NCBI RefSeq assembly: GCF_003428625.2
Contig: NZ_QVQT02000003.1
Location: 186,001-250,000 of the forward strand
Reading direction: 5' to 3'
DNA length: 64,000 bases
DNA from: Paracidobacterium acidisoli
GTDB lineage: Bacteria; Acidobacteriota; Terriglobia; Terriglobales; Acidobacteriaceae
Positions 1 to 64,000 of the stretch are shown here, in pieces. The position numbers were made by a program, and so were the translations under genes. The notes beneath the pieces were generated by a model. That model saw only the letters and a list, made by a program, of their open reading frames with translations. It was not told the DNA's origin and did not search any database. Position 1 is the stretch's first letter; the number at the start of each line of letters is the position of its first letter.

Positions 1-467
1 AAGCCTCCGCGGCCGAGTGTGGGAAAAATAGCCAGCACCGGACCATCTTCCTGGCTCAGAACCTGAAGATCAGAAAGAGCGATATTGATGGGACCGGTTT
101 GAGTAAAGCCCGAGGCCCCAAAGGCGTATGGATTCGTTCCGTAGCTAAGGGTGCGCGTCAGTCCGGCAGGGAATAACTGTGTCTTCGGAAGAATGGACAA
201 AGAAGCGCTGCCCAGAGAATTTGTGCCGTCATAGAAGAAGCTGACCTTGCCGGTGGGCATACCGCCGCCTTTGGGAGCGGAGACCACAGAGGTCAGTGTG
301 AGGCTGCCGGGAAGCGTGAGCGAAGGACTGCTCGAAGTGAGAGAGGTGGCACTTGCGGACGCCGCGGGCGGCGGGACAGTTTGGGCGCGCAGCAGAACAG
401 AAGAAGCCGCCGCCGCGATGACGAACCCAATGCTGCAACGAGTGGCGATATGGCGAAGGTGCTTCAT
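1..467 (-). CDS. Secreted protein with bacterial Ig-like repeat (3' end outside window)
   Basis: Reading leftward from ATG at 467, the frame stays open to base 1, so only the first ~155 residues are seen. They begin with a signal peptide (MKHLRHIATRC followed by a hydrophobic Ala-rich stretch and RAQT), then a Ser/Thr-rich part and a region around PTGKVSFFYDGTNSLGSASL typical of bacterial Ig-like domains of cell-surface proteins (seen as Big_3-type folds). The start overlaps the stop of the upstream lipoprotein gene by four bases (ATGA), which suggests translational coupling. The job is probably structural or adhesive at the cell surface; no catalytic motif is visible in the part present. Confidence 0.75.
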   Translation of the reverse strand, partial: MKHLRHIATRCSIGFVIAAAASSVLLRAQTVPPPAASASATSLTSSSPSLTLPGSLTLTSVVSAPKGGGMPTGKVSFFYDGTNSLGSASLSILPKTQLFPAGLTRTLSYGTNPYAFGASGFTQTGPINIALSDLQVLSQEDGPVLAIFPTLGRGG

Positions 468-1534
468 TGCGCCGCTCCCTGAGTAACGGAGCGAACTCCG
501 GGGATAAACAAAGTGCGTGGAGTGACAGCATCACCATTAAAGACCCAGGCAGGACCGGATGATGGATCGGAGAGCAAAAAGGTACTATTGCCGCTGAGCG
601 GGCGCAGGTTTGCCGCTGCACAGCGGCATGCAGTTTGCGTGATAGAGGTTTGACCCGTAAGGTCGATCCGCATCAGAGATGTGCCTCGGAGATTAGCGAT
701 GGTCAGCCATCGTCCATCGGCGGAGGCAGCAATAGCCGATGGCTGTGAGACCCCCTGTTCGGTGCCGGCGATAGGTTGCAGCGATACAGCAGATGTGAGA
801 TTCGACGCGAGCCAGACTGTACCTTTCGAGCCGTCCGCAATGACTGCGCTCTCATTCTGAGGTGCAGCAGCAGATGCGATGAACGTCATGCCCGCCAGAG
901 TGGCAACATTCGTCACAGTCGAGTAGCTCTTTGAGGAGAGTACATCGATGGCGATCTCGCCACCGGGCTGGCCAAAGGCTGCGAGAACCATTCCCGCATC
1001 ACTGACTGCAGCCGCGGTCAGGGAACCGGAAGACGGCAGCTCCATAGTCTGCACCTGGGGCGCCGCAGGCAAGCCGGTAATCAGGACCGCACCGGCACTG
1101 TCCTGCGCATAAAGAAGCGCTGCAGAGCAGGATGGGCTTAGAGCAATCTGCTCCTTTGCTCCTGACTGAGCAGTGATCGTTACAGGCGTGCCCGCGGGGA
1201 GTTGAGCGAGGAAAGTTTGACCTTTTGTGCCCGTGAAAAGCGCATAACTCTTCTGCATGCAGACGGAAGCATTGCTGTAACCCATTCCGGCATACTGCGG
1301 TGATCCGAACTCTGCAGCTCCGGGCACTCCGTAGATCGGTCGAAGTCCGGATGCCGTGCTGTCCCAGGCATAACCCAGCATGGGGCCGGCGGTGACGCCA
1401 ACAGAGGCAGAGCCGGAGGGAGAAACGGGAACCCCGGTGGGAGTTGTCCCACAGCCTCCTGCAAGGATCAATAGCATTGCAGCGATGCTGACCGCAGGAT
1501 TTCGCAGAATATCGGGAAAAGCTTCGTTGGACAT
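464..1534 (-). CDS. Putative outer lipoprotein, beta-propeller-like, unknown function
   Basis: 356 residues starting MSNEAFPDIL, with a hydrophobic segment and a lipobox (LAGGC, Cys28), so it is predicted to be a lipid-anchored exported protein. The rest is Gly/Ala/Ser-rich with several blade-like strings (for example SAIAASADGRWLTIANL) as in NHL/YVTN-type beta-propellers, but I cannot name a family with certainty. It is co-transcribed with the downstream Ig-like gene through a 4-base ATGA overlap. This pair resembles secreted cell-surface operons common in Acidobacteria (inference). It diverges from the kinase operon starting at 1791. Confidence 0.75.
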   Translation of the reverse strand: MSNEAFPDILRNPAVSIAAMLLILAGGCGTTPTGVPVSPSGSASVGVTAGPMLGYAWDSTASGLRPIYGVPGAAEFGSPQYAGMGYSNASVCMQKSYALFTGTKGQTFLAQLPAGTPVTITAQSGAKEQIALSPSCSAALLYAQDSAGAVLITGLPAAPQVQTMELPSSGSLTAAAVSDAGMVLAAFGQPGGEIAIDVLSSKSYSTVTNVATLAGMTFIASAAAPQNESAVIADGSKGTVWLASNLTSAVSLQPIAGTEQGVSQPSAIAASADGRWLTIANLRGTSLMRIDLTGQTSITQTACRCAAANLRPLSGNSTFLLSDPSSGPAWVFNGDAVTPRTLFIPGVRSVTQGAAQ

Positions 1535-1790
1535 AGAGCCTCAATCGGTTTGCAGGTGCGCGATGCGGCAGGTGTCAACACGAGAGCGCGGCCATTATCG
1601 CCCTTGCTTCAATCGGCGAGCAAATAAATTTAAAAGACTGCGAAATGGCGGTTATAGCCATGCATGAGCCGTCACGCAGAACGTCTGCCGGGATAGTGTG
1701 TGCATCCTTCAAATCGTTTCCAGGTGCAGAACATCATTCCGCCGCATCTTCAAAGGGCGCGTTTAGTCCAGGTCGTATAATGGCGAACCA
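1535..1790. other. Divergent intergenic region between lipoprotein and kinase operons
   Basis: 256 bases with no convincing gene. It must hold the promoters of both divergent units. The only clear signal is a perfect TATAAT at 1776-1781 facing the kinase gene. No tRNA or repeat is visible. Confidence 0.5.
1776..1781 (+). promoter_or_regulatory. -10 box of kinase operon, leaderless arrangement
   Basis: Perfect TATAAT ending 9 bases before the ATG at 1791. A transcript starting about 7 bases after the box would begin at or next to the start codon, and no Shine-Dalgarno sequence precedes this ATG, so a leaderless mRNA is likely. No good -35 hexamer is seen at the usual distance. Confidence 0.5.
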
Positions 1791-3689
1791 ATGCGAATGG
1801 AAGAAATGCAGCTTGCACAGCTGGAAGCTCTGCTCGGAGAGAAGTATCAGATCATGCGCCGCATCGGAGGCGGAGGCATGGCTCAGGTGTTTCTTGCCCG
1901 TCATCGCCGTCACGGCGGCGCATTTGCAGTGAAAGTATTGTCCGAATATCTTGCGCAGGACCCGCAGATTGTGGCGCGCTTCGAGCAGGAAGCGAGGACG
2001 GCAGCAACGCTGTCCGGCCATCCGAATATCGTGCCGATCTTCGATATCGGTCAGGGGGATGGCCTGCACTACATCATCATGCAGTTCATTTCAGGAGAAG
2101 ATCTGGCGAGCTGGCTTCGCCGGAACGGCAAGCTGGCTCCGCCGGATGCGGCTAACGTGATTGCACAGACTGCCGAAGCGCTGATCTGGTCCGAGAGTCA
2201 TAAGGTAGTGCATCGCGACCTCAAGCCGGCAAACATGCTGCTGGATACCAATGGCCGGATCATGATTCTGGATTTTGGCATCTCGAAGGCAGCCGACGTA
2301 TCGGATGGGCTCACCCGGCCAGGAGAAAGCCTGGGCACTCCCTGCTATATGAGTCCCGAGCAGATTCGCGGCCTGCCGTGCGATGTGCGCAGCGATTTGT
2401 ATTCGCTTGGTGTGATCTTCTTCGAGCTGATGACAGGAAAGCGGCCGTTCGACCATGAATCGGTAACGGCCATTCAGATGGCGCATCTGACGGAGGCCCC
2501 GCCGGATCTGCTAAGCGTGGAGCCGGAGTTGCCCGAGATATGCGGGCAACTGGTGCAGAAGATGCTGCAGAAGCGGCCGGAAGATCGTTATCAAAGCCCG
2601 CAGCGGTTTCTGGAGGAGTTGCGAAATCTGGGCGCCACTTCGGGGCCCGGGCAATTACGGCCGCAGCTGAACATGGCAATCGAGGAAGACCTGCACCAGC
2701 CGATCACAGGTACACCGGCGAATATGCAAACGATAAGTGCCGCCAACATCGGGTCGAGGCAAAGTGCCGATTTCTCAGACGCACCTGTGAAGACGGCAAC
2801 TGCAGTGTCATCGCTTATTTCTGAAACGCCTATGGCGGCAACATCCACTATTGCCCAGAGGGAGCCACGTGCTGCAGCCAGGAAAAAGCCGAAGGGTCTT
2901 TGGGCGCTGACAATCGTTGTATTGTTGCTCGCCCCTCTGTCTGTTGCGTTCTTCCTTCCGGAGCATCCGGCTTCGGCTTTTCAGGATGCGCATGGCAGGA
3001 TGGTGCTGGTTCCGGCAGGCAGCTTTATTTATGGCGACAACTCTCCCGATGCGCCGCGCAGACAGCAGACGTTATCGCTGCCAGCGTATTACATCGATGA
3101 AACGGAGGTCTCGAATCGGGAATACCGGCACTTCATCGAGGCTACCGGACATGCACCGCCAAATGCCGACAGCTATGCAGACAAGCCGGACGATCCGGTA
3201 TCCGGCGTCAGCTATGACGATGCCTCAGCGTACGCTGCATGGGTGGGCAAGCGGCTTCCAACGGAAGAGGAGTGGGAGAAGGCAGCGCGCGGAACGGATG
3301 GACGCCCTTATCCCTGGGGCAGCGATGCATGGACAACCGGTGTGCCGACGACTGTCCAGCCGGTTGAGTCTTTCCCCGATCGCAAAAGCCCCTATGGAGC
3401 GTTCAACATGGCCGGGAATGTCTTCGAATGGACGGCTACAGTCTTTCCGGCAGGTGACCGTGAATTTACGGACATGCGGTCGCTGCTGGGCAGTCCGGAC
3501 TTCTCAAGACGCTGGTATGCGATTAAAGGCGGTAGTTTTTCTCCACACGGTGATGTATTCTTCCGGTGTTTTATGCGGAGGGGTTTCCCTTCAGACCAGC
3601 ATTCGCCGATCATTGGATTCCGCTGCGTGCGTGCTGTGCCGCAACAAGGCCTTCTTTCCCGTCTGCATCTGCTTATTTTTGGAAGGTAG
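1791..3689 (+). CDS. Transmembrane Ser/Thr protein kinase with FGE-sulfatase-like domain
   Basis: 632 residues. Residues ~19-280 form a Hanks-type kinase: Gly loop GGGGMAQV, Lys48 (FAVKVL), catalytic loop HRDLKPAN with Asp143, DFG at 161-163 and SPE at 188-190. All key residues are present, so it should be active. A linker is followed by one membrane helix (~369-390) and then an FGE-sulfatase/SUMF-like domain (~404-622: MVLVPAGSF, RLPTEEEWEKAARG, AGNVFEWT, GFRCV). Topology: kinase in the cytosol, FGE-like domain in the periplasm. First gene of a four-gene operon ending at 7451, five bases before the next start. Start chosen at 1791; ATGs at 1797 and 1806 are alternatives. The FGE part lacks the closely spaced Cys pair of true formylglycine oxidases, so it may be a ligand-binding domain (inference). 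Confidence 0.93.
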   Translation: MRMEEMQLAQLEALLGEKYQIMRRIGGGGMAQVFLARHRRHGGAFAVKVLSEYLAQDPQIVARFEQEARTAATLSGHPNIVPIFDIGQGDGLHYIIMQFISGEDLASWLRRNGKLAPPDAANVIAQTAEALIWSESHKVVHRDLKPANMLLDTNGRIMILDFGISKAADVSDGLTRPGESLGTPCYMSPEQIRGLPCDVRSDLYSLGVIFFELMTGKRPFDHESVTAIQMAHLTEAPPDLLSVEPELPEICGQLVQKMLQKRPEDRYQSPQRFLEELRNLGATSGPGQLRPQLNMAIEEDLHQPITGTPANMQTISAANIGSRQSADFSDAPVKTATAVSSLISETPMAATSTIAQREPRAAARKKPKGLWALTIVVLLLAPLSVAFFLPEHPASAFQDAHGRMVLVPAGSFIYGDNSPDAPRRQQTLSLPAYYIDETEVSNREYRHFIEATGHAPPNADSYADKPDDPVSGVSYDDASAYAAWVGKRLPTEEEWEKAARGTDGRPYPWGSDAWTTGVPTTVQPVESFPDRKSPYGAFNMAGNVFEWTATVFPAGDREFTDMRSLLGSPDFSRRWYAIKGGSFSPHGDVFFRCFMRRGFPSDQHSPIIGFRCVRAVPQQGLLSRLHLLIFGR

Positions 3690-3694
3690 TTCCT

Positions 3695-4621
3695 ATGCAT
3701 AAGCTGCCGGTGATCGTTATGCTGCTGGCCGCTGCAACGGTGGTGGCGCAACAGCAGAATGCTGTGTCCGGGATGAGCGCGCGCGATGTTTTCTGGTCTG
3801 CGAGCGATCTGGTGAGTGTTGCACCCAATCCCGGAACCACAGGTGCCGCTGCGGCGAAGCCTCCCGAAAAGAAAACCGCAGCGATACGAAGACCTGTGAA
3901 GCAGACAGCGGCAGTGAAACATCAGCTGGACCCGAAACTGGTGACGGCGAATGGCTATGGTGTGCAGCCGCATCTCGTAAGCATGACAAGCGATCGTATC
4001 GGTCTTCGCTATACGCTGCTGCAAAAGAATGCTGATGCAAAGTACGTCGAGGTGATGCCGTCGACGGTCTTTCACAGTGGTGATCGGGTAAAGATCAGCA
4101 TCATGGCAAATCATGCCGGGTATCTCTATATCATCCAGCAGGGATCGAGCGGGAACTGGTCGCCAATCTTTCCCAGTCAGGACGCGGCTCGTGAATCCAA
4201 TTACGTAGAGGCCGGGAAGGTGTATGAAATTCCGGGCGACGGCGCCTTCGAACTGAATCAGCAGGCAGGCAAAGAGCACCTTTTCATCGTGCTGAGCCTT
4301 GATCCGATCCAGGATCTGGATGGAGCGATTTTCGGTCTCCGGAATAACGGTCAGGAAGCACCTGCGAGCAGCACTCCGGCTCCGGCTCAGATGCCCGGCA
4401 CAGAAAGGCTGGAGGCGTCGAACCGCATAACCGATGCGCTGGTACAGCAGCTTGCCAGTCGCGATCTGGTTCCGGTGCAGGAACAGGTGAATACCCCGGC
4501 GACCAGCAATGGCGGCAGCAGCGGAGAGTCTGGCGAAAAGGCGATTTATGTGGTGAATTCGCTCTCTGCCGAGTCGCACGGCTCCCGTGTGGTCGCATCG
4601 CTTGTTCTGGATCATGAATAA
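3695..4621 (+). CDS. Exported DUF4384 domain protein (first of two)
   Basis: 308 residues from ATG 3695, preceded by GGAAGG at a good distance; a longer in-frame start inside the kinase gene is unlikely. It has a signal peptide (MHKLPVIVMLLAAATVVAQ) and a DUF4384 domain at ~100-215 (VFHSGDRVKISI, GYLYIIQQGSSG, PIFPSQ). DUF4384 domains are known next to or fused with bacterial kinases and caspase-like proteases, with no established biochemical function. The C-terminal 90 residues are Ser/Pro/Gln-rich. Predicted periplasmic. Second gene of the kinase-caspase operon; the next gene encodes a shorter paralogue. Confidence 0.88.
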   Translation: MHKLPVIVMLLAAATVVAQQQNAVSGMSARDVFWSASDLVSVAPNPGTTGAAAAKPPEKKTAAIRRPVKQTAAVKHQLDPKLVTANGYGVQPHLVSMTSDRIGLRYTLLQKNADAKYVEVMPSTVFHSGDRVKISIMANHAGYLYIIQQGSSGNWSPIFPSQDAARESNYVEAGKVYEIPGDGAFELNQQAGKEHLFIVLSLDPIQDLDGAIFGLRNNGQEAPASSTPAPAQMPGTERLEASNRITDALVQQLASRDLVPVQEQVNTPATSNGGSSGESGEKAIYVVNSLSAESHGSRVVASLVLDHE

Positions 4622-4647
4622 AGATGCTTCGCTGAGGTCACGCACGT

Positions 4648-5349
4648 ATGCGAAAACGCTTTGCCTCTTCCTCCGCTTCAGGGCTTCTGCTGATCGTTCT
4701 TATATGTTCCCCAGGTAGTCTGTTCGCGCAGACGCCTCATATGGGGATCGTTGTGGAGCAGCAGGCTGGAAATAAGGTCGAAGTGAAAAATCCGCAGCAT
4801 ATTTTTCATGCGGGTGATCTGGTTCGATTCCGTTTCCGTTCGTCCTTCGATGGATATCTCTATGTGATGGACCAGAGCACGTCGGGAAAGTATCTGCTGC
4901 TGTTTCCTGTGCAGGAAGTACAGAACGCAAACCGTGTCGAGCAGAATAAGGAATATCTGATTCCGGCAACGAATGGATCGTGGTTTCGCGTGGATGATCC
5001 TCCTGGATATGAGACGGTTTATTTTCTGATCAGTCCGGTGCCTATGGAAAAGGCTGCCGTGTCGCCACCGCATCCGCTGCCGGCTGAGCCTCCGCCGCCC
5101 AGCGCCCCCGCTGCACTCCTGCCGCGATGTGATGATTCAGTATTTCGAGCGCGCGGTGAGTGCGTTGATGTGCTGGCCGGGCCGCGCTCGGTGAGTCCCG
5201 ACGAAACGCTGCCTTCACAGTTGCCAATCACTCCAGGAGCAACGCCTCGCGACATCACAGTCATCAACAAGCCGGCTGCCACGGTGGTTGCTCCGAAGGA
5301 TGGTGCTATGGGGCCGCTGATCTATCAGTTTCGACTGGCACACAGGTAA
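4648..5349 (+). CDS. Exported DUF4384 domain protein (second of two)
   Basis: 233 residues with a signal peptide ending near SPGSLFAQT. The DUF4384 core (~30-130) aligns by eye with its upstream neighbour: IFHAGDLVRFRF, GYLYVMDQSTSGKY, LLLFPVQE and YLIP correspond to the same blocks in the 3695-4621 product. The C-terminal half is Pro-rich and low-complexity, with two Cys (PRCDDSVF, GECVDV) that could form a disulfide in the periplasm. The gene lies 26 bases after the first DUF4384 gene and two bases before the caspase gene, so all are in one transcript. The two paralogues probably arose by tandem duplication and may act as a pair (inference). Confidence 0.88.
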   Translation: MRKRFASSSASGLLLIVLICSPGSLFAQTPHMGIVVEQQAGNKVEVKNPQHIFHAGDLVRFRFRSSFDGYLYVMDQSTSGKYLLLFPVQEVQNANRVEQNKEYLIPATNGSWFRVDDPPGYETVYFLISPVPMEKAAVSPPHPLPAEPPPPSAPAALLPRCDDSVFRARGECVDVLAGPRSVSPDETLPSQLPITPGATPRDITVINKPAATVVAPKDGAMGPLIYQFRLAHR

Positions 5350-5351
5350 AT

Positions 5352-7451
5352 ATGAAGCGCTGCATGCTGATACTGGTGATGGTTGCACTCGCGGGCTATT
5401 TTGCCGCAGCGCAAAATGCTGCGGTTGCATCGGGAGATGCGCCGCAACAGGAACAGAGCCGCGATCTTACGCATGTAAAAGAAACGACGGCTAACCCTTC
5501 TCCCGCACCAGCAATTCCTCACAGCTATGCGCTGGTCGTTGGCGTATCGCACTACGCGCACCTCCCGGCGAAGGCTCAGTTACAGTTTCCTGACCGTGAC
5601 GCGGAGGATATGTACACGACGCTGATCAGCGCAGAGGGAGGGAATTTTCCCCCCGAAAATGTGCATAAGCTGATCAATGAACAGGCGACGCTTCAGAATT
5701 TGCGCCACGAGCTGACCGAATGGCTCCCGTCGGTGACGGGACCAGACGATCGCGTGCTGATCTATTTTGCCGGGCATGGATTTATCGCGGGAGGTAAGGG
5801 GTATCTCGCGACGACGGATGTTGATCCGATGCATCTGGCCGATACAGCATACCCGATGGAAGACCTGGGAAGAGATATCGGTACAAAGATTCATGGCAAG
5901 TGGAAGGTGCTGATTACGGATGCGTGCCATAGCGGCTCCATTACTCCGGAGGATGACACCGCTCAGGTGAATCACAATCTGCTGAACCTGGATGTCTCGA
6001 CGTTTTCTCTCACTGCCAGCCGGGATCGCGAGCAGAGTTTCGAGAGCCCGCAGTGGGGTGGCGGACACGGCATATTTACTTACTACGTGATTCGCGGACT
6101 GGAAGGCGAAGCCGACGCATCCGGTGACGGCATTGTGACAGCCGATGAGCTGGCTGAGTATGTGCGCAGTAATGTGCGTCTGGCGACGAAGACGCTGCAG
6201 AATCCAACCTCGGACCGCGGCAGCTTTGACCCGAATATGGTGCTGGCCTACAACCCGGGACGCTCGGTTAAATGCACGGCCAACTGTCCCGGCGCGCCAC
6301 GCTACGGCACTCTTGTTGTGCAGACCAACATGGATGGCGTGGAGGTCTGGCTCGACGGAAAAAGCGTTGGTGTAATCGATAAAAACAAGCCATTACGTCT
6401 GCCTGGCATGGCTCCGGGGCCGCATACCGTGAAGGGTGTGCATCTGGGGTATGAGCCGGATGGGCCGCGCGAGGAACAGGTATATCCAGGACAGGACACC
6501 TCGGTCAGCATTCGCATACTGATTGCCAGGCAGAAGAATCACGCTGCGGAAGAACCCTTCGACAAAGGTGTGGAACTCTACACTCGAGGTTTTGCAGTGA
6601 ATTATAAGCAGGCCGCCGTCGATTTCGAGCAGGCGCTGCAGCTCGACCCGCAGTACAGTCAGGCGGCGCTCTATCTGGGCAGGACCTGGCAGGCTCTTTA
6701 TGATCCGGAGAAAGCAGAGACCTACCTGAAGCAAGCCATCGCGATTGATCCGGATTATCTGGAAGCCCGGTTAAGTTATGCGGCGGCGCTGCTCGATACA
6801 GGCGATTATGATGAGGCGATTCGTCAGACGAATGCGGTTATTCAGCGCGATGCATCGAACGGGATGGCCTGGTATCTGCAATCGCAGGCATTTGTACGCA
6901 AAGGAAGTTATGACCAGGCGGTTGCTTCGGGAAAGCAGGCGGTGAAGATCACTCCATCGAATGGGGAGGCGCATCTGTGGCTGGCCGAAGCATTACGGCT
7001 GTCAAACCAGTGCACGGAAGCGAACCCCGAATACAGCCGGTACCTGGCGCTAAGTCAATTTAACAGTGCTCTCGGGGGCCAGCTGAATTATTACCTTCTC
7101 GGCAGCTTCTTCGGATTCGGCGTGAAGAAGCGAGCGGCGGAACAGGATATCTGGCGCGAGCTGCGGGCGCAGGCGAATGTCGGCATCTGTGACTGTCTCT
7201 GGATGCAGAAACAATTTTCCGCCGCTGCTGAGTCCTGCCAGAAGGCTCTGAGCTATGTGCACGACGATCCGTATGCAAATTACCGGCTGGGGCTCGTTTA
7301 CGCCGAAGAATATAACGGCAACGGAAATCCAGAGCTGCTGCGCGAGGCGCGCCTGCATTTCAGTACGGTGATTGCGCTTATTCCGGATACGGATGAAGCC
7401 CAGCGGTCACGAAAATATGTGGCGAACATCGATGCAGTCCTGCTGCACTGA
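5352..7451 (+). CDS. Exported caspase-like (C14) protease with EF-hand loop, PEGA and TPRs
   Basis: 699 residues. A signal peptide (~1-20) is followed by a caspase p20-like domain (~57-300) with the catalytic dyad His142 (YFAGHGF) and Cys192 (TDACHSG). At 255-266, inside this domain, lies a 12-residue loop DASGDGIVTADE with the EF-hand pattern (Asp1, Ser3, Asp5, Gly6, Glu12). A PEGA domain (~318-390) and TPR repeats (~395-690) follow. Family knowledge: bacterial metacaspase-like proteases cut after basic residues and some need calcium. The signal peptide places it outside the cytoplasm, with the DUF4384 proteins and the kinase's FGE domain. Last gene of the operon. Alternative view: a scaffold or signalling protein using its TPR and PEGA parts. 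Confidence 0.92.
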   Translation: MKRCMLILVMVALAGYFAAAQNAAVASGDAPQQEQSRDLTHVKETTANPSPAPAIPHSYALVVGVSHYAHLPAKAQLQFPDRDAEDMYTTLISAEGGNFPPENVHKLINEQATLQNLRHELTEWLPSVTGPDDRVLIYFAGHGFIAGGKGYLATTDVDPMHLADTAYPMEDLGRDIGTKIHGKWKVLITDACHSGSITPEDDTAQVNHNLLNLDVSTFSLTASRDREQSFESPQWGGGHGIFTYYVIRGLEGEADASGDGIVTADELAEYVRSNVRLATKTLQNPTSDRGSFDPNMVLAYNPGRSVKCTANCPGAPRYGTLVVQTNMDGVEVWLDGKSVGVIDKNKPLRLPGMAPGPHTVKGVHLGYEPDGPREEQVYPGQDTSVSIRILIARQKNHAAEEPFDKGVELYTRGFAVNYKQAAVDFEQALQLDPQYSQAALYLGRTWQALYDPEKAETYLKQAIAIDPDYLEARLSYAAALLDTGDYDEAIRQTNAVIQRDASNGMAWYLQSQAFVRKGSYDQAVASGKQAVKITPSNGEAHLWLAEALRLSNQCTEANPEYSRYLALSQFNSALGGQLNYYLLGSFFGFGVKKRAAEQDIWRELRAQANVGICDCLWMQKQFSAAAESCQKALSYVHDDPYANYRLGLVYAEEYNGNGNPELLREARLHFSTVIALIPDTDEAQRSRKYVANIDAVLLH

Positions 7452-7520
7452 CGTGTGTCAATATGGCAGGTTTCGATGCGAAGCAGCCTGTTCGGAATTG
7501 TTCCGAGGCTTAAGAGAATC

Positions 7521-7596
7521 TGGAGCACCGGGCGGGAATTGAACCCGCGAATACTGGTTTTGCAGACCAGCGCGTTAGCCACTTCGCCACCGGTGC
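7521..7596 (-). tRNA. tRNA-Cys (GCA), first copy
   Basis: Complete cloverleaf on the minus strand: acceptor GCACCGG pairs with CCGGTGC, D stem GCG/CGC, anticodon arm CTGGT-CTGCAAA-ACCAG giving anticodon GCA, T arm GCGGG-TTCAATT-CCCGC, discriminator U (typical for tRNA-Cys) and encoded CCA. Its body differs strongly from the second tRNA-Cys at 11399-11473. Confidence 0.93.
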
Positions 7597-7656
7597 TCAT
7601 TGTCCGCTGCGCGGGGCGGCGCAGCGGAGCGATACAAATTACAACCAACTGCGTGT

Positions 7657-8313
7657 TTACTCCGGCTGTGGAACAGTGCGCAGATAAGGCTTCACTGTCT
7701 TGTAACCAGGATACAGCTTATCCGCCTCTTCGTTGCTTACGGCTCCGGAGAGAATGACATCGTCTCCCTGTTTCCAGTTCGCGGGAGTCGAAACCTTATG
7801 CCGCGTGGTGAGCTGGATGGAATCGAGGACGCGAATGATTTCATCAAAGTTGCGGCCGGTCGACATGGGATACGAAATCGTCAGCTTGATGCGCTTGTCC
7901 GGGCCGATAACGAAGACAGTACGTACTGGCGCATTCAGCGCCGGCGTGCGGCCTTCAGAGGTATTGCCGGCGTCAGCGGCGAGCATATCGTAGAGCTTGG
8001 CAACCTTCAGCTCGGGGTCGCCGATGATCGGATAGTTTACAGCGTGTCCGCTGACGTCCTGAATGTCCTTTGCCCAGCGGCTGTGATCGTCGACGCGATC
8101 CACGCTGAGGCCGAGGACTTTGGCTCCGCGCTGTGCGAACTGGCTTTCGAGAGCGGCGACGGCGCCGAGTTCGGTGGTGCAGACGGGAGTGAAATCCTTG
8201 GGGTGCGAGAAGAGAATGGCCCAGTTGTCGCCGATCCACTCATGAAAATGAATGGTGCCCTGAGTGGTTTCGGCAGTGAAGTCGGGGGCGATATCGTTTA
8301 TGCGGAGTGACAT
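7657..8313 (-). CDS. 1-Cys peroxiredoxin (Prx6 type)
   Basis: 218 residues from ATG 8313 (MSLRINDIAPDF); a longer in-frame extension upstream has no family match. It is an AhpC/TSA-type thioredoxin fold with the peroxidatic Cys45 in DFTPVCTTELG, and with the extra C-terminal 1-cysPrx domain (PYLRTVPQPE end). Cys45 is the only cysteine, so this is a true 1-Cys enzyme that reduces peroxides with an external thiol donor. It is probably cytosolic because no signal peptide is seen. It stands alone, reading toward tRNA-Cys and away from phzF. Confidence 0.95.
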   Translation of the reverse strand: MSLRINDIAPDFTAETTQGTIHFHEWIGDNWAILFSHPKDFTPVCTTELGAVAALESQFAQRGAKVLGLSVDRVDDHSRWAKDIQDVSGHAVNYPIIGDPELKVAKLYDMLAADAGNTSEGRTPALNAPVRTVFVIGPDKRIKLTISYPMSTGRNFDEIIRVLDSIQLTTRHKVSTPANWKQGDDVILSGAVSNEEADKLYPGYKTVKPYLRTVPQPE

Positions 8314-8377
8314 ATTTCTTTCTGCCTCTTCAGTGGAATCCTGATACCGGTTGTGCAAGCGTAAGAACCAAATGTAA

Positions 8378-8401
8378 AACCCACCCGGCTGCGGGTGGGT
8401 T
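8378..8401. terminator. Strong hairpin between peroxiredoxin and phzF
   Basis: A 10-bp inverted repeat (AACCCACCCG / CGGGTGGGTT) with a 4-base loop. On the minus strand it is followed by TTTTACATTT, on the plus strand by no T-run. It could be a minus-strand terminator or attenuator upstream of the peroxiredoxin gene; no minus-strand gene ends just to its right, so its role is unclear. Confidence 0.45.
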
Positions 8402-8585
8402 CTGAGTGTCTGTCGAAACCTGATTCGTTCGATTCGCTCATTCACACCCGCACGTGCGATGGTCACAACAGCAGCGGCACATATACGGGCAGATGGAAGC
8501 GAAATTTGTCATATCTGAATTGCAGACGATGCGGGACATCGTGCCAGATGCATCGTCTATCGTTTCTTAGCCTAGAGCGGGAAGG

Positions 8586-8602
8586 GGAATTGTGTCAATT
8601 CC
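8586..8602 (+). promoter_or_regulatory. Inverted repeat upstream of phzF-like gene, possible operator
   Basis: Perfect 7-bp inverted repeat GGAATTG-TGT-CAATTCC ending nine bases before the ATG at 8612. The size and place fit a regulator binding site or a small hairpin over the ribosome binding region. No regulator gene is adjacent. Confidence 0.35.
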
Positions 8603-8611
8603 GAAGAGCAT

Positions 8612-9505
8612 ATGAGAGAAATTGAATACCGTCTTTGCGATGTGTTCACGGAGACGCGGCTCGCAGGTAATCAGCTTGCGGTGTTTCTCGACGGTGGCGC
8701 GTTGACCGGTACGCAGATGCAGGCCCTGGCAAAAGAAACGAATCTTTCGGAAACAACATTTATTTGCCGGCGGGAAGCTGCAGTGGAAGCCGAACGCGGT
8801 GTGCGGGTGCGCATCTTCACCACACAGGAAGAGTTGCCGTTCGCAGGACATCCCACGCTGGGTACAGCGGCAACGATACGCGAGACATGCGCCGAATATG
8901 CGCACGCGGAGACCGTGCGGCTTGATTTGAATGCAGGCATAGTACCAGTGAGGTTTTCGCCGGAACGCAGTACGGGGGCATCTGTCTTCGGTGAAATGAC
9001 ACAGCCGGAGCCGGTCTTCGGTGCGTACCATCAGAGCGCGCAACTGGCGGCTATCCTGGGCCTTGCGGTGGAGGATCTGCACCCAGAGTGGAAGCCGCAG
9101 ACCGTCTCTACCGGTATGCCGTTCTGCATTGTGCCGCTGCGTTCCGTCGAGGCACTGGGAAGGCTGTCTCTCCATGCGCGAGAAGCGGACGACTATCTCC
9201 GCAGCACCGACGCAAAGTTTATCTATGCAATAGCGCCCGGGGAAGAAGGCACATGGAGGGCGCGAATGCAGTTTTACAACGGTGAGGACCCGGCGACGGG
9301 GTCGGCAGCAGGCTGCGCCACAGCATGGCTTGTCGCGCATGACCTGGCTGCCTCGGACAACGTTGTGCATCTCCGGCAGGGCATTGAAATGGGCCGGCCG
9401 AGCGGTATTTACGGCCGTGCAAAATTGAGCGATGGCCGGGTGAGCGAAGTGCGTATTGCGGGCAGCACTGTTTCTGTAGCAAAAGGACGGTTTTTCCTTG
9501 AGTGA
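8612..9505 (+). CDS. PhzF family isomerase-like protein
   Basis: 297 residues, usual length for the PhzF/diaminopimelate-epimerase-like fold. Diagnostic segments: DVFTETRLAGNQLAVF at the N-terminus, NLSETTFI with the conserved catalytic Glu47, TQEELPFAGHPTLGTA, and GEDPATGSAAGCATAW in the second half. Members are isomerases of largely unknown substrate; the phenazine role of PhzF itself does not follow from this match, and no other phenazine genes are present. Cytosolic, single gene. A 7-bp inverted repeat lies just upstream. Confidence 0.93.
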   Translation: MREIEYRLCDVFTETRLAGNQLAVFLDGGALTGTQMQALAKETNLSETTFICRREAAVEAERGVRVRIFTTQEELPFAGHPTLGTAATIRETCAEYAHAETVRLDLNAGIVPVRFSPERSTGASVFGEMTQPEPVFGAYHQSAQLAAILGLAVEDLHPEWKPQTVSTGMPFCIVPLRSVEALGRLSLHAREADDYLRSTDAKFIYAIAPGEEGTWRARMQFYNGEDPATGSAAGCATAWLVAHDLAASDNVVHLRQGIEMGRPSGIYGRAKLSDGRVSEVRIAGSTVSVAKGRFFLE

Positions 9506-10019
9506 TTCACATGCTTTCAACAGAGGCAGAATGCAGAAGTAGCAGCAATGACAATACGAATGTGATTGAGGGCGTGAATCTACGCCAAAAGTAATCTGTT
9601 TCTTCGCTTATTGTTCTCCATTTACACGGTGCGTCAGTCTCCGTACTCTTGGCAAGCGTTCCCCCAAAAAGGAACCAGCTTTCGCCGATTGATAAACAAC
9701 TTAATTTGAGCAGAGGCGCATTTCATGCGCGTTCCTGCCGTTTCGGTTATGCGCGGAATGAAGCACTCCGTGAAAGTGCCGAAGCGGAATAAGGCCCGCG
9801 GGCAATCATGAAATGAGCTTCTGCTCTCCGCATCCTGGTCCGAACCGGAGGGCGGCTCCGCGTCTTTTTGCGCGCTGGGAACAGCGCTGCCACGCGGCAG
9901 CGACTGTGCGCTTTCTTTCGGACCAGGTGCGGCCAACGGAAACCCCCTGCGGGTGCATGCGCGATATGTGTGCCTGTATGAAGCAGCCTTGCCGTGCTCG
10001 CGAGGCGGTCAGGAAGACC
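9506..10019. other. Long intergenic region, no supported gene
   Basis: 514 bases between phzF and the receiver protein. The receiver frame stays open leftward to 9813 but that part is Cys/Arg-rich and matches no domain, so I treat it as leader. The first 300 bases look lower in GC than their neighbours. Only a small hairpin (GGCGT-GAATCT-ACGCC near 9572) is visible; no tRNA, repeat or terminator is clear. Confidence 0.5.
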
Positions 10020-10457
10020 ATGAGGCCTAAAAAAACGATTCTGTGCGTCGATCACAATGAGCAGGCTCTTGCCGTGCGTAAATTTATGCTGGAAACCCGT
10101 GGCTATCGGGTGATTACCGCTCTTTCGAGCGAAGAAGCTCTGGAGGTGTTCCGCAATGGCGGAATCGATCTGGTGCTGAGCGATCTGCTGATGCCGCAAA
10201 TGGACGGCAATGAGTTGGTCCGGCGGATGAAGGACATGACGCCCGAGGTGCCGACGATTCTGATGAGCGGTACGGTGAAAGCATTTGAGCGCGCCAACCG
10301 CGCCGATGCGTTTCTGCCTAAAGGTGCATGCACTCCTGTGGAGATGCTGGAGCGGATTCGCATTATGATCGCCCGCAAGCGCGGACCCAGGAAGACACTT
10401 CGGCCGGCGTTTCACGAGATGAGCCGGGCAATGCAGGAAACGGTGGGCGCAGCCTGA
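10020..10457 (+). CDS. Single-domain response regulator (receiver protein)
   Basis: 145 residues from ATG 10020 (MRPKKTILCVDH), which follows AGGAAG closely. It is a CheY-like receiver: acidic residue Asp11 (second acidic position is His12), phospho-acceptor Asp55 in LVLSDLLMPQMDG, Ser83 (LMSGT) and Lys101 (FLPKG). About 25 basic residues follow and no DNA-binding output domain, so it acts through protein contact or as a phosphate sink. No histidine kinase lies nearby. An in-frame extension up to 9813 exists but has no domain support. Confidence 0.85.
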   Translation: MRPKKTILCVDHNEQALAVRKFMLETRGYRVITALSSEEALEVFRNGGIDLVLSDLLMPQMDGNELVRRMKDMTPEVPTILMSGTVKAFERANRADAFLPKGACTPVEMLERIRIMIARKRGPRKTLRPAFHEMSRAMQETVGAA

Positions 10458-10475
10458 AGCTGACGACGCACGATT

Positions 10476-10481
10476 TACAAT
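10476..10481 (+). promoter_or_regulatory. -10 box of ABC ATPase gene, leaderless arrangement
   Basis: TACAAT ending six bases before the GTG start at 10488. Transcription would begin at the start codon, and no Shine-Dalgarno motif is present. This is the same geometry as at 1776-1791 and 54556-54567. Confidence 0.4.
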
Positions 10482-10487
10482 CGCAGA

Positions 10488-11201
10488 GTGCAGCCGATTA
10501 TTACCGCAGAGAATCTGGTCAAGGTTTACAAGTCCGGCAGGATAGAAGTCATGGCGCTTCGCAGCGCGACTTTCTCCGTTGACCGAGGCGAGTTTGTCAG
10601 CATTGTCGGTCCTTCCGGGAGCGGCAAGTCGACACTGTTCTATCTGCTCGGAGGGCTGACGCAGGCCACTTCCGGACGGGTAGTAATCGACGGTGTGGAC
10701 TTCGCGTCGCTCGGTGATACGGACCGTACACGGATGCGGAAGTCGAAGATCGGCTTTATCTTTCAGCGGTTCAATCTGCTGCCCACATTATCGGCGCGAG
10801 CGAATATCGCCATTGCGCATGAGATTTCGGGCAGCAGTGAGCCGCTGGATCAGAAGTATCTGACGCATCTCACGGATCTGCTGGGAATCAGCGGACGGCT
10901 GGATCACCGTCCCTCAGAGCTTTCCGGCGGTGAACAGCAGCGGGTGGCGATTGCCCGTGCGCTGATCACCCGGCCGGCCATTGTGCTCGCGGATGAGCCG
11001 ACGGGGAATCTCGATACGGAGAACTCGGACATTGTGCTTGAAATGCTGCGCCGCTCCAATAAGGAGTTCCGGCAAACCGTTCTGATGATCACGCACAATC
11101 CGGAGGCAGCATCGGTCGGCGACCGCATCATTCATATGCGTGACGGCCACATTACGGGTATCGAGGCCGGAAAGGGCGCAGTGGAGACCCACCAGTGGTA
11201 A
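10488..11201 (+). CDS. ABC transporter ATP-binding protein, LolD/MacB type
   Basis: 237 residues from a GTG start. Walker A GPSGSGKST at 41-49, Q-loop FIFQRFNLLPTLSARANI, signature LSGGEQQRVAIARAL, Walker B IVLADEPTGNLDTENS and the switch histidine in MITHNP: a complete ATPase of the LolCDE/MacB/FtsE superfamily that works with FtsX-like permeases. No permease gene is adjacent, so the partner is encoded elsewhere and the substrate cannot be named. It follows the receiver gene by 30 bases but has its own -10-like box. Confidence 0.93.
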   Translation: MQPIITAENLVKVYKSGRIEVMALRSATFSVDRGEFVSIVGPSGSGKSTLFYLLGGLTQATSGRVVIDGVDFASLGDTDRTRMRKSKIGFIFQRFNLLPTLSARANIAIAHEISGSSEPLDQKYLTHLTDLLGISGRLDHRPSELSGGEQQRVAIARALITRPAIVLADEPTGNLDTENSDIVLEMLRRSNKEFRQTVLMITHNPEAASVGDRIIHMRDGHITGIEAGKGAVETHQW

Positions 11202-11261
11202 CGGAAAGACTCGGCTGCGTTGACCTTGTTGGGGCCGACCGATATACTCAGTGAGTACCAA

Positions 11262-11336
11262 GCGGGAGTAGCTCAGTGGTAGAGCATCGCCTTGCCAAGG
11301 CGAGGGTCGCGGGTTCAAGTCCCGTCTCCCGCTCCA
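11262..11336 (+). tRNA. tRNA-Gly (GCC)
   Basis: Full cloverleaf: acceptor GCGGGAG/CTCCCGC, D arm GCTC-AGTGGTA-GAGC, anticodon arm TCGCC-TTGCCAA-GGCGA with anticodon GCC, T arm GCGGG-TTCAAGT-CCCGT, and encoded CCA. Followed after 62 bases by tRNA-Cys, probably in one transcript. Confidence 0.96.
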
Positions 11337-11398
11337 GTCGACAAGACTGTTCCATGGTTGGCTTCGAGCCTGTCCTCTGCGATAGAATTCCCTGTTAC

Positions 11399-11473
11399 GG
11401 CGCGGTACCCAAGCGGTAAGGGAGAGGTCTGCAAAACCTTTATGCGTCGGTTCGATTCCGACCCGCGCCTCCA
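11399..11473 (+). tRNA. tRNA-Cys (GCA), second copy
   Basis: Acceptor GGCGCGG/CCGCGCC, anticodon arm GAGGT-CTGCAAA-ACCTT with anticodon GCA, T arm GTCGG-TTCGATT-CCGAC, discriminator U and CCA. This is the canonical bacterial tRNA-Cys body (GGCGCG... acceptor). Confidence 0.95.
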
Positions 11474-11765
11474 TTCCCTCCTGTATTTTTCCTGCATGCC
11501 ATCTGTTCATTCATTGTCAGGTTGGATGACTGTGGACACACAGCACATTTCTCGCTCCTGAATCCTGGGGCCGCTGATGTACAATTCCGTGAATTTCTCC
11601 CTTTCTCATGATGGGATTGCTCGCCTGAACTCCGCGGGCAGAACGTATAGCCCGATCCGGTCATGGAATTCTCTCCCGGGAGTCATCTGGTAACAGGTGG
11701 CGAGTGTGCCGATGCGGAAGCCATGCCGCGGAGGCTGACTTCTGTGTGTCCTCAAGGGGTTGATG

Positions 11766-13076
11766 ATGCTGAGAGTTCTGCTGTTTGCAGGTTTTCTTGT
11801 TGCGTACATCGTTTGGGTACTGGCGTGTCTGCGGGCTTCGAACAAGCTGCAGAGCGATGCAGTCAAAGGGCACACATTCTGGGCTTCAGAACTGCTTCTG
11901 CTGCTGAACTACGGCGCGTTTTTCGGCTTCATCTGGATATTGTCAGGGCTATGGAGCCTGCGCCTGGTCGTTATGTTCCTGCTTGCATCGCAGCTCGGTA
12001 CCCTGGTATCTCTGGGAATGGCGGCGCTGCTGGGCGCAGAGACGCCGAAGAGCGCCATGCGGGCTATGTGGATGGCCGTCGAGCTGCAAATGCAGCAGCC
12101 GATGCTCTTTAAAGTCATGACCTGGCTGACGGGAATCGTCTTCTGGTGCTATCCGATCGTGGCCGGTGTGATCTACTTCCGGCATCCGCTGTATTCAGGT
12201 GTCGTGAAGATTCTGATGGTGAAATATTCGCTCCTGCTGCTGATTCTGGGCGGCTATCCGCTGATGCTGGTGGTGCTCATCGGGCTCCTGGCTTCCGAGA
12301 ACCTCGATGAGGAGACACGCCAGGGAATCTTTATCAATCAGCTCGGAGGCATGATCCCGACCGCGCTCTTCGTGGCTCTGGCACTGTGGGCCTTTGGGGC
12401 AGGCGGAGTGAATCACAGCTTTGACATGGCGGCTCTCTCGGGGACACTTTCTCTGCGGACCCTGCTGCTGCTGCTGCTCTTTTTTGCATGTGTGGTGTTG
12501 CTTCCCTATCTGATCGGAAGCAAAAGAGCACGTCGCCGCCGGCTCGATTTCCTGCAGGAGCAGAGTGGATTTATTGCCGGTCTGGTGGACGTTCTGGAAT
12601 CTCCTACACCGCTCACATGGCAGGAAAAGCTGACGAAGCTGCGTGGCGAACTGGCCGATCGCCGGACGAAGCTTGTCGATGACGAGGTTTCGCTGCAGAT
12701 GAAAGCGGAGCTGGATGCAGGCTCCGAGGTGCCTCCGCAGCTGACCCTGGCAGCTGAAGCCCTCAAAAATACCAGTGGCGTGGATGCTCGATTTCTCTTT
12801 TCGGGCAGTCTGAACAAACTCGAAGAAGAGGTATCGGAAATCGCGGCGGATCTGCAGTCACGGCCGCCAGCCGGGGTCGAGGCAGCCGCGGCGTTGTGGA
12901 GCAAAAAATATGAGACGCGCAAAGCAGATCTGGCGAAAGAGATGGAATCTGCCACAACGAAAAAGACGCTGGTGACCGTTGGGATGGGCGCAGCTGCCAC
13001 GACAATCGTGAGCGCCATTCTGAGCGAGGTGGGTAAAGCGGCCTGGACAGTCATTTCCCAGCACGCGGTTCGATAA
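11766..13076 (+). CDS. Polytopic membrane protein of unknown function
   Basis: About 436 residues. ATG 11766 is chosen because AAGGGG ends six bases upstream; ATG 11763 is possible. The N-terminal ~250 residues hold about seven hydrophobic helices, including Leu-rich runs near LLLLNYGAFFGFIW and LRTLLLLLLFFACVVLL. A basic stretch (KRARRRR) then starts a cytosolic, charged helical region of ~140 residues, and the end (TLVTVGMGAAATTIVSAIL) may be one more helix. I do not recognise a family. The 292 bases before it, after tRNA-Cys, show no feature. It converges with a TPR gene 15 bases downstream, so it is a single-gene unit. Confidence 0.8.
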   Translation: MLRVLLFAGFLVAYIVWVLACLRASNKLQSDAVKGHTFWASELLLLLNYGAFFGFIWILSGLWSLRLVVMFLLASQLGTLVSLGMAALLGAETPKSAMRAMWMAVELQMQQPMLFKVMTWLTGIVFWCYPIVAGVIYFRHPLYSGVVKILMVKYSLLLLILGGYPLMLVVLIGLLASENLDEETRQGIFINQLGGMIPTALFVALALWAFGAGGVNHSFDMAALSGTLSLRTLLLLLLFFACVVLLPYLIGSKRARRRRLDFLQEQSGFIAGLVDVLESPTPLTWQEKLTKLRGELADRRTKLVDDEVSLQMKAELDAGSEVPPQLTLAAEALKNTSGVDARFLFSGSLNKLEEEVSEIAADLQSRPPAGVEAAAALWSKKYETRKADLAKEMESATTKKTLVTVGMGAAATTIVSAILSEVGKAAWTVISQHAVR

Positions 13077-13091
13077 AGGAGCCGCTCCGTT

Positions 13092-13889
13092 TTACTGCTG
13101 GATGCGCTGTTCTGCCATCAGGTGCGCGAACTCCGCGGTCGTGCGAAGAGTGGCCAGCTCCTCGTCGCCGAATATTTTTCTGCGGTCGTCAAAGCCTTCG
13201 TCGATGGCCTTGCGCAGATATTTCAGTGCCTGTTGCTGCATACCTGCCTGGGCGAAGAGTTTTGCCAGACAATAGTCCTGGCGGGCGCGCTCGTGGAGAG
13301 GCGAAGATTCGGAGACCATCTGGACCGAAGTGCCTTCGAAGACATGCGGATCGAGCAGGAAGGCCTTGCGGTACTCTTCGGAACCCTTCCGGAATTTGCC
13401 ATCGGCAAAATAAGCGGTGCCCAGATTACTGTACATGGCCGCGGCGCGCGGTGAGAGATGGATCGCCCGCCGGTAATAGCGCTCGGCCTTGTGATAGTCC
13501 TTTTCGGCGTAATAGATCGCTCCCAGATTGTTCAGCGCCTCAGGGTAATTGTGATTCAGAGATATGGCGCGCTCATAATCGAGCTTCGCTTCCTTCAGCG
13601 CGAACATGTGGTGATAAGCGATGCCGATTTTATTCCAGATGATGGCGGAATCCTTCGGACCCTGTCGATAGGCATCGATGGCGGCCAGATACTGCTGATG
13701 AAACATCAGCAGATCGCCTCGCATTTCCGGAGACAGGCTGGCCATCTCATTGGCTGCGGGGACAACGACCGGCTGATAGGGCGGCGCCTGAGGCTCCGCG
13801 GCGAAGGCTTTCGGGCTACCGCAGAAAAGTGCTGCAAAAATTAAGGAACTGCAGACCCTGAGGACCGGAGTAACAGGAACAGATTTCAT
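13092..13889 (-). CDS. Exported TPR protein
   Basis: 265 residues from ATG 13889, which follows GGGAGG at five bases (a GTG two codons upstream is weaker). The signal peptide ends near CGSPKAFAAE. At least four TPR units are visible at ~75-215 (YPEALNNLGAIYYAEKDY, AAAMYSNLGTAYFADGKF). TPRs bind protein partners; the location should be periplasmic. No catalytic part. It diverges from nothing obvious: the next gene upstream on this strand ends in a strong terminator at 14054-14087. Confidence 0.88.
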   Translation of the reverse strand: MKSVPVTPVLRVCSSLIFAALFCGSPKAFAAEPQAPPYQPVVVPAANEMASLSPEMRGDLLMFHQQYLAAIDAYRQGPKDSAIIWNKIGIAYHHMFALKEAKLDYERAISLNHNYPEALNNLGAIYYAEKDYHKAERYYRRAIHLSPRAAAMYSNLGTAYFADGKFRKGSEEYRKAFLLDPHVFEGTSVQMVSESSPLHERARQDYCLAKLFAQAGMQQQALKYLRKAIDEGFDDRRKIFGDEELATLRTTAEFAHLMAEQRIQQ

Positions 13890-14053
13890 GTGCACCTCCC
13901 GTCCGCCAAAGAGACGGAGCGAAATGCGTTTTACATATTGCTCCTTATCGGGTGCGTCTGGGAAGGGGAAGAGGCAAGAAAATTATCAGTTCATCAACAG
14001 TGCTGCTGTAATTCCCGGAGTGGTTTTCCATCCTGAAATGAAAACCGGACATA

Positions 14054-14087
14054 AAAGAGCCCGGAAGGCCTGCCTCCCGGGCTCTTT
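14054..14087 (-). terminator. Rho-independent terminator of YfgM-like gene
   Basis: An 11-bp stem AAAGAGCCCGG/CCGGGCTCTTT with an 11-base-class loop; on the minus strand it is followed by TTAT. It lies 16 bases after the stop at 14103. Confidence 0.75.
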
Positions 14088-14102
14088 GTATTTTATTTCG
14101 TG

Positions 14103-14813
14103 CTACTTCAGCGTCTGCAGCTTCTGTGTGGCGATCATGCCGGCAGCGGTTTCTTTATCCTGATCTTTAAGTTCAGCATAGAGACGCTTCGCTTCCTGCG
14201 GGCGGCTGATTTCATACAGGGCGGCAAGCTGAAGTTTGGCGGCGCCGGCCGGAACCGTGACGGTGGGATTTTTGATCAGCCCCTGAAGGAGGTCGATGGC
14301 CTGTGAGTCGCGGCCGGTCTGGTGGTACACATTGGCCAGAGCGGCCTTTGCCAGAGCTGCAAGATTGCTGTCCATCGAGCCGGAAGCCTTCTTCAGATCG
14401 GATTCGGCGGCAGAGCTCTGTCCCAGATCGAGCTCCGTGAGGCCGGTAAAGTAGCGGGCATTTGCGCCCACCCGGAGCCAGCCATAATCATTCGCAACCT
14501 GGGAAAAGAGAGGATAAGCAGCTTTGGCACGCTGGACCGCGGTGGCATACGACGGCTGGCCGGGATCGGCCGGCTGTCCAGGCTGGCTCAGCGGCGTTTC
14601 GTAGATGTTCATCGCCTGTCCGAACAGGCCTTCTGCTTTGGATTCGCGCGAAGTATAGATCAGGACGGCGGTAACGATGACTGCGGCCACGATGACTACA
14701 GTGACAGCGGTTTTGATGACAAGGCCGCGATGTTCGCTGACCCAGTCGAGGCTGGAAGCCGTCGCATCGACGAAGCTGTCCTGTTTAAGCGCGTGACGTG
14801 TCTGAGTGTCCAC
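14103..14813 (-). CDS. YfgM-like membrane-anchored TPR protein
   Basis: 236 residues from a GTG start with GAAGGA before it. A short cytosolic N-terminus, one membrane helix (~31-52, VIKTAVTVVIVAAVIVTAVL), then a periplasmic helical region of TPR-like repeats. This is the layout of YfgM/TPR_21 proteins, which in Enterobacteria attach to the Sec translocon and periplasmic chaperones (family knowledge). Here there is no bamB or hisS neighbour, so only the class can be inferred. Ends in a clear terminator. Confidence 0.8.
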   Translation of the reverse strand: MDTQTRHALKQDSFVDATASSLDWVSEHRGLVIKTAVTVVIVAAVIVTAVLIYTSRESKAEGLFGQAMNIYETPLSQPGQPADPGQPSYATAVQRAKAAYPLFSQVANDYGWLRVGANARYFTGLTELDLGQSSAAESDLKKASGSMDSNLAALAKAALANVYHQTGRDSQAIDLLQGLIKNPTVTVPAGAAKLQLAALYEISRPQEAKRLYAELKDQDKETAAGMIATQKLQTLK

Positions 14814-14980
14814 GAAATTCCTTCGACAATCCTTCCGGGCAGGAACTGGCAGACTGGCAGGGGGTCTCTCGGCTGTCTGCGTAAGATATCAAAAGTCTAG
14901 CAGCGCCCGGTGGGAGGGTCAAACACGCAGAACCCGGCGGCACGGACGATCCGGCCCTCCGGGCTCCCGTTTTTTTGACT

Positions 14981-15361
14981 TTATGCAGCGCGGATAATGT
15001 CCTGAATCTCGCCGTTTTCAATCTTTTCCTGGCAGTCGATACAGTAGGGCGTCCAGGGAAGCGCCTCAAGCCGCTTGACGCCGATTGGGTTGCCGCACTG
15101 CAGGCACTCTCCATAATTGCCTTCGCGGATGCGCTCAAGAGCAAGACGCACCAAAGAGAGCTGTGTATGCCCCTGCGTGCCCTGGGTGTAGATCAGCTCC
15201 TTCTGATAGGACATGACTGCCTGATCGGCGACATCCTGGGTATCTGCCGCAACAGCCTGACGGCCCTGCTTCACCGTGCTCAGCATGGAATGCTCCAGCA
15301 TGCGCTGCTGCTGACGGAGTTTCTCTTCAAGTCGTTCGACGGAGAGGGAATGATTTGTCAC
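14981..15361 (-). CDS. DksA/TraR-type C4 zinc finger protein
   Basis: 126 residues from GTG 15361, with AGGAG nine bases before it. A helical coiled-coil-like N-terminal part (~8-80) is followed by a C4 zinc finger with Cys86, Cys89, Cys107 and Cys110 (GECLQCGNPIG, YCIDCQEK). DksA family proteins enter the RNA polymerase secondary channel and modify promoter response with ppGpp; whether this one has the acidic tip residues needed is uncertain. It could also be a YocK/TraR-like general stress protein. Single gene. Confidence 0.88.
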   Translation of the reverse strand: MTNHSLSVERLEEKLRQQQRMLEHSMLSTVKQGRQAVAADTQDVADQAVMSYQKELIYTQGTQGHTQLSLVRLALERIREGNYGECLQCGNPIGVKRLEALPWTPYCIDCQEKIENGEIQDIIRAA

Positions 15362-15488
15362 TTCGCTCGACTCCTGATGGCGTGACTCACGTACGAATTA
15401 CAACCATTTGACGCAGGAACCGAAGAAAGATTTGTTTTCCTTTTCCGGAAATAGCAGTTTTCCGGCAGAAAAAGTGAAGACGCTTTGG

Positions 15489-16250
15489 TTATTTTCCGGA
15501 ACCTGCAGGAACGACCTGGATTTCAAAGAGCTTCGGCCAGAGTTTGCCGGTGATGAAAAGGCGGTCATGCTGTGCATCCCAGGCAATGCCGTTGAGGACT
15601 GCACCCGGATCATGGAGCTCGGAAGCAGGGATAATGCCGGTCAGATCAATCCAGCCAAGAACTTTGCCGGTTTGCGGAGAGATTCGCACGATTTTATTCG
15701 TGTACCAGACGTTGGCATAGATCTCGCCGTGAACGTATTCGAGCTCGTTGAGCTGGGTGACGGGCTTGCCGTGATCGGTGACGGAAAGCCGGCGTACGAC
15801 AGCGAAGGTATCGGGATTGAGAAATCGCAGCACAGCGGTTCCATCACTGAGGATGAGGTGTCTGCCATCCTGGGTCAGCCCCCATCCTTCACCGCTGTAA
15901 TGCAGCGTTTTCAGGAGACGAAAGCTGAAGCGGTCGTAAACAAAAGCAAGGTGCGCCTTCCACGTGAGCTGAATGAGAGTGCTGCCCCACTCGGTGAGGC
16001 CTTCGCCGAAGTACTGAGCGGGCAGATCGAGATGCTGTAAAACCCGACCGGTAGTGAGGTCATCCATGCGAAGAGAAGAGCGGCCGTTGAGCCCGGTGCT
16101 CTCATAGAGCTGTCCACCGGTAAAGACGAGCCCCTGAGTAAAGGCCTGCGGATCATGCGGCCAGGAATGGACGACGCGAAAGGTCGAAGTCTGCGCGCAA
16201 AGTGTCAAAGGCGCAGTAAAGAGCAAAAGGAGCAGAATGAGGCGGCGCAT
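15489..16250 (-). CDS. Glutaminyl-peptide cyclotransferase (glutamine cyclotransferase family)
   Basis: 253 residues with a signal peptide (MRRLILLLLLFTAPLTLCAQ). The mature part fits the plant-type glutamine cyclotransferase, a five-bladed propeller that turns N-terminal Gln into pyroglutamate: DPQAFTQGLVF, GQLYESTGLNGRSSL, YFGEGLTEW, ELEYVHGEIYANVW and VLNGIAWD. Predicted periplasmic or secreted. Reads away from the 16332 gene; promoters of both lie in the 81 bases between. Confidence 0.93.
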   Translation of the reverse strand: MRRLILLLLLFTAPLTLCAQTSTFRVVHSWPHDPQAFTQGLVFTGGQLYESTGLNGRSSLRMDDLTTGRVLQHLDLPAQYFGEGLTEWGSTLIQLTWKAHLAFVYDRFSFRLLKTLHYSGEGWGLTQDGRHLILSDGTAVLRFLNPDTFAVVRRLSVTDHGKPVTQLNELEYVHGEIYANVWYTNKIVRISPQTGKVLGWIDLTGIIPASELHDPGAVLNGIAWDAQHDRLFITGKLWPKLFEIQVVPAGSGK

Positions 16251-16331
16251 GGCGATAAAGCCAGCTTACCCTGTCATGTTCGAGGACGTGACTTGTTGCG
16301 GCTGCGATGCTCCATTTACTCTGGAGATGCC

Positions 16332-16730
16332 ATGTATGAAGACTTTCGCGTAACCGACCGCTGGACCGGCGAAGAGCTGCACTGCCGCTGGATCGCCAAC
16401 ATTGTGGCGATTGCCACGCGCCATGCCGATGCCGTCGATATTCGCTATGACGTGAGCGGACGCCCGGTGTGGATTGCCATGCCGTATCAGGCCTGGGGCG
16501 AGCAGAAGCAGCGTACGGGACACATCATTACCGATGCGCTGGCCGCTCAGGCCGCGGGACGCTACCTGAAGCAGGCGGTCGAGTCCGGTTACGACAATGG
16601 CCGTGAGATGTACACGATGAGCACGGAGGAAGTGCTGGAGCATGTGGATGCCGTGCTGAAGGAAGCAGGGCACACCAGCAAGCTTCCCCCGCTGATGCCG
16701 ATGAGCGACGACGCTCAGCCGAACCTCTGA
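16332..16730 (+). CDS. Conserved-looking cytosolic protein, unknown function
   Basis: 132 residues from ATG 16332, preceded by GGAG. A longer in-frame reading to 16155 would run over the neighbouring gene's start and looks basic and unstructured, so it is rejected. The protein is mixed alpha/beta with no signal peptide or membrane helix. Segments such as FRVTDRWTGEELHCRW and VEVLEHVDAVLKEAG-like helices suggest a folded cytosolic domain, but I recognise no family. It converges with apt, 10 bases apart. Confidence 0.75.
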   Translation: MYEDFRVTDRWTGEELHCRWIANIVAIATRHADAVDIRYDVSGRPVWIAMPYQAWGEQKQRTGHIITDALAAQAAGRYLKQAVESGYDNGREMYTMSTEEVLEHVDAVLKEAGHTSKLPPLMPMSDDAQPNL

Positions 16731-16740
16731 TTCCGGCCTG

Positions 16741-17280
16741 CTATTCGTCGTAGTGCAGCAAACTGAAGACGTCGAAATCCGGGAAGCGGCTGCGTCCCTT
16801 CAGAAAATCCAGCTCGAGGGCGAAACCGAGACCGGCGATCTCTCCACCCAGTTGCCGGACCAGCTTGATGGTCGCCTCCATGGTGCCGCCGGTAGCGAGC
16901 AGGTCATCGACGATGATGACACGCTGGCCGGGCTCGATGGCGTCCTGATGGATCTCGAGCGTATCGGTTCCATATTCAAGATCGTAGGTAACGCGCGCGA
17001 CCGGAGCCGGCAGCTTGCGTGGCTTGCGCACCGGAACGAAGCCGGCGTTGAGGCGATAGGCAAGCGCGGGGCCAAAGATAAAGCCGCGGGCCTCGATACC
17101 CAGGACCAGGTCAATATCGCGTCCGATGTAGTGTTCGGCCAGCGCGTCAATCAGCGAAGCGAAGCCATACTTGTCCTTGAGCAGGGTAGTGATGTCGTAA
17201 AAGAGAATCCCGGGTTTGGGGAAGTCGGGGACGGTGCGTACCAGCGCCTTGAGATGATCGCAGTTCGGTGAACGAGACAT
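16741..17280 (-). CDS. apt: Adenine phosphoribosyltransferase
   Basis: 179 residues, typical length. Converts adenine and PRPP to AMP in purine salvage. The type I PRTase PRPP loop is [14 protein letters not shown]; the N-terminal signature is [16 protein letters not shown] and the flexible loop region [10 protein letters not shown]. Cytosolic. It lies eight bases downstream of the acylphosphatase gene in the same direction, so the two are probably co-transcribed; the pairing has no known metabolic logic. Confidence 0.97.
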
Positions 17281-17288
17281 GAGTTGGA

Positions 17289-17570
17289 TTACCAGGCTCC
17301 TTCGATCTGAAATGGTCCGAGCGATTCGCCTTCGGCATCGTCGAGCGGATGTTCAATGACCTGGTCGACGCGGCTGCCGCGGGAGCCTTTATGCAGAGCC
17401 GTGGACAGATCGGCAAGCTCTTCGGATTCTCCGGCAGCGACAACTTCGACGTGGCCATCTTCGGTGTTGCGCACCCAGCCTTTCAGGCCAAGCGCGCCCG
17501 CTTCCCGATGCACAAACCACCGGAATCCAACGCCCTGCACGCGGCCTTTAACGAGGTAATGGCGGACCAT
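17289..17570 (-). CDS. Acylphosphatase
   Basis: 93 residues from ATG 17570, the normal family length; an in-frame TTG at 17612 would add 14 residues with no match. Hydrolyses acyl phosphates. The active-site Arg sits in [12 protein letters not shown] and the Asn in [13 protein letters not shown]; both are intact. Small ferredoxin-like fold, cytosolic. First gene of a two-gene unit with apt. Confidence 0.92.
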
Positions 17571-17624
17571 GAGATGCGTGGTTAGTTTTTCAGAAGCGGA
17601 GACAGGGTGCAAGCTGGCAGGTGT

Positions 17625-18008
17625 TCAGGCGATCTTGTACGCATAGGCGTCGTCAACAAAGCGGTTCCCCCACGTCTGGCCACCGAGACGCATTCCGAAA
17701 ACGCTATCGGTCTTTCCGAAGACTTTACGCAGAGCACGGACAAAGGGATCACTTGTTTTCATCAGAAAGATCAGTGGCGTTTGCCATGCATCGATTCCCG
17801 CTTCGTGGAGTGCTGAGGTCACTTTGCCATAGCCTTCGGCCAGGCTAAGTGGATCGAGTTCTTTTGACGCGACCACGAAGCGCCAGTCTTCGTACTCGGG
17901 GAAGTGGGCCCATACCGCGAGCGCAACGTGGATGCCTTTCTCTTCCAGCGTCCCCACGATCTGCGCGCTCCTGCGAAAATCAACCTCTACCAGTGCTGTT
18001 TCACCCAT
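17625..18008 (-). CDS. Unknown protein partnered with HEPN gene
   Basis: 127 residues (MGETALVEVDFRRSAQIVGT). No signal peptide. I see alternating strands and helices (IHVALAVWAHFPEYEDWRFVVAS, DPFVRALRKVFG), but not the GSx10DxD motif of a MNT nucleotidyltransferase, the usual HEPN partner. It starts inside the end of the HEPN gene (22-base overlap), so the two are translationally coupled and likely form a complex. It may be the antitoxin-like or regulatory half of a two-gene module (inference). Confidence 0.7.
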   Translation of the reverse strand: MGETALVEVDFRRSAQIVGTLEEKGIHVALAVWAHFPEYEDWRFVVASKELDPLSLAEGYGKVTSALHEAGIDAWQTPLIFLMKTSDPFVRALRKVFGKTDSVFGMRLGGQTWGNRFVDDAYAYKIA

Positions 18009-18361
18009 GACATGACTCCGTGGCGCTTTTCAGCGATGGCGTTCAGAAAATCCCTGCAATCCTGCTCTGTGTAGATACTGTAGCGGCTTGCTTCCGACCA
18101 GCGGGTCGCTAAAAGCCAGTTCTGCTGGAAAACAGGGTCTTTCCCAGCCCGCTCGCTGAGAATATCCGATAGATTTGCGAGTTTTATCAGTCTTGTGAGG
18201 TCGTGTGTATATGCGTCGTTCGCCAGTTTCCTGTCCGGAAACGTATGCCGCGGAATATTTCCTGCAATGCGAGCCTTGAGCCCACATTCAAGCGCATAGC
18301 CGGCCAGGTAATAGGCGCCACTGCTTTCTCCGGCCTTCAAGAGTAGACGAGCCTCGCGCAA
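17987..18361 (-). CDS. HEPN domain protein, start uncertain
   Basis: At least 124 residues. The N-terminal helices REARLLLKAGESSGAYYLAG and YALECGLKARIA match the HEPN fold (higher eukaryote and prokaryote nucleotide-binding), found in many RNase toxins and in minimal nucleotidyltransferase modules. The usual RX4-6H RNase motif is not clearly present; the nearest is EKRHG near the end. The only start codon seen is TTG at 18361, but HEPN-like sequence (KDLQLLADLRL) continues in frame upstream without ATG or GTG, so the true start may be non-standard or lost. Coupled to the next gene. Confidence 0.7.
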   Translation of the reverse strand: MREARLLLKAGESSGAYYLAGYALECGLKARIAGNIPRHTFPDRKLANDAYTHDLTRLIKLANLSDILSERAGKDPVFQQNWLLATRWSEASRYSIYTEQDCRDFLNAIAEKRHGVMSWVKQHW

Positions 18362-18478
18362 TCTGAGATCCGCCAGCAGTTGTAAATCTTTGCGGTTAAC
18401 TGTGGCGATTGTATGTGGACAACAGCAGAAAACGGCGCAGCCGGGGCCGCGCCGTCTGGTACAAAAGTTTGCGGATGC

Positions 18479-19039
18479 CTATGCCCTGCTCAGATACGCG
18501 CCTTCTGCCGTGTCGACGCGGATGCGCTCCCCCTCATTGATGAAGGGTGGAACCTGGACCACGAGACCGGTCTCCATCTTCGCGGGCTTGGTGACGGAAG
18601 AAGCAGTGGCCGATTTAAGGCCGGGCTCGGTCTCGACCACGGTCAGCTCGACGGTCTGCGGGAGTTCGATGCCGACGGCAACGCCGTCGAAGAAGGAGAC
18701 GGTAATCTGCAGATTGGCGGTCAGGTATTCGACGGCATCGCCCAGTGTGTCACGCTTCAGGTGGGTCTGCTCGTAGTTCTCGGTGTTCATGAAGTAGTAG
18801 TCGTCGCCGTCGTTGTAGAGAAACTCCATGGAGATCTCGTCGACGATGACGCGCTCGATGGGGTCGGGCGAGCGGAAGCGATGCTCGAACATCGAGCCGG
18901 TGCGCAGGTTGCGCAGTTTCGCCTGAATAAAGGCGCGCAGATTGCCGGGCGTGCGATGCTCGACCGAAAAGACCGCATGCAGCTCATTGTTGTGCCTGAT
19001 GATCATGCCCGGACGCATTTGTGTGGCGGGAATCGCCAT
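18479..19039 (-). CDS. efp: Translation elongation factor P
   Basis: About 186 residues from ATG 19039 (MAIPATQMRPGM), the standard length; an upstream TTG gives a poor extension. EF-P binds between the P and E sites and relieves ribosome stalling at proline runs. The three OB/KOW domains are complete, ending in FINEGERIRVDTAEGAYLSRA. The tip of the first domain reads HRTPGNLRAF, so the residue at the position of the modified Lys34 of E. coli (or Arg in Pseudomonas) is Asn33. No epmA, epmB or earP is nearby. Confidence 0.97.
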   Translation of the reverse strand: MAIPATQMRPGMIIRHNNELHAVFSVEHRTPGNLRAFIQAKLRNLRTGSMFEHRFRSPDPIERVIVDEISMEFLYNDGDDYYFMNTENYEQTHLKRDTLGDAVEYLTANLQITVSFFDGVAVGIELPQTVELTVVETEPGLKSATASSVTKPAKMETGLVVQVPPFINEGERIRVDTAEGAYLSRA

Positions 19040-19220
19040 AAATTGAAGAAGCTCCTTACCTGAATTCAAGGGAGAAGTGCAGCGAGCCGTATCGCTGAAC
19101 CACGGATCTTCGTCCGGATCCGGATGAGGAAACGCTCCGATATGCCGATTTTACAGCAGGCGCGCTATGGGAACGGGCCGCAGCGGCCGCGCGAGGTGAG
19201 CCGAAGGTCTCCGGCGAGGG

Positions 19221-20363
19221 TCAGCTGCCGTCGGGGAAGCCGCCGCGATGCAGCACGGCCGGGAAGTGCGGGAGGGCCTCGGAGGGCGGAAGGGAGGCGC
19301 GCCATCCGCCGGGAAAGGACTCGAGACTGCGGAACAGGAGAGAGTGCTGCCGGACAGGCTCGCCCACCAGATGCTCCAGCGCATCGCAGAGAGGAAGCAG
19401 CAGATCGCTGCCGAAGCGCTCCTGCCAGCTCGCTTCGATGAGCCGGATGCGCTGATGGCAGGCTTCATGGCCGCGCTGCCCCTTTGAGGTGAGGGCAAGA
19501 TGCTTTGTCCGGCTGCCCGGCGATTGTGGTTTATCGGTCAGGTATCCATGCTTCTTCAGAAAGCTCAGCGACATGGTGCTGGCTTCCTTCGACACGCCGG
19601 CGAGGCCGGGCAGGTCCCGGGCGCGGAGACCGGCTTTGCCTTCGGGCAGCTCGCCGAAGAGACGGAGAGCATTGGAGGCGACGGCGAGCGATACCTCCGA
19701 TTCATGCTCAAACTCGATGGCAAAGGCCTGCAGCGCCTTTGAGAGAACTACGGGAAGGGAGGGTTCGTGCATGGTGCCGTGTCTGGTTTCGTGCCCGTCC
19801 GGTGCAGGCTGCAGCGAACGGTCGGGTTCTCTGCTGAAGAGACCGTAACCGAGGATCGGAAGGGAGTCGGGCAGGCTCCGGTCCATGCGGCCGGTGAGCG
19901 TTCGCAGCAGCTCGCGCAGCCGTTCGACAGAGTCCTGGCCGAAGCGCTCATGCCAGCGTGTTTCGATGGTTCCATCGAGATGCCGCCAGACGGCGATGGC
20001 TCGCAGGCCGCCCGGAGTGAGGCGGACGATGGCGGTGGGCCGGAAGCGCTTTGTGGACGCGGCTGCATCCGGCTTTACCGTGATGTAACCCCACCATTTG
20101 CCCAGCCGTGTCAGCCAGATCTGCAGGTCTTTGCTGCCGATGCCGAGACGCTGCTGCAGATCGGCGACGGAGATGCCTTCCTCGGGGAGGAACTGCAGGA
20201 ATCTCGACCACATGACGCGCGACACCAGCCACGGAGCGCCGGGGACAGAGCCGTGGTTTGTGGTGCGATGCGGCACCCGCCGCTCGAATTCGTTGTCGAA
20301 TTCGATGGTGAAAGCGACCAGCGTGTGCGACAGCAGAGCGGGCAGGGGCAGGCGGCCATTCAT
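19221..20363 (-). CDS. Tandem winged-helix (MarR-like) protein
   Basis: 380 residues made of two similar halves. Residues ~1-170 contain LLSHTLVAFTIEFDNEFE, a helix-turn-helix region ISVADLQQRLGIGSKDL and LTPGGLRAIAVW; residues ~195-345 contain VLSKALQAFAIEFEHESE, LRARDLPGLAGVSKEAST and LTSKGQRGHEAC. Both fit MarR-type winged helices with wing residues before LT. A normal MarR dimer uses two chains, so this may be a covalent pseudo-dimer (inference). Cytosolic DNA-binding regulator; ligand unknown. Next to a TrpG/PabA gene on the same strand, 49 bases apart. Confidence 0.78.
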   Translation of the reverse strand: MNGRLPLPALLSHTLVAFTIEFDNEFERRVPHRTTNHGSVPGAPWLVSRVMWSRFLQFLPEEGISVADLQQRLGIGSKDLQIWLTRLGKWWGYITVKPDAAASTKRFRPTAIVRLTPGGLRAIAVWRHLDGTIETRWHERFGQDSVERLRELLRTLTGRMDRSLPDSLPILGYGLFSREPDRSLQPAPDGHETRHGTMHEPSLPVVLSKALQAFAIEFEHESEVSLAVASNALRLFGELPEGKAGLRARDLPGLAGVSKEASTMSLSFLKKHGYLTDKPQSPGSRTKHLALTSKGQRGHEACHQRIRLIEASWQERFGSDLLLPLCDALEHLVGEPVRQHSLLFRSLESFPGGWRASLPPSEALPHFPAVLHRGGFPDGS

Positions 20364-20412
20364 GGCCGCATGATCCCACGGGACCGGCTCCTGCGCAAAC
20401 GGCAGAGGGTGC

Positions 20413-20979
20413 TTATTTCAGCGCGAGAAAGTTGCGGATGAGCTGTTTGCCGTCGCCGGTCAGAACGCTTTCGGGATGGAACTGCACCCCTTCGACCGGA
20501 TAGCGGCGGTGGCGCAGGCCCATGATGGTGCCGTCCGCGGTGCGGGCCGTGATCTCGAGATCCTTCGGCAGCCCTTTCTCCTGAACGATGAGGGAGTGGT
20601 AGCGGGTGCAGGTCATGGGGCTGGGGATGCCCTGGAAGATGGTTTTGCCGTCGTGCTCGACGGCGCTGGTTTTGCCGTGCATCAGCTGCGGAGCGCGAAC
20701 GACTTCGCCTCCAAAGGCGGCTCCGATGGCCTGATGTCCGAGGCAGACGCCGAGGATGGGCACTTTGCCGGCGAAGTGGCGGACGAGATCGATGCTGATG
20801 CCGGCCTCGTGCGGGGTGCAGGGGCCGGGCGAGAGCACGATGCGCTCGGGCGCGAGGGCTTCCACCTCTTCGACGGTCAGCTCGTCGTTGCGGCGGACGG
20901 TGAGGCCGGCTCCGAGCTCGCCCATGTACTGCACGAGATTGAAGGTGAAGGAGTCGTAGTTGTCGAGGACGAAGACCAT
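20413..20979 (-). CDS. Anthranilate/aminodeoxychorismate synthase glutamine amidotransferase
   Basis: 188 residues from ATG 20979 after GGAAG; longer starts are not family-like. Class I glutamine amidotransferase: [20 protein letters not shown], oxyanion PGPCTP, nucleophile Cys79 in [11 protein letters not shown], and the His-Glu of GVQFHPES. It makes ammonia from glutamine for TrpE (tryptophan) or PabB (folate). No trpE or pabB is adjacent, so trpG versus pabA cannot be settled, and in many bacteria one protein serves both. Cytosolic. Confidence 0.94.
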
Positions 20980-21056
20980 GGGCTTCTTCCAGTGTAATGC
21001 CGGCGGCGCAGTGTTGCGGGACGGTGCTATGCTGTGGGGCAACGGGAGGCACTCCC

Positions 21057-21518
21057 ATGAAGCCCTTCGCGCTTGCCCTTCTGTTCGCTGCAACCACTAC
21101 AGCCGCATACGCCGAGGCTGAATGTCCGGTCGAGCTGACCGCCGTTTCGCCTGCCGCGCAGGCGCATCTTCAGCTCACTTCGCCGGTCCAGAGCGAAGGC
21201 GGAATCGAGTTGAGCTTCCGCAATCAGAGCGGGAAAGAGATTCGCTCGATGGAGGTCGGCGCGGAGCTGAAGGTGAAGCGGAATGTCTACGACCTGGATG
21301 CGGCGACGGTGAAGCTGGACCTGACCGTGTCGGGAACCGGCGTGGTGGACCCGGCAAACAATCTCATGCGGAGCCTTCCGGTGGATGCGGCGCTCTTTGG
21401 AGTGGGCACGGTGACGCTCGAAGAGGTGACCTTCGCCGACGGCTCGGTGTGGACGCCGGCCGGACGCGTTGCGTGCAGTGTACGAGGCAATGGAACGCAG
21501 CGCATTGAGATGAAGTAG
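21057..21518 (+). CDS. Small exported protein of unknown function
   Basis: 153 residues from ATG 21057, which follows GGGAGG. The signal peptide is [21 protein letters not shown]. The mature part looks all-beta with alternating hydrophobic strands ([39 protein letters not shown]), and has two Cys (AECPVEL near the start, RVACSVRG near the end) that could make one disulfide. I recognise no family. Predicted periplasmic. A TATGCT box lies ~30 bases upstream. Confidence 0.8.
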
Positions 21519-21624
21519 CACGGCATACCCGACCAGAAGCAGCCCGGCGTACCCGAATCCGGTATGGAAGAGGCAAGATCTTCGTGTATTTTCCGTTGGA
21601 ATTCTGCGAAGTGCCCTGTTTTCA

Positions 21625-21846
21625 TTATGGCGTGCGATGGATGACGGCCGCGAGCGGGAGAAATGACAGAAAGCAGAGCAGATGCGAGACGGCTCTGCAT
21701 GCGGTATAAACGGCCGTGCATGCCGCAGACGCGGCTGAGACGAGGCCATGCAACAGAAAACACGGCATGATGGTGACGGCCTTCTTTGCGAGGTTGACGG
21801 CTGTCTTTGCGGCATACGCGGCTGCTTTTGCGACATAGATGGTCAT
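21625..21846 (-). CDS. Possible small membrane-associated protein
   Basis: 73 residues from ATG 21846 (MTIYVAKAAAYAAKTAVNLA), with an AGGAGG 13 bases upstream, rather far. It has an amphipathic Ala/Lys helix then one or two hydrophobic stretches (MPCFLLHGLVSAASAACTA, HLLCFLSFLPLAAVI). Repeated Ala-Val codon blocks make it partly repetitive. It sits directly after a strong hairpin with a minus-strand T-run (21880-21909), so its expression is doubtful. Could be chance. Confidence 0.3.
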   Translation of the reverse strand: MTIYVAKAAAYAAKTAVNLAKKAVTIMPCFLLHGLVSAASAACTAVYTACRAVSHLLCFLSFLPLAAVIHRTP

Positions 21847-21879
21847 GATGGCGGCTGTGCCTCCTGAAATATGCGCAGA

Positions 21880-21909
21880 AAAAAGCCCGGCGCGATGGCC
21901 GGGCTTTTT
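21880..21909. terminator. Bidirectional terminator hairpin
   Basis: A 12-bp stem AAAAAGCCCGGC/GCCGGGCTTTTT with a 6-base loop, with T-runs on either strand. On the plus strand it may end the 21057 transcript (370 bases upstream); on the minus strand nothing convincing ends here. Confidence 0.7.
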
Positions 21910-22212
21910 CTTTCGCTGTGGTGAGTCCCGTTGTTCTGAGTCCTGTTTTTCTGAGTCTAGAGGGATTAGGAAAATTTCATGCCAGCGCGGCATGAAGCGG
22001 AAGCTGTGTCGGGTGTGTCAGGTGGAAGAAGGACGCATTAGGAGAGGGTTGACAGGCGAGAGCAGAGCGCATGCTGCGGACGAAGCGTGCGGGTGTATTT
22101 GACGGAGCTGCGGTGAGGACACGAGAATGAACGGGTTTGCTGGCGGGGCTTTGCCGGCTTTGCATATTGTTCAATCCGGTTTTCACATTTTTCAATGCGG
22201 GAGGGATGGCGA
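21910..22212. other. Intergenic region before gluconolactonase
   Basis: 303 bases without a supported gene. At 21922-21957 there is a short 15-base direct repeat (GAGTCCxGTTxTTCT twice). A single GGGATTAG at 21961 recalls the heptamer arrays elsewhere. AT-richer sequence around 22160-22195 probably carries the promoter of the next gene. Confidence 0.4.
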
Positions 22213-23334
22213 GTGAGGCATACAGGACCGTTACAGGCGGTGGTGGTCATGGCGGTGGGCGTACTGGCGCTCGGCGGATGCAACAAAAGCACGGCAACCG
22301 GAAACGAGGCGGCGCAGCCTGCTGCACAGAGCGCCCAGCCTGCCGTGACGACGATGCCGCTGCAGGTGGAGCGGCTGGACGCATCGCTGGATGCTCTGGT
22401 GCCGCAGAATCCGGTGCTGACGAAGGTCGTGACCGGATACAAGTGGACGGAAGGTCCGGTGTGGATCCGCGACGGGTATCTGCTCTTCGCCGAGATTCCG
22501 AGCAACAGCATCCGGAAGACGTCGCCGGATGGACCGGCGAGCATCTTTATGCAGCCGAGCGGATACAAGGGATCGGCTCCGTATGGCGGGCCGGAGCCGG
22601 GATCGAACGGCATGACGGTGGACAAACAGGGACGGCTGACGGTGGCCGGGCATGCGCAGCGCGATATCTGGCGGCTGGAGTCGCTGGATGGACAGGCGCA
22701 GCAGACGGTGCTGGCGGATTCGTACCACGGGAAGAAGCTGAACAGCCCGAATGACCTGGTGTATAAGTCCGATGGCTCGCTGTACTTCACCGATCCGCCG
22801 TACGGCCTGCGGACGCAGAGCGACAAGGACCCGGAAAAAGAGCTGCCGTTCAACGGCGTCTACCGGATTCCGGGTGCGGCGTCGCAGCCGGCCGGAGCGG
22901 CTCCCGACCGGAGCAAGCTGCAGCTGCTGGTGAAGGACCTGACGCGGCCGAACGGCATTGCGTTCTCGCCGGACGAGAAGTATCTGTACGTCGACAACAC
23001 GACGCCGAAGAAGCTGTGGATGCGGTATCCGGTGAAGGCGGACGGAACGGTGGGAGCGGGAAAGGTTCTGCTGGATGCGACGGCGGATACGCGCGATGGA
23101 ATGCCCGATGGCATGAAGGTGGATGAGAAGGGGAACATCTGGTCGGCGGGACCGGCGGGCGTGTGGATTATTTCGCCCGAGGGGAAACACATCGGCACGC
23201 TGCTGATTCCGGAGCGCGTGGGCAATGTGGCCTGGGGCGGACCGGACTTCAAAACGCTGTACATCATGGCCAGCAGCAGCGTGTACCGCGTGGACCTGAG
23301 CGTGGCAGGCGTGAGGACGCCGGACCAGCGCTGA
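22213..23334 (+). CDS. SMP-30/gluconolactonase-like lipoprotein
   Basis: 373 residues from GTG 22213, chosen because GGGAGGG lies about eight bases before it; ATG 22195 in frame is the alternative. A hydrophobic segment ends in the lipobox LGGC, so it is lipid-anchored outside the cytoplasm. The six-bladed propeller signatures are YKWTEGPVWI, SNGMTVDKQGRL, LNSPNDLVYKSDGSLYFTDP, RPNGIAFSPDEKYLYVDN and DGMPDGMKVDEKGNIW. Family members open sugar lactones with a divalent metal held by Glu, Asn and Asp, all visible here. It may feed sugar acids into the pathway encoded further right (inference). Confidence 0.92.
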   Translation: MRHTGPLQAVVVMAVGVLALGGCNKSTATGNEAAQPAAQSAQPAVTTMPLQVERLDASLDALVPQNPVLTKVVTGYKWTEGPVWIRDGYLLFAEIPSNSIRKTSPDGPASIFMQPSGYKGSAPYGGPEPGSNGMTVDKQGRLTVAGHAQRDIWRLESLDGQAQQTVLADSYHGKKLNSPNDLVYKSDGSLYFTDPPYGLRTQSDKDPEKELPFNGVYRIPGAASQPAGAAPDRSKLQLLVKDLTRPNGIAFSPDEKYLYVDNTTPKKLWMRYPVKADGTVGAGKVLLDATADTRDGMPDGMKVDEKGNIWSAGPAGVWIISPEGKHIGTLLIPERVGNVAWGGPDFKTLYIMASSSVYRVDLSVAGVRTPDQR

Positions 23335-23400
23335 CAAGAGCAACCGATTCCTGAGAGCGCAGGGCCGCCGCCGCCATCATGGACGGCGGCCGGCGCTCGC

Positions 23401-23497
23401 AGGGAGCAGCGATCAGGGAGCAGCGATCAGGGAGCAGCGATTAGGGAGCAGCGATTAGCGATCAGGAATTAGCAATTAGCGATTAGAACCAGGAATC
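23401..23497 (+). repeat. Heptamer array (AGNGATT-like) 3' of gluconolactonase
   Basis: About 14 head-to-tail 7-bp units: AGGGAGC and AGCGATC/AGCGATT alternate eight times, then AGCGATC, AGGAATT, AGCAATT, AGCGATT, a 6-base unit and AGGAATC. It starts 66 bases after the upstream stop and has the same orientation as that gene. The same unit forms arrays at 57982, 58151, 61130 and 61209. Confidence 0.85.
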
Positions 23498-23517
23498 AAC
23501 GGCGTCGTTCCTGGGAC

Positions 23518-23690
23518 TCTCCTGCCTCTTTCACTTTCTTCTTCACCTCTCTTCTTTCATTCTCTTCTCGAGTATTTTCCGCTTCCTGCCTTACAGCTTT
23601 TCCTTCCTCTTCGTCGCACTTCTTTCCTTCCTCTTCATCGAATTTCTTATTCCTTCCCCTTCCTCAAATCGCATCTTCGTTTCTCCGACC
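23518..23690 (+). other. Long polypyrimidine tract
   Basis: About 170 bases of the plus strand are mostly C and T with many TTCCTTCC and CTTCTT runs, interrupted by short mixed patches. It lies between the heptamer array and the aminotransferase promoter. It has no coding sense that I can support; such tracts can adopt triplex structure. Confidence 0.6.
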
Positions 23691-23778
23691 GAAATTCTTA
23701 TCCGCCGCTCTGCCGCCGGGGTTTCCGCGCCGATGATTGATAATGGAAGAAAGAAATCCGACAGAAGGATGTTTGGCG

Positions 23779-25071
23779 ATGACGACAGAGGTTGCGCAGG
23801 CAGGTGTGGCGGAGAGCGGTGTGGCGGCAGAGACGATTCGGGCAGGCTATGAGGCATTTAAGGCGAGAGGTCTGAAGCTGAACCTGACCCGCGGCAAGCC
23901 GGCGCCGGCGCAGCTTGACCTGAGCGCGGAGCTTCTGGCGCTGCCGGGCGCGGCGGATTATATGGCCGAGGGCGTGACGGATATCCGCAACTACGGCGGA
24001 CTGCAGGGACTGGCCGAGGCGCGGCGGCTGTTTGCGGGACTGATGGGCGCTCCTGCGGAGCAGGTGATTGTGGCCAACAACGCCAGCCTGGCGCTGATGC
24101 ACGACACGGTGGTGTATGCGCTGCTGAAGGGAACGTGCGACAGCGAGAAGCCGTGGTCGCAGCAGGGCGAGATCGCCTTTCTGTGCCCGGTTCCAGGGTA
24201 TGACCGGCACTTCAGAATCTGCGAGGACTATGGCATCCGGATGATTCCGGTGGCGATGAACGCCGATGGGCCGGATATGGACGAGGTGGAGCGGCTGGCT
24301 GCGGGCGACGCGTCGATCCGGGGCATCTGGTGCGTGCCGAAGTACAGCAATCCGACGGGCGCGGTGTACTCCGATGCGGTGGTGGAGCGGCTGGCGGGGA
24401 TGAAGACAGCGGCGGCGGACTTCCGCATTTACTGGGACAACGCGTATGCGGTGCATCACCTGACGGAAGAGAAGGTCGAGATCGCGAATATTCTGGAGGC
24501 ATGCGCGCGGCAGGGGCATGCGAACCGGGCATATGTATTTGCGTCGACCTCGAAGATCACGCTGGCGGGCTCGGGGCTGGCGCTGTTTGCCTCGTCGAAG
24601 GACAACGTGAAATGGCTGACGGCGCGGATGACGCCGCGCACGATCGGTCCGGACAAAGTAAACCAGCTGCGGCATGTGCGCTTTCTGAAGGACGAGGCGG
24701 GGATTACGGCGCTGATGGAACGGCAGCGGGCGCTGATTGCTCCGAAGTTCGAAAAGGTGCTGGAGATCTTCGATGAGAAGCTGTCGGACGTTGCGGGAGT
24801 GAGCTGGACACGGCCGAAGGGTGGATACTTTATCAGCCTCGATGTGCCGCCGGGCTGCGCAAAGCGCGTGATCGAGTTGGCGAAGGCCGCGGGCGTGGAG
24901 CTGACGCCGGCGGGCGCGACGCATCCGCTGGGGAAGGACCCGGAGGACAGGACGATTCGCATCGCCCCATCGTTTCCGGAGCTGGAGGAAGTGGCTCTGG
25001 CGGCGGAGGGCGTAGCTGTATGCGTAAAACTGACGGTCGAAGAGAAGGGTCAGCAGCGGGTATCAGGATGA
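23779..25071 (+). CDS. Aspartate aminotransferase-like PLP enzyme (PF12897 type)
   Basis: 430 residues from ATG 23779, with AAGGA about ten bases upstream; a TTG at 23737 would add 14 residues. Fold-type I aminotransferase: LNLTRGKPAPAQLDLS, NYGGLQGLAEARRLFAGLM, NPTGAVYSD, the DNAYAVHHL loop with PLP-binding Asp/Tyr, and the Schiff-base Lys in FASTSKITLAGSGLA. This matches the actinobacterial-type aspartate aminotransferase family rather than classic AspC. It transfers amino groups between aspartate and 2-oxoglutarate (family knowledge). Cytosolic. Its 3' end overlaps the convergent next gene by nine bases. Confidence 0.93.
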   Translation: MTTEVAQAGVAESGVAAETIRAGYEAFKARGLKLNLTRGKPAPAQLDLSAELLALPGAADYMAEGVTDIRNYGGLQGLAEARRLFAGLMGAPAEQVIVANNASLALMHDTVVYALLKGTCDSEKPWSQQGEIAFLCPVPGYDRHFRICEDYGIRMIPVAMNADGPDMDEVERLAAGDASIRGIWCVPKYSNPTGAVYSDAVVERLAGMKTAAADFRIYWDNAYAVHHLTEEKVEIANILEACARQGHANRAYVFASTSKITLAGSGLALFASSKDNVKWLTARMTPRTIGPDKVNQLRHVRFLKDEAGITALMERQRALIAPKFEKVLEIFDEKLSDVAGVSWTRPKGGYFISLDVPPGCAKRVIELAKAAGVELTPAGATHPLGKDPEDRTIRIAPSFPELEEVALAAEGVAVCVKLTVEEKGQQRVSG

Positions 25072-26019
25072 TTTGCCGGCAGGCATGGTGGCGAGGGTCT
25101 GAAGAATGCCCTCATCATATGAGGTGCGCTCCACGCCGCCGAGGAGCTGTGTAAGGCGGGAGTCGTCGAGCAGGACCGGCGTGGTCTGCAGATAATGCAT
25201 CTCCACCAGTTCGCGCAGCAGGGGGTTGAAGATGCCCAGGGCGCGGAGCATGAGTTTTCCGGCGACCATGAACTTAGGCGGACGGCCCGCGGCGGCGAAG
25301 ATTTTATCGACAAATTCACGCTGGGTGAGGATGCCGCTGCCAGCAAAGTTCCACGCGTGGCCCCAGGCGGCTTCGGTTGAAAGCAGACGGACAACGATGG
25401 GTCCCACGTCGGGCACAAAGACAAACTGGTGAGGCGTGTCGACAGGGCCGATGAGCTGAGCGCGGCCTCCGTTTTTAGCTGCCTGGAAGGCGCTCCAGAG
25501 AAAACTTTTATCCACGCCGGGGCCGAAGAAGTCGGGCAGGCGGAGCTCACAGGTCTGAATCTGCCCGGCCTGCCGGACTGCGAAGAGAAGATCCTCCTGC
25601 TCTTTGCGCATTCTGCCCTTGAAGGTGTGCGGTGAGCGGGGATGGTCCTCGGTGACCGTCGGAGTCTGCGGGCGGCCATAGGGATAAACGGTTCCGATAA
25701 GGAGAAGGCGGCGGACTCCGGCGGCAGTGGCGCCGTCGAGGGTTTTGCGCATCAGCTCAGGATGAAGCTGAAACTGCCAGTAGTTCACGCCGACAAGGTA
25801 AATGATGGTATCGATGCCGGAGGCGGCGTCGCAAACGGAGGCGGGATCGTCGGGGTTCCAGGTGCGGATCTCGGCATGAGGATCGCCGCCGAAGGCGCGT
25901 TGCAGAGAGGCTGCGGAACGGCCGACGACGCGATACGGGATGCCATGCTGCTGCAGAGCGGTGGCAATGCTTTTGCCGATGGCTCCGGCGGCGCCGAAGA
26001 GAGCAATCTTCCCCATCAT
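25063..26019 (-). CDS. NAD(P)-dependent epimerase/dehydratase-like protein
   Basis: About 318 residues from ATG 26019, preceded by AAAGGA. Extended SDR/NmrA-like Rossmann fold: cofactor loop GAAGAIGKSIA, VGRSA after strand two, and LIGTVYPYG at the active-site strand, in which Tyr is present but the usual YxxxK is replaced by a later region (FKGRMRKEQEDLL). It may act on a nucleotide sugar or be a redox sensor-like SDR; no substrate can be inferred. Cytosolic. Followed on the left by the convergent aminotransferase with a small overlap. Confidence 0.88.
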   Translation of the reverse strand: MMGKIALFGAAGAIGKSIATALQQHGIPYRVVGRSAASLQRAFGGDPHAEIRTWNPDDPASVCDAASGIDTIIYLVGVNYWQFQLHPELMRKTLDGATAAGVRRLLLIGTVYPYGRPQTPTVTEDHPRSPHTFKGRMRKEQEDLLFAVRQAGQIQTCELRLPDFFGPGVDKSFLWSAFQAAKNGGRAQLIGPVDTPHQFVFVPDVGPIVVRLLSTEAAWGHAWNFAGSGILTQREFVDKIFAAAGRPPKFMVAGKLMLRALGIFNPLLRELVEMHYLQTTPVLLDDSRLTQLLGGVERTSYDEGILQTLATMPAGKSS

Positions 26020-26120
26020 CAGAATTCCTTTCACGGTTTGCATTCATAGTCGGTCCGGGCCTCGAAAATGGCAAACCTGGGGTTTCAGAAGGGGTTTGAG
26101 GGAGGATTTCAGGCAGAATT

Positions 26121-26714
26121 TCAGGGGCGAATGAGCTCGAAAATGTGCGCGAGGTGGTGGTCGTCGTGCTCGGCGATGAAGTACAGGTGGTCGACCAGGC
26201 GCATCGGCTGCTGCAGGCGCGGATGGAGCAGGGAGGCGGAGAAGCGGGCCGGGTCGAGGGCTTCCACGCGGTCGAGCAGGCGAAGGCGAGCGGCGCGGAA
26301 GGCGGCGAGGATCTCTGCAGGCGGATGGTCGTTGTGGCCGGCCTCGTGGGTTTTGCGGTTGGCGAGGTCGGCGACGGTGAGCGTGCCGCTGCCGGAGAGA
26401 AAATCTTCGACGCGGGCGAGCCAGAGGGGCTCCATGTCGGGGAGATGGCCGGCGTGCTCCTGCGCGGACCATTTGCCTTCGGGCTTTGCGGTGAGAGCAG
26501 AGGCCGATGCGCTGTGGAGAAGCTCTTCAAGCCGCACGGGCGCGCCGAGAAGACGGACGCAGAGGTTCGGGTACTGCTCGACGGGGAAGGTGAAGGCAAA
26601 CTTTCGCTCGAACCAGGCAGGTACCGGCCGTCCGGGCACACGTGGTTGCTGTGGCGGCCGCAACGACGGAGCGGTCCTCTCAGCCTGCTGTTCCCTGTCT
26701 TCGGTCTCTTTCAT
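26121..26714 (-). CDS. DinB-like four-helix metal-binding protein
   Basis: 197 residues from ATG 26714 after AAAGGA; longer starts cross a terminator. DinB_2 fold: the metal-site histidines are seen in WSAQEHAGHLPDMEPLW, KTHEAGHNDHPP and FIAEHDDHHLAHI. Members are metal-dependent enzymes, often thiol transferases (bacillithiol or mycothiol related) or damage-induced proteins of unknown job. The first ~35 residues are Pro/Arg-rich and probably disordered. Cytosolic, probably co-directional with the upstream SOD gene but separated from it by a hairpin. Confidence 0.85.
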   Translation of the reverse strand: MKETEDREQQAERTAPSLRPPQQPRVPGRPVPAWFERKFAFTFPVEQYPNLCVRLLGAPVRLEELLHSASASALTAKPEGKWSAQEHAGHLPDMEPLWLARVEDFLSGSGTLTVADLANRKTHEAGHNDHPPAEILAAFRAARLRLLDRVEALDPARFSASLLHPRLQQPMRLVDHLYFIAEHDDHHLAHIFELIRP

Positions 26715-26785
26715 GCCAGTTCCTTTCACGAAGGCCGGATGTCTGTCCATGATGGGTGCAGTTCCCGGGAAGGCGTTCCCTCTGC

Positions 26786-26818
26786 AAAAAAGGACGGGCG
26801 CATGGCCCGTCCCTTTTT
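26786..26818 (-). terminator. Terminator of superoxide dismutase gene
   Basis: AAAAAAGGACGGGC pairs with GCCCGTCCCTTTTT (one bulged C) around a 4-base loop. On the minus strand the hairpin ends in a T-run, 47 bases after the SOD stop. Confidence 0.75.
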
Positions 26819-26864
26819 CATGGCGCCGCGGCGCAGTTGCCCGCGCGGCCAGCACCGGCTGGTC

Positions 26865-27476
26865 CTACTGCTTTGCGGTTTCGAAGCGCTTGTTGATCTC
26901 GTCCCAGTTGACGGTGTTCCACCAGGCGGCGAGGTAGTCGGGGCGTTTGTTCTGATACTTCAGGTAGTAGGCGTGCTCCCAGACATCGTTGCCGAGGATG
27001 GGGAAGTGTCCCTGGCTGAGGGGCGAGTCCTGGTTGGCGCTGGTGACGATCTTCAGCTGGCCGCCCTCGAAGATCAGCCAGCCCCATCCGGAGCCGAACT
27101 GCTTCGCGGTGGTCTCGTTGAACTGCTTTTTGAAGGCTTCGAAGTCGCCGAAGTCCTTGCGGATCTGCGCGGCGATGGCGCCGGTGGGCTCGCCGCCGCC
27201 GCCCGGCTGCATGATGGTCCAGAACATGGTGTGGTTGACGTGGCCGCCGCCGTTGTTGCGGACCGCGGTGCGGATGTCTTCCGGCACGCTGCTCAGATTG
27301 CGGAGCAGGTCTTCGGCGGAGTGCCTGGAGAGGTCGGGATGCTTCTCGATGGCCGCGTTGAGGTTGGTGACATAGGCCTGGTGGTGCTTGTCGTGGTGGA
27401 GCTTCATCGTGGCTTCGTCGATGTGGGGTTCGAGTGCGGCGTAGTCATACGGCAGAGGCGGAACGGTGTGTGCCAA
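26865..27476 (-). CDS. Superoxide dismutase, Mn/Fe type
   Basis: 203 residues, normal length. Metal ligands His27 (MKLHHDKHH), His82 (GHVNHTMFW), Asp164 and His168 (NDVWEHAYY) are all present. Gly78-type loop NNGGGHVNH and the Gln in SANQDSPL point to the manganese form, though iron or cambialistic use cannot be excluded. Turns superoxide into oxygen and peroxide; no signal peptide, so cytosolic. Single gene with its own terminator. Confidence 0.96.
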
Positions 27477-27771
27477 AGTAGTTCTCCTTCACGATGCGTT
27501 GGGGTTGATGAAATTCTCTGGGCGCGGCCGGGATGGCCACTGTGTCTGCGCTCCTGATGATAATGGATGCGGAAAACGGGCGACAGGGCTCAGGCCGCAG
27601 AGCGCAGAAGTCAGATCAGGCGGCGGTACATGACACAGGCTTCGATGGCAGCCGGGGGACGGTGCGGATCACCGTGGCGATGGCAGAGCGGAAGCCAATC
27701 ACAGAGCGGAAGCCAATTCCATGCCGGGTGAGACGGGCCCGGAGGCTCCGGCAGAGGGAGCCGGGAGCGCG
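27477..27771. other. Divergent region between SOD and glucan-hydrolase gene
   Basis: 295 bases, no supported gene. At 27676-27710 the phrase CAGAGCGGAAGCCAAT occurs twice back to back (with one CA insertion). No other repeat or RNA is seen. Confidence 0.45.
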
Positions 27772-27777
27772 TAGAAT
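27772..27777 (+). promoter_or_regulatory. -10 box before short reading frame and GH144 gene
   Basis: TAGAAT ending six bases before GTG 27784, which would give a leaderless transcript beginning at that codon. If real, it drives both the 26-residue frame and the glucan hydrolase. Confidence 0.35.
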
Positions 27778-27783
27778 TTTTCC

Positions 27784-27864
27784 GTGAGCGACCATCCGCA
27801 CGTTCTGATCATCTCTACCTTGTATCCGTCTGAGAATCCGTTGCTTTGGCCCGATCGCAGATAA
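27784..27864 (+). CDS. Possible 26-residue leader peptide overlapping GH144 gene
   Basis: GTG 27784 opens a short frame (MSDHPHVLIISTLYPSENP... ending at TAA 27862-27864). It stops 18 bases inside the TTG-started hydrolase gene, so ribosomes ending here could restart there. The text HVLIISTLYPSENP also resembles the first strand of GT-B glycosyltransferases, so it may be a decayed remnant instead. Not proven to be translated. Confidence 0.3.
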   Translation: MSDHPHVLIISTLYPSENPLLWPDRR

Positions 27865-29282
27865 CCCGCAGAGACATGTTGCGCAGGGCCGGAGCCTCCG
27901 GGATGCTGGCGCTGGGCGCTCCGGCGATTGCCGCGGCGGAAGGCTTTCAGAATCAGTCGCAGGCTCCTCCGGTAAAGCCGGGCCAGGAGCCGAAGACCGA
28001 GAGCCAGGCGGCGCAGAATTATCCGCACCCGCCGGGTGTGTTCATCAACCGCCCGCTGACTCAGGTTTCGACGGCGGCCGAGGCGCTGCTGGACGATCTC
28101 GAGGGCCGGGCGTGCGATTTTTTCTATAACGAGGCGAGTCCGAAGACGGGGCTGGTGCGGGATCGCGCTCCCGCGGCAGGACTGTCGCTGAGCCGGGTCT
28201 CGAGCATCGCGGCGACCGGCTTCGGGCTGACGGCGATGTGCATCGCGCACAAGCGGAATTATCTGCGGCCTCTGGACTGCGAGGAGCGCGTCGAGAAAAC
28301 CCTGGCCTTTCTGCTGGAGGACTGCCCGCACGAGCATGGATTCCTGTACCACTTCATCGACCTGACGAGCGGGCAGCGGATGTTCGGCTGCGAGCTGTCG
28401 TCGATCGATACATCGCTGCTGCTGTGCGGGGTGCTGACCTGCCGCCAGTACTTTGCGGGCAATACGCGGATCGAGGCGCTGGCGAACACCTTTTACCGGC
28501 GGGTGGACTGGGAGTGGATGCTGAACGGCGGCGATACGCTCTCGATGGGCTGGCTGCCGGACCAGGGCTTTCTGAAGCATCGCTGGGACATCTACTCCGA
28601 GCTGATGACGATGTATCTGATGGCCATCGGATCGCCGACCCATCCGGTGGTTCCGCAGACCTGGAACGCGCTGCAGCGGCCAGTGGTGCAGTTTGGCGGC
28701 ATCGACTACATCAGCGGCGTGGCCCCGCTGTTTATCCACCAGTATGCCCATGCGTGGTGCAATTACCGCGATGTCCGGGATCTGCACACCAATTACTTCA
28801 CGAACTCGATCGCGGCGACGCGGGCGCACCAGCTCTGGTGCCTGACGGAGGGCCGGAATTTTCCGTGGATGGACCAGGATATGTGGGGGATCTCGGCCTC
28901 GGATTCGCGGGACGGTTACCGGGTGTGGGGAGGGCCGCCGGCGATGGGGTCGATCGACGGCACGCTGGTGCCCTGTGCCACAGGAGGATCGCTGGTCTTT
29001 CTTCCCGCAGAATGTTCGCACGTTCTGTTACAGATGCGGGAGCGTTTCGGCGATAAGGTGTATACACGGTATGGCTTTGTCGACGCATTTTTGCCGAAGC
29101 CGAAGGCGAGCTGGTTTGCGCCCGATATTCTCGGCATCGACCAGGGGATTACGCTGTTGATGGCAGAGAATCTGCGAACCCGGTTTGTATGGCAGCAGTT
29201 TATGAAGAACCGGGAGATCGCCCATGCCATGGATCTGGTGCAGTTTCATCCGGACCCGGAGGCGAATTCGCAGGTGCTGTGA
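27846..29282 (+). CDS. Tat-exported glucan hydrolase, GH144-like (glycoamylase domain PF10091)
   Basis: 478 residues from TTG 27846. The only start that keeps the twin-arginine signal TRRDMLRRAG is this TTG; an in-frame stop lies at 27831 and ATG 27876 would cut the twin arginines. The mature protein matches the glycoamylase/GH144 family of (alpha/alpha)6-barrel enzymes, whose members cut beta-1,2-glucan: GFGLTAMCIAHKR, SSIDTSLLLCGVL, DWEWMLNGGDTLSMGW and WMDQDMWGISASDS with its acidic residues. Expected in the periplasm. It precedes a GH15 glucoamylase and the pentose phosphate genes, suggesting glucan feeding into that pathway (inference). Another glucan specificity is possible. Confidence 0.88.
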   Translation: MARSQITRRDMLRRAGASGMLALGAPAIAAAEGFQNQSQAPPVKPGQEPKTESQAAQNYPHPPGVFINRPLTQVSTAAEALLDDLEGRACDFFYNEASPKTGLVRDRAPAAGLSLSRVSSIAATGFGLTAMCIAHKRNYLRPLDCEERVEKTLAFLLEDCPHEHGFLYHFIDLTSGQRMFGCELSSIDTSLLLCGVLTCRQYFAGNTRIEALANTFYRRVDWEWMLNGGDTLSMGWLPDQGFLKHRWDIYSELMTMYLMAIGSPTHPVVPQTWNALQRPVVQFGGIDYISGVAPLFIHQYAHAWCNYRDVRDLHTNYFTNSIAATRAHQLWCLTEGRNFPWMDQDMWGISASDSRDGYRVWGGPPAMGSIDGTLVPCATGGSLVFLPAECSHVLLQMRERFGDKVYTRYGFVDAFLPKPKASWFAPDILGIDQGITLLMAENLRTRFVWQQFMKNREIAHAMDLVQFHPDPEANSQVL

Positions 29283-29430
29283 CTCGCCGTCACGGGCGAT
29301 CGCGCCTACGGCGCCATTCCGGGGCAAAGTCGATCGGTCTGCCCTGCCGCTGCTGCGGGCAGGAAGTTACCCAGGTTTCCCCGGTTTTCACATCCGGGGT
29401 GTAAAGTAGCGGACTTAACGGAAGGACGGC

Positions 29431-31851
29431 ATGGCACAGGCGGCGTCGCAGTACAGGTGGCTGGAGGGGCAGGGGGCAGCGTTCGGAGGACCGGGGCTGG
29501 AGCCGCGATGGACTTCGAGCGCGAAGGATGCGGTGGGCACGGCGTATTCGGCATCGAGCCGGGTGTGGTTCACGGTATCGCACGGGATTCTGAACGAAAT
29601 TTATTACCCGACGATCGACCGGCCGCAGATTCGCGACATGCAGTTTCTGATCACCGACGGCGAGACCTTCTTTCACGAAGAGCGGCGCAATCTGAAGCAT
29701 GAGTTCGAGTACATCGATTCCGACGCGCTGGGCGTGCGCATCCGCAACGTCGACCCCGACGGGCGGTACGTGCTGACGAAGGAGATCATCAGCGATCCGC
29801 ATTATCCGGTGGTGCTGATACGGGTGAAGCTCGAAGGCAAAGAGGATGTGATCTCGCGGCTGCGGGTGTATGCGCTGCTCTCCCCGCATATCGAAGGCGG
29901 CGGCATGGGCAACTCGGCGCGGGTGGTGGATGTGGCCGGCAGGCGCGTGGGGCTGGCGTGGAGAAATCATACGTCGCTGGCGATGGCGGCCAGCTGCGGC
30001 TTCAGCCGGGTGAGCTGCGGCTATGTGGGCGCGAGCGACGGCTGGCAGGATCTGAAGCAGAACTTCCTGATGGACTGGGAGTTCGGCTCGGCGCTCGACG
30101 GCAATGTCTCCATCATGGGTGAGATTCCGCTGGAGCATACGCACCGGTTCGTGATCGCGATCGGCTTCGGCGAAGGACACCATGCGGCGCTGGCGACGAC
30201 GCTCGGAGCGCGCGCGACGAAGTTCGAGCGGCACCTGACGCGGTTTATCGAGCAGTGGCACCGCGCTGCGACGCCGGGGGAACTGGGCGAGCATGCGAGC
30301 GATGGCGGCAGGCTGCTGCAGATCAGCCACAACGTTGTGCTGGCGCATGAGGACAAGACCTACGGCGGAGCGTTTATCGCTTCGGCGTCGATTCCGTGGG
30401 GCTATGCGAAGGGCGACGACGATCTGGGCGGCTACCACCTGGTGTGGACGCGGGACATGGTGCAGAGCGCCACGGCGCTGATGGCCTGCGGAAGGCCGCA
30501 GACGGCACTGCGCGCGCTGGTCTATCTGGCCTGCACGCAGAAGCCGGATGGAGGCTTCGCGCAGAACTTCTGGATCGACGGAACGCCGTACTGGTCGGGG
30601 ATTCAGCTCGACGAGGTCGCGTTTCCGATTATGCTGGCGTGGCGGCTGTGGAAGGCCGATGCGCTGGGCACCTTCGACGTCTTCCCGTTCGTGGAGCGGG
30701 CGGCGGGTTTTCTGGTGCGCTACGCTCCGGTCACGCAGCAGGAGCGCTGGGAAGAGGCGGCGGGGTATTCGCCGTCGACGCTGGCGGCGGTGATTTCAGG
30801 GCTGGTGTGTGCGGCGGATATGGCGCGGGCGCACGGATCTCCGGAGCTGGGGCAGTTTCTGGAAGAGCACGCGGACTGGATCGAGAGCCACCTCGAAGAC
30901 TGGACGGTGACGAACAACGGCGTGCTCGATCCGGAGGTGAAGCGGCACTATATGCGGATTCGTCCTCCGGAGTGCGGCGATCCGTATGCGCATGAGGAGT
31001 GCGGCACGGAGACGCTGCGGCTGAACAACCGCGGGCCGGGCGAGAAGTACGAGTTCGAGGCGCGCGAGGTGATCGACGCGGGCTTTCTGGAGCTGGTGCG
31101 GTATGGCGTACGCCGGCCCGACGATCCGCTGATCGTGGATTCGCTGAAGGTGGTGGACCGGGTGCTGAAGATCAACGCCCCGCAGGGACCGTGCTGGCGC
31201 CGCTACAACCACGACGGCTACGGGCAGCGGCACGATGGCGGTCCGTACCTTGGATGGGGGCAGGGACGGGCATGGCCGCTGCTGACCGGCGAGCGGGCGC
31301 ACTATGAGCTGGCCGCGGGGCGCGATGTGCGTCCGCTGATCCACACCTATGAGCAGTTCGCCTCGGCGGGCGGTATGCTGCCGGAGCAGATCTGGGATGA
31401 GGCGGACAAAAACGGACTGTGCTTCGGCGGGCCGGCGGGCTCGGCGATGCCGCTGGTGTGGGCGCATGCGGAGTATCTGAAGCTGCTGCGCTCGGCGAAG
31501 GACGGAAGGGTCTACGACTGCATTCCGGTGGTGGCGCGGCGGTATGCGGGCGGCGAGCATCAGCCGAGCCGGATCGAGGTCTACAAGGTAAGCCGGCGTC
31601 AGATCCGGAGGATCACGGCGGGCAAGGCGCTGCGCATGACCTCGGCGTCGCGCTTTCGCGTGGTGTGGAGCGACGACGGGTGGAAGACGTCGCATGTTCT
31701 GGACAGCACGCAGGTGGGGTTCGCGGGGTCGTATGCCGATCTGCCGACCGGGGAAAAACAGACCGGCGCACTTTCATTTACTCTTTTCTGGTCGGACGAA
31801 CAGCGCTGGGAAGGCCGCAATTTTGACGTGGAGATTGAGCCGGCCTCCTGA
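29431..31851 (+). CDS. GH15 glucoamylase/glucodextranase-like enzyme
   Basis: 806 residues with GGAAGGA before the ATG. Residues ~20-290 form a glucodextranase N-terminal beta domain (SSRVWFTVSHGILNEIYYP), ~300-700 the (alpha/alpha)6 catalytic barrel (YHLVWTRDMVQSATAL, KPDGGFAQNFWIDG, general acid Glu in WEEAAGYSPSTLAA, general base Glu in GGMLPEQIWDE), and the last ~90 residues a beta domain. Releases glucose from alpha-glucans or dextran. No signal peptide, so it probably works on intracellular glucan or imported oligosaccharide. Upstream of tkt, 200 bases apart. Confidence 0.93.
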   Translation: MAQAASQYRWLEGQGAAFGGPGLEPRWTSSAKDAVGTAYSASSRVWFTVSHGILNEIYYPTIDRPQIRDMQFLITDGETFFHEERRNLKHEFEYIDSDALGVRIRNVDPDGRYVLTKEIISDPHYPVVLIRVKLEGKEDVISRLRVYALLSPHIEGGGMGNSARVVDVAGRRVGLAWRNHTSLAMAASCGFSRVSCGYVGASDGWQDLKQNFLMDWEFGSALDGNVSIMGEIPLEHTHRFVIAIGFGEGHHAALATTLGARATKFERHLTRFIEQWHRAATPGELGEHASDGGRLLQISHNVVLAHEDKTYGGAFIASASIPWGYAKGDDDLGGYHLVWTRDMVQSATALMACGRPQTALRALVYLACTQKPDGGFAQNFWIDGTPYWSGIQLDEVAFPIMLAWRLWKADALGTFDVFPFVERAAGFLVRYAPVTQQERWEEAAGYSPSTLAAVISGLVCAADMARAHGSPELGQFLEEHADWIESHLEDWTVTNNGVLDPEVKRHYMRIRPPECGDPYAHEECGTETLRLNNRGPGEKYEFEAREVIDAGFLELVRYGVRRPDDPLIVDSLKVVDRVLKINAPQGPCWRRYNHDGYGQRHDGGPYLGWGQGRAWPLLTGERAHYELAAGRDVRPLIHTYEQFASAGGMLPEQIWDEADKNGLCFGGPAGSAMPLVWAHAEYLKLLRSAKDGRVYDCIPVVARRYAGGEHQPSRIEVYKVSRRQIRRITAGKALRMTSASRFRVVWSDDGWKTSHVLDSTQVGFAGSYADLPTGEKQTGALSFTLFWSDEQRWEGRNFDVEIEPAS

Positions 31852-32051
31852 AAATATTCTGCATATCCGGCAGCGGGCTGGTTGGAAGGGCATGTTCTGA
31901 GGAGCGAAGGCCGCAGTCATGCAATGGCCGATGCGGCGGGCCGAAGCCCGTATCCCTCAGACTGACCCGTTGCCGAAAATCTCATATCATCGAAGTATCA
32001 CCGTAATTTTTATCCGGCAGGCCCGGGCATATCAGAGGAGAAACCAGACTT

Positions 32052-34073
32052 ATGAGCGAACTCGATCAGCTTTCCATTAATGCCCTTCGATTTCTGGCGG
32101 TGGATGCCGTCGACAAGGCCAAAAGCGGCCACCCGGGGGCTCCGCTGGGCGATGCTCCGATGGCCTACCTGCTGTTCCACAAATACATGCGGCACAATCC
32201 GAAGAACTCGCACTGGTCGAACCGCGACCGGTTTGTGCTTTCGAACGGGCATGCTTCGGCGCTGCTCTATGGCGCGCTGCACCTCTCCGGCTACGACGTG
32301 ACGATCGAGGACCTGCAGCAGTTCCGGCAGTGGGAATCGAAGACGCCGGGGCATCCGGAGCGTGGCGATACGGACGGCGTGGAGGTGACGACGGGTCCGC
32401 TGGGGCAGGGGTTTGCCATGGCCGTGGGCCTGGCGATCGCCGAGAAGCATCTGGCCGGGGTGTATAACCAGCCGGGCTTCGATATCGTCGATCACTACAC
32501 CTACGGGATCTGCGGCGACGGTGATCTGATGGAAGGCATCTCGCACGAGGCGGCTTCGCTTGCCGGGACGCTGGGGCTGGGCAAGCTGATCTTTCTCTAC
32601 GACGACAACCTGATCTCGCTGGACGGACCGACGGAGCTGTCGTTCACCGAAGACGTGGAGAAGCGCTTCGAGGCCTATCACTGGCATGTGCAGAAGGTCG
32701 CCGACGGCAACGATCTCAACGCGCTTTCGGCGGCGATTGAGGCGGCGAAGGCGGTCAGGGATAAGCCGTCGCTCATCGCGGTGCGCACGGTGATCGGCTA
32801 CGGCAGCCCGATTGCAGGAACGAACAAGGTACACGGCGAGGCGCTGAAGCCCGAAGAAGCGGCGGAGACGAAGAAGAATCTGGGCTGGCCCGCGGACAAG
32901 TTCTTTTATGTGCCGGAGGAGGCGCAGAAGAACTGGTCGACGATCGTCGATCGCGGCGCGAAGTTTGAAGAGGAGTGGAAGAAGCTCTTCGCTGAGTACA
33001 GAAAGAGCTTTCCTGAGCTGGCGGCCGAGTTCGAGCGCACCCAGGCGGGTAAGCTGAAGGCTGGCTGGGAGAAGTCGCTGCCGGTCTTCCCGACCAGCAA
33101 GGCGGTGGCGACGCGCAATGCAGGCAATGCCATCATGAACGCCTTTGCGAAGGAAGTGCCGGAGCTGATCGGCGGCGCGGCCGATCTGACGGCCTCGACC
33201 AAGACGATTCTGAAGGATGGCGGCAACTTCCACCTTGATCCGAAGGGCCGGAACATCTGGTTCGGCGTGCGCGAGTTCGGCATGTGCGCGGCGGTGAACG
33301 GGATCACGGCGCACGGCGGCCTGATCGGATACGGCTCGACCTTCTTCACCTTTTCCGATTACTGCAAATCGGCCATCCGCATGGCGGCGATCATGCACAC
33401 GCAGTCGCTGTTCATCTTCACGCACGATTCGATTGCGCTGGGCGAGGATGGTCCGACGCACCAGCCGGTCGAGCACCTGCTGATGCTGCGCGCGATACCG
33501 CATCTGACGGATTTCCGTCCGGCGGATGCGAACGAGACGGCGGCGGCATGGCGGCTGGCGCTCGAGCGGAACCACGGCCCCAGCTTCATGGCGCTGTCGC
33601 GTCAGGATCTGCCGGTTCTGGACGCGGAGAAGCTGTCCATTTACGAGGGCGTGAAGCACGGCGCGTACATCGTGGAAAAGGGCGGCGACTCCCCCGATGT
33701 GCTGATCGTGGGCACCGGCGCGGAGGTGTGGACGGCGCTGAAGGGCGCAGAAGAGCTGGCGAAGGAGGGCATCCGGGCCCGTGTGATCTCAATGCCGAGC
33801 ACGAATCTCTTCGAGGAGCAGAGCGCGGAGTACAAGGCGTCGATCTTCCCCGATCATCTGCCCAAGCTGGCCATTGAAGCGGCAGTGCCGTACGGCTGGT
33901 GGAAGTATGTGGGACGCCACGGCGATGTGATCGGACTGGAGCGCTTTGGCGCGTCGGCTCCGGGACCGGTGGTGCTCGAGAAGCTGGGCTTCAGCGCGGC
34001 GAATGTGGCGGCGCGGGCGAAGGCTCTGGTGGAGCATGCCCGCAAAAGCGAAGCGGCGCTGGCAGGGAAGTAG
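32052..34073 (+). CDS. tkt: Transketolase
   Basis: 673 residues, full length. Thiamine diphosphate enzyme that moves two-carbon units between sugar phosphates. N-terminal [23 protein letters not shown] motif [19 protein letters not shown] with the following Asn (DDNLIS), the pyrimidine-domain [13 protein letters not shown] and C-terminal domain [13 protein letters not shown] are all present. Cytosolic. First gene of a run of sugar-phosphate genes; rpiB starts two bases after its stop. AGAGGAG lies ahead of the ATG at a longish 11-13 bases. Confidence 0.97.
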
Positions 34074-34075
34074 CC

Positions 34076-34564
34076 ATGAAGCTGGCGATTGGAGCAGATC
34101 ACGCCGGGTATCCGCTGAAGGAAGAGATTCGCGGATACCTGGAGCGTCTGGGGCACGAGGTGATCGACCTCGGCGCCTACAACACGGAGCCGTCGGATTA
34201 TCCCGACTTCGCCGAAGCGGTGGGCCGCACGCTGATGGCGGGCCGCGCCGACCGGGGCATCCTGGTGTGCGGCAGCGGGGTGGGCGTGAATGTGGCGGCG
34301 AACAAGATGCCGGGCATTCGCGCCAGCATGTGCCATGACACCTACTCGGCGCACCAGGGGGTAGAGCACGACGATATGAACGTGCTGGTGCTGGGGGCCC
34401 GGATTATCGGTCCGGCGCTGGCCTTTGATCTGGTGGCGGCGTATCTGAACGCAAAATTCCAGAAGCAGGAAGAGCGTTTTGTGCGCCGGCTGAACAAGGT
34501 GAAGGCGATCGAGACGCGCTATATGCCGGAGGCGGTGAAGCAGGAGTTCGGGGCCGGCCGGTAG
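34076..34564 (+). CDS. rpiB: Ribose-5-phosphate isomerase B
   Basis: 162 residues from ATG 34076, preceded by AGGGAAG inside the end of tkt. RpiB/LacAB fold: GADHAGYPLKEEI, the active-site Cys in GILVCGSGVGVNVAANK, GIRAS phosphate loop, and HDDMNVLVLGARIIG. Interconverts ribose 5-phosphate and ribulose 5-phosphate, linking transketolase with the oxidative branch downstream. Cytosolic and coupled to tkt by the two-base gap. Confidence 0.96.
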   Translation: MKLAIGADHAGYPLKEEIRGYLERLGHEVIDLGAYNTEPSDYPDFAEAVGRTLMAGRADRGILVCGSGVGVNVAANKMPGIRASMCHDTYSAHQGVEHDDMNVLVLGARIIGPALAFDLVAAYLNAKFQKQEERFVRRLNKVKAIETRYMPEAVKQEFGAGR

Positions 34565-34656
34565 CCGGTTTCACGATTCACGCAATACTGTTCATCTGTT
34601 TGTCACGCAGTTCTGCTCGTATTTTTTATACGACTCTGGCGCATTCAGGAGCAGCG

Positions 34657-35280
34657 ATGAGCGAGATCAGCACGATCCTGTGGGACGTGGGCGGTGTTTT
34701 TCTCACCAACGGATGGGACCATCATGAGCGGGCAGCGGTGCTGGCGCAGTTCGGCCTGGACCGCGATGCCTTTGAGCAGCGACACACCGAACCGAACGAT
34801 GCCTGGGAGAAGAGCCTGATTACGGTCGAGGAGTATCTCGACCGTACCGTTTTTTACGAGCCGCGCAGCTTCACGCACAGCGACTTTATCGAAGCGATGA
34901 AGGCCCAGTCGAAGGTGCTGGAAGACAGCGCTCTCGGCATCCTCCGCGAGCTGGCGGCATCAGAAGAGACAGAGCTGGGCGTTCTGAACAACGAAGCCCG
35001 GGAGTTGAATGATTTCCGGCTGGAGGAGTTCGGGCTGCTGTCGTGCCTCGATGTCTTTTTCAGCTCATGCTATGTGGGCCTTCGGAAACCCGACGCAAAA
35101 TTCTACCGGCTGGCGCTGGATGTGCTGCAGCGTGATCCGGACAACGTGGTATTCATCGATGACCGCGCGGAGAATGCGGCGGCGGCGGCGGCCGAGGGCA
35201 TGCACGCGATTCGCTATGAGGGATCGCGGGCGCTGCGGAACGAGCTGGCGCGGCTGGGCGTGTCCATCGAACGGAACTGA
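34657..35280 (+). CDS. HAD superfamily hydrolase (subfamily IA)
   Basis: 207 residues from ATG 34657 after AGGAG. HAD motif I is ILWDVGGVFLTN, with the nucleophile Asp kept and the second Asp replaced by Gly as in YihX-like sugar phosphatases; motif II is in LGVLNNEA, motif III Lys in GLRKPDAKFY and motif IV VVFIDDRAENAAAA. Such enzymes remove phosphate from sugar phosphates such as glucose 1-phosphate (YihX). Position between rpiB and 6-phosphogluconate dehydrogenase supports a sugar-phosphate or repair role (inference). Confidence 0.9.
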   Translation: MSEISTILWDVGGVFLTNGWDHHERAAVLAQFGLDRDAFEQRHTEPNDAWEKSLITVEEYLDRTVFYEPRSFTHSDFIEAMKAQSKVLEDSALGILRELAASEETELGVLNNEARELNDFRLEEFGLLSCLDVFFSSCYVGLRKPDAKFYRLALDVLQRDPDNVVFIDDRAENAAAAAAEGMHAIRYEGSRALRNELARLGVSIERN

Positions 35281-35317
35281 CGAACAGAACGGAAGACGAA
35301 CGAGAGGAGCGGCGGCA

Positions 35318-36235
35318 ATGGCAGCAGGCAGGGAACTTGGCATTATCGGTCTGGGCAAGATGGGCGGCAACATGGCGGAGCGCCTGCGGCAGGGAGGCAT
35401 CCAGGTGGTCGGCTTCGACTTCAGCGCCGAAGCGGTGAAGCGGCTGACGGATGCCGGCTCGACGGGTGTCTCGTCGCTGGAGGACCTGGTAAAGAACCTT
35501 TCGGCTCCGCGAGCGATCTGGCTGATGGTGCCGGCGGGTAAGCCGGTGGACGACACGATCGCCAAACTGAAGCCGCTGATGCAGAAGGGCGATATCTTTA
35601 TCGACGGCGGCAACTCGAATTACAAAGACTCGCAGCGGCGGTATCACGAGTTGGAGGCGGAAGGGTTCAAGTTCGTCGACGTGGGCACGTCGGGCGGCGT
35701 GTGGGGGCTGAAAGAGGGTTACAGCATGATGATCGGCGGCGAGGAGCCGGTGGTCGAGTCGCTGCGGCCGATCTTCGAGGCGCTGGCGCCGGGCAAAGAC
35801 CTTGGCTGGGGATATATGGGGCCGGCCGGCGCCGGGCACTTCGTCAAGATGGTGCATAACGGCATCGAGTACGGCATGATGCAGGCGTATGCCGAAGGCT
35901 TCTCGATCATGGGCCAGAAGAAGGAGCTGAACCTCGACCTTGAGAAGATTGCCCAGGTATGGCGCTACGGCAGCGTGGTGCGTTCGTGGCTGCTGGACCT
36001 GACGGCCGATGCGCTGAAGAAGGACCCGGGTCTCGAGGATCTGGAGGCCTATGTCGAGGATTCGGGCGAAGGGCGCTGGACGGTGATGGAGGCGATCGAC
36101 CTGAACATCTCCGCGCCGGTGATCACGGAGTCGCTGATTCGCAGAATCCGCAGCCGCGAAGAGAATAACTTTACCGACCGCATGCTGGCGATTATGCGCA
36201 ACGCCTTCGGCGGCCACGCGGTGAAGAAGGACTGA
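35318..36235 (+). CDS. gnd: 6-phosphogluconate dehydrogenase, short (GndA/YqeC-type) form
   Basis: 305 residues from ATG 35318 (GAGAGGAG upstream), about two-thirds the length of E. coli Gnd, as in the short NAD-type family. Cofactor loop GIIGLGKMGGNMAERL, substrate loop GTSGGVWGLKEGYSMMIGG, catalytic Lys in AGHFVKMVHNGIEYG. Oxidises and decarboxylates 6-phosphogluconate to ribulose 5-phosphate, the substrate of RpiB two genes upstream. The DFSAEA after beta-strand 2 suggests NAD rather than NADP preference (inference). A terminator-like hairpin follows at 36285. Confidence 0.95.
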   Translation: MAAGRELGIIGLGKMGGNMAERLRQGGIQVVGFDFSAEAVKRLTDAGSTGVSSLEDLVKNLSAPRAIWLMVPAGKPVDDTIAKLKPLMQKGDIFIDGGNSNYKDSQRRYHELEAEGFKFVDVGTSGGVWGLKEGYSMMIGGEEPVVESLRPIFEALAPGKDLGWGYMGPAGAGHFVKMVHNGIEYGMMQAYAEGFSIMGQKKELNLDLEKIAQVWRYGSVVRSWLLDLTADALKKDPGLEDLEAYVEDSGEGRWTVMEAIDLNISAPVITESLIRRIRSREENNFTDRMLAIMRNAFGGHAVKKD

Positions 36236-36284
36236 CGCAACCGTCTCTCATGCGGCCGGGTCCGCGTGAGGCTGCAGCATCCAC

Positions 36285-36304
36285 GGACGGCCCCAGGGCC
36301 GTCC
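36285..36304 (+). terminator. Hairpin between gnd and zwf
   Basis: A 9-bp perfect stem GGACGGCCC/GGGCCGTCC with a 2-base loop, followed by CCTTTC rather than a full T-run. It may end or attenuate the tkt-gnd transcript, leaving zwf-pgl-glk as a second unit. Confidence 0.55.
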
Positions 36305-36365
36305 CCTTTCAAGAGACCGAAAATCATTCTTCCCGCAGAGCGGTCTTCGCAAGCAAGAGGTCCTT

Positions 36366-37907
<1,542 letters not shown>

Positions 37908-37930
37908 ATTTCAATCATCGGCAGGAGACC

Positions 37931-38728
37931 ATGCCACGGCCTTACGTTGTTGAGTATCGGGTGTATGAGGGGGCGGATGCGCTGGCTCGCGCCGCTGCGG
38001 AGTATTTTGTCGAAAGCGCACGCACGGCGGCGGCCGCGCGCGGCCTGGCGCGGATCGCGATCTCGGGCGGCAGCACGCCGAAGCGGGCCTTTGAGCTGCT
38101 GGCGAATCCCGCGGAGCCGTACCGCAAGGCAATGCCGTGGGAGCAGGTGCAGATCTACTGGGTGGATGAGCGCTGCGTTCCGCCGGACGACAAAGACAGC
38201 AACTACCGGATGACGCGCGAGGCGATGCTGGACAAGGTGCCGCTGAAGCCGGAGCAGATCTTCCGCATCGAGGGAGAGCTGGAACCGGAGCAGGCGGCGG
38301 CGCGGTATGAGACGGCGATCCGCGGACAGTTTCGGCTGGAGGGCGCCGAGCTTCCGACCTTCGACGTGCTGGCGCTGGGCATGGGCGACGATGGCCACAC
38401 TGCGTCGATCTTTCCGCACACGGATGCGATTCATGAGCTGGGGCGGGTGGTGGTTGCCAACCATGTGCCGCAGAAGGACACGTGGCGCGTGACGCTGACG
38501 TGGCCGGTGATTGTGCAGGCGCGGGATATTTTCTTTCTCATCGGCGGGAAGGACAAGGCCGATCCGCTGCATCGCGTGCTCGAGGGGCCGTACGATCCGG
38601 AGACGCTGCCCTCGCAGCTGATTCAGCCGCGCAGCGGCCTGCTGCGCATGCTGCTGGATAAGGACGCGGCGGCGCTGCTGCCTGCTCCGGATGCGCAGGG
38701 CGCGGGAAAGCTGGAGATTGCGCGATGA
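37931..38728 (+). CDS. pgl: 6-phosphogluconolactonase
   Basis: 265 residues, DevB/SOL type. GGCAGGAG precedes the ATG. Signatures: IAISGGSTPKRAFELLA, WVDERCVPPDDKDSNYRMT, ALGMGDDGHTASIFP with the catalytic His, and the VTLTWPVI strand. Hydrolyses 6-phosphogluconolactone to 6-phosphogluconate. Cytosolic. The glk gene starts four bases before its stop (ATGA), so the two are translationally coupled. Confidence 0.96.
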   Translation: MPRPYVVEYRVYEGADALARAAAEYFVESARTAAAARGLARIAISGGSTPKRAFELLANPAEPYRKAMPWEQVQIYWVDERCVPPDDKDSNYRMTREAMLDKVPLKPEQIFRIEGELEPEQAAARYETAIRGQFRLEGAELPTFDVLALGMGDDGHTASIFPHTDAIHELGRVVVANHVPQKDTWRVTLTWPVIVQARDIFFLIGGKDKADPLHRVLEGPYDPETLPSQLIQPRSGLLRMLLDKDAAALLPAPDAQGAGKLEIAR

Positions 38729-39747
38729 TTCTGGCCGGGGATGTAGGGGGGACGAAGGTTCACCTGGCACTGTATGGATTCGATCATGGACAGCTGACGC
38801 ATGTGCGGGATGAGCGGTTTCCGGCGCATGAGTTCAGCGGGCTGGAAGAGATCGTCACGCGGTTTCTGAAAGAGAGCGGCGAGCCGGAGATTACGGCGGC
38901 GTGTTTCGGCGTGCCGGGGCCGGTGCGCAACGGGCGGCTGAAGCTGACGAACCTGCCGTGGACGCTCGACAGCCGCGAGCTGTCGATGCATCTGAACATT
39001 GCTCATCTGTTTCTGATCAACGATCTGGAGGCCAATGGTTACGGCATTCCGGAGCTGAGTCCCGATCAGATTTTTACGCTGAATGCGGGCGACGCGAGCG
39101 CGGTGGGCAATCGCGCGCTGGTCTCGGCGGGCACGGGCCTGGGCGAGGGCATCCTGGTGTGGAATGGCAAGATGCATGTGCCGATGGCGTCGGAGGGCGG
39201 GCACGCGGATTTTGCTCCGAGGAATGAGCTGGAAATAGACCTGCTGCGCTGGCTGATGCGACGGCTGAACGGCAGAGTGAGCTTCGAGCGCGTGGTCTCC
39301 GGCATTGGGCTGAAGAATATCTATACCTTTCTGCGCGATGAGAAGCGCATGGAAGAGCCGGAGTGGCTGCGCGACCGGATGGAAAATGAAGATCCGAATG
39401 CGGTGATCGGCGAGCTGGGCGAAGACGGCGGCAACGAGCTGTGCTCGAAGACCCTGGATATCTTCGTGAGCGCTTATGGCGCGGAAGCGGGCAATATGGC
39501 GCTGAAGGTGCTGGCCTCGGGTGGGATTTATCTGGGTGGCGGGATCGCCCCGAAGATACTGAAGAAGATGAAGGACGGAGCGTTCCTGCACTCGTTTACG
39601 GACAAGGGCAGGCTGAGCGATCTGCTGATCCATACGCCGGTGCGCATCATTCTGGAGAGCCGCGCTGCGCTGATGGGCGCTGCGGCCTTTGCCGAGGCGC
39701 GGGCGGCGGAGACCAGCGGGCGGTCGGAGCGGGCGGCGTCGCGATAA
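38725..39747 (+). CDS. glk: Glucokinase (Glk family)
   Basis: 340 residues. ATP-dependent group A glucokinase: phosphate loop ILAGDVGGTKVHLALY, CFGVPGPVRNGR, LTNLPW, LINDLEANGYG, VSAGTGLGEG and the SEGGHADFAP motif that contacts glucose. Makes glucose 6-phosphate for zwf. Coupled to pgl by a 4-base overlap. Together with GH144 and GH15 upstream it closes a route from glucan to the oxidative pentose phosphate branch. The last ~20 residues are Ala/Arg-rich and unlike the family. Confidence 0.95.
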   Translation: MILAGDVGGTKVHLALYGFDHGQLTHVRDERFPAHEFSGLEEIVTRFLKESGEPEITAACFGVPGPVRNGRLKLTNLPWTLDSRELSMHLNIAHLFLINDLEANGYGIPELSPDQIFTLNAGDASAVGNRALVSAGTGLGEGILVWNGKMHVPMASEGGHADFAPRNELEIDLLRWLMRRLNGRVSFERVVSGIGLKNIYTFLRDEKRMEEPEWLRDRMENEDPNAVIGELGEDGGNELCSKTLDIFVSAYGAEAGNMALKVLASGGIYLGGGIAPKILKKMKDGAFLHSFTDKGRLSDLLIHTPVRIILESRAALMGAAAFAEARAAETSGRSERAASR

Positions 39748-39770
39748 GAGTGCAGAGGAAGGGAATCGAG

Positions 39771-40133
39771 ATGAAAAAGAGATTGTCGTACGGTATGAGT
39801 ATGGTGGCGCTGGCGCTGCTGCTGATGGCTCCGCGGCTGGCGCTGGCGCATGCGGTGCTGGTGAGCAGCACGCCGGAGGCGCATGCGACGGTGCGGGGGC
39901 CGGAGGTGACGATCCACCTGAAGTTCAACTCGCGCGTGGACGGCGTGCGGTCGCGGATCTTTCTGAAGCTGCCGAACGGGCAGACGCAGACCGAAGCGCT
40001 GGACCCGCAGGATGCTCCGGACGCGCTGCGCTCGCATGCGAAGCTGCAGGCCGGCAGCTACATTCTGCTGTGGCAGGCGCTCTCGACCGACGGGCACACG
40101 ACGCGCGGCGAGATTCCGTTCACGGTTCAGTAG
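39771..40133 (+). CDS. copC: CopC domain protein, periplasmic
   Basis: 120 residues from ATG 39771, after GAGGAAGGG. A signal peptide ends at PRLALAHA, leaving His as the first mature residue, as is usual for copper-binding CopC. The mature cupredoxin-like domain carries STPEAHATVRGP, VTIHLKFNSRVD and WQALSTDGHTTRGEIPFTV with a further His. Carries or senses copper in the periplasm and hands it to CopD. Six bases before copD. An upstream in-frame extension inside glk is not real. Confidence 0.92.
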   Translation: MKKRLSYGMSMVALALLLMAPRLALAHAVLVSSTPEAHATVRGPEVTIHLKFNSRVDGVRSRIFLKLPNGQTQTEALDPQDAPDALRSHAKLQAGSYILLWQALSTDGHTTRGEIPFTVQ

Positions 40134-40139
40134 AGTCCC

Positions 40140-41780
40140 TTGATCTGGCTGCTTCGCGACTTCGATCTGCTGTCCGTGATATTGCGGGCAGCATCGCTGT
40201 CTCTGGAAGCTCTGACCCTCGGCGGTCTGATCTTCCTCCTTCTTGTTGCCGTGCCGGCCGGCGCGGATCGCCTGATACAGACGCGGATACGACGCGTGGC
40301 GGCATGGTTTGCGCTGGCGCTGGTAGCGGTGAAGGCGGCGGGGCTGGCGATCAGCTCGCTCGAGCTGATGAGCGACTCCGGCATGAGCTTTCGCGAGGTG
40401 GCGAGCGCCGGATACTTCATTGCCGGATGCGCGATGGCGGGCGCAGCGCTGGTGCTCTTTGTGCTGCTGCGGAGCCGTCGGCGGTGGGTACTGGCGGCGG
40501 CATCTTTGGCGGGGCTGGTGTTGCTGTGCTCGTCGGTGGCGCTGAGCCATGCAGCGTCGCGGATGGATTCGCGGGTGCTGCTGCTGGTGCTGACGGGGCT
40601 GCATCATCTGGGAACCGCTGCGTGGATCGGGGCGATGCCGTATCTGCTGCTGGGGCTGCGGCGCAGCGGAGCGGACGCGGAGCAGGCCGCGAAGACGATG
40701 GTGCGGCGGTTTTCGACGATGGCGATCGTGAGCGTGCCTGTGCTGGTGCTGGCCGGCGTGGGCATGTCGTGGTTTTACGTCGGGTCGTGGCAGGGACTGT
40801 ATGGAACGTCGTATGGCGCGATGCTGTCGGCGAAGATTTACCTGCTGCTGCTGGCGCTGACGCTGGGCGGCGGGAATTTTCTGCTGGTGCGGCGGATGGA
40901 GCGGAAACCGCAACCGTTACTGTTACAGATTCGACGCTTCGGCGAGCTGGAGATCGTGCTGGGATTTGCGGCGATTCTGGCGGCGGCATCGCTGACGGCA
41001 CAGTCTCCTGCCGCCGATGATATGCCGCAGGACAAGCTGACCGGGCACGAGATTGCGCAGCGCATGGAGTGGAAGTGGCCGAGCTTCCGCACGCCTACGG
41101 TGGCGCAGCTTGTACCGCCGACACCGCTGAGCGTGGCGGTTCCGGAGGTGGTGTTTACCGGCGGTGTGCCGAACGATGCGAACGACCGGGCGTGGTCGGA
41201 GTACAACCATCACTGGGCGGGACTGATTGTGCTGGCGGCCGGACTGTTTGCGCTGCTCTCGCGGCTGCCGCGGCAGCACTGGGCGGCATACTGGCCGCTG
41301 CTCTTCCTCGGGCTGTCGGTATTTCTGATTCTGCGCGCCGATCCGGAGTGCTGGCCGCTGGGGCCGCGGCCCTTCTGGGCGAGCTTTACGGCTCCCGATG
41401 TGCTGGAGCACCGGCTTTACGCGGCGCTGATCGCGGTCTTTGCGCTCTTCCAGTGCGGGGTGGAGACGGGACGGCTGACCTGGGCGAAGGCGAAGTATTT
41501 CTTTCCTGCGATGTGTATGCTGGGCGGCGCGCTGCTGCTGACGCACAGCCATGCGCTGGGCGATATGAAGGCCGAGATGTTTGCCGAGATGACGCATACG
41601 CCGATTGCGCTGCTGGGAGTGACGGCAGGCTGCGGGCGATGGCTGGAGCTGCGGCTGGCGACGGCCGGCCTGCCGGGAATGGGCGGCGAAGAACGGCGCG
41701 GACGGCGCATCGCCGCATGGGTGTGGCCGGTGTGTCTTATGCTGATCGGCCTGCTGCTGCTCGATTATCGGGAGAGCTGA
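40140..41780 (+). CDS. copD: CopD-like copper transport membrane protein
   Basis: 546 residues from TTG 40140, six bases after copC. Many membrane helices; the CopD domain occupies ~1-310 (LTGLHHLGTAAWIGAMPYLLLG with paired His, and AKIYLLLLALTLGGGNFLLV). The second half adds more helices with YNHHWAGLIVL, DVLEHRLYAALIAVFALFQ, LLTHSHAL and HTPIALLGV, so it is longer than the Pseudomonas protein and may include a second domain. Inner-membrane copper uptake or handling with CopC. No copper regulator or multicopper oxidase is adjacent. Confidence 0.9.
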   Translation: MIWLLRDFDLLSVILRAASLSLEALTLGGLIFLLLVAVPAGADRLIQTRIRRVAAWFALALVAVKAAGLAISSLELMSDSGMSFREVASAGYFIAGCAMAGAALVLFVLLRSRRRWVLAAASLAGLVLLCSSVALSHAASRMDSRVLLLVLTGLHHLGTAAWIGAMPYLLLGLRRSGADAEQAAKTMVRRFSTMAIVSVPVLVLAGVGMSWFYVGSWQGLYGTSYGAMLSAKIYLLLLALTLGGGNFLLVRRMERKPQPLLLQIRRFGELEIVLGFAAILAAASLTAQSPAADDMPQDKLTGHEIAQRMEWKWPSFRTPTVAQLVPPTPLSVAVPEVVFTGGVPNDANDRAWSEYNHHWAGLIVLAAGLFALLSRLPRQHWAAYWPLLFLGLSVFLILRADPECWPLGPRPFWASFTAPDVLEHRLYAALIAVFALFQCGVETGRLTWAKAKYFFPAMCMLGGALLLTHSHALGDMKAEMFAEMTHTPIALLGVTAGCGRWLELRLATAGLPGMGGEERRGRRIAAWVWPVCLMLIGLLLLDYRES

Positions 41781-41823
41781 GAAACGCGGACCGGACAGCA
41801 AAAAGAGTAAAGCACGTAGCCTT

Positions 41824-41855
41824 CCCTGTCCGGAAATCCGGAGATGGGGCCACCC
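41824..41855 (+). repeat. REP-like palindrome, degenerate copy
   Basis: CCCTGTCCGGAAATCCGGAG... with ATGGGGCCACCC after it. It has a TCCGGA-AA-TCCGGA core and matches the perfect element at 51470-51495 in order and flanking GGGG(C)CACCC. It sits 43 bases after copD in sense orientation. Confidence 0.55.
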
Positions 41856-42038
41856 GGCGGGCGGCGCATCCGGCGCGGGCAACCGCTGTCCGGCGGTTTG
41901 CGATCACACAAATATATCCGCACACTGCGGAGTTCCTTCTGAGATCACAATCAGGCGTATGCGCGAGGCTTTGCGATATCGTAAGAGGCGTATTTTCGTC
42001 GAAAGAGGCAAGAGAAGAGTTTTTTGAGTGAGGCGTGT

Positions 42039-44651
42039 ATGGTTCCAGTTCTTTGTAGTGTGCGTCGTGGTGTGATGGCCACGGCGTTTGCGGGCATGCT
42101 GGCGCTCCCCGGAGCACTTCTTCATGCGCAGCGGCTGCCGCAGACGGTGCGTCCGGAGCATTACAGCCTGTCGCTGGTGCCGAACCTGAAGGATGCCACC
42201 TTTACGGGCAGTGAGAAGATCGACGTACTGGTGGAGCAGCCGGTGGATTCGATCACGCTGAATGCGGCGGAGATTAAGTTCGACAGCGTGACGACCCAGG
42301 TGAACGGCAAAACGCTGAAGGCGACGGTGAGCGAAGACGCCGAAAAACAGCAGGCGACCTTCACCTTCAACCGGACGCTGCCTGCCGGCCGGATGACGCT
42401 TGCGATCGAATACAGCGGCATTCTGAACAACGAGCTGCGCGGGTTCTATCTGTCGAAGACGGCAAAACGTAACTATGCGGTGACGCAGTTTGAGCCGACC
42501 GATGCGCGGCGGGCATTTCCGAGCTTCGATGAGCCGGGGTACAAGGCGACCTTCGATGTGAGCCTGTCGATCGACAAGAACGATACGGCGATTTCGAATA
42601 CCAATATCGTGTCGGACACGCCAGGACCGCTGGTGGGCGAGCACACGATCCGCTTTGCGACGACGCCGAAGATGTCGACGTATCTGGTGGCGTTTCTGGT
42701 GGGCGATTTTCAGTGCGTCTCGGGCGAGAGCGACGGTGTGCCGATCCGCGCCTGCGCGACTCCCGATAAAGTGCAGTACGGAAGGTTCGCTCTGTCGGCC
42801 GCGGAGTTTGTGCTGCACTACTACAACACCTATTTCGGCATTCGATATCCCATGCCGAAACTGGATCTGATTGCGCTGCCGGATTTTGAGGCGGGCGCGA
42901 TGGAGAACTTCGGCGCGATCACCTATCGCGAGACGGACATGCTGCTGAACGAGAAGACCGCGTCGGTGGCGGCGGAGAAGAGAGTGGCCGAGGTGGTGGC
43001 GCATGAGATGGCACACCAGTGGTTCGGCGATATGGTGACGATGCAGTGGTGGAACAACATCTGGCTGAATGAAGGCTTCGCCACGTGGATGGAGGACAAG
43101 CCGGTGGCGGCGTGGAAGCCGGAGTGGAAGATTCCCGAGGATGTGGCGACGGACCTGAACGACACGCTGAATCTGGATGCGCAGCGGGTGACGCGGACGA
43201 TTCGCGCCGAGGCGAACACGCCGGACCAGATCAACGAAATGTTCGACGGCATTACGTATGGCAAGGCCGCGGCCGTGCTGCTGATGGTGGAGAACTACGA
43301 AGGCGCCGAGGTCTTTCGCAGGGGCGTGCATAACTATCTGCAGGCGCACATGTACGGCAATGCGACGGCGGAGGATTTCTGGAGCGCGCAGACGGAGGTA
43401 AGCCACCGGCCCATCGATAAGATCATGGACAGCTTTATCTCGCAGCCGGGTGAGCCGGTGCTGAACTTTGGCGAGCCGCAGAGCGGCAGCGTGACGGTGA
43501 GCCAGCAGCGGTTCTTCCTGAATCCGAAGGTGAAGCCGGAGAAGGCGCAGACGTGGTCAATGCCGGTGTGCTTTAAGGCAGGCGGCGAAGAGCAGGACTG
43601 CGAGGTGCTGACGGCCGCGCAGCAGGCGCTCCATGCTCCGCAGGCGGAGTTTCTCTTCGGTGACGCGAAGGGCAGAGGCTATTACCGCTATATATACCCT
43701 GCAAGCGCGTATGCAGCGATTGTGAGCCATGTGGAGAGCGGACTTTCTCCGGAAGAACGCATCAGCCTGCTGGGCAACGAGTGGGCGCAGGTGCATGCGA
43801 ATACGGCCTCGGTCGGCGACTATCTGAATCTGGCGGCTGCGGTGAAGGATGACACGAGCGCAGCGGTGGTGACGACCGCGCTGGGAGCGGTGGAGGCGAT
43901 CGACGGCAGGATTGCGAATACGCCGGAAGAGCATGCGAAGCTGGCGGCATGGGTGAATGCGAACTTCAAGCCTGCGTATGAACGGCTTGGAGCGCCATCG
44001 GCTGAGGATGGTCCGGAGAAGCGGGAGCTGCGGGCGGCACTGTTTGGAGCGCTGGGTGCTGTGGGGAAGGACCCGGACGTGATTGCGCAGGCGAAGCAGA
44101 TTACGGAGAAGTATCTTGCCGATCCGGCATCGGTCGACAACACGCTCGCGCAGCCGGCGCTGACGATTGCGGCGAGCAATGGCGATGCGGCGCTCTTCGA
44201 TCGGCTGCAGAAGACCTTTGAAGATACGAGCGATCCGCAGATCGGAGAAGGCGCGCTGCGTCGTCTGGTGGAGTTCCGCAACCCGGAGCTGGAGCAGAGA
44301 GCGCTGGAGTATGCGGTCTCCGGCAAGGTGAAGAACCAGGATGCCGCGATTGTGCTGGCGATTTCACTGGAGATTCCGGAGACGCATGACCGGGCATGGA
44401 CGTTCATTCAACAGAGCTGGGACAAGGTGCAGGCGCAGATTACGACGTCGATGGGAGCTTACCTGATCCGCGGCACCGGCTACTTCTGCAGCGCGGAGAA
44501 GCGGGATGAGGTGACGAGCTTCTTTGCGGCGCATAAGGTCGCGGCCTCGGCGGATGCGCTGACACGCGCCGGGAATGCGATCAGCGACTGCATCGAGCTG
44601 CGCTCGGCGCAGGAGCCGAAGCTGCAGGAATGGATGACGGGGCAGAAATAA
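42039..44651 (+). CDS. Exported M1 family aminopeptidase
   Basis: 870 residues from ATG 42039 (GAGG upstream; an in-frame TTG at 42024 adds five residues). The signal peptide ends near LPGALLHAQ. Gluzincin: exopeptidase motif GAMEN, zinc site HEMAH at 322-326 with the downstream Glu in NEGFATW, and the later conserved Tyr region. The C-terminal ~300 residues are the helical ERAP1-like domain. Removes N-terminal amino acids from peptides in the periplasm or outside. Single gene, ended by a terminator at 44677. Confidence 0.95.
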   Translation: MVPVLCSVRRGVMATAFAGMLALPGALLHAQRLPQTVRPEHYSLSLVPNLKDATFTGSEKIDVLVEQPVDSITLNAAEIKFDSVTTQVNGKTLKATVSEDAEKQQATFTFNRTLPAGRMTLAIEYSGILNNELRGFYLSKTAKRNYAVTQFEPTDARRAFPSFDEPGYKATFDVSLSIDKNDTAISNTNIVSDTPGPLVGEHTIRFATTPKMSTYLVAFLVGDFQCVSGESDGVPIRACATPDKVQYGRFALSAAEFVLHYYNTYFGIRYPMPKLDLIALPDFEAGAMENFGAITYRETDMLLNEKTASVAAEKRVAEVVAHEMAHQWFGDMVTMQWWNNIWLNEGFATWMEDKPVAAWKPEWKIPEDVATDLNDTLNLDAQRVTRTIRAEANTPDQINEMFDGITYGKAAAVLLMVENYEGAEVFRRGVHNYLQAHMYGNATAEDFWSAQTEVSHRPIDKIMDSFISQPGEPVLNFGEPQSGSVTVSQQRFFLNPKVKPEKAQTWSMPVCFKAGGEEQDCEVLTAAQQALHAPQAEFLFGDAKGRGYYRYIYPASAYAAIVSHVESGLSPEERISLLGNEWAQVHANTASVGDYLNLAAAVKDDTSAAVVTTALGAVEAIDGRIANTPEEHAKLAAWVNANFKPAYERLGAPSAEDGPEKRELRAALFGALGAVGKDPDVIAQAKQITEKYLADPASVDNTLAQPALTIAASNGDAALFDRLQKTFEDTSDPQIGEGALRRLVEFRNPELEQRALEYAVSGKVKNQDAAIVLAISLEIPETHDRAWTFIQQSWDKVQAQITTSMGAYLIRGTGYFCSAEKRDEVTSFFAAHKVAASADALTRAGNAISDCIELRSAQEPKLQEWMTGQK

Positions 44652-44676
44652 CGAAGCCGATTGCAATAAGACGACG

Positions 44677-44710
44677 GGCGGGAGCGATCCCGCCCCGCTT
44701 TCTTTACCGC
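44677..44710 (+). terminator. Terminator of M1 aminopeptidase gene
   Basis: Perfect 8-bp stem GGGCGGGA/TCCCGCCC with a 4-base loop (GCGA), followed by CCGCTTTCTTT. It lies 25 bases after the stop. Confidence 0.75.
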
Positions 44711-44723
44711 GGGATTGCTTAAG

Positions 44724-45446
44724 ATGGGGACTGTGGAAGCGTTTCAGGATCGACTGGCGAGGATAGAGGAACGGATCGCGGCGGCGTGCGCTCGCGCGGG
44801 ACGGGCGCGCGGCGAAGTGAAGCTGATGGCGGTGTCGAAGGTGCATCCGGCGAGCGCGCTGGCAGAGGCCGTGGCGGCGGGCGTGACTCTGTTCGGCGAA
44901 AACCGCGTGCAGGAGTATCAGCAGAAGGCGGCCGAGCTGAATGCGATGGGCGTCGAGGGTGCAGAGGTGCACCTGATCGGGCATCTGCAGTCGAACAAGA
45001 CGGCAAAGGCCGCGGAGCTGTTCGATGGAGTGGATACCGTCGATTCGCTGCGCGTGGCGGAACGGCTGAACGATGCTGCCGCGCAGCGAGGAAAGCCGCT
45101 GCCGGTGCTGCTGGAGATGAAGCTGAGTGATGAGGCGGCGAAGACGGGGCTCGACCCGGCGGGAGATGAGCTGCGGCTGCTGCTGGAGCGGCTGCCGGAG
45201 ATGCCGCATCTGGCGATGCGCGGTCTGATGACGGTGGCACCGCTCGAGGGCGATCCCGAGTGCGCGCGGAGATGTTTTCAGAAGCTGCGGGATCTGCGCG
45301 ACGAGCTGGCGCGGAGCCATGCGCGGCTGGACTTCAGCGAGCTGTCGATGGGGATGTCGGGAGATTTTGAGGCGGCGATCGATGAGGGCTCGACGATCGT
45401 GCGGATCGGCACGGCGCTCTTCGGCGCGAGGGCGAAGCAGCCGTAA
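44724..45446 (+). CDS. yggS: YggS/PROSC family PLP homeostasis protein
   Basis: About 240 residues from ATG 44724; TTG 44715 and GTG 44730 are alternatives. Single-domain fold-type III PLP protein: PLP Lys in MAVSKVHPASAL, FGENRVQEYQQK, HLIGHLQSNK, MRGLMTVAP and ELSMGMSGDFEAAI. It keeps vitamin B6 and amino-acid pools balanced; no enzymatic reaction is established. Cytosolic. Overlaps yggU by one base (TAATG), the classic neighbour pair. Confidence 0.95.
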   Translation: MGTVEAFQDRLARIEERIAAACARAGRARGEVKLMAVSKVHPASALAEAVAAGVTLFGENRVQEYQQKAAELNAMGVEGAEVHLIGHLQSNKTAKAAELFDGVDTVDSLRVAERLNDAAAQRGKPLPVLLEMKLSDEAAKTGLDPAGDELRLLLERLPEMPHLAMRGLMTVAPLEGDPECARRCFQKLRDLRDELARSHARLDFSELSMGMSGDFEAAIDEGSTIVRIGTALFGARAKQP

Positions 45447-45790
45447 TGTGCATGCCGGAGACAGCCGTGAGCCGTCTGGTAAAAGATTCGCGCGATGGCG
45501 CGCGGTTTATGGTGCGCGTCACGCCGAGAGCGAGCCGGACGGCGCTGACCGGCGTGATGGGCGCAGGCGACGAGGCGGCGGTGAAAGTGGCTCTGCAGGC
45601 TCCTCCGGTGGAGGGAAAGGCGAATGCCGCGCTCGTCGAATTTCTGGCGGAGCTGCTGGATGTGCCGCGAACAACTGTCGAAATAGCAGGCGGGGCGCAG
45701 TCGCGCAACAAGCTGATTGCGGTGCGTGGGCGGCCGGCGGCGGAGATTGCTGCAAAGCTCGAAGAGGCGATGGGGAGGGTGAAGGCGTGA
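45446..45790 (+). CDS. yggU: YggU family (DUF167) protein
   Basis: 114 residues. DUF167 signatures: MVRVTPRASRTALTG, AVKVALQAPPVEGKANAALV and GAQSRNKLIAV. Small alpha/beta protein of unknown function, conserved with yggS in many bacteria. Here its start shares one base with the yggS stop, so translation is coupled. Cytosolic. Confidence 0.93.
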   Translation: MCMPETAVSRLVKDSRDGARFMVRVTPRASRTALTGVMGAGDEAAVKVALQAPPVEGKANAALVEFLAELLDVPRTTVEIAGGAQSRNKLIAVRGRPAAEIAAKLEEAMGRVKA

Positions 45791-45899
45791 GCGCCTTCCG
45801 AACGGTCTCTTATCGTTCGCTTCGCAGCAGCAGCTCAGCGAATGCCGGGGCGCATGCCTGTCGCGTTGCCGCATGGGTTGTTACGCAGAGAAAGACAGA

Positions 45900-45928
45900 C
45901 TGACAAGGGGAACGCTCTCCCGTACACT
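45900..45928 (+). promoter_or_regulatory. Sigma-70-type promoter of symporter gene
   Basis: -35 CTGACA (45900-45905), 17-base spacer, -10 TACACT (45923-45928). It lies 35 bases before the ATG at 45963, whose AAAGGA ribosome site is also good. This is the most canonical promoter in the window. Confidence 0.6.
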
Positions 45929-45962
45929 GAGCGGTTACTGACCGTTTTTTAAAGGAAGCTGC

Positions 45963-47396
45963 ATGTCTTCTTTGTACGCCGTGGTTCTGGGCGTGATCGT
46001 TCTTTCTCTGCTTGTGGTGTCGCTGACCCGCGTGCGGAAGGTGAAGACCCGGGCCGATTATCTGGTGGCGGGGCGCACGCTGCCGGCGTTTGTGCTGGTG
46101 TTTACGCTGCTCTCGTCGTGGATCGGATCGGGCTCGCTGCTGGGCGGAGCGGAGAATGCGTACCGGCATGGTTTTGCGGCGTTGTGGCAGTCGGCGGGCG
46201 GATGGCTGGGGCTGCTGCTGATTTATTTCATCGCGCCGCGGGCGCGGAAGTTTGCGCAGTTCACGATTCCGGACCTGCTGGAGACGCGCTATAACCAGAC
46301 GGCGCGCGTGCTGGGCGTGATCGCCGTGCTGTTTGCCTATACCGGAATCACAAGCTATCAGCTGACGGGCGGCGGCGACATCCTGCATCTCGTCTTCCCG
46401 ACGATAATTACTCCGGTGCTGGGGCGGTACATCATTGCGGCGTTCGTGATCGTGTTCACGGCGCTTGCGGGGATGTCTTCCGTCGCGTACATGGATGTGG
46501 TGATCGGGCTGCTGGCGACGGTCACGATGATTGTTGCGCTGCCCTTTCTGCTGCATGCGGCGGGAGGTTGGAGCGGCGTAACGCATGCGCTGCCGGCGAC
46601 GCACTTCGAGGTGCTGGGCGACTTCTCGCTGATGCAGGGACTGGAGCTGCTGGTGCCGACGATGCTGCTGATGCTGGGCAACCAGGCGATGTATCAGAAG
46701 TTTTTCTCGGCGAAATCGGAGCGCGACGCGCGCGTGGCCGTGGTGGGATGGATTGTCGGCACGGTGGTGCTGGAGACGGTGATCGTGGCGCTGGCGGTCT
46801 TTGGGAGCGTGATCTTTCCTTCCGGCGAAGTGGCGCAGCGGCCAAGAGAGATTCTGGCGTATGCGGCGCTGCATGGCCTGCCGGCACTGCTGGGAGCGGC
46901 GCTGATGGGCGCGATCTTTGCGAAGATCATGTCGACGGCGAACAACTTTCTGTTTTCTCCGGCGACGAATCTGGTGAACGACGTGTTTGTGCGCTACATC
47001 GCTCCGGATGCGTCGAACCGGCGGGTGCTGATTGTGTCGCGGCTGATGGTGGTGCTGCTGGGAATCTGGTCGCTCTATCAGTCGCTGCATGCGCAGTCGG
47101 TGCTGAAGGAGATGCTGTACGCCTATACGGTGTACTCGGCGGCGCTGACGCCGGTGATTCTGGCGGCGTTTTATTCGCGGCGCGCCAACGCGGCGGGAGC
47201 GGTGAGCGCGATTGCGGCGGGAACGTTCGTCACCGTCTTCTGGGATGCGCCGTTCATTCACGATCATCTGCCGGCGATTGTGGCGCAGCGGGATGCGATC
47301 TTTCCTGCCCTGGCCGCGGCGCTGCTGTGCCTGGTGGTGGTGAGTCTGGCGACGAAGCCTCCCAGAGCCGAACAGATCGCGCCGTTTGCGGGCTGA
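45963..47396 (+). CDS. Sodium:solute symporter (SSS family)
   Basis: 477 residues with about 12-13 membrane helices and the SSS hallmarks: TRADYLVAGRTLPAF, SSWIGSGSLLGGAENAYRHG near helices 1-2, and IFAKIMSTANNFLFSPATNLVND near helix 8. Uses the sodium gradient to bring in a solute; proline, pantothenate, sugars or acetate are all known in the family and nothing here decides between them. Inner membrane. It has its own promoter and a strong terminator, so it is a single-gene unit. Confidence 0.93.
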   Translation: MSSLYAVVLGVIVLSLLVVSLTRVRKVKTRADYLVAGRTLPAFVLVFTLLSSWIGSGSLLGGAENAYRHGFAALWQSAGGWLGLLLIYFIAPRARKFAQFTIPDLLETRYNQTARVLGVIAVLFAYTGITSYQLTGGGDILHLVFPTIITPVLGRYIIAAFVIVFTALAGMSSVAYMDVVIGLLATVTMIVALPFLLHAAGGWSGVTHALPATHFEVLGDFSLMQGLELLVPTMLLMLGNQAMYQKFFSAKSERDARVAVVGWIVGTVVLETVIVALAVFGSVIFPSGEVAQRPREILAYAALHGLPALLGAALMGAIFAKIMSTANNFLFSPATNLVNDVFVRYIAPDASNRRVLIVSRLMVVLLGIWSLYQSLHAQSVLKEMLYAYTVYSAALTPVILAAFYSRRANAAGAVSAIAAGTFVTVFWDAPFIHDHLPAIVAQRDAIFPALAAALLCLVVVSLATKPPRAEQIAPFAG

Positions 47397-47405
47397 AACA
47401 AAAAG

Positions 47406-47438
47406 GGGCTGCGCAGAAGATGCGCGGCCCGCTTTTTT
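47406..47438 (+). terminator. Terminator of symporter gene
   Basis: A 10-bp stem GGGCTGCGCA/TGCGCGGCCC (one G-U pair) with a 5-base loop, followed by GCTTTTTT. Ten bases after the stop. Confidence 0.85.
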
Positions 47439-47448
47439 GCAGTAGACT

Positions 47449-47468
47449 TTAACTAACTGGTTAATTAA
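47449..47468 (+). promoter_or_regulatory. Near-palindromic operator over the tetR start
   Basis: TTAACTAACTGGTTAATTAA reads the same on both strands at 16 of 20 positions. It ends on the A of the tetR ATG. This is the typical size of a TetR-family operator, so autoregulation of the efflux operon is likely. Confidence 0.55.
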
Positions 47469-48247
47469 TGAAGAAGCGAGACACAGAACGAACGGAGCAC
47501 GGGCGGCCTCAGGAGCGCTCCCAGGAACGATCGCAGGAGCGATCCGATGAGAGGCGGAAGCGCATACTGCGGGCGGCGGTGCGCGAGTTCAGCGAGCATG
47601 GGCTGGCAGGAGCGCGGACGGACGCGATTGCCGATGCGGCGAAGGTGAACAAGGCGCTGCTTTACTACTACTTCAAAAGCAAGGCGGAATTGTATGCCGC
47701 GGCTCTGCAGGATGCGGCGGAGCAGATTGCCGTGTGGGCGCTGAGCGCAGCGGAGCAGGGCGCGACGGCGGGCGAGCGGGTGCTGCACATGGCGCTGAAC
47801 CACTTCGACCGGATCGTGTCGAAGCATGAGTTTCAGAATCTGATGCAGCAGGAGATGGTGCGCTTTCATCGCGGCGAGAGCGGTTCGATGCCGCTGCTGG
47901 TGCAGACAGTCTTTGAGCCGGTGATGAAGAAGGCTCTGGCGGCGGTGAAGGAAGGCATCCGGAGCGGCGAGCTGTGCGAGGTGGATGCGCTGCAGGTGAT
48001 CTATTCGGCGCTGGGCGCGAATGTCTTTTATTTTCTGAGCGGGCCGATGATGAAGATGATGCTTCCGATGGACCCGTATGACCCAGGCGTGGTGAAGGAG
48101 CGGCGCAGCGCCGCGATCCGCTTTCTGGGTATGGCGCTGTTTGTGGATCGCAGACACGGTGCGATCGCGGCGAAGCGAGTGCTGAAGAGCGTGCCCATGC
48201 CGGAAGTAAAAAGGGACGCTCCTGTGTGGAGAAGAAAAGCATCATGA
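47468..48247 (+). CDS. TetR family regulator of efflux operon
   Basis: 259 residues. An N-terminal charged stretch with QERS three times (encoded by near-identical 12-base units) precedes the HTH (ILRAAVREFSEHGLAGARTD, IADAAKVNKALLYYYFKSKAEL). The rest is the helical ligand-binding and dimer domain. It probably represses its own operon through the palindrome over its start codon. hlyD begins inside its stop (ATGA). Gene order matches the CecR(YbiH)-ybhGFSR drug-export type (family knowledge). Ligand unknown. Confidence 0.93.
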   Translation: MKKRDTERTEHGRPQERSQERSQERSDERRKRILRAAVREFSEHGLAGARTDAIADAAKVNKALLYYYFKSKAELYAAALQDAAEQIAVWALSAAEQGATAGERVLHMALNHFDRIVSKHEFQNLMQQEMVRFHRGESGSMPLLVQTVFEPVMKKALAAVKEGIRSGELCEVDALQVIYSALGANVFYFLSGPMMKMMLPMDPYDPGVVKERRSAAIRFLGMALFVDRRHGAIAAKRVLKSVPMPEVKRDAPVWRRKAS

Positions 48248-49308
48248 AGGCAAGCCGACGGATATTCGTGATTCTCGGGGTGCTGCTGGTTGTGGCGATC
48301 GGATGGTATTTCCTGACCACGCACAACACGGGCGATCTGCAGCTGATTGGAACGGTGGACGCGAACGAGGTGGTGGTCAGCTCGCGGATTCCGGGACTGC
48401 TGGAGTCGCTGGACGCCGAAGAAGGCCAGAAGGTGCAGGCCGGCCAGCAGGTGGCCACGATTCAGAGCCAGGATCTGGAGGCGGCGCGGAACGCGGCCAG
48501 GGCGACGGCGGAGAGCGATCAGTTCAAGCTGCAGGAGTCGCGCGCGACGGAGCGGCAGACATCGGGGCAGACGTCGAGCCAGGTGACGAATGCCGAGGCG
48601 CAGCTTCGCGTGGCGCGGGCATCGCTTGCGCAGGCGCAGGCGCAGTACGAGCATCAGAAGGCGGATACGACGCGGACGGTGGCGCTGGCGAAGCAGGGCG
48701 TGATGAGCGCGCAATCGAGCGAAGAGGCCGAGACATCGCTGAACGCCGCGCAGGCGGCGGTGGACGCGGCGAAGGAGAGCGTGTCGGCGGCGGAGGCCTC
48801 GCTCAAGGTGGCCATTGCGAATACGTATCAGGCGCAGGCGGCGGTGCAGACGACGGCGGCGACGCGCGCCGATCTGGCGAATGCGCAGGCCCTGCTGGAT
48901 GAGGCGGATGTGGAGCTGGGCTATTCCAAAGTGGTCTCTCCGGTGACGGGCATTGTGGATACGAAGGCCGCGCGGCTGGGCGAGTATGTGGCCGCGGGCA
49001 CGCCGATTATCACCGTGGTGGATCTGACGCAGACATGGGTGTACGCTCCGCTGCCCGAGACGCAGGCCGATGCGGTGCAGCTGGGCGACACGCTGCGCGT
49101 GGTGATGCCGAGCGGCGCGGCGATGCAGGGCAAGGTGATTGCGAAGCTGGTGGAGGCGGATTTTGCGACGCAGCGCGATGTGAGCCGGATGAAGCGCGAT
49201 ATCCAGACCATCCAGCTGAAGCTGCTGATCGATAACCCGGGAATGCGCTATGTGCCGGGGATGACGGCGGAGGTCTACATTCCGCGCGACAGGCTGGTGA
49301 AGCGATGA
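48244..49308 (+). CDS. HlyD family periplasmic adaptor of ABC exporter
   Basis: 354 residues from ATG 48244, overlapping tetR by four bases; GTG 48226 would add six residues. One N-terminal membrane helix (~8-24), a biotinyl-lipoyl half motif (GLLESLDAEEGQKVQAGQQV), a long Gln/Ala-rich coiled-coil hairpin (~65-215), then the second lipoyl part and beta-barrel (VVSPVTGIVDTKAARLGEYV). Bridges the inner-membrane ABC exporter to an outer-membrane channel. Partner genes follow with 4-base overlaps; no TolC-like gene is present in the window. Confidence 0.94.
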   Translation: MKASRRIFVILGVLLVVAIGWYFLTTHNTGDLQLIGTVDANEVVVSSRIPGLLESLDAEEGQKVQAGQQVATIQSQDLEAARNAARATAESDQFKLQESRATERQTSGQTSSQVTNAEAQLRVARASLAQAQAQYEHQKADTTRTVALAKQGVMSAQSSEEAETSLNAAQAAVDAAKESVSAAEASLKVAIANTYQAQAAVQTTAATRADLANAQALLDEADVELGYSKVVSPVTGIVDTKAARLGEYVAAGTPIITVVDLTQTWVYAPLPETQADAVQLGDTLRVVMPSGAAMQGKVIAKLVEADFATQRDVSRMKRDIQTIQLKLLIDNPGMRYVPGMTAEVYIPRDRLVKR

Positions 49309-50342
49309 ACGCGCAGGCCGCAGCGGCCGCGACGCCTGCAGCGGCACAGCCGGCGATCTCGGTCGAGAACGTGGTGAAGAAGTACGGCGACTTCGAGGCA
49401 GTGAAGGGCGTGAGCTTCGAGGTGGCCGACGGGGAGATCTTCGGCCTGCTGGGGCCGAATGGAGCGGGCAAGAGCACGCTGATCCGCATGATGACGACGC
49501 TGATTCCGTCGACGAGCGGGCGGGTGAGGATTGCCGGGCTCGATGTGGCAAAGGAGCCGGATGCGGTGCGGCGGCTGATCGGTGTGATTCCGCAGGCGCT
49601 GACCAGCGATATCGACCTGACGGTCGAAGAGAATCTTTCGATTTACGCGAAACTGTACGACGTGCCGAAGGCGCAGCGGCAGAAGAATATCGCAGACCTG
49701 CTGGAGGCGGTGGACCTGACGAAGTGGCGGAAGGCGCAGACCAAGACGCTCTCGGGCGGCATGCGGCGCAGGCTGGAGATTGCGCGGGGGCTGGTGCATA
49801 ATCCGCGCATCTTTTTTCTCGACGAGCCGACGACGGGTCTCGATCCGGTGTCGCGCGTGGCGGTGTGGGAGATGCTGAACAATCTGCGCGGCAGTCGCGA
49901 CCTGACCATGCTGATCACGACGCACTACATGGACGAGGCCGACCGGCTGTGCGACCGGATCGCGATTGTGGATCACGGCACGCTGGTGGCACTGGATTCG
50001 CCGATGACGCTGAAGGCAAGCGTGCCGGGCAGCAGCGTGGTGGAGGCGGGCTTTACCAAAGACGCGCCGGAGTGGCAGGAGCGGCTGGAGAAGCTGGCCG
50101 GCGTGACGGGCGTGCAGTCGCAGAGCGGCGGCATGTACCGGATTCTGACCTCGGACGGATCGCTGACGACGGTGCAGCTGGTGCAGCTGGCCGACAGCCT
50201 GAAGGAGCCGATCCGGTCGCTGAATGTGCAGAGCACGACACTGGACGATGTGTTCGTTCATTACACGGGGCGGCAGCTCCGCGATGAACAGGTCAAGGCG
50301 CAGGGATTTGTGATGCCGCCGCGACCGGGGATGCGGCCATGA
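49305..50342 (+). CDS. ABC-2 type exporter ATP-binding protein (YbhF/DrrA-like)
   Basis: 345 residues. Walker A GLLGPNGAGKSTL, Q-loop IGVIPQALTSDIDLTVEENL, signature LSGGMRRRLEIARGL, Walker B IFFLDEPTTGLDP, and TTHYMDEAD switch His. Single ATPase domain, unlike two-domain YbhF. The C-terminal DrrA-type extension (~240-345) is present. Overlaps hlyD and the permease gene by four bases each. Powers export of an unknown compound, perhaps a toxic drug or lipid-like molecule. Confidence 0.95.
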   Translation: MNAQAAAAATPAAAQPAISVENVVKKYGDFEAVKGVSFEVADGEIFGLLGPNGAGKSTLIRMMTTLIPSTSGRVRIAGLDVAKEPDAVRRLIGVIPQALTSDIDLTVEENLSIYAKLYDVPKAQRQKNIADLLEAVDLTKWRKAQTKTLSGGMRRRLEIARGLVHNPRIFFLDEPTTGLDPVSRVAVWEMLNNLRGSRDLTMLITTHYMDEADRLCDRIAIVDHGTLVALDSPMTLKASVPGSSVVEAGFTKDAPEWQERLEKLAGVTGVQSQSGGMYRILTSDGSLTTVQLVQLADSLKEPIRSLNVQSTTLDDVFVHYTGRQLRDEQVKAQGFVMPPRPGMRP

Positions 50343-51451
50343 ATCGAATGTTCGCGATTGTGGAGCGCGAGCTGCGGAAGTTCTTCCGCTCGCCGGCGCT
50401 GATGCTGACCGCGATGGTGCTGCCGCTGGTGCAGCTCATCATTCTGGGCAACGCGTTTGGCGGAAAGATCCGCAATGCGCGGATCGGCGTGGTGGATTAC
50501 GACCACGGCGTGCAGGCGGTGAAGGTGCATGAGGCCTTCGACGCGGTGGCGGCGAATATCCGCACCTTCACGACGACGGAGTACGAGGACAAGAACCAGG
50601 CCGTCGAGGATGTGCGGACGGGCAAGTTGTCGGGCGTGGTGGTGATTCCGGCGCAGTATTCGCGGAGGGTTCTGGCGGGCGATTCGCCGAAGCTGGGGCT
50701 GGTGGTCGATAACTCGGACCAGTTCGTGAGCAGCAGCATCGAGGCCGAGATGCAGTCGCTGGTGGATGCGCTGAATGCGCCGGTGATTCAGCCGAAAGTG
50801 GTGCAGCAGATCGCGCTGCAGATCGTGGAGCTGTATCCGTACGTCGAGTACATGAAGTTTCTGCTGTCGGGCTCGGTGGCGCTGGCGATGTATGTGTCCG
50901 TCATGATCGGCGGCGGCATGCTGTACATCGACGACAAGGCGCGGGGCGTGCATGAGGGCTACCTGGTGACGCCGATTACACGGCTGGAGCTGATCATGGG
51001 CCTGAATGTGGCGGGCGCGATCAAGGCGGTGATGTCGGGCGTGGTGCTGACCGTGCTGGGTTCGCTGCTGGCCGGGCTGGGCACGATCTTTCATCCGTTG
51101 CCGGCGCTGGAGCTGCTGATACTGATCGTGCTGACATCGGTGGCCTTCAACGGGATGATGTTCCTGCTGATGGTGCGCGTCGAAGACCCGCTGGTGCCGC
51201 GGGCGCTCTTCGGCGTGCTGAATACGCTGCTGTTCTTCCCGAGCGGCGCGATCTATCCGATCTCGGCCTTTCCGAAGTGGCTGCAGGCGATCTCGGTGGT
51301 GGACCCGTTTACCTATGCGGTCCACGGGCTGCAGTCGATTCTGCTCAAGGAGGGCGGATTCGCGTCGATCCGGATGGATATGCTGTTTCTGGCCTTATAC
51401 GGAGCGGGGACGCTGCTGATCGCAACGCCGCTGTTCAAGAGGAATTTATAG
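50339..51451 (+). CDS. ABC-2 type exporter permease
   Basis: 370 residues: an N-terminal helix (PALMLTAMVLPLVQLIILG), a large periplasmic domain (~35-170), then five helices with the ABC-2 features (GSVALAMYVSVMIGGGMLYI, GYLVTPITRLELIMG, and YPISAFPKWLQAISVVDPFTY near the end). YbhR/YbhS-like. Only one permease is encoded, so it probably works as a homodimer with the ATPase. Last gene of the tetR-hlyD-ABC operon; a palindromic repeat follows. Confidence 0.94.
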   Translation: MNRMFAIVERELRKFFRSPALMLTAMVLPLVQLIILGNAFGGKIRNARIGVVDYDHGVQAVKVHEAFDAVAANIRTFTTTEYEDKNQAVEDVRTGKLSGVVVIPAQYSRRVLAGDSPKLGLVVDNSDQFVSSSIEAEMQSLVDALNAPVIQPKVVQQIALQIVELYPYVEYMKFLLSGSVALAMYVSVMIGGGMLYIDDKARGVHEGYLVTPITRLELIMGLNVAGAIKAVMSGVVLTVLGSLLAGLGTIFHPLPALELLILIVLTSVAFNGMMFLLMVRVEDPLVPRALFGVLNTLLFFPSGAIYPISAFPKWLQAISVVDPFTYAVHGLQSILLKEGGFASIRMDMLFLALYGAGTLLIATPLFKRNL

Positions 51452-51469
51452 CGGAGGACTGAGAGAAAA

Positions 51470-51495
51470 CCCATGTCCGAAATTCCGGACATGGG
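51470..51495 (+). repeat. REP-like perfect palindrome, 10-bp stem
   Basis: CCCATGTCCG-AAATTC-CGGACATGGG, followed by GCACCC. It lies 18 bases after the permease stop. A degenerate relative is at 41824-41855, also just 3' of a gene. May also act as a transcript end or stabiliser. Confidence 0.7.
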
Positions 51496-51513
51496 GCACC
51501 CACATTTCGGCAC

Positions 51514-51897
51514 TTAACGGATGACGTGGATGGGAATGCCGAGGCGCAGTTTCTTCCAGATACGGTCTGCGGTGTAGACCGGTGCTCCGATAGAAATGGC
51601 TAATGCCAGGCAGGCGCGATCGCCAAGAGAGAGGCCGAGGGAGCGGGTCTGTGTCCGGAGTGCTCCTGCCAGCTTCGCCTGTTCGGCATCGAAACTGATC
51701 ACTTCCTGAACGACGGTCAGAATATCTTCCCAGGCATCGTCTTTGGGCGCTCCATCATGGACCAGCTTGCTCTGAGCTTCGGCAAGATTCACGGTGCTGG
51801 CGACTGTGCTGCCGATATGCGCGAGAATGAGATCAGCTCCAGGCTCTTGTGCGATTACGGCGAGAATGGCGGAGGCATCGAGGACGATCTTACTCAT
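51514..51897 (-). CDS. vapC: PIN domain toxin (VapC family)
   Basis: 127 residues with the four acidic PIN residues Asp7 (VLDASA), Glu40 (NLAEAQ), Asp93 (SLGDRACLALA) and Asp111 (YTADRIW), so it should be an active magnesium-dependent RNase; family targets include tRNA and rRNA loops. It starts eight bases inside the end of the AbrB-type gene, the usual antitoxin-first order. Cytosolic. Confidence 0.93.
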   Translation of the reverse strand: MSKIVLDASAILAVIAQEPGADLILAHIGSTVASTVNLAEAQSKLVHDGAPKDDAWEDILTVVQEVISFDAEQAKLAGALRTQTRSLGLSLGDRACLALAISIGAPVYTADRIWKKLRLGIPIHVIR

Positions 51898-52138
51898 GCT
51901 TTGCCGCTTCGCGGCGCTCTGCGATCAGCTCTTCCGATAAGAGTCTTCCCGGTTTGATATAGCGGGCCATCCGCTCCTGAGCTTTTGCAACACGCTGACG
52001 AAGCGTGGTGATGTGCAGTTCATGCTTATCCATGCTCAAGATGACTTCATCGCCCTTTTTGATGCCCATCGCCCTGCGGTATTCAGCGGGGATGACAACC
52101 CGGCCATTTTCATTTACACGGAGACGAGTTTCCTGCAT
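51890..52138 (-). CDS. vapB: AbrB/MazE-type antitoxin (VapB)
   Basis: 82 residues from ATG 52138, preceded by GAGG; a longer frame to 52201 lacks support. The N-terminal swapped-hairpin DNA-binding domain reads TRLRVNENGRVVIPAEYRRA and KGDEVILSMD. The C-terminal basic helical tail (QERMARYIKPGRLLSEEL) should wrap the toxin. It neutralises VapC and probably represses the pair's promoter. Overlaps vapC by eight bases. Confidence 0.92.
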   Translation of the reverse strand: MQETRLRVNENGRVVIPAEYRRAMGIKKGDEVILSMDKHELHITTLRQRVAKAQERMARYIKPGRLLSEELIAERREAAKHE

Positions 52139-52209
52139 GTGACACCTCACCTTCAGTATGACAGATGGAAGATTGAATGTCATATTTGGCTCTTGTGGCA
52201 CAGATGCCG

Positions 52210-54399
52210 TTAGTTCTTATTCAGTGGTTTGCGGGCGAAGTAATAGAGGGAGAAGGCGAGCATCGCGAACATCAGCACCGAGACCCAGGCGTGATAGAGG
52301 AAGGTGTGGGGGAACGCGACGATGTTTTCGTGGCCGGTGGCGGCTTCATAGAGCCTGAGCGCGACTCCCATCAGGCCGACGATGCCGCCGGCGGCGATGA
52401 GTCCGCTGGCGTAGAGCGAGCCGGGGCTGATCTCGCTTTCGGTGCCTGAGGCTTCTCCGGTCTTTTTCGCGGCCTGATCGACCATCCAGCGCACGACTCC
52501 GCCGACGAAGATGGCGAGGGTGGTGGCGATGGAGAGATAGGCTCCGACGGCGAATGACAGCGACCGGATGCCGAGCAGCTCGACGGCAATGACGAGGAAG
52601 ACGCCGAGCAGGACCAGCCCCCAGGGCAGCTGCTGGCGCAGGATGCCGTTGATGACGGTCGCCATGAGGCGGGCCTGCGGCGCGGCTGCCTTTTCGCTGC
52701 CGATGCCCTGAATCCACTGCACCTCGATGTTGCCGGTCTGTGGATTGTAGAGGTATTTGCCGTCGGCCAACTCGTGCGAGCCGAGGGCGTTGAGCAGGAT
52801 GTACCGGCTGCCGGGGCGGGTGTCGGTGGTTTTGTCGGAGTGGATGACCTGAATCTCTTTGCGGGTGAAGGCGCCCTGGTTCTGAACGCCGTCGTGCGGC
52901 GCGGAGAGGTTCCAGGGATGGGCGGTCTGGTGGAACTCTTCGAGGCCGCGGTTCATGGCATTGAGGGTGGCTCCGATGGAGATGGTGGAGACGCAGACGC
53001 CGATGATGAGGGCCAGCTGCTGCTTCCAGGGCGTGCTGCCGACGAGGAAGCCGGTCTTCAGATCCTGCGAGGTGTCGCCGGCGTTGGCGGCGGCGATGCA
53101 GACGACTCCGCCGATGGTGATGGCGAGGGCTCCGAAGGCGGGCGCGGTCCAGCCCTTGACGAGGAAGATGGCGGCGGTGGCCATGAGGGTGGCGATGGTC
53201 ATGCCGCTGACGGGGTTTGCCGAGGAGCCGATGAGGCCGACGATGCGCGACGATACGGTGACGAAGAGGAATCCGAAGACAACGACGAGCAGCGAGGCGG
53301 CGAGGTTGGCGAGCCAGCCGGTCTGCGCGCCGGGCACGGGCCTGAAGGTGAGAAAGAGCCACATCAGAACAACGAGGAGAATGCTGCCTCCGAGGACGAC
53401 GGACATGGGCAGATCGCGCTCGGTGCGGAGATCGCCGGCTGCGGTCGAAGCTCTGTTTTTACGGAGATTGGAGGCTCCGGCTTTAAGGGCTCCCACGATG
53501 GTGGGGATGGTTTTGATGAGGGTGATGAGCCCGGAGGCGGCGACGGCTCCCGCGCCCATGGGGCGGATGTACGCGGCCCAGAGGTCACTGGGAGACATCT
53601 GCGCGACGGGCTGCGTGGCGGGATAGAGCGCGCCGGGGAAGTGCGAGCCGAAGAAGTAGATGGCCGGCATGAGGACAAGCCAGGAAAAAACACCACCGGC
53701 AAAGAGGGTCCCGGCGACGCGCGGCCCGATGATGTAGCCGACGCCGAGGTATTCGGGGGTGGCATCGGCGCGGATGGCCGCGCCTTTGAGGATGTGCTGC
53801 GGTCCCCAGTCGGGCTGGTAATCGGGCTGGCCCGGCCAGGCGCCGAAGAGGTTGTCATTCTGGAAGAGCGTATAGATGCCGCCGAGGCCGAGGCCGAGAA
53901 AGACGCGGCTGGCGAAGGAGCCTCCGTGCTCGCCGGCGAGCAGCACGTCGGCGCAGGCGGTGCCTTCGGGATAGGTGAGGTTGCCGTGCTCCTCGACGAT
54001 GAGCTGGCGGCGGAGGGGGATCATGAAGAGCACGCCGAGCCATCCGCCGAGCAGGGCGAGGATGAAGATGCGCGAGTACTCGAGATCGAAGCCGAGAAAG
54101 ATAAGCGCGGGCAGAGTGAAGATAACGCCCGCGGCGATGGACTGTCCGGCATTGCCGGTGGTCTGGACAATATTATTTTCGAGGATCGAGGCGCGGCCAA
54201 GGGCGCGGAGGACGCTGATGGAGAGAACGGCGATGGGGATGGAGGCGGCGACGGTGAGTCCGGCGCGGAGGCCGACGTAGACGGTGACGGCTCCGAAGAG
54301 GAGGCCGAAGACGCAGCCGAGAAGAATGGCGCGGAGGGTGAACTCGGGGCGCGTCTGGGTGGGGGGAACATAGGGCTGAAATCCCGGATTGGTGGACAA
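52210..54399 (-). CDS. OPT family oligopeptide transporter
   Basis: About 729 residues from TTG 54399, chosen because GGAGG lies seven bases before it; an ATG at 54480 would add 27 basic residues. About 14-16 membrane helices. OPT signatures: EFTLRAILLGCVFGLLFGAV, VGLRAGLTVAASIPIAVLSI, NNIVQTTGNAGQSIAAG, YPEGTACADVL and GDTSQDLKTGFLVG. Bacterial members import peptides or metal-peptide chelates with protons. A soluble ~100-residue insert (LEEFHQTAHPWNLS, GSRYILLNALG) lies near 470-570. Inner membrane. Single gene, diverging from the EamA gene. Confidence 0.94.
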   Translation of the reverse strand: MSTNPGFQPYVPPTQTRPEFTLRAILLGCVFGLLFGAVTVYVGLRAGLTVAASIPIAVLSISVLRALGRASILENNIVQTTGNAGQSIAAGVIFTLPALIFLGFDLEYSRIFILALLGGWLGVLFMIPLRRQLIVEEHGNLTYPEGTACADVLLAGEHGGSFASRVFLGLGLGGIYTLFQNDNLFGAWPGQPDYQPDWGPQHILKGAAIRADATPEYLGVGYIIGPRVAGTLFAGGVFSWLVLMPAIYFFGSHFPGALYPATQPVAQMSPSDLWAAYIRPMGAGAVAASGLITLIKTIPTIVGALKAGASNLRKNRASTAAGDLRTERDLPMSVVLGGSILLVVLMWLFLTFRPVPGAQTGWLANLAASLLVVVFGFLFVTVSSRIVGLIGSSANPVSGMTIATLMATAAIFLVKGWTAPAFGALAITIGGVVCIAAANAGDTSQDLKTGFLVGSTPWKQQLALIIGVCVSTISIGATLNAMNRGLEEFHQTAHPWNLSAPHDGVQNQGAFTRKEIQVIHSDKTTDTRPGSRYILLNALGSHELADGKYLYNPQTGNIEVQWIQGIGSEKAAAPQARLMATVINGILRQQLPWGLVLLGVFLVIAVELLGIRSLSFAVGAYLSIATTLAIFVGGVVRWMVDQAAKKTGEASGTESEISPGSLYASGLIAAGGIVGLMGVALRLYEAATGHENIVAFPHTFLYHAWVSVLMFAMLAFSLYYFARKPLNKN

Positions 54400-54555
54400 A
54401 TGGAGCCTCCGCGTGCGAATTGCGAAGGACGAGTGTAACAGCCGCGGGAGAGCGTACAGTAGCGCCGTCTGCGATTTCATACTCGCCGTCGCGGACTCAT
54501 TCCTCGGAGCGCTCCGGCGGCTCGCTTCGGAGAGGGTGTGCCTCCGACCGTAAGC

Positions 54556-54561
54556 TATGCT
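54556..54561 (+). promoter_or_regulatory. -10-like box before EamA gene, leaderless arrangement
   Basis: TATGCT ending five bases before ATG 54567, with no ribosome binding site between. Weaker than the box at 1776 but the same geometry. Confidence 0.3.
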
Positions 54562-54566
54562 GGGTC

Positions 54567-55499
54567 ATGCCGATTCGCAGAGTGCTCGCTTACGCAGCCA
54601 TTTATGTGCTGTGGGGAGGATCATTTCTCGGCATCCGCGAGGTGGTGGCGATGGTGCCGCCCTTTTTTGCCGCGGGCTTCCGGTTTCTGCTGGCCGGGCT
54701 GGTGCTGATTGCGTGGAGTTACGTGCGGGGCGGAACGGCGCGGGTGGAGACGGACCGGAGGCGCACGCGGAATGCGTGCCTGCTGGGCGTTCCGATGTTT
54801 ATGGTGATGTATGCCGCGCTCTTTTGGGGCGAGGTGCGCGTCGCCTCGGGGATTGCCGCGGTGATCTCGGCGGTGATTCCGGTGTGGATCTTTCTGGGCG
54901 AGGTGTGGGTGCTGCGGACGCAGCGGGCAACCCTTCTCTCGGTACTGGGCGTGGCGCTGGGGTTTGGAGGCGTGGCGGTGCTGGCGCTGTACACGCCGGG
55001 AGGGCCGGGGCGGTCGCCGCTGGCGGCCATGCTGGTGCTGATCGGCGGAACGATCTCCTGGTCGGTGGGGACGCTGTGGTCGCGACGGCTGAAGCTGCCG
55101 CGTCCGCAGACGCTGAATGCGGGCTGGCAGATGGCCTGCGGCGGCACACTGCTGCTGGTGCTGGCAGCGGTGACCGGGGAGCTGCGCGGCTTTCCACCGG
55201 TCTCGCAGTGGCTGACGGTGCGGGTGGTTGCGGGCATGGCGTATCTGGTGATTGCGGCCTCGATTGTCACCTTCACCTGCTATGTATGGCTGATTGCGCA
55301 TGAGCCGGCGACGCGGGTGGCGAGCTATGCCTATGTGAATCCTGTATTTGCGTTGCTGGCGGGCGCGGCTCTGGCGGGAGAGCGGCTTTCCGCCCCGCAG
55401 ATGGCGGGGGCGGCGCTGGTGGTGGCGGGGGTATTCGCCACGCTGACGGGGAAGCAGGCGATGCCTGCCACGCGGGAGCAACCGGTTCGGGGGAGCTGA
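54567..55499 (+). CDS. EamA/DMT family exporter
   Basis: 310 residues from ATG 54567; the frame is open further left to 54420 but that part lies in the divergent promoter region and has no helix. Ten membrane helices in two EamA halves: AAIYVLWGGSFLGIREVV with the typical Gly-rich first helix, and GGTISWSVGTLWSRRLKLP beginning the second half, ending with VNPVFALLAGAALAGERL, the classic last-helices motif. YedA-like exporter of amino acids or metabolites. Inner membrane, single gene, convergent with the Uma2 gene. Confidence 0.92.
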   Translation: MPIRRVLAYAAIYVLWGGSFLGIREVVAMVPPFFAAGFRFLLAGLVLIAWSYVRGGTARVETDRRRTRNACLLGVPMFMVMYAALFWGEVRVASGIAAVISAVIPVWIFLGEVWVLRTQRATLLSVLGVALGFGGVAVLALYTPGGPGRSPLAAMLVLIGGTISWSVGTLWSRRLKLPRPQTLNAGWQMACGGTLLLVLAAVTGELRGFPPVSQWLTVRVVAGMAYLVIAASIVTFTCYVWLIAHEPATRVASYAYVNPVFALLAGAALAGERLSAPQMAGAALVVAGVFATLTGKQAMPATREQPVRGS

Positions 55500-55516
55500 G
55501 CAGGGTTTCAGAGGAA

Positions 55517-55536
55517 GAAGCGGATTCCCCCGCTTC
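55517..55536. terminator. Hairpin between convergent EamA and Uma2 genes
   Basis: Stem GAAGCGG/CCGCTTC with a 6-base loop, followed directly by a second small hairpin (GCTGC...GCAGC). No T-run; weak support as a shared terminator. Confidence 0.35.
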
Positions 55537-55565
55537 GCTGCTGCCTCGCGGCAGCGGCTCTGTGC

Positions 55566-56087
55566 CTAAGCGAGGGAGCGGTCGAGGCGGGCGAAGAGGT
55601 CTTCGAGGGACAGCCGGATGGGGGTTTCAGGAATGCCGAATTCGAGGGTATCCTGCCAGCCCTGGGGGATGGCGGCCTGTCCGCTGCGCGTTGACGGGTC
55701 GATGAGCCAGATATTTTCGACGCCCATGAGGCGATAGTCGCGGCACTTTTCACGAATCTGCGAATAGCTGTCTTCCGGCGATAGGATCTCGATGCAGCAG
55801 AGCGGAGGATGGGTAAGAACATCTTCAGTCAGCGCGCCGGGACGGACCAGGGTGACATCGGGAATGCGGACGCGGGTCTCGGAGACGCGCATGCGGTGCT
55901 CGGTAGTCACAAGGATGTGCCATTCCTGTTCGTGCATGCCAAACCACAGCGCCAGCAGTGCCTGTATTCTTGCGTGATCCGTCTTGCCCACGTGTCGCTC
56001 CACAACCTCGCCGTCGATATAGTCGCAGTCGGGCCGATAGCTGGTATGGAGATATTCGCCGATCGGAATCTGGGCGGTGACGGCCAT
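55566..56087 (-). CDS. Uma2 family (DUF820) restriction-endonuclease-fold protein
   Basis: 173 residues. Uma2 hallmarks: IGEYLHTSYRPDCDYIDGEVVER, HARIQALLALWF, VRIPDVTLVRPG and the catalytic region CIEILSPEDSYSQIREKCRDY, which holds the PD-(D/E)xK-type acidic residues and Lys. ENIWLIDP follows as usual. A nuclease-fold protein of unknown biological role, often amplified in Cyanobacteria and other phyla. Cytosolic, single gene. Confidence 0.92.
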   Translation of the reverse strand: MAVTAQIPIGEYLHTSYRPDCDYIDGEVVERHVGKTDHARIQALLALWFGMHEQEWHILVTTEHRMRVSETRVRIPDVTLVRPGALTEDVLTHPPLCCIEILSPEDSYSQIREKCRDYRLMGVENIWLIDPSTRSGQAAIPQGWQDTLEFGIPETPIRLSLEDLFARLDRSLA

Positions 56088-56430
56088 GGCTTTTATGGTA
56101 GCGGAATTCGCCGTAATCCTTCTTCAAATTTCTACCGGCAGCCTGCCGTGGCGCGCTGTTTCAACAGCAACTTTTGCTGCCCGGCGAGCACAGCCGGTTG
56201 TGGCGGATTTGAAAATCTGCACAAAAGATGGTGAAAGCGAGTTGATTCAGGCCGGGCTCCTCCGTATACTCACACCCAAAGGTGGCTGCACGGCTGAAGG
56301 GCAGCCTGCCGCAGTGAGGTGAGTCTTCCGCAGTGAGCCGTACTCGCTGACGACCGAAGTTCCGCCTTCCGAAACGCCGCCCCGGCGGGACCATTCGCAG
56401 GGAGCTTCCGGGGTTTCGGCATGGCGCGCA
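56088..56430. other. Divergent intergenic region before comF
   Basis: 343 bases between Uma2 and comF. A short direct repeat CCGCAGTGAG appears twice (56311 and 56328). Otherwise no gene, RNA or strong hairpin is seen; the region should carry both promoters. Confidence 0.4.
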
Positions 56431-57342
56431 GTGGTTCGCGTGCTCCGAAGTACTCCGGAAAATGCACTGGACGGTCTCTCGACTGTTCTCTTTCCTGCTG
56501 ACTGCCGCGTCTGCGGCAATCCCCTCCCCGGTTTCTCCCGCCTGCCTGTCTGCGAATTCTGCTGGAAGCAACTTCCCCCACAATCAGGAGCGCTGTGTCT
56601 TTGCTGCGGCGAGGCGCTGGGTGCCGATCCGGAGGCCGCGGTCATGCTCGATGAGCTTCTGTGCCGGCCGTGCCGCCTGACCGATCCGCCCTTTCGCCGG
56701 GCGGTGGCGCACGGTGTCTACCGGGGAAATCTGCGGGCGCTGCTGCATCTGCTGAAGTATCAGGGGCTGACGCCGATTGCCGACCGGCTGGGCGTGCTGC
56801 TGGCGGAGAGGATTCTGGCGATTCCCGATCTGCCGCAGGAGCTTGTGGTGATGGCCGTGCCGCTCTCACGCAAAAAGCGGCTGGCGCGGAATTTTAACCA
56901 GGCGGAGCTGCTGGCGCGGGCGGCGATCCGCGTGATGCGGCGGCGGAGACCGGAGCTGAAGGCGAGGCTCCTGACGGGGGTGCTTGGGCGGCAACGCTCG
57001 ACGGAAAGCCAGGCGGGTCTGACCCCACACCAGCGCCGCGCCAATCTGCGAGGCGCTTTTTTTGTCTCCCGCAAAGAGGCGGTTGCCGGCAGAGAGGTGC
57101 TGCTGATCGACGATATTTACACCACCGGCGCGACGGCGCGGGCCTGCTCGCAGGCGCTGCGCAGGGCCGGTGTGGAGAACGTGTGGGTGGCTACGGTGGC
57201 GCGGGCGCAGAAGGAAGAGACGCAGCGCATGCTCGCGGAGATGGATGACGCGGAGGATTCGGCGGAGAGCGAGGTTGCTCTGTGGGACAACGTGCCTGCA
57301 GCCGCCGGAGGACAGGGTTCAGCCGGAACGGGGGAGAGATGA
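56431..57342 (+). CDS. comF: ComF family phosphoribosyltransferase-like protein
   Basis: 303 residues from GTG 56431. The N-terminal zinc ribbon has paired cysteines ([26 protein letters not shown]) and the C-terminal PRTase fold has [18 protein letters not shown]. ComF/GntX proteins assist uptake of transforming DNA in competent cells or DNA use as nutrient. No other competence gene is present. The last ~40 residues are acidic and unusual. It overlaps the HNH gene by four bases (ATGA), so both are made together. Confidence 0.92.
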
Positions 57343-57983
57343 CGTCAGGAAAAGTAATGGTGCACGCGAGAAAGCAGAAATCAATCGCCAAATACCATGC
57401 CGTATCCCATGCGGCCTCTCCTGCGGAACCGGCTGCGGAGTATGGCCCTCGCGTCTCGTCGGGCCCCGCGATGCAGATGCCGGTGCTGGTGCTGAACGCG
57501 TCGTATGAGCCGATCAATATCTGCGGAGCGCGGCGGGCGCTGGTGCTGGTGCTGAAGGGCGTGGCGCGCACCGAAGAAGAGCAGGGCACGATTCTGCACG
57601 CGGCGCGGGCGCGCATGCCGATGCCGTCGGTGATCCGTCTGCTGGAGTACCGGAGAATTCCGCACCAGACGCGGGCGCTCTCCCGGAAGAATATTCTGCT
57701 GCGCGACCGGAACACCTGCCAGTACTGCGCCGTGGTGCTGCCGTCGTGCGAGCTGACGCTGGACCATGTGGTGCCGCGCTCGCGCGGAGGGCTTTCGACG
57801 TGGGAGAACCTGGTGGCGTGCTGCCACAACTGCAATCGCCGCAAGGGCAACCTGCTGCTGCACGAGCTGCGCGATATGAAGCTGCTGCGCGAGCCGCGGC
57901 CGTTTTCGCTGCACACCAGCCGGCATATCATGCGGATGATCGGCCACTCGGACCAGAAGTGGCGGAAGTATCTGTACTACTAG
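57339..57983 (+). CDS. HNH endonuclease family protein
   Basis: 214 residues from ATG 57339. The HNH core at ~125-175 is intact: [15 protein letters not shown] (catalytic His), [16 protein letters not shown] with the second Cys pair that binds zinc. The N-terminal part ([20 protein letters not shown]) matches the widely conserved HNH proteins of Acidobacteria, Cyanobacteria and Actinobacteria. Function unknown; nuclease acting on DNA is likely. Coupled to comF. The stop TAG overlaps the first unit of a heptamer array. Confidence 0.93.
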
Positions 57984-58030
57984 GGCACAGGGATTAGAGA
58001 TCAGCCATCAGCGATTAGCGATCAGGGATT
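57982..58030 (+). repeat. Heptamer array 3' of HNH gene
   Basis: Seven exact-length units: AGGGCAC, AGGGATT, AGAGATC, AGCCATC, AGCGATT, AGCGATC, AGGGATT. The first unit uses the last two bases of the stop codon TAG. Sense orientation with the HNH gene. Confidence 0.85.
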
Positions 58031-58150
58031 AGAAAGGCGCGGCACCGCGCGCGAATCGCGGGGCTCCCTGAAGCCGGTCAGCTTTTCAGCACTGCGAAAT
58101 AAATAAATCTTCGACCGGCGCAGAGACCTTTTGCGGCAGACCCAGATCGT

Positions 58151-58178
58151 TCTTCTAATCTCTATTCCCTGATTCCAG
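58151..58178 (-). repeat. Short heptamer array 3' of DoxX-like gene
   Basis: Read on the minus strand: GGAATC, AGGGAAT, AGAGATT, AGAAGAA. It follows the stop at 58183 within five bases, in the sense orientation of that gene. Confidence 0.65.
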
Positions 58179-58182
58179 GTCT

Positions 58183-59571
58183 TCAGCGGCTGAAGGATGT
58201 TGCGTTGATCCAGTGGTAGCCGCGATTCACGAGGGTGAAGCTGCGCGGATCGACGGGATCGAGCACAGCGGAGATTTTGTCGCTGCCATCGGTGCCGGTG
58301 AGGAGCATCTCGCCGTGCTGCGAAGGTGAAGGCGAAAGCGTGAGCGACAGAGGCGACGCATCCGAAGCCGAAGAAGATGGGCCATGCCCTGGCAGATCAG
58401 ACTCAGAGGAGGACAGGCCGGGAGCGGTGCCCTGTATCTGCAGATCGGGCGCGTCGGCGTGGTACTGCGCTTTGCAGACGATCAGCGTGTTGTCCATGGT
58501 CTTGATGGTGGCCTCGGCGCGATGCTCGACGATGAGCCAGCGCCAGACGGGGCCGTCGGTGACGAGCAGAGGACGCGGCGTTCCGTTCACGGTCAGCGAG
58601 CGCACCTGGTAGAGCCCGTAAAAGGGCGGATGCGGCGCGAAGGGTCCGGAGTGGCGGAACTGGATGTAGGTGCGCACGGTGACCGGCACCAGAGTATAGA
58701 TCACGATCAGGGCTTTGACGAGCGGCAGCCAGCGGCGCACAGAGGGATTTGTAACCGTGAGCTCATCTTTTTCGAGATCGCGCGCCGGCGCCGGGCTGTT
58801 GAAGGTGAGGACGCGAAGCAGGCGGTCCGCATCGTGGGCGAGCAGAAAGACGCTCATGGCGAGGAAGTGCGCGGCGAGCATCTTGACGGAGACGTCGTAG
58901 CAGAAGTCCATCAGGGCGACGTTGGCCATCATGACGACGCAGACGAGCGCGCCGAGCGGAGCGGTGCGCCGCCAGAGGAGCAGGACAGCGCCAAGGACTT
59001 CGGCGAGACCGGAGAAGACGGTCATGAAGCCGGAGTAGCCGACGTAGGTCCAGAGCATCGCCATCGGCGAGGAGTCGCCGTAGGGCTCGATGAGGCGCTG
59101 CAGCGTAGGCGCGATGAACTGGAGGCGGAAGACCTTGTCCATGGCGTAGATGAGGATCATGTACGCGAGGGTGTAGCGAATCCAGATACGCAGCAGGCGA
59201 TAGGCGGTCTGCGCCGAATGGCCTTTGCGGCCAAAGGCGGTCCACAGCAGGGCGGCAACGGCTGAGGTGACGGCGAGGACGAGCAGGACCAGGTAGAGGT
59301 ACTGCGTGTCGCGGAAGGAGTTGGGCGCGAGCGGGCCGGTGAGGTGGAAGAGGTGGTGGCCGGTCCAGCGCGCGAGGCTTCCGAAGACGGCGTTGAAGAC
59401 AGGATGAATGGGGCGCGTGGGATTGACGGCCAGCTCGTTGAGCCATACCCAGTCGCTCAGAAAGAAATAGACGAGAAGAAAGCGCCAGAGAAAGTCCAGC
59501 AGGATGTTCTTCGGCTTATGCTCCGCGGGCGGCGCGAACGAGGCGGAGGGGTACCTTTCCATTACTTGCAC
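58183..59571 (-). CDS. DoxX-like polytopic membrane protein
   Basis: 462 residues from GTG 59571 with GGAG seven bases upstream (ATG 59562 is possible). About seven or eight helices: FLWRFLLVYFFLSDWVWL, YLYLVLLVLAVTSAVAALLW, YTLAYMILIYAMDKVFRLQF, GYSGFMTVFSGLAEVLGAVL and more. The central part resembles DoxX-like membrane proteins. The C-terminal ~130 residues are soluble, with a Ser-rich linker (SASDASPLSLTLSPSPSQ). Role unknown; DoxX relatives are tied to redox balance. It diverges from the hydrolase gene at 59707. Confidence 0.78.
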   Translation of the reverse strand: MQVMERYPSASFAPPAEHKPKNILLDFLWRFLLVYFFLSDWVWLNELAVNPTRPIHPVFNAVFGSLARWTGHHLFHLTGPLAPNSFRDTQYLYLVLLVLAVTSAVAALLWTAFGRKGHSAQTAYRLLRIWIRYTLAYMILIYAMDKVFRLQFIAPTLQRLIEPYGDSSPMAMLWTYVGYSGFMTVFSGLAEVLGAVLLLWRRTAPLGALVCVVMMANVALMDFCYDVSVKMLAAHFLAMSVFLLAHDADRLLRVLTFNSPAPARDLEKDELTVTNPSVRRWLPLVKALIVIYTLVPVTVRTYIQFRHSGPFAPHPPFYGLYQVRSLTVNGTPRPLLVTDGPVWRWLIVEHRAEATIKTMDNTLIVCKAQYHADAPDLQIQGTAPGLSSSESDLPGHGPSSSASDASPLSLTLSPSPSQHGEMLLTGTDGSDKISAVLDPVDPRSFTLVNRGYHWINATSFSR

Positions 59572-59706
59572 GGGTCAGCTCCAGAGGGCAGGAAAGGGGG
59601 ACGCTTCTCAGTATGATGGGAGGGACTGGCCAGCGCAAGGTTCTTGCCCCCGAAGAGCAGGTTGTTTTCCCCACGGTTCTGAGCGGTCTCGCTCGCGGAG
59701 GGCGAA

Positions 59707-61152
59707 GTGCGGATTCTCGAAGTGATTGCCGCCTGTCTGGTGGCTGCGACGGCGCTGATTCTGCTGGCGGGAAGACCGGGCGGCCGACTGGCGCGTTGTC
59801 TGGCGGCCGCGGCGCTGCTGGTGCTGATTCTGCACGCCGTGGTGGAGGGGCCGCACTGGCAGATGGGGCCGGTGTATCTGGCGGCGCTGCTGCTGGCAGG
59901 CGCTGTGATGACGCGAAGAGCGATCCGGGCACGGGCGGCCGGAGCGGCAGGGCTGCTGCTGGTGGCCGCGGCGGTAATCTGCGCGCACGTGCTTCCGATG
60001 TTTACGCTGCCGAAGCCGGATGGGCCGTTCGCCGTGGGCACGAGGATCTTCAGCCTGACGGACACGAGCCGCGTGGAACCTGCGGCGCACGACAGCAGCC
60101 ATCGCGAAGTGGTGGTGCAGGCATGGTATCCGGCGCAGTGCGGGCAGGGACGCGCAGCGCTGCTGCGGCTTCTGCTGCCGAATTGGGGGAAGGCTCCATA
60201 CCGGCGATGGAAGGAGACGACACTGCTGTCGTCGTATCAGCGGTTTGTGTGGACGAACGCGTGCGAGGACGGGTCGGTACAGCCGGGAGGGCAGCTTCCG
60301 GTGCTGCTGTTCAGCCCGGCGATCGACGGGCGGAGAACGCAGAGCACGTTTCTGATGGAAGAGCTGGCGAGCCAGGGCTTTGCCGTATTCTCGATCGATC
60401 ATCCTTACAGCACGGGGCCGGTGGAGCTGAGCGACGGGCGGGTGCTCGATACGCCATCGAACCCGATTGAGCCGCTGGGCACGATCGGTTTCGACCGAGC
60501 TTACGCGATCCTGAACAACCTGGTGGAAGAGCAGACGGCGGACACGCGCTTTGTGCTGAACACGCTGGAGGAATGGGAGCACGATCCGCGCAATGCGTTT
60601 TACGGGCGGCTGGCAATGGACCGCGTGGGCACGCTGGGACACTCGCTGGGCGGATCGGTGGCGGCGGAGACCGCGGTGGAAGATTCGCGGATTCGCGCGG
60701 TTTTCGATATGTCCGGTCCGCTGCTGGCGCAGGCGCGGCAGAGCGGCGTGCCGATGCCGTTTTTCTTTATGACGGAGCACGTTCCGCTGCTGGATGCGGA
60801 GCAGCTGGCAAAGCTCGATCCCGATGCGCGCGTGGACGCGGAGATGGACGTCGCGGATTTTCATGTGCTGCTGCCGATGATGGCCGCGCACGGTGAGTAC
60901 TATGCGGAGCTGCCGACGGGAAGCCATGCCGTCTTCACCGACCGGCCGGCCTTTTCGAGGTATGTGCGCTTCGGTGGAAGCGATCTGGCGGAGACGGCGC
61001 GGCTGCATACGGTGATTGATCGCTACGCGGTCGCGTTTTTCGAGCAGACGCTCGAGTCGCAGAAATCTCCGTTGCTGGAGCAGCAGGAATCGCCGTTTGC
61101 GGGAGTGAGCTTCAGGAAGGCCGGAAAACAGGGATTAGGGAACAGGGATTAG
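59707..61152 (+). CDS. PAF-acetylhydrolase-like alpha/beta hydrolase with N-terminal membrane part
   Basis: 481 residues from GTG 59707 (GGAGG upstream). Four N-terminal helices (~5-100) are followed by an alpha/beta hydrolase of the plasma PAF-acetylhydrolase type: VVVQAWYP, LPVLLFSPAIDG oxyanion strand, GFAVFSIDHPY, and nucleophile Ser in GHSLGGSVAAE. An Asp and the His near GSHAVFTDRP complete a likely triad. Probably an ester or lipid hydrolase at the membrane. The last ~8 residues (QGLGNRD) and the stop are encoded by a heptamer repeat array, so the C-terminus has been changed by the repeat. Confidence 0.88.
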   Translation: MRILEVIAACLVAATALILLAGRPGGRLARCLAAAALLVLILHAVVEGPHWQMGPVYLAALLLAGAVMTRRAIRARAAGAAGLLLVAAAVICAHVLPMFTLPKPDGPFAVGTRIFSLTDTSRVEPAAHDSSHREVVVQAWYPAQCGQGRAALLRLLLPNWGKAPYRRWKETTLLSSYQRFVWTNACEDGSVQPGGQLPVLLFSPAIDGRRTQSTFLMEELASQGFAVFSIDHPYSTGPVELSDGRVLDTPSNPIEPLGTIGFDRAYAILNNLVEEQTADTRFVLNTLEEWEHDPRNAFYGRLAMDRVGTLGHSLGGSVAAETAVEDSRIRAVFDMSGPLLAQARQSGVPMPFFFMTEHVPLLDAEQLAKLDPDARVDAEMDVADFHVLLPMMAAHGEYYAELPTGSHAVFTDRPAFSRYVRFGGSDLAETARLHTVIDRYAVAFFEQTLESQKSPLLEQQESPFAGVSFRKAGKQGLGNRD

Positions 61153-61199
61153 CCATTAGCCATCAGGGCACAGGGCACAGGGCACAGGGCACAGGGCGT
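61130..61199 (+). repeat. Heptamer array entering the 3' end of the hydrolase gene
   Basis: Ten units: AGGGATT, AGGGAAC, AGGGATT, AGCCATT, AGCCATC, four AGGGCAC and AGGGCGT. The first three units lie inside the coding sequence and the third-fourth junction supplies TAG (61150-61152). The AGGGCAC part has five evenly spaced GGG runs. Confidence 0.88.
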
Positions 61200-61208
61200 G
61201 GATGCACA

Positions 61209-61290
61209 CTTCTGATCGCTGAGCCCTGATGGCTAATCTCTGTTTTTCTAATCCCTGTCCCCTGTCCCCTGTCCCCTGTCCCCTGTTTCT
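61209..61290 (-). repeat. Heptamer array 3' of kumamolisin gene
   Basis: Minus strand, starting seven bases after the kumamolisin stop: AGAAAC, four AGGGGAC, AGGGATT, AGAAAAAC, AGAGATT, AGCCATC, AGGGCTC, AGCGATC. It faces the plus-strand array at 61130, giving an inverted repeat between convergent genes. Four GGGG runs spaced by ACA lie at 61259-61283 (minus strand). Confidence 0.88.
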
Positions 61291-61296
61291 GCATGC

Positions 61297-63012
61297 TTAC
61301 GACAGCGCGGTGAGCAGCTCTGTTCCGTTCGGCGAGCCGAGACCGGTGCAGGCGTCCCAGCCGGGTCCGGCGGTGTACTGACCCTTGAGATTGCCGTCGA
61401 TGTCGTTGTTGCCGGCCGTGATGTCGCGGAAGGCGTCGGAGGTTGCAGGCAGCGAGTAGAGCGTGCTGTTCAGGAAGCCGACGGCCGGCTTGCCGGAGGA
61501 GGCACGGTGCTGATTGATGAGGGTGAGCAGTCCGGCCCAGAGGGGAGCGACGGCGCTGGTGCCTCCGATGGGGACGGTTTTGCCCTGCAGCACGATTTTG
61601 TAGCCGGTGTAGGGGTCGGCGTTACCGGCAACGTCGGGCAGTCCGCGGCCCGGTTTGGACGATGACGGCATGGAGAGCCCGGCCTGCCAGGAGGGTGGAG
61701 CGAATTCGGCGCTGACTCCACCGCCGCCGGCGCCGCCCTGACGGCCTTCGTTCCAGACGACCTCGCTGGTGATGGTGGTTTTGGAGCCGGTGAGGCGGGT
61801 TCCTCCACAGGCCAGAGCGAAGGGGCTGGAGGCGGGGAAGTCCGCATGCGGTCCCTTGTACTTCGGCTGGCGCGCATACTGGGTGGGCAGATCGGAGGAG
61901 CCGCTGTCTCCGGCGGCGACGAGAACGGTGATGCCTAGGGCGACGGCGTCCTTCAGCGCGGCGTTGATGCCGTCGAGGAACTGCTGGGTGGAGAAGTCTT
62001 CGGGCCCGCCCCAGCTGATGGAGATCACGGACGGGCGGCGAACGGAGTCGTGCACGGCGGAGCTGAGCGCGTCGATGAAGCCCTGATCGGTGTTGGGAGC
62101 GAAGTAGACGGCGATGCTGGCGCCGGGCGCGATGGCTCCCGCAACTTCGATGTCGAGCTCGACTTCACCATCGGCGTCGGGATTGAGATTGGGCAGATTG
62201 GCCCCTCCGTCGACGGAGACGGCGGTGACCTGGGGCGTGGTGAGCTTCAGCCCTTTGAAGAATTTGTTGAGATCGGTAAGGGTGTATCCTGAGCCGAGCT
62301 TTTTGGGCTGGCTGGGATTGGCGGCAGTGTTGAGCTCGATGAGGGCGATGGTCTGGCCTTCGCCGTCGAGCTTCTTCGGGAAGTTGTAGAGGGCGGCCAC
62401 GTCGAGGACGGAGAGGCTTTTCGCTTTGGGCACAGCGCTGCTTTTGCTTGCGGTGCGTCCGTTACTGTGTCCGTTCTTCGCCGTGTGGCCGTTGTGCGAA
62501 GAGGCGATGCGGATGTGCGGCTTTGCGACCGGGCGGTCATCGAGTCCGAAGACGCCTTCGACGATGCCGGCGAGCTGGCGCGGAATGTATACGGAGCCGG
62601 TGCGTCCGCGATAGGTGATGTTGCCGGTGCGGAACTTCTGCAGCTTCACGCCGAAGGCCTTCTGCAGATCGGCGAGGGAGCCGCGCAGCTTGACGGTGCG
62701 CTTGGCGAGGCTGGTTTCGATGACGGTGAGGTTGTATTCGTGCGCGAAGGCATCGATTTTGGCGACGCTTGCGGCGGGTGCTCCGTGCAGCTCGGCCAGC
62801 TGTTCCTGGGTGAGATATTTACGCTCGCCGAGCGGCTGCGCCATGATGCCGTCGACCAGCTTGTCGAAGCTCTTCGGAGATTCCTTCTGCCTGAGCCTTA
62901 CCGTTACATAGCCATGATCCGCCGGATCGACTTTGCCGACGGGCCTTGCGCCTGTGAGCGGCACGCGATGACTGCCTTTAAGTTCCACATGACCTTTGCT
63001 CTTGCCTGGCAT
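61297..63012 (-). CDS. Sedolisin/kumamolisin-type serine-carboxyl peptidase (S53)
   Basis: 571 residues. The N-terminal pro-kumamolisin domain (~30-160: LGERKYLTQEQLAELHGA, FGVKLQKF, GVFGLDDRP) is followed by a His/Ser/Lys-rich linker and the S53 domain (~200-571). Catalytic residues: Glu/Asp in EVELDIEVAGA, oxyanion Asp in AAGDSGSSD, and Ser in GGTSAVAPLWAG; a calcium site is likely near DACTGLGSPNG at the end. Acid protease that self-processes. No classical signal peptide is visible at MPGKSKGHVELKG, so the export route is unclear. An array of heptamers follows its stop. Confidence 0.94.
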   Translation of the reverse strand: MPGKSKGHVELKGSHRVPLTGARPVGKVDPADHGYVTVRLRQKESPKSFDKLVDGIMAQPLGERKYLTQEQLAELHGAPAASVAKIDAFAHEYNLTVIETSLAKRTVKLRGSLADLQKAFGVKLQKFRTGNITYRGRTGSVYIPRQLAGIVEGVFGLDDRPVAKPHIRIASSHNGHTAKNGHSNGRTASKSSAVPKAKSLSVLDVAALYNFPKKLDGEGQTIALIELNTAANPSQPKKLGSGYTLTDLNKFFKGLKLTTPQVTAVSVDGGANLPNLNPDADGEVELDIEVAGAIAPGASIAVYFAPNTDQGFIDALSSAVHDSVRRPSVISISWGGPEDFSTQQFLDGINAALKDAVALGITVLVAAGDSGSSDLPTQYARQPKYKGPHADFPASSPFALACGGTRLTGSKTTITSEVVWNEGRQGGAGGGGVSAEFAPPSWQAGLSMPSSSKPGRGLPDVAGNADPYTGYKIVLQGKTVPIGGTSAVAPLWAGLLTLINQHRASSGKPAVGFLNSTLYSLPATSDAFRDITAGNNDIDGNLKGQYTAGPGWDACTGLGSPNGTELLTALS

Positions 63013-63142
63013 GTTCGTGCTCCTTCAGAAGCGCATAAGGTTCTGCGCCCTGCCGGATAGGGAGCGGATTTTTCGAAACGTTACAGAGAAGTGAAGAGAT
63101 AGTTATGGCGGCCCGGCAGCTCAATGCCCGGCCGCCGGTTTC

Positions 63143-64000
63143 TCAAGAACGATGTCCGGCTCCGGTTTCGATGGTCTGTGTGCCGGGATGAAGCGGCATG
63201 CTGCGGCCCTGCCAGACAAAGTCGCCGCTGAGATCTTTCGGCAGGGTGATGGTGGCCCGGAGCGAGCTGCCGGTGCGCTGGTAGACGACGTGGATCTCGC
63301 CTTCGGCATGGGGCATGGCGGCGTCGAGGTGGTCGAGGCGGCCGAGGTGCGGCTCGATGCGGACGCGGCTGAAGCCGGGCGCGGAGGGGTGAATGCCGGC
63401 GACGACGGTGAGCAGGTCGTAGTTGGGGCTGGCGCTCCAGGCGTGACAGTCGGAACGGGTGGGCTCGGGGGTCTCGGCCCAGGTGCTGAGGCCGAGCTTG
63501 AGCATGTTGTACCAGGGGCCGAGCTGATCGAGGTAAAGGTCGGCGAGGCCGGCGTGCTCCAGCGCGCGTGCGAAGTAGAAGCGGAAGTAAAAGCTCATCT
63601 GCGAGACCGGCGGCAGCGGCTTGCCTTCATAGCTGGCGGTGCCGGCTTCGTTCGAGGCGATGACGCGGCGGAGGATCGGAGCCTGCTCGGCTTTGGGCGC
63701 GACATCGAGCCAGACGGCCATGACATTGGCCTCCTGACTGAAGGTGGGCTTTACGGTGCTGCCGAGCGGCAGGTCGGCGTAGAGGCCGGTCTTCGCGTCC
63801 CATGCGCTGCGGTTGATGGCCTCCGAGGCTTGGGCGATGAGCTCCCGGTAGTGCGCGGCGCGCTCGGGGCTTCCGTATGCGGATTCGAGGTCGGCGGCAT
63901 CTTTGAGCGCTCCGATGAGCTGGAGGGTCAGGTAGGTCGATCCGCCGTCGGCGTTCTGCGGAGGAACGCCGCCCTGGTAGCCGCTGCTCCAGTCGGCGAA
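63143..64000 (-). CDS. GH78-like alpha-L-rhamnosidase, C-terminal part (5' end outside window)
   Basis: The frame runs leftward from the right edge with no break, so about 285 C-terminal residues are present, beginning FADWSSGYQGG. It shows the end of an (alpha/alpha)6-barrel (TYLTLQLIGALKDAADL, TWAETPEPTRSDCHAWSASP, which is the usual C-terminal catalytic-barrel signature) and the closing beta domain (PSAPGFSRVRIEPHLGRLDHL). This matches GH78 alpha-L-rhamnosidases and related six-hairpin glycosidases; the active-site acids lie partly outside the window, so substrate is not certain. A GC-rich hairpin around 63101-63134 is near the stop, without a T-run. Confidence 0.85.
   Translation of the reverse strand, partial: FADWSSGYQGGVPPQNADGGSTYLTLQLIGALKDAADLESAYGSPERAAHYRELIAQASEAINRSAWDAKTGLYADLPLGSTVKPTFSQEANVMAVWLDVAPKAEQAPILRRVIASNEAGTASYEGKPLPPVSQMSFYFRFYFARALEHAGLADLYLDQLGPWYNMLKLGLSTWAETPEPTRSDCHAWSASPNYDLLTVVAGIHPSAPGFSRVRIEPHLGRLDHLDAAMPHAEGEIHVVYQRTGSSLRATITLPKDLSGDFVWQGRSMPLHPGTQTIETGAGHRS

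What the first reader, a model, noticed from the sequence alone, without database searches (positions are those of the whole stretch)
1791..7451. Four-gene operon linking a transmembrane Ser/Thr kinase to an exported caspase-like protease
Kinase-FGE, DUF4384, DUF4384 and caspase-PEGA-TPR genes are separated by 5, 26 and 2 bases. Signal peptides and one membrane helix place the FGE-like domain, both DUF4384 proteins and the protease in the periplasm, with only the kinase inside. That is a coherent sensing and execution design: a periplasmic signal or protease state passes to a cytosolic kinase, or the reverse. Caspase, TPR and FGE parts are known from bacterial conflict and cell-death systems, but usually cytosolic; I know no characterised system of exactly this layout. 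Function is inference.
Basis: partly seen in the sequence, partly recalled or inferred. Interest (0 to 1): 0.78.

Follow-up and report, generated by a model that had tools for sequence, protein, structure and literature searches.

The report
Exported caspase module with kinase receptor
Soil Acidobacteria carry a conserved gene cluster that seems to place a caspase-like protease, two small partner proteins and a propeller protein outside the cell membrane, and in some lineages joins them to a membrane kinase that could carry a signal inside.

Summary
The four-gene operon is real and correctly placed (1791-7451 +; gaps 5, 26, 2 bp). It is not a chance neighbourhood, but its centre is not the kinase. 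The conserved core is the exported part: D1-D2-CAS in this order at 58 of 80 named Acidobacteriota loci. The kinase is optional: found at 19 of 80 loci, always beside the module, in several layouts that trees show were recruited more than once. In the rest of the phylum 43 of 54 DUF4384 stretches hold a Ser/Thr kinase, often fused, against 1 of 16 control stretches. The FGE-like domain lacks both catalytic cysteines, so it is probably a sensor. The protease keeps its His/Cys dyad and acidic specificity residues. New here: an R-[DE]-L strand motif shared by D1, D2 and the otherwise variable N-terminal tail of the protease. Best reading: an envelope protease-adaptor complex whose state a receptor kinase reads. 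Function, export and direction are inferred. No defence context was seen among ten neighbours.

The parts
464..1534 (-). LP: divergent secreted lipoprotein (LAGGC lipobox), beta-propeller-like; conserved fifth component
   Evidence: same 5 of 120 family genomes as CAS; divergent next to the module in L192, L194, L195; profile matches WD40/beta-propeller chains
1791..3689 (+). KIN: Ser/Thr kinase - membrane helix - FGE-like domain
   Evidence: Pfam; kinase residues conserved in 10 rows
1845..2600 (+). Pkinase domain (residues 19-270); K48, D143, N148 and D161 invariant in 10 rows
2898..2957 (+). single membrane segment (residues 370-389)
   Evidence: hydropathy
2997..3632 (+). FGE-like domain (residues 403-614); both catalytic Cys of human FGE replaced (P and F): probably non-catalytic
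3695..4621 (+). D1: exported DUF4384 protein; R-[DE]-L type motif near the mature N-terminus and in the C-terminal part
3782..3793 (+). D1 N-tail motif (R30 49/49 rows, F33 49/49)
4460..4468 (+). D1 C-terminal RDL motif (R256, D257 49/49; L258 48/49)
4648..5349 (+). D2: exported DUF4384 protein; beta-sandwich model; two invariant Cys
5248..5256 (+). D2 C-terminal R-[DE]-[LI] motif (R 51/58 rows)
5352..7451 (+). CAS: exported caspase-like protease, C14 - PEGA - TPR
5460..5468 (+). CAS N-tail RDL motif (R37, D38 56/56 rows) in a tail modelled with low confidence
5775..5777 (+). catalytic His142
   Evidence: invariant
5925..5927 (+). catalytic Cys192
   Evidence: invariant
6114..6149 (+). EF-hand-like loop (residues 255-266), predicted Ca2+ site
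   Evidence: read from the sequence; D259 and E266 invariant in 56 rows; only a weak EF-hand hit (polcalcin, E 0.26)

Best explanation
This is a cell-envelope signalling module built round an exported caspase-like protease. SHOWN by sequence and comparison: CAS (C14-PEGA-TPR), two DUF4384 proteins with signal-peptide-like starts and a propeller lipoprotein form the conserved core in the window's relatives, and receptor-type kinases whose outer part is an FGE-like or a DUF4384 domain occur beside this core, or beside DUF4384 genes elsewhere in the phylum, far more often than chance. INFERRED: outside the membrane the DUF4384 proteins bind CAS and one another through a shared R-[DE]-L strand motif; CAS is a single-chain, Ca2+-dependent protease cutting after Arg/Lys; the lipoprotein anchors or presents the complex. 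The outer domain of the kinase, probably ligand-binding and not catalytic, reads D1 or the D1-D2-CAS complex, and kinase activity in the cytosol changes in response. The main signal therefore runs from outside to inside. Where no kinase is linked, the same protease complex works alone or reports to another receptor.
For: Core: D1-D2-CAS in order in 58 of 80 named loci (49 + 8 + L106) and 21 of 28 class loci. LP and CAS in the same 5 of 120 family genomes (Fisher p 5e-9). Kinase coupling: the 18 separate kinase ORFs that the profile finds in the 80 loci all lie within 661 bp of a module gene, 15 of them within 30 bp, and L139 and L141 have a kinase joined to a D1-like domain. Upstream and convergent kinases fall in different clades, so recruitment happened more than once; the convergent layout needs 4 changes on the CAS tree. 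Outside the class 43 of 54 DUF4384 stretches hold a kinase against 1 of 16 controls (p 1e-7). In the window's CAS clade (22 rows) D1 and KIN are both there in 13 rows, both absent in 8, 1 unreadable. Protease: His142, Cys192, Asp83 and Asp190 invariant in 56 rows, aligned with metacaspase-4 (E 4e-4); MALT1 is the only caspase among the 50 solved chains listed (TM 0.78 by the length of 3v4o). Motif: RD in 56 of 56 CAS tails, tail at pLDDT about 40, best 8-mer of the whole protein for the D1 motif in 17 of 18 representatives. FGE cysteines absent.
Against: No kinase found near 61 of 80 loci (some truncated); of 28 genomes with CAS only 8 have a close KIN relative. Outside the window's clade D1 usually stands without a linked kinase. 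LP is missing within the stretch held for L073, a close relative by CAS (81% identity), and is found near CAS at only 36 of 67 evaluable loci; its family is wider than CAS in the class (61 of 200 genomes), with copies elsewhere, and only 7 of 32 aligned rows show a lipobox Cys (read). No direct evidence for export, binding, protease activity or direction. The motif statistics treat related tails as separate and may record one ancestral event; with the D2 matrix several single rows are not significant (p up to 0.11). The D2 fold gives only generic matches (no Foldseek E below 0.001; best Z 7.5). The EF-hand is read by eye.
Confidence: 0.45

Rival explanations
1. Programmed-death or anti-phage effector: infection or damage activates the kinase or the protease, and the exported protease destroys the envelope.
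For: Caspase, TPR, FGE and kinase domains occur in bacterial conflict systems (passages of PMC7159879 and PMC10907252); PADLOC lists many PD-T4-6 kinase hits.
Against: The PADLOC hits cover the kinase domain and at most the linker and look generic; ten neighbours gave only ABC-transporter-type and weak matches; no reverse transcriptase found; the protease looks exported.
Confidence: 0.15
2. The R-[DE]-L motifs are cleavage sites: CAS cuts itself and D1/D2 after Arg, releasing or activating them.
For: Relatives cut after positively charged residues or Arg/Lys (passages of PMC6426788, PMC8283722); the Arg is invariant in 56 CAS and 49 D1 rows; the CAS tail is modelled as unstructured.
Against: Conservation runs downstream of the Arg (D-L-x-x-E-K) and not upstream, where I expect a protease to read; in D2 the motif lies in a folded strand of the model; 7 of 58 D2 rows lack the Arg.
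Confidence: 0.15
3. The kinase is a separate regulator that shares only transcription or position with the exported proteins, without a physical or signalling link.
For: It is dispensable near most loci; it faces the module from the other strand, hence is not co-transcribed, in L077, L085, L089, L092, L099, L106 and L121.
Against: Convergent neighbours recur although they share no transcript; kinase and DUF4384 are fused in many stretches (19 of 34; Pfam supports both domains over cut-off in 4 of 6 fusions tested); D1 and KIN co-vary in the window's clade.
Confidence: 0.2
4. The module serves nutrition or envelope maintenance (secreted proteolysis, protein quality control), with no signalling role for the protease.
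For: Protease with signal-peptide-like start, TPR and PEGA domains and a propeller lipoprotein beside it; many genomes without a linked kinase.
Against: Kinases are recruited beside it or beside DUF4384 genes far above the control.
Confidence: 0.15

Closest known systems
Prokaryotic caspase homologues (orthocaspases / bacterial metacaspases, Peptidase C14)
   Same: C14 domain, His-Cys dyad; TPR and FGE-sulfatase are among the commonest partner domains (PMC3501461 passages) and DUF4384 occurs on them (PMC8283722, PMC7475262 passages)
   Different: partners are separate proteins with export-like starts in an ordered operon; N-tail motif shared with the partners; a receptor kinase is linked in some lineages
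Kinase-DUF4384 proteins
   Same: [quoted passage not shown] such fusions were seen here in 29 of 54 stretches by my profiles, and beside CAS in L139, L141, L162, L163
   Different: in the window kinase and DUF4384 are separate proteins and the kinase carries an FGE-like outer domain
PknB/Stk1 PASTA receptor kinases
   Same: cytosolic Ser/Thr kinase, one membrane helix, outer domain; NCBIfam NF033483 309 bits
   Different: below that model's cut-off of 450; no PASTA match, FGE-like domain instead
MALT1 paracaspase (with BCL10 and CARD11 in a signalosome)
   Same: only caspase among the 50 solved chains listed for the CAS model; Arg-specific protease (PMC3500650, abstract start) tied to a signalling assembly
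   Different: CAS looks exported, has TPR and PEGA domains; no sequence kinship beyond the fold shown; PMC6426788 found no prokaryotic paracaspases by its definition (passage)
VMAP / iSTAND / DGR conflict systems with FGE and caspase domains
   Same: same domain vocabulary (passages)
   Different: the four genes hold no NTPase or MoxR-vWA domain in Pfam; no reverse transcriptase in this genome; export-like starts

Membership tests
Peptidase C14 (caspase superfamily) | Pfam match over cut-off and His-Cys dyad | tested here: met
   57.7 bits vs 21.4; His142 and Cys192 invariant in 56 rows
Peptidase C14 (caspase superfamily) | proteolytic activity, P1 preference | not testable with these tools
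   acidic pocket inferred from the alignment to metacaspase-4; role of these residues recalled
Paracaspase (MALT1 type) | Ig domain before p20, no p10 (definition in PMC6426788) | tested here: inconclusive
   MALT1 is the only caspase among the 50 chains listed, but PEGA follows the protease and no Ig domain was matched
Formylglycine-generating enzyme | active-site Cys pair | tested here: not met
   aligned to 1y1e, the two Cys face P and F (which Cys are catalytic is recalled)
DUF4384 (PF14326) | score over Pfam cut-off | tested here: met
   D1 55.4, D2 56.8 vs 27
Stk1/PknB PASTA kinase (NF033483) | score over cut-off; PASTA repeats | tested here: not met
   309 vs 450 bits; no PASTA match
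PD-T4-6 defence kinase | whole-protein architecture and anti-phage effect | tested here: inconclusive
   hits cover the kinase domain and at most the linker; phage effect not testable here
Caspase, EACC1-associated type (NF047832) | score over cut-off | tested here: not met
   99.1 vs 140 bits
DGR-diversified FGE sensor | reverse transcriptase in the genome | tested here: not met
   no PF00078 match in G000, 97.4% complete

The most novel reading that the evidence does not exclude
A periplasmic caspase signalosome: an exported, paracaspase-like protease is assembled with Ig-like DUF4384 adaptors by beta-strand exchange through a shared R-[DE]-L motif on a propeller lipoprotein, and interchangeable transmembrane Ser/Thr kinases read the assembly. 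This would be an extracytoplasmic counterpart of the caspase-adaptor-kinase signalosomes of animals, widespread in Acidobacteriota.
Probability: 0.22. Interest if true: 0.85.

Novelty: new variant of a known kind. Interest (0 to 1): 0.62.

Why it matters
Bacterial caspase relatives are mostly discussed in connection with cell death, and their partners are largely unknown. Here partners are named by conserved gene order, a candidate docking motif is pinned to single residues, and a link to receptor kinases is supported by repeated recruitment and by fusions. That makes a signalling role for a bacterial caspase directly testable with point mutants, and adds a functional context for DUF4384, a domain that only 5 papers of the held library mention.

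Tried and rejected
Rejected: FGE catalysis; DGR-diversified sensor; defence island (ten neighbours tested only). No solved relative of D1 or D2 by sequence (chance-level hits only). Fold search of D2: no Foldseek match with E at or below 0.001, best VIA Z 7.5 to the Ig-like AGS-C domain of a Pycsar cyclase; read as a common beta-sandwich only. Promoter and terminator scan: fewer sites than shuffles, uninformative. R-E-L also occurs in the kinase linker of L088, L090, L100 and L055, L057, L059, L060, L061, overlapping genomes of one lineage, but not in the window's kinase; not counted as support.

Sampling. The first 20 phylum stretches (16 with a kinase) were picked by me from the 68 places outside the window, six of them partly because their open frame of about 600 residues hinted at a fusion; without those six it is 10 of 14 (p 4e-4). 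To mend this I fetched the rest: 34 stretches, 27 with a kinase; together 43 of 54 stretches cover all 68 places. By genome, 22 of 26. Two of the 34 (G202) are short broken fragments in which my profiles found no DUF4384; they are counted as misses. The 16 control stretches come from 15 of these genomes, on the same contigs. Loci L033-L072 and L073-L152 overlap in genomes and were never added together; likewise L085 with L193 and L078 with L195 (equal contig lengths). In the D1/KIN count of the window's clade, L097 was set aside (contig ends 280 bp upstream), L093 shows only the FGE part, and the absence in L078 and L080 is limited by near contig ends. All kinase counts rest on a profile built from KIN relatives.
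Full report
What is there. The window lies in a 5.0-Mb genome, G000:C9. The four genes are present as described: KIN 1791-3689 (kinase, one membrane helix, FGE-like domain), D1 3695-4621 and D2 4648-5349 (DUF4384), CAS 5352-7451 (C14 caspase domain, PEGA, TPR). Hydropathy fits a cytosolic kinase with an outer FGE-like domain and exported D1, D2 and CAS; export was not tested with a predictor. The genome has just these two DUF4384 hits and one C14 hit.

The core is the exported block. Of 80 named genome loci encoding CAS relatives (the best 80 of 198), 58 have D1-D2-CAS in order (49 without and 8 with an upstream kinase, plus L106, where an over-long CAS reading frame hides the order), 11 have D2-CAS, 2 a kinase-D1-like fusion before CAS, 2 D1-CAS, 5 CAS alone (its frame starts within 213 bp of the held end), and 2 others (L114, cut by its contig end; L127). 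In a sample of 200 genomes of the class DUF4384 was found in 40; 28 of the 40 stretches I fetched hold a close CAS, 21 of them as D1-D2-CAS. One genome of another class has D1 and D2 (L158) and, judging by equal contig length and positions, a CAS about 12 kb away (L127).

A fifth gene. The divergent gene at 464-1534 (-) encodes a lipoprotein whose family profile matches beta-propellers. In 120 genomes of the window's family LP and CAS are each found in 5, the same 5 (p 5e-9). In a relative on a single contig (L192) the order is that of the window: LP divergent, then KIN-D1-D2-CAS. A profile finds LP near CAS in 36 of 67 loci with enough upstream sequence (37 of 80 in all). Against this, it is not in the 16 kb held for L073, the family is broader in the class (61 of 200), with copies elsewhere, and only 7 of 32 aligned rows carry a lipobox Cys (read).

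The kinase is optional but recruited repeatedly. The kinase profile finds kinases at 19 of 80 loci, 17 of the 57 with at least 2 kb on both sides. All 18 separate kinase ORFs lie within 661 bp of a module gene, 15 within 30 bp; none was found elsewhere in those stretches. Layouts: upstream (8, plus L093 cut by its contig end), convergent behind CAS (5), KIN-D1 convergent with D2-CAS (2), divergent (L107, which has a second kinase behind CAS), a kinase convergent with CAS (L148), kinase-D1-like fusions (2). On the CAS tree the upstream layout is confined to one group of 22 rows, and the convergent one needs 4 changes. On the kinase tree, upstream kinases and those of L077 and L085 form one clade (100/99), while convergent ones mix with unlinked kinase-FGE proteins: separate recruitments. 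In 46 genomes the closest KIN relatives (E below 1e-100) are only beside the module, in 8 of 28 with CAS and 0 of 18 without. In the 22-row group D1 and KIN are both present in 13 rows and both absent in 8, one unreadable. Genome-wide, G499, G536 and G191 have a single DUF4384 hit and no kinase in the stretch held; G545 and G564 have two and a kinase.

The same association across the phylum. A D2 profile hit 27 of 297 genomes, the window's included. The 68 places outside the window fall in 54 stretches. A Ser/Thr kinase is in 43 of 54 (16 of 20 and 27 of 34), in 22 of 26 genomes, against 1 of 16 control stretches from the same contigs (p 1e-7). By my profiles kinase and DUF4384 are in one frame in 29 of 54; Pfam supports both domains over cut-off in 4 of 6 fusions tested (L162, L164, L170, L171), L166 is just below (26.1 vs 27) and L139 shows no DUF4384. 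A caspase profile hit is in 13 of 54, three of them weak (L167, L214, L225), and in 0 of 16 controls. A paper already notes that DUF4384 often occurs with N-terminal kinase domains (PMC6426788, passage). Only 5 papers of the library mention the domain; I saw passages of all five, and none of those passages describes this gene cluster.

The proteins. KIN has the kinase residues. The FGE-like domain aligns with human FGE but has P and F where the two cysteines are, so it is more likely a binding domain. CAS keeps His142, Cys192, Asp83 and Asp190 in all 56 rows. Foldseek lists MALT1 as the only caspase among 50 chains shown, the rest mainly TPR proteins; by sequence metacaspase-4 is the best solved relative. 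Residues 255-266 read as an EF-hand loop. D2 is modelled as a beta-sandwich (pLDDT 86) with generic Ig-like matches.

A shared motif. CAS residues R37-D38 are invariant in 56 of 56 rows and residue 39 is L (53) or I (3), in a tail that is otherwise variable between the signal-cleavage region and the protease domain and modelled with pLDDT near 40. The same R-[DE]-L-x-hydrophobic pattern is in the D1 C-terminus (R256, D257 49 of 49), the D2 C-terminus (R 51 of 58; a folded strand in the model) and, as R-[DE]-x-F, near the D1 N-terminus (R30, F33 49 of 49). A score matrix from D1 picks the CAS tail site as the best 8-mer of the protein in 17 of 18 representatives; no shuffle of 2000 reaches the mean, for the D1 or the D2 matrix, though with the D2 matrix single rows reach p 0.11. 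The rows are related, so this may be one ancestral event, but one kept when the rest of the tail was not. Because conservation lies downstream of the Arg I prefer a docking strand to a cleavage site.

Conclusion. Its centre is the exported caspase-DUF4384 block with its lipoprotein, and receptor kinases look like interchangeable readers. Mechanism, export, direction and activity remain inferences.

Noticed in passing
window 7521-7596 (-) and 11399-11473 (+): Two tRNA-Cys (GCA) genes within 4 kb, one directly downstream of CAS, plus a tRNA-Gly; no integrase was looked for.
   Followed up: no
L035 and L036 (class Terriglobia): Caspase-FGE proteins next to DUF4384 genes and, in L035, a weak caspase-DUF4384 protein: the same three domains in other fusions.
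   Followed up: partly
D1 residue 307 and D2 residue 232, window 4613-4615 and 5341-5343: The last-but-one residue of both DUF4384 proteins is an invariant His (49 of 49 and 58 of 58 rows) in an L-x-H ending; many phylum-wide DUF4384 proteins and kinase fusions end likewise.
   Followed up: partly
D2 residues 161 and 172 (window 5128-5130, 5161-5163): Two invariant cysteines between the DUF4384 half and the C-terminal strands, possibly a disulphide, which would fit export.
   Followed up: no
L088, L090, L100 kinase linkers: R-E-L sequence between membrane helix and FGE-like domain, resembling the shared motif, in one lineage.
   Followed up: partly
L107 (8946-10310 +): A second, FGE-less kinase starts 11 bp after CAS on the same strand.
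   Followed up: no
L198, L199, L204, L211, L213, L222: Caspase-like genes (over 50 bits by my profile) close to kinase and DUF4384 genes in other classes of the phylum; not aligned or placed on a tree.
   Followed up: no
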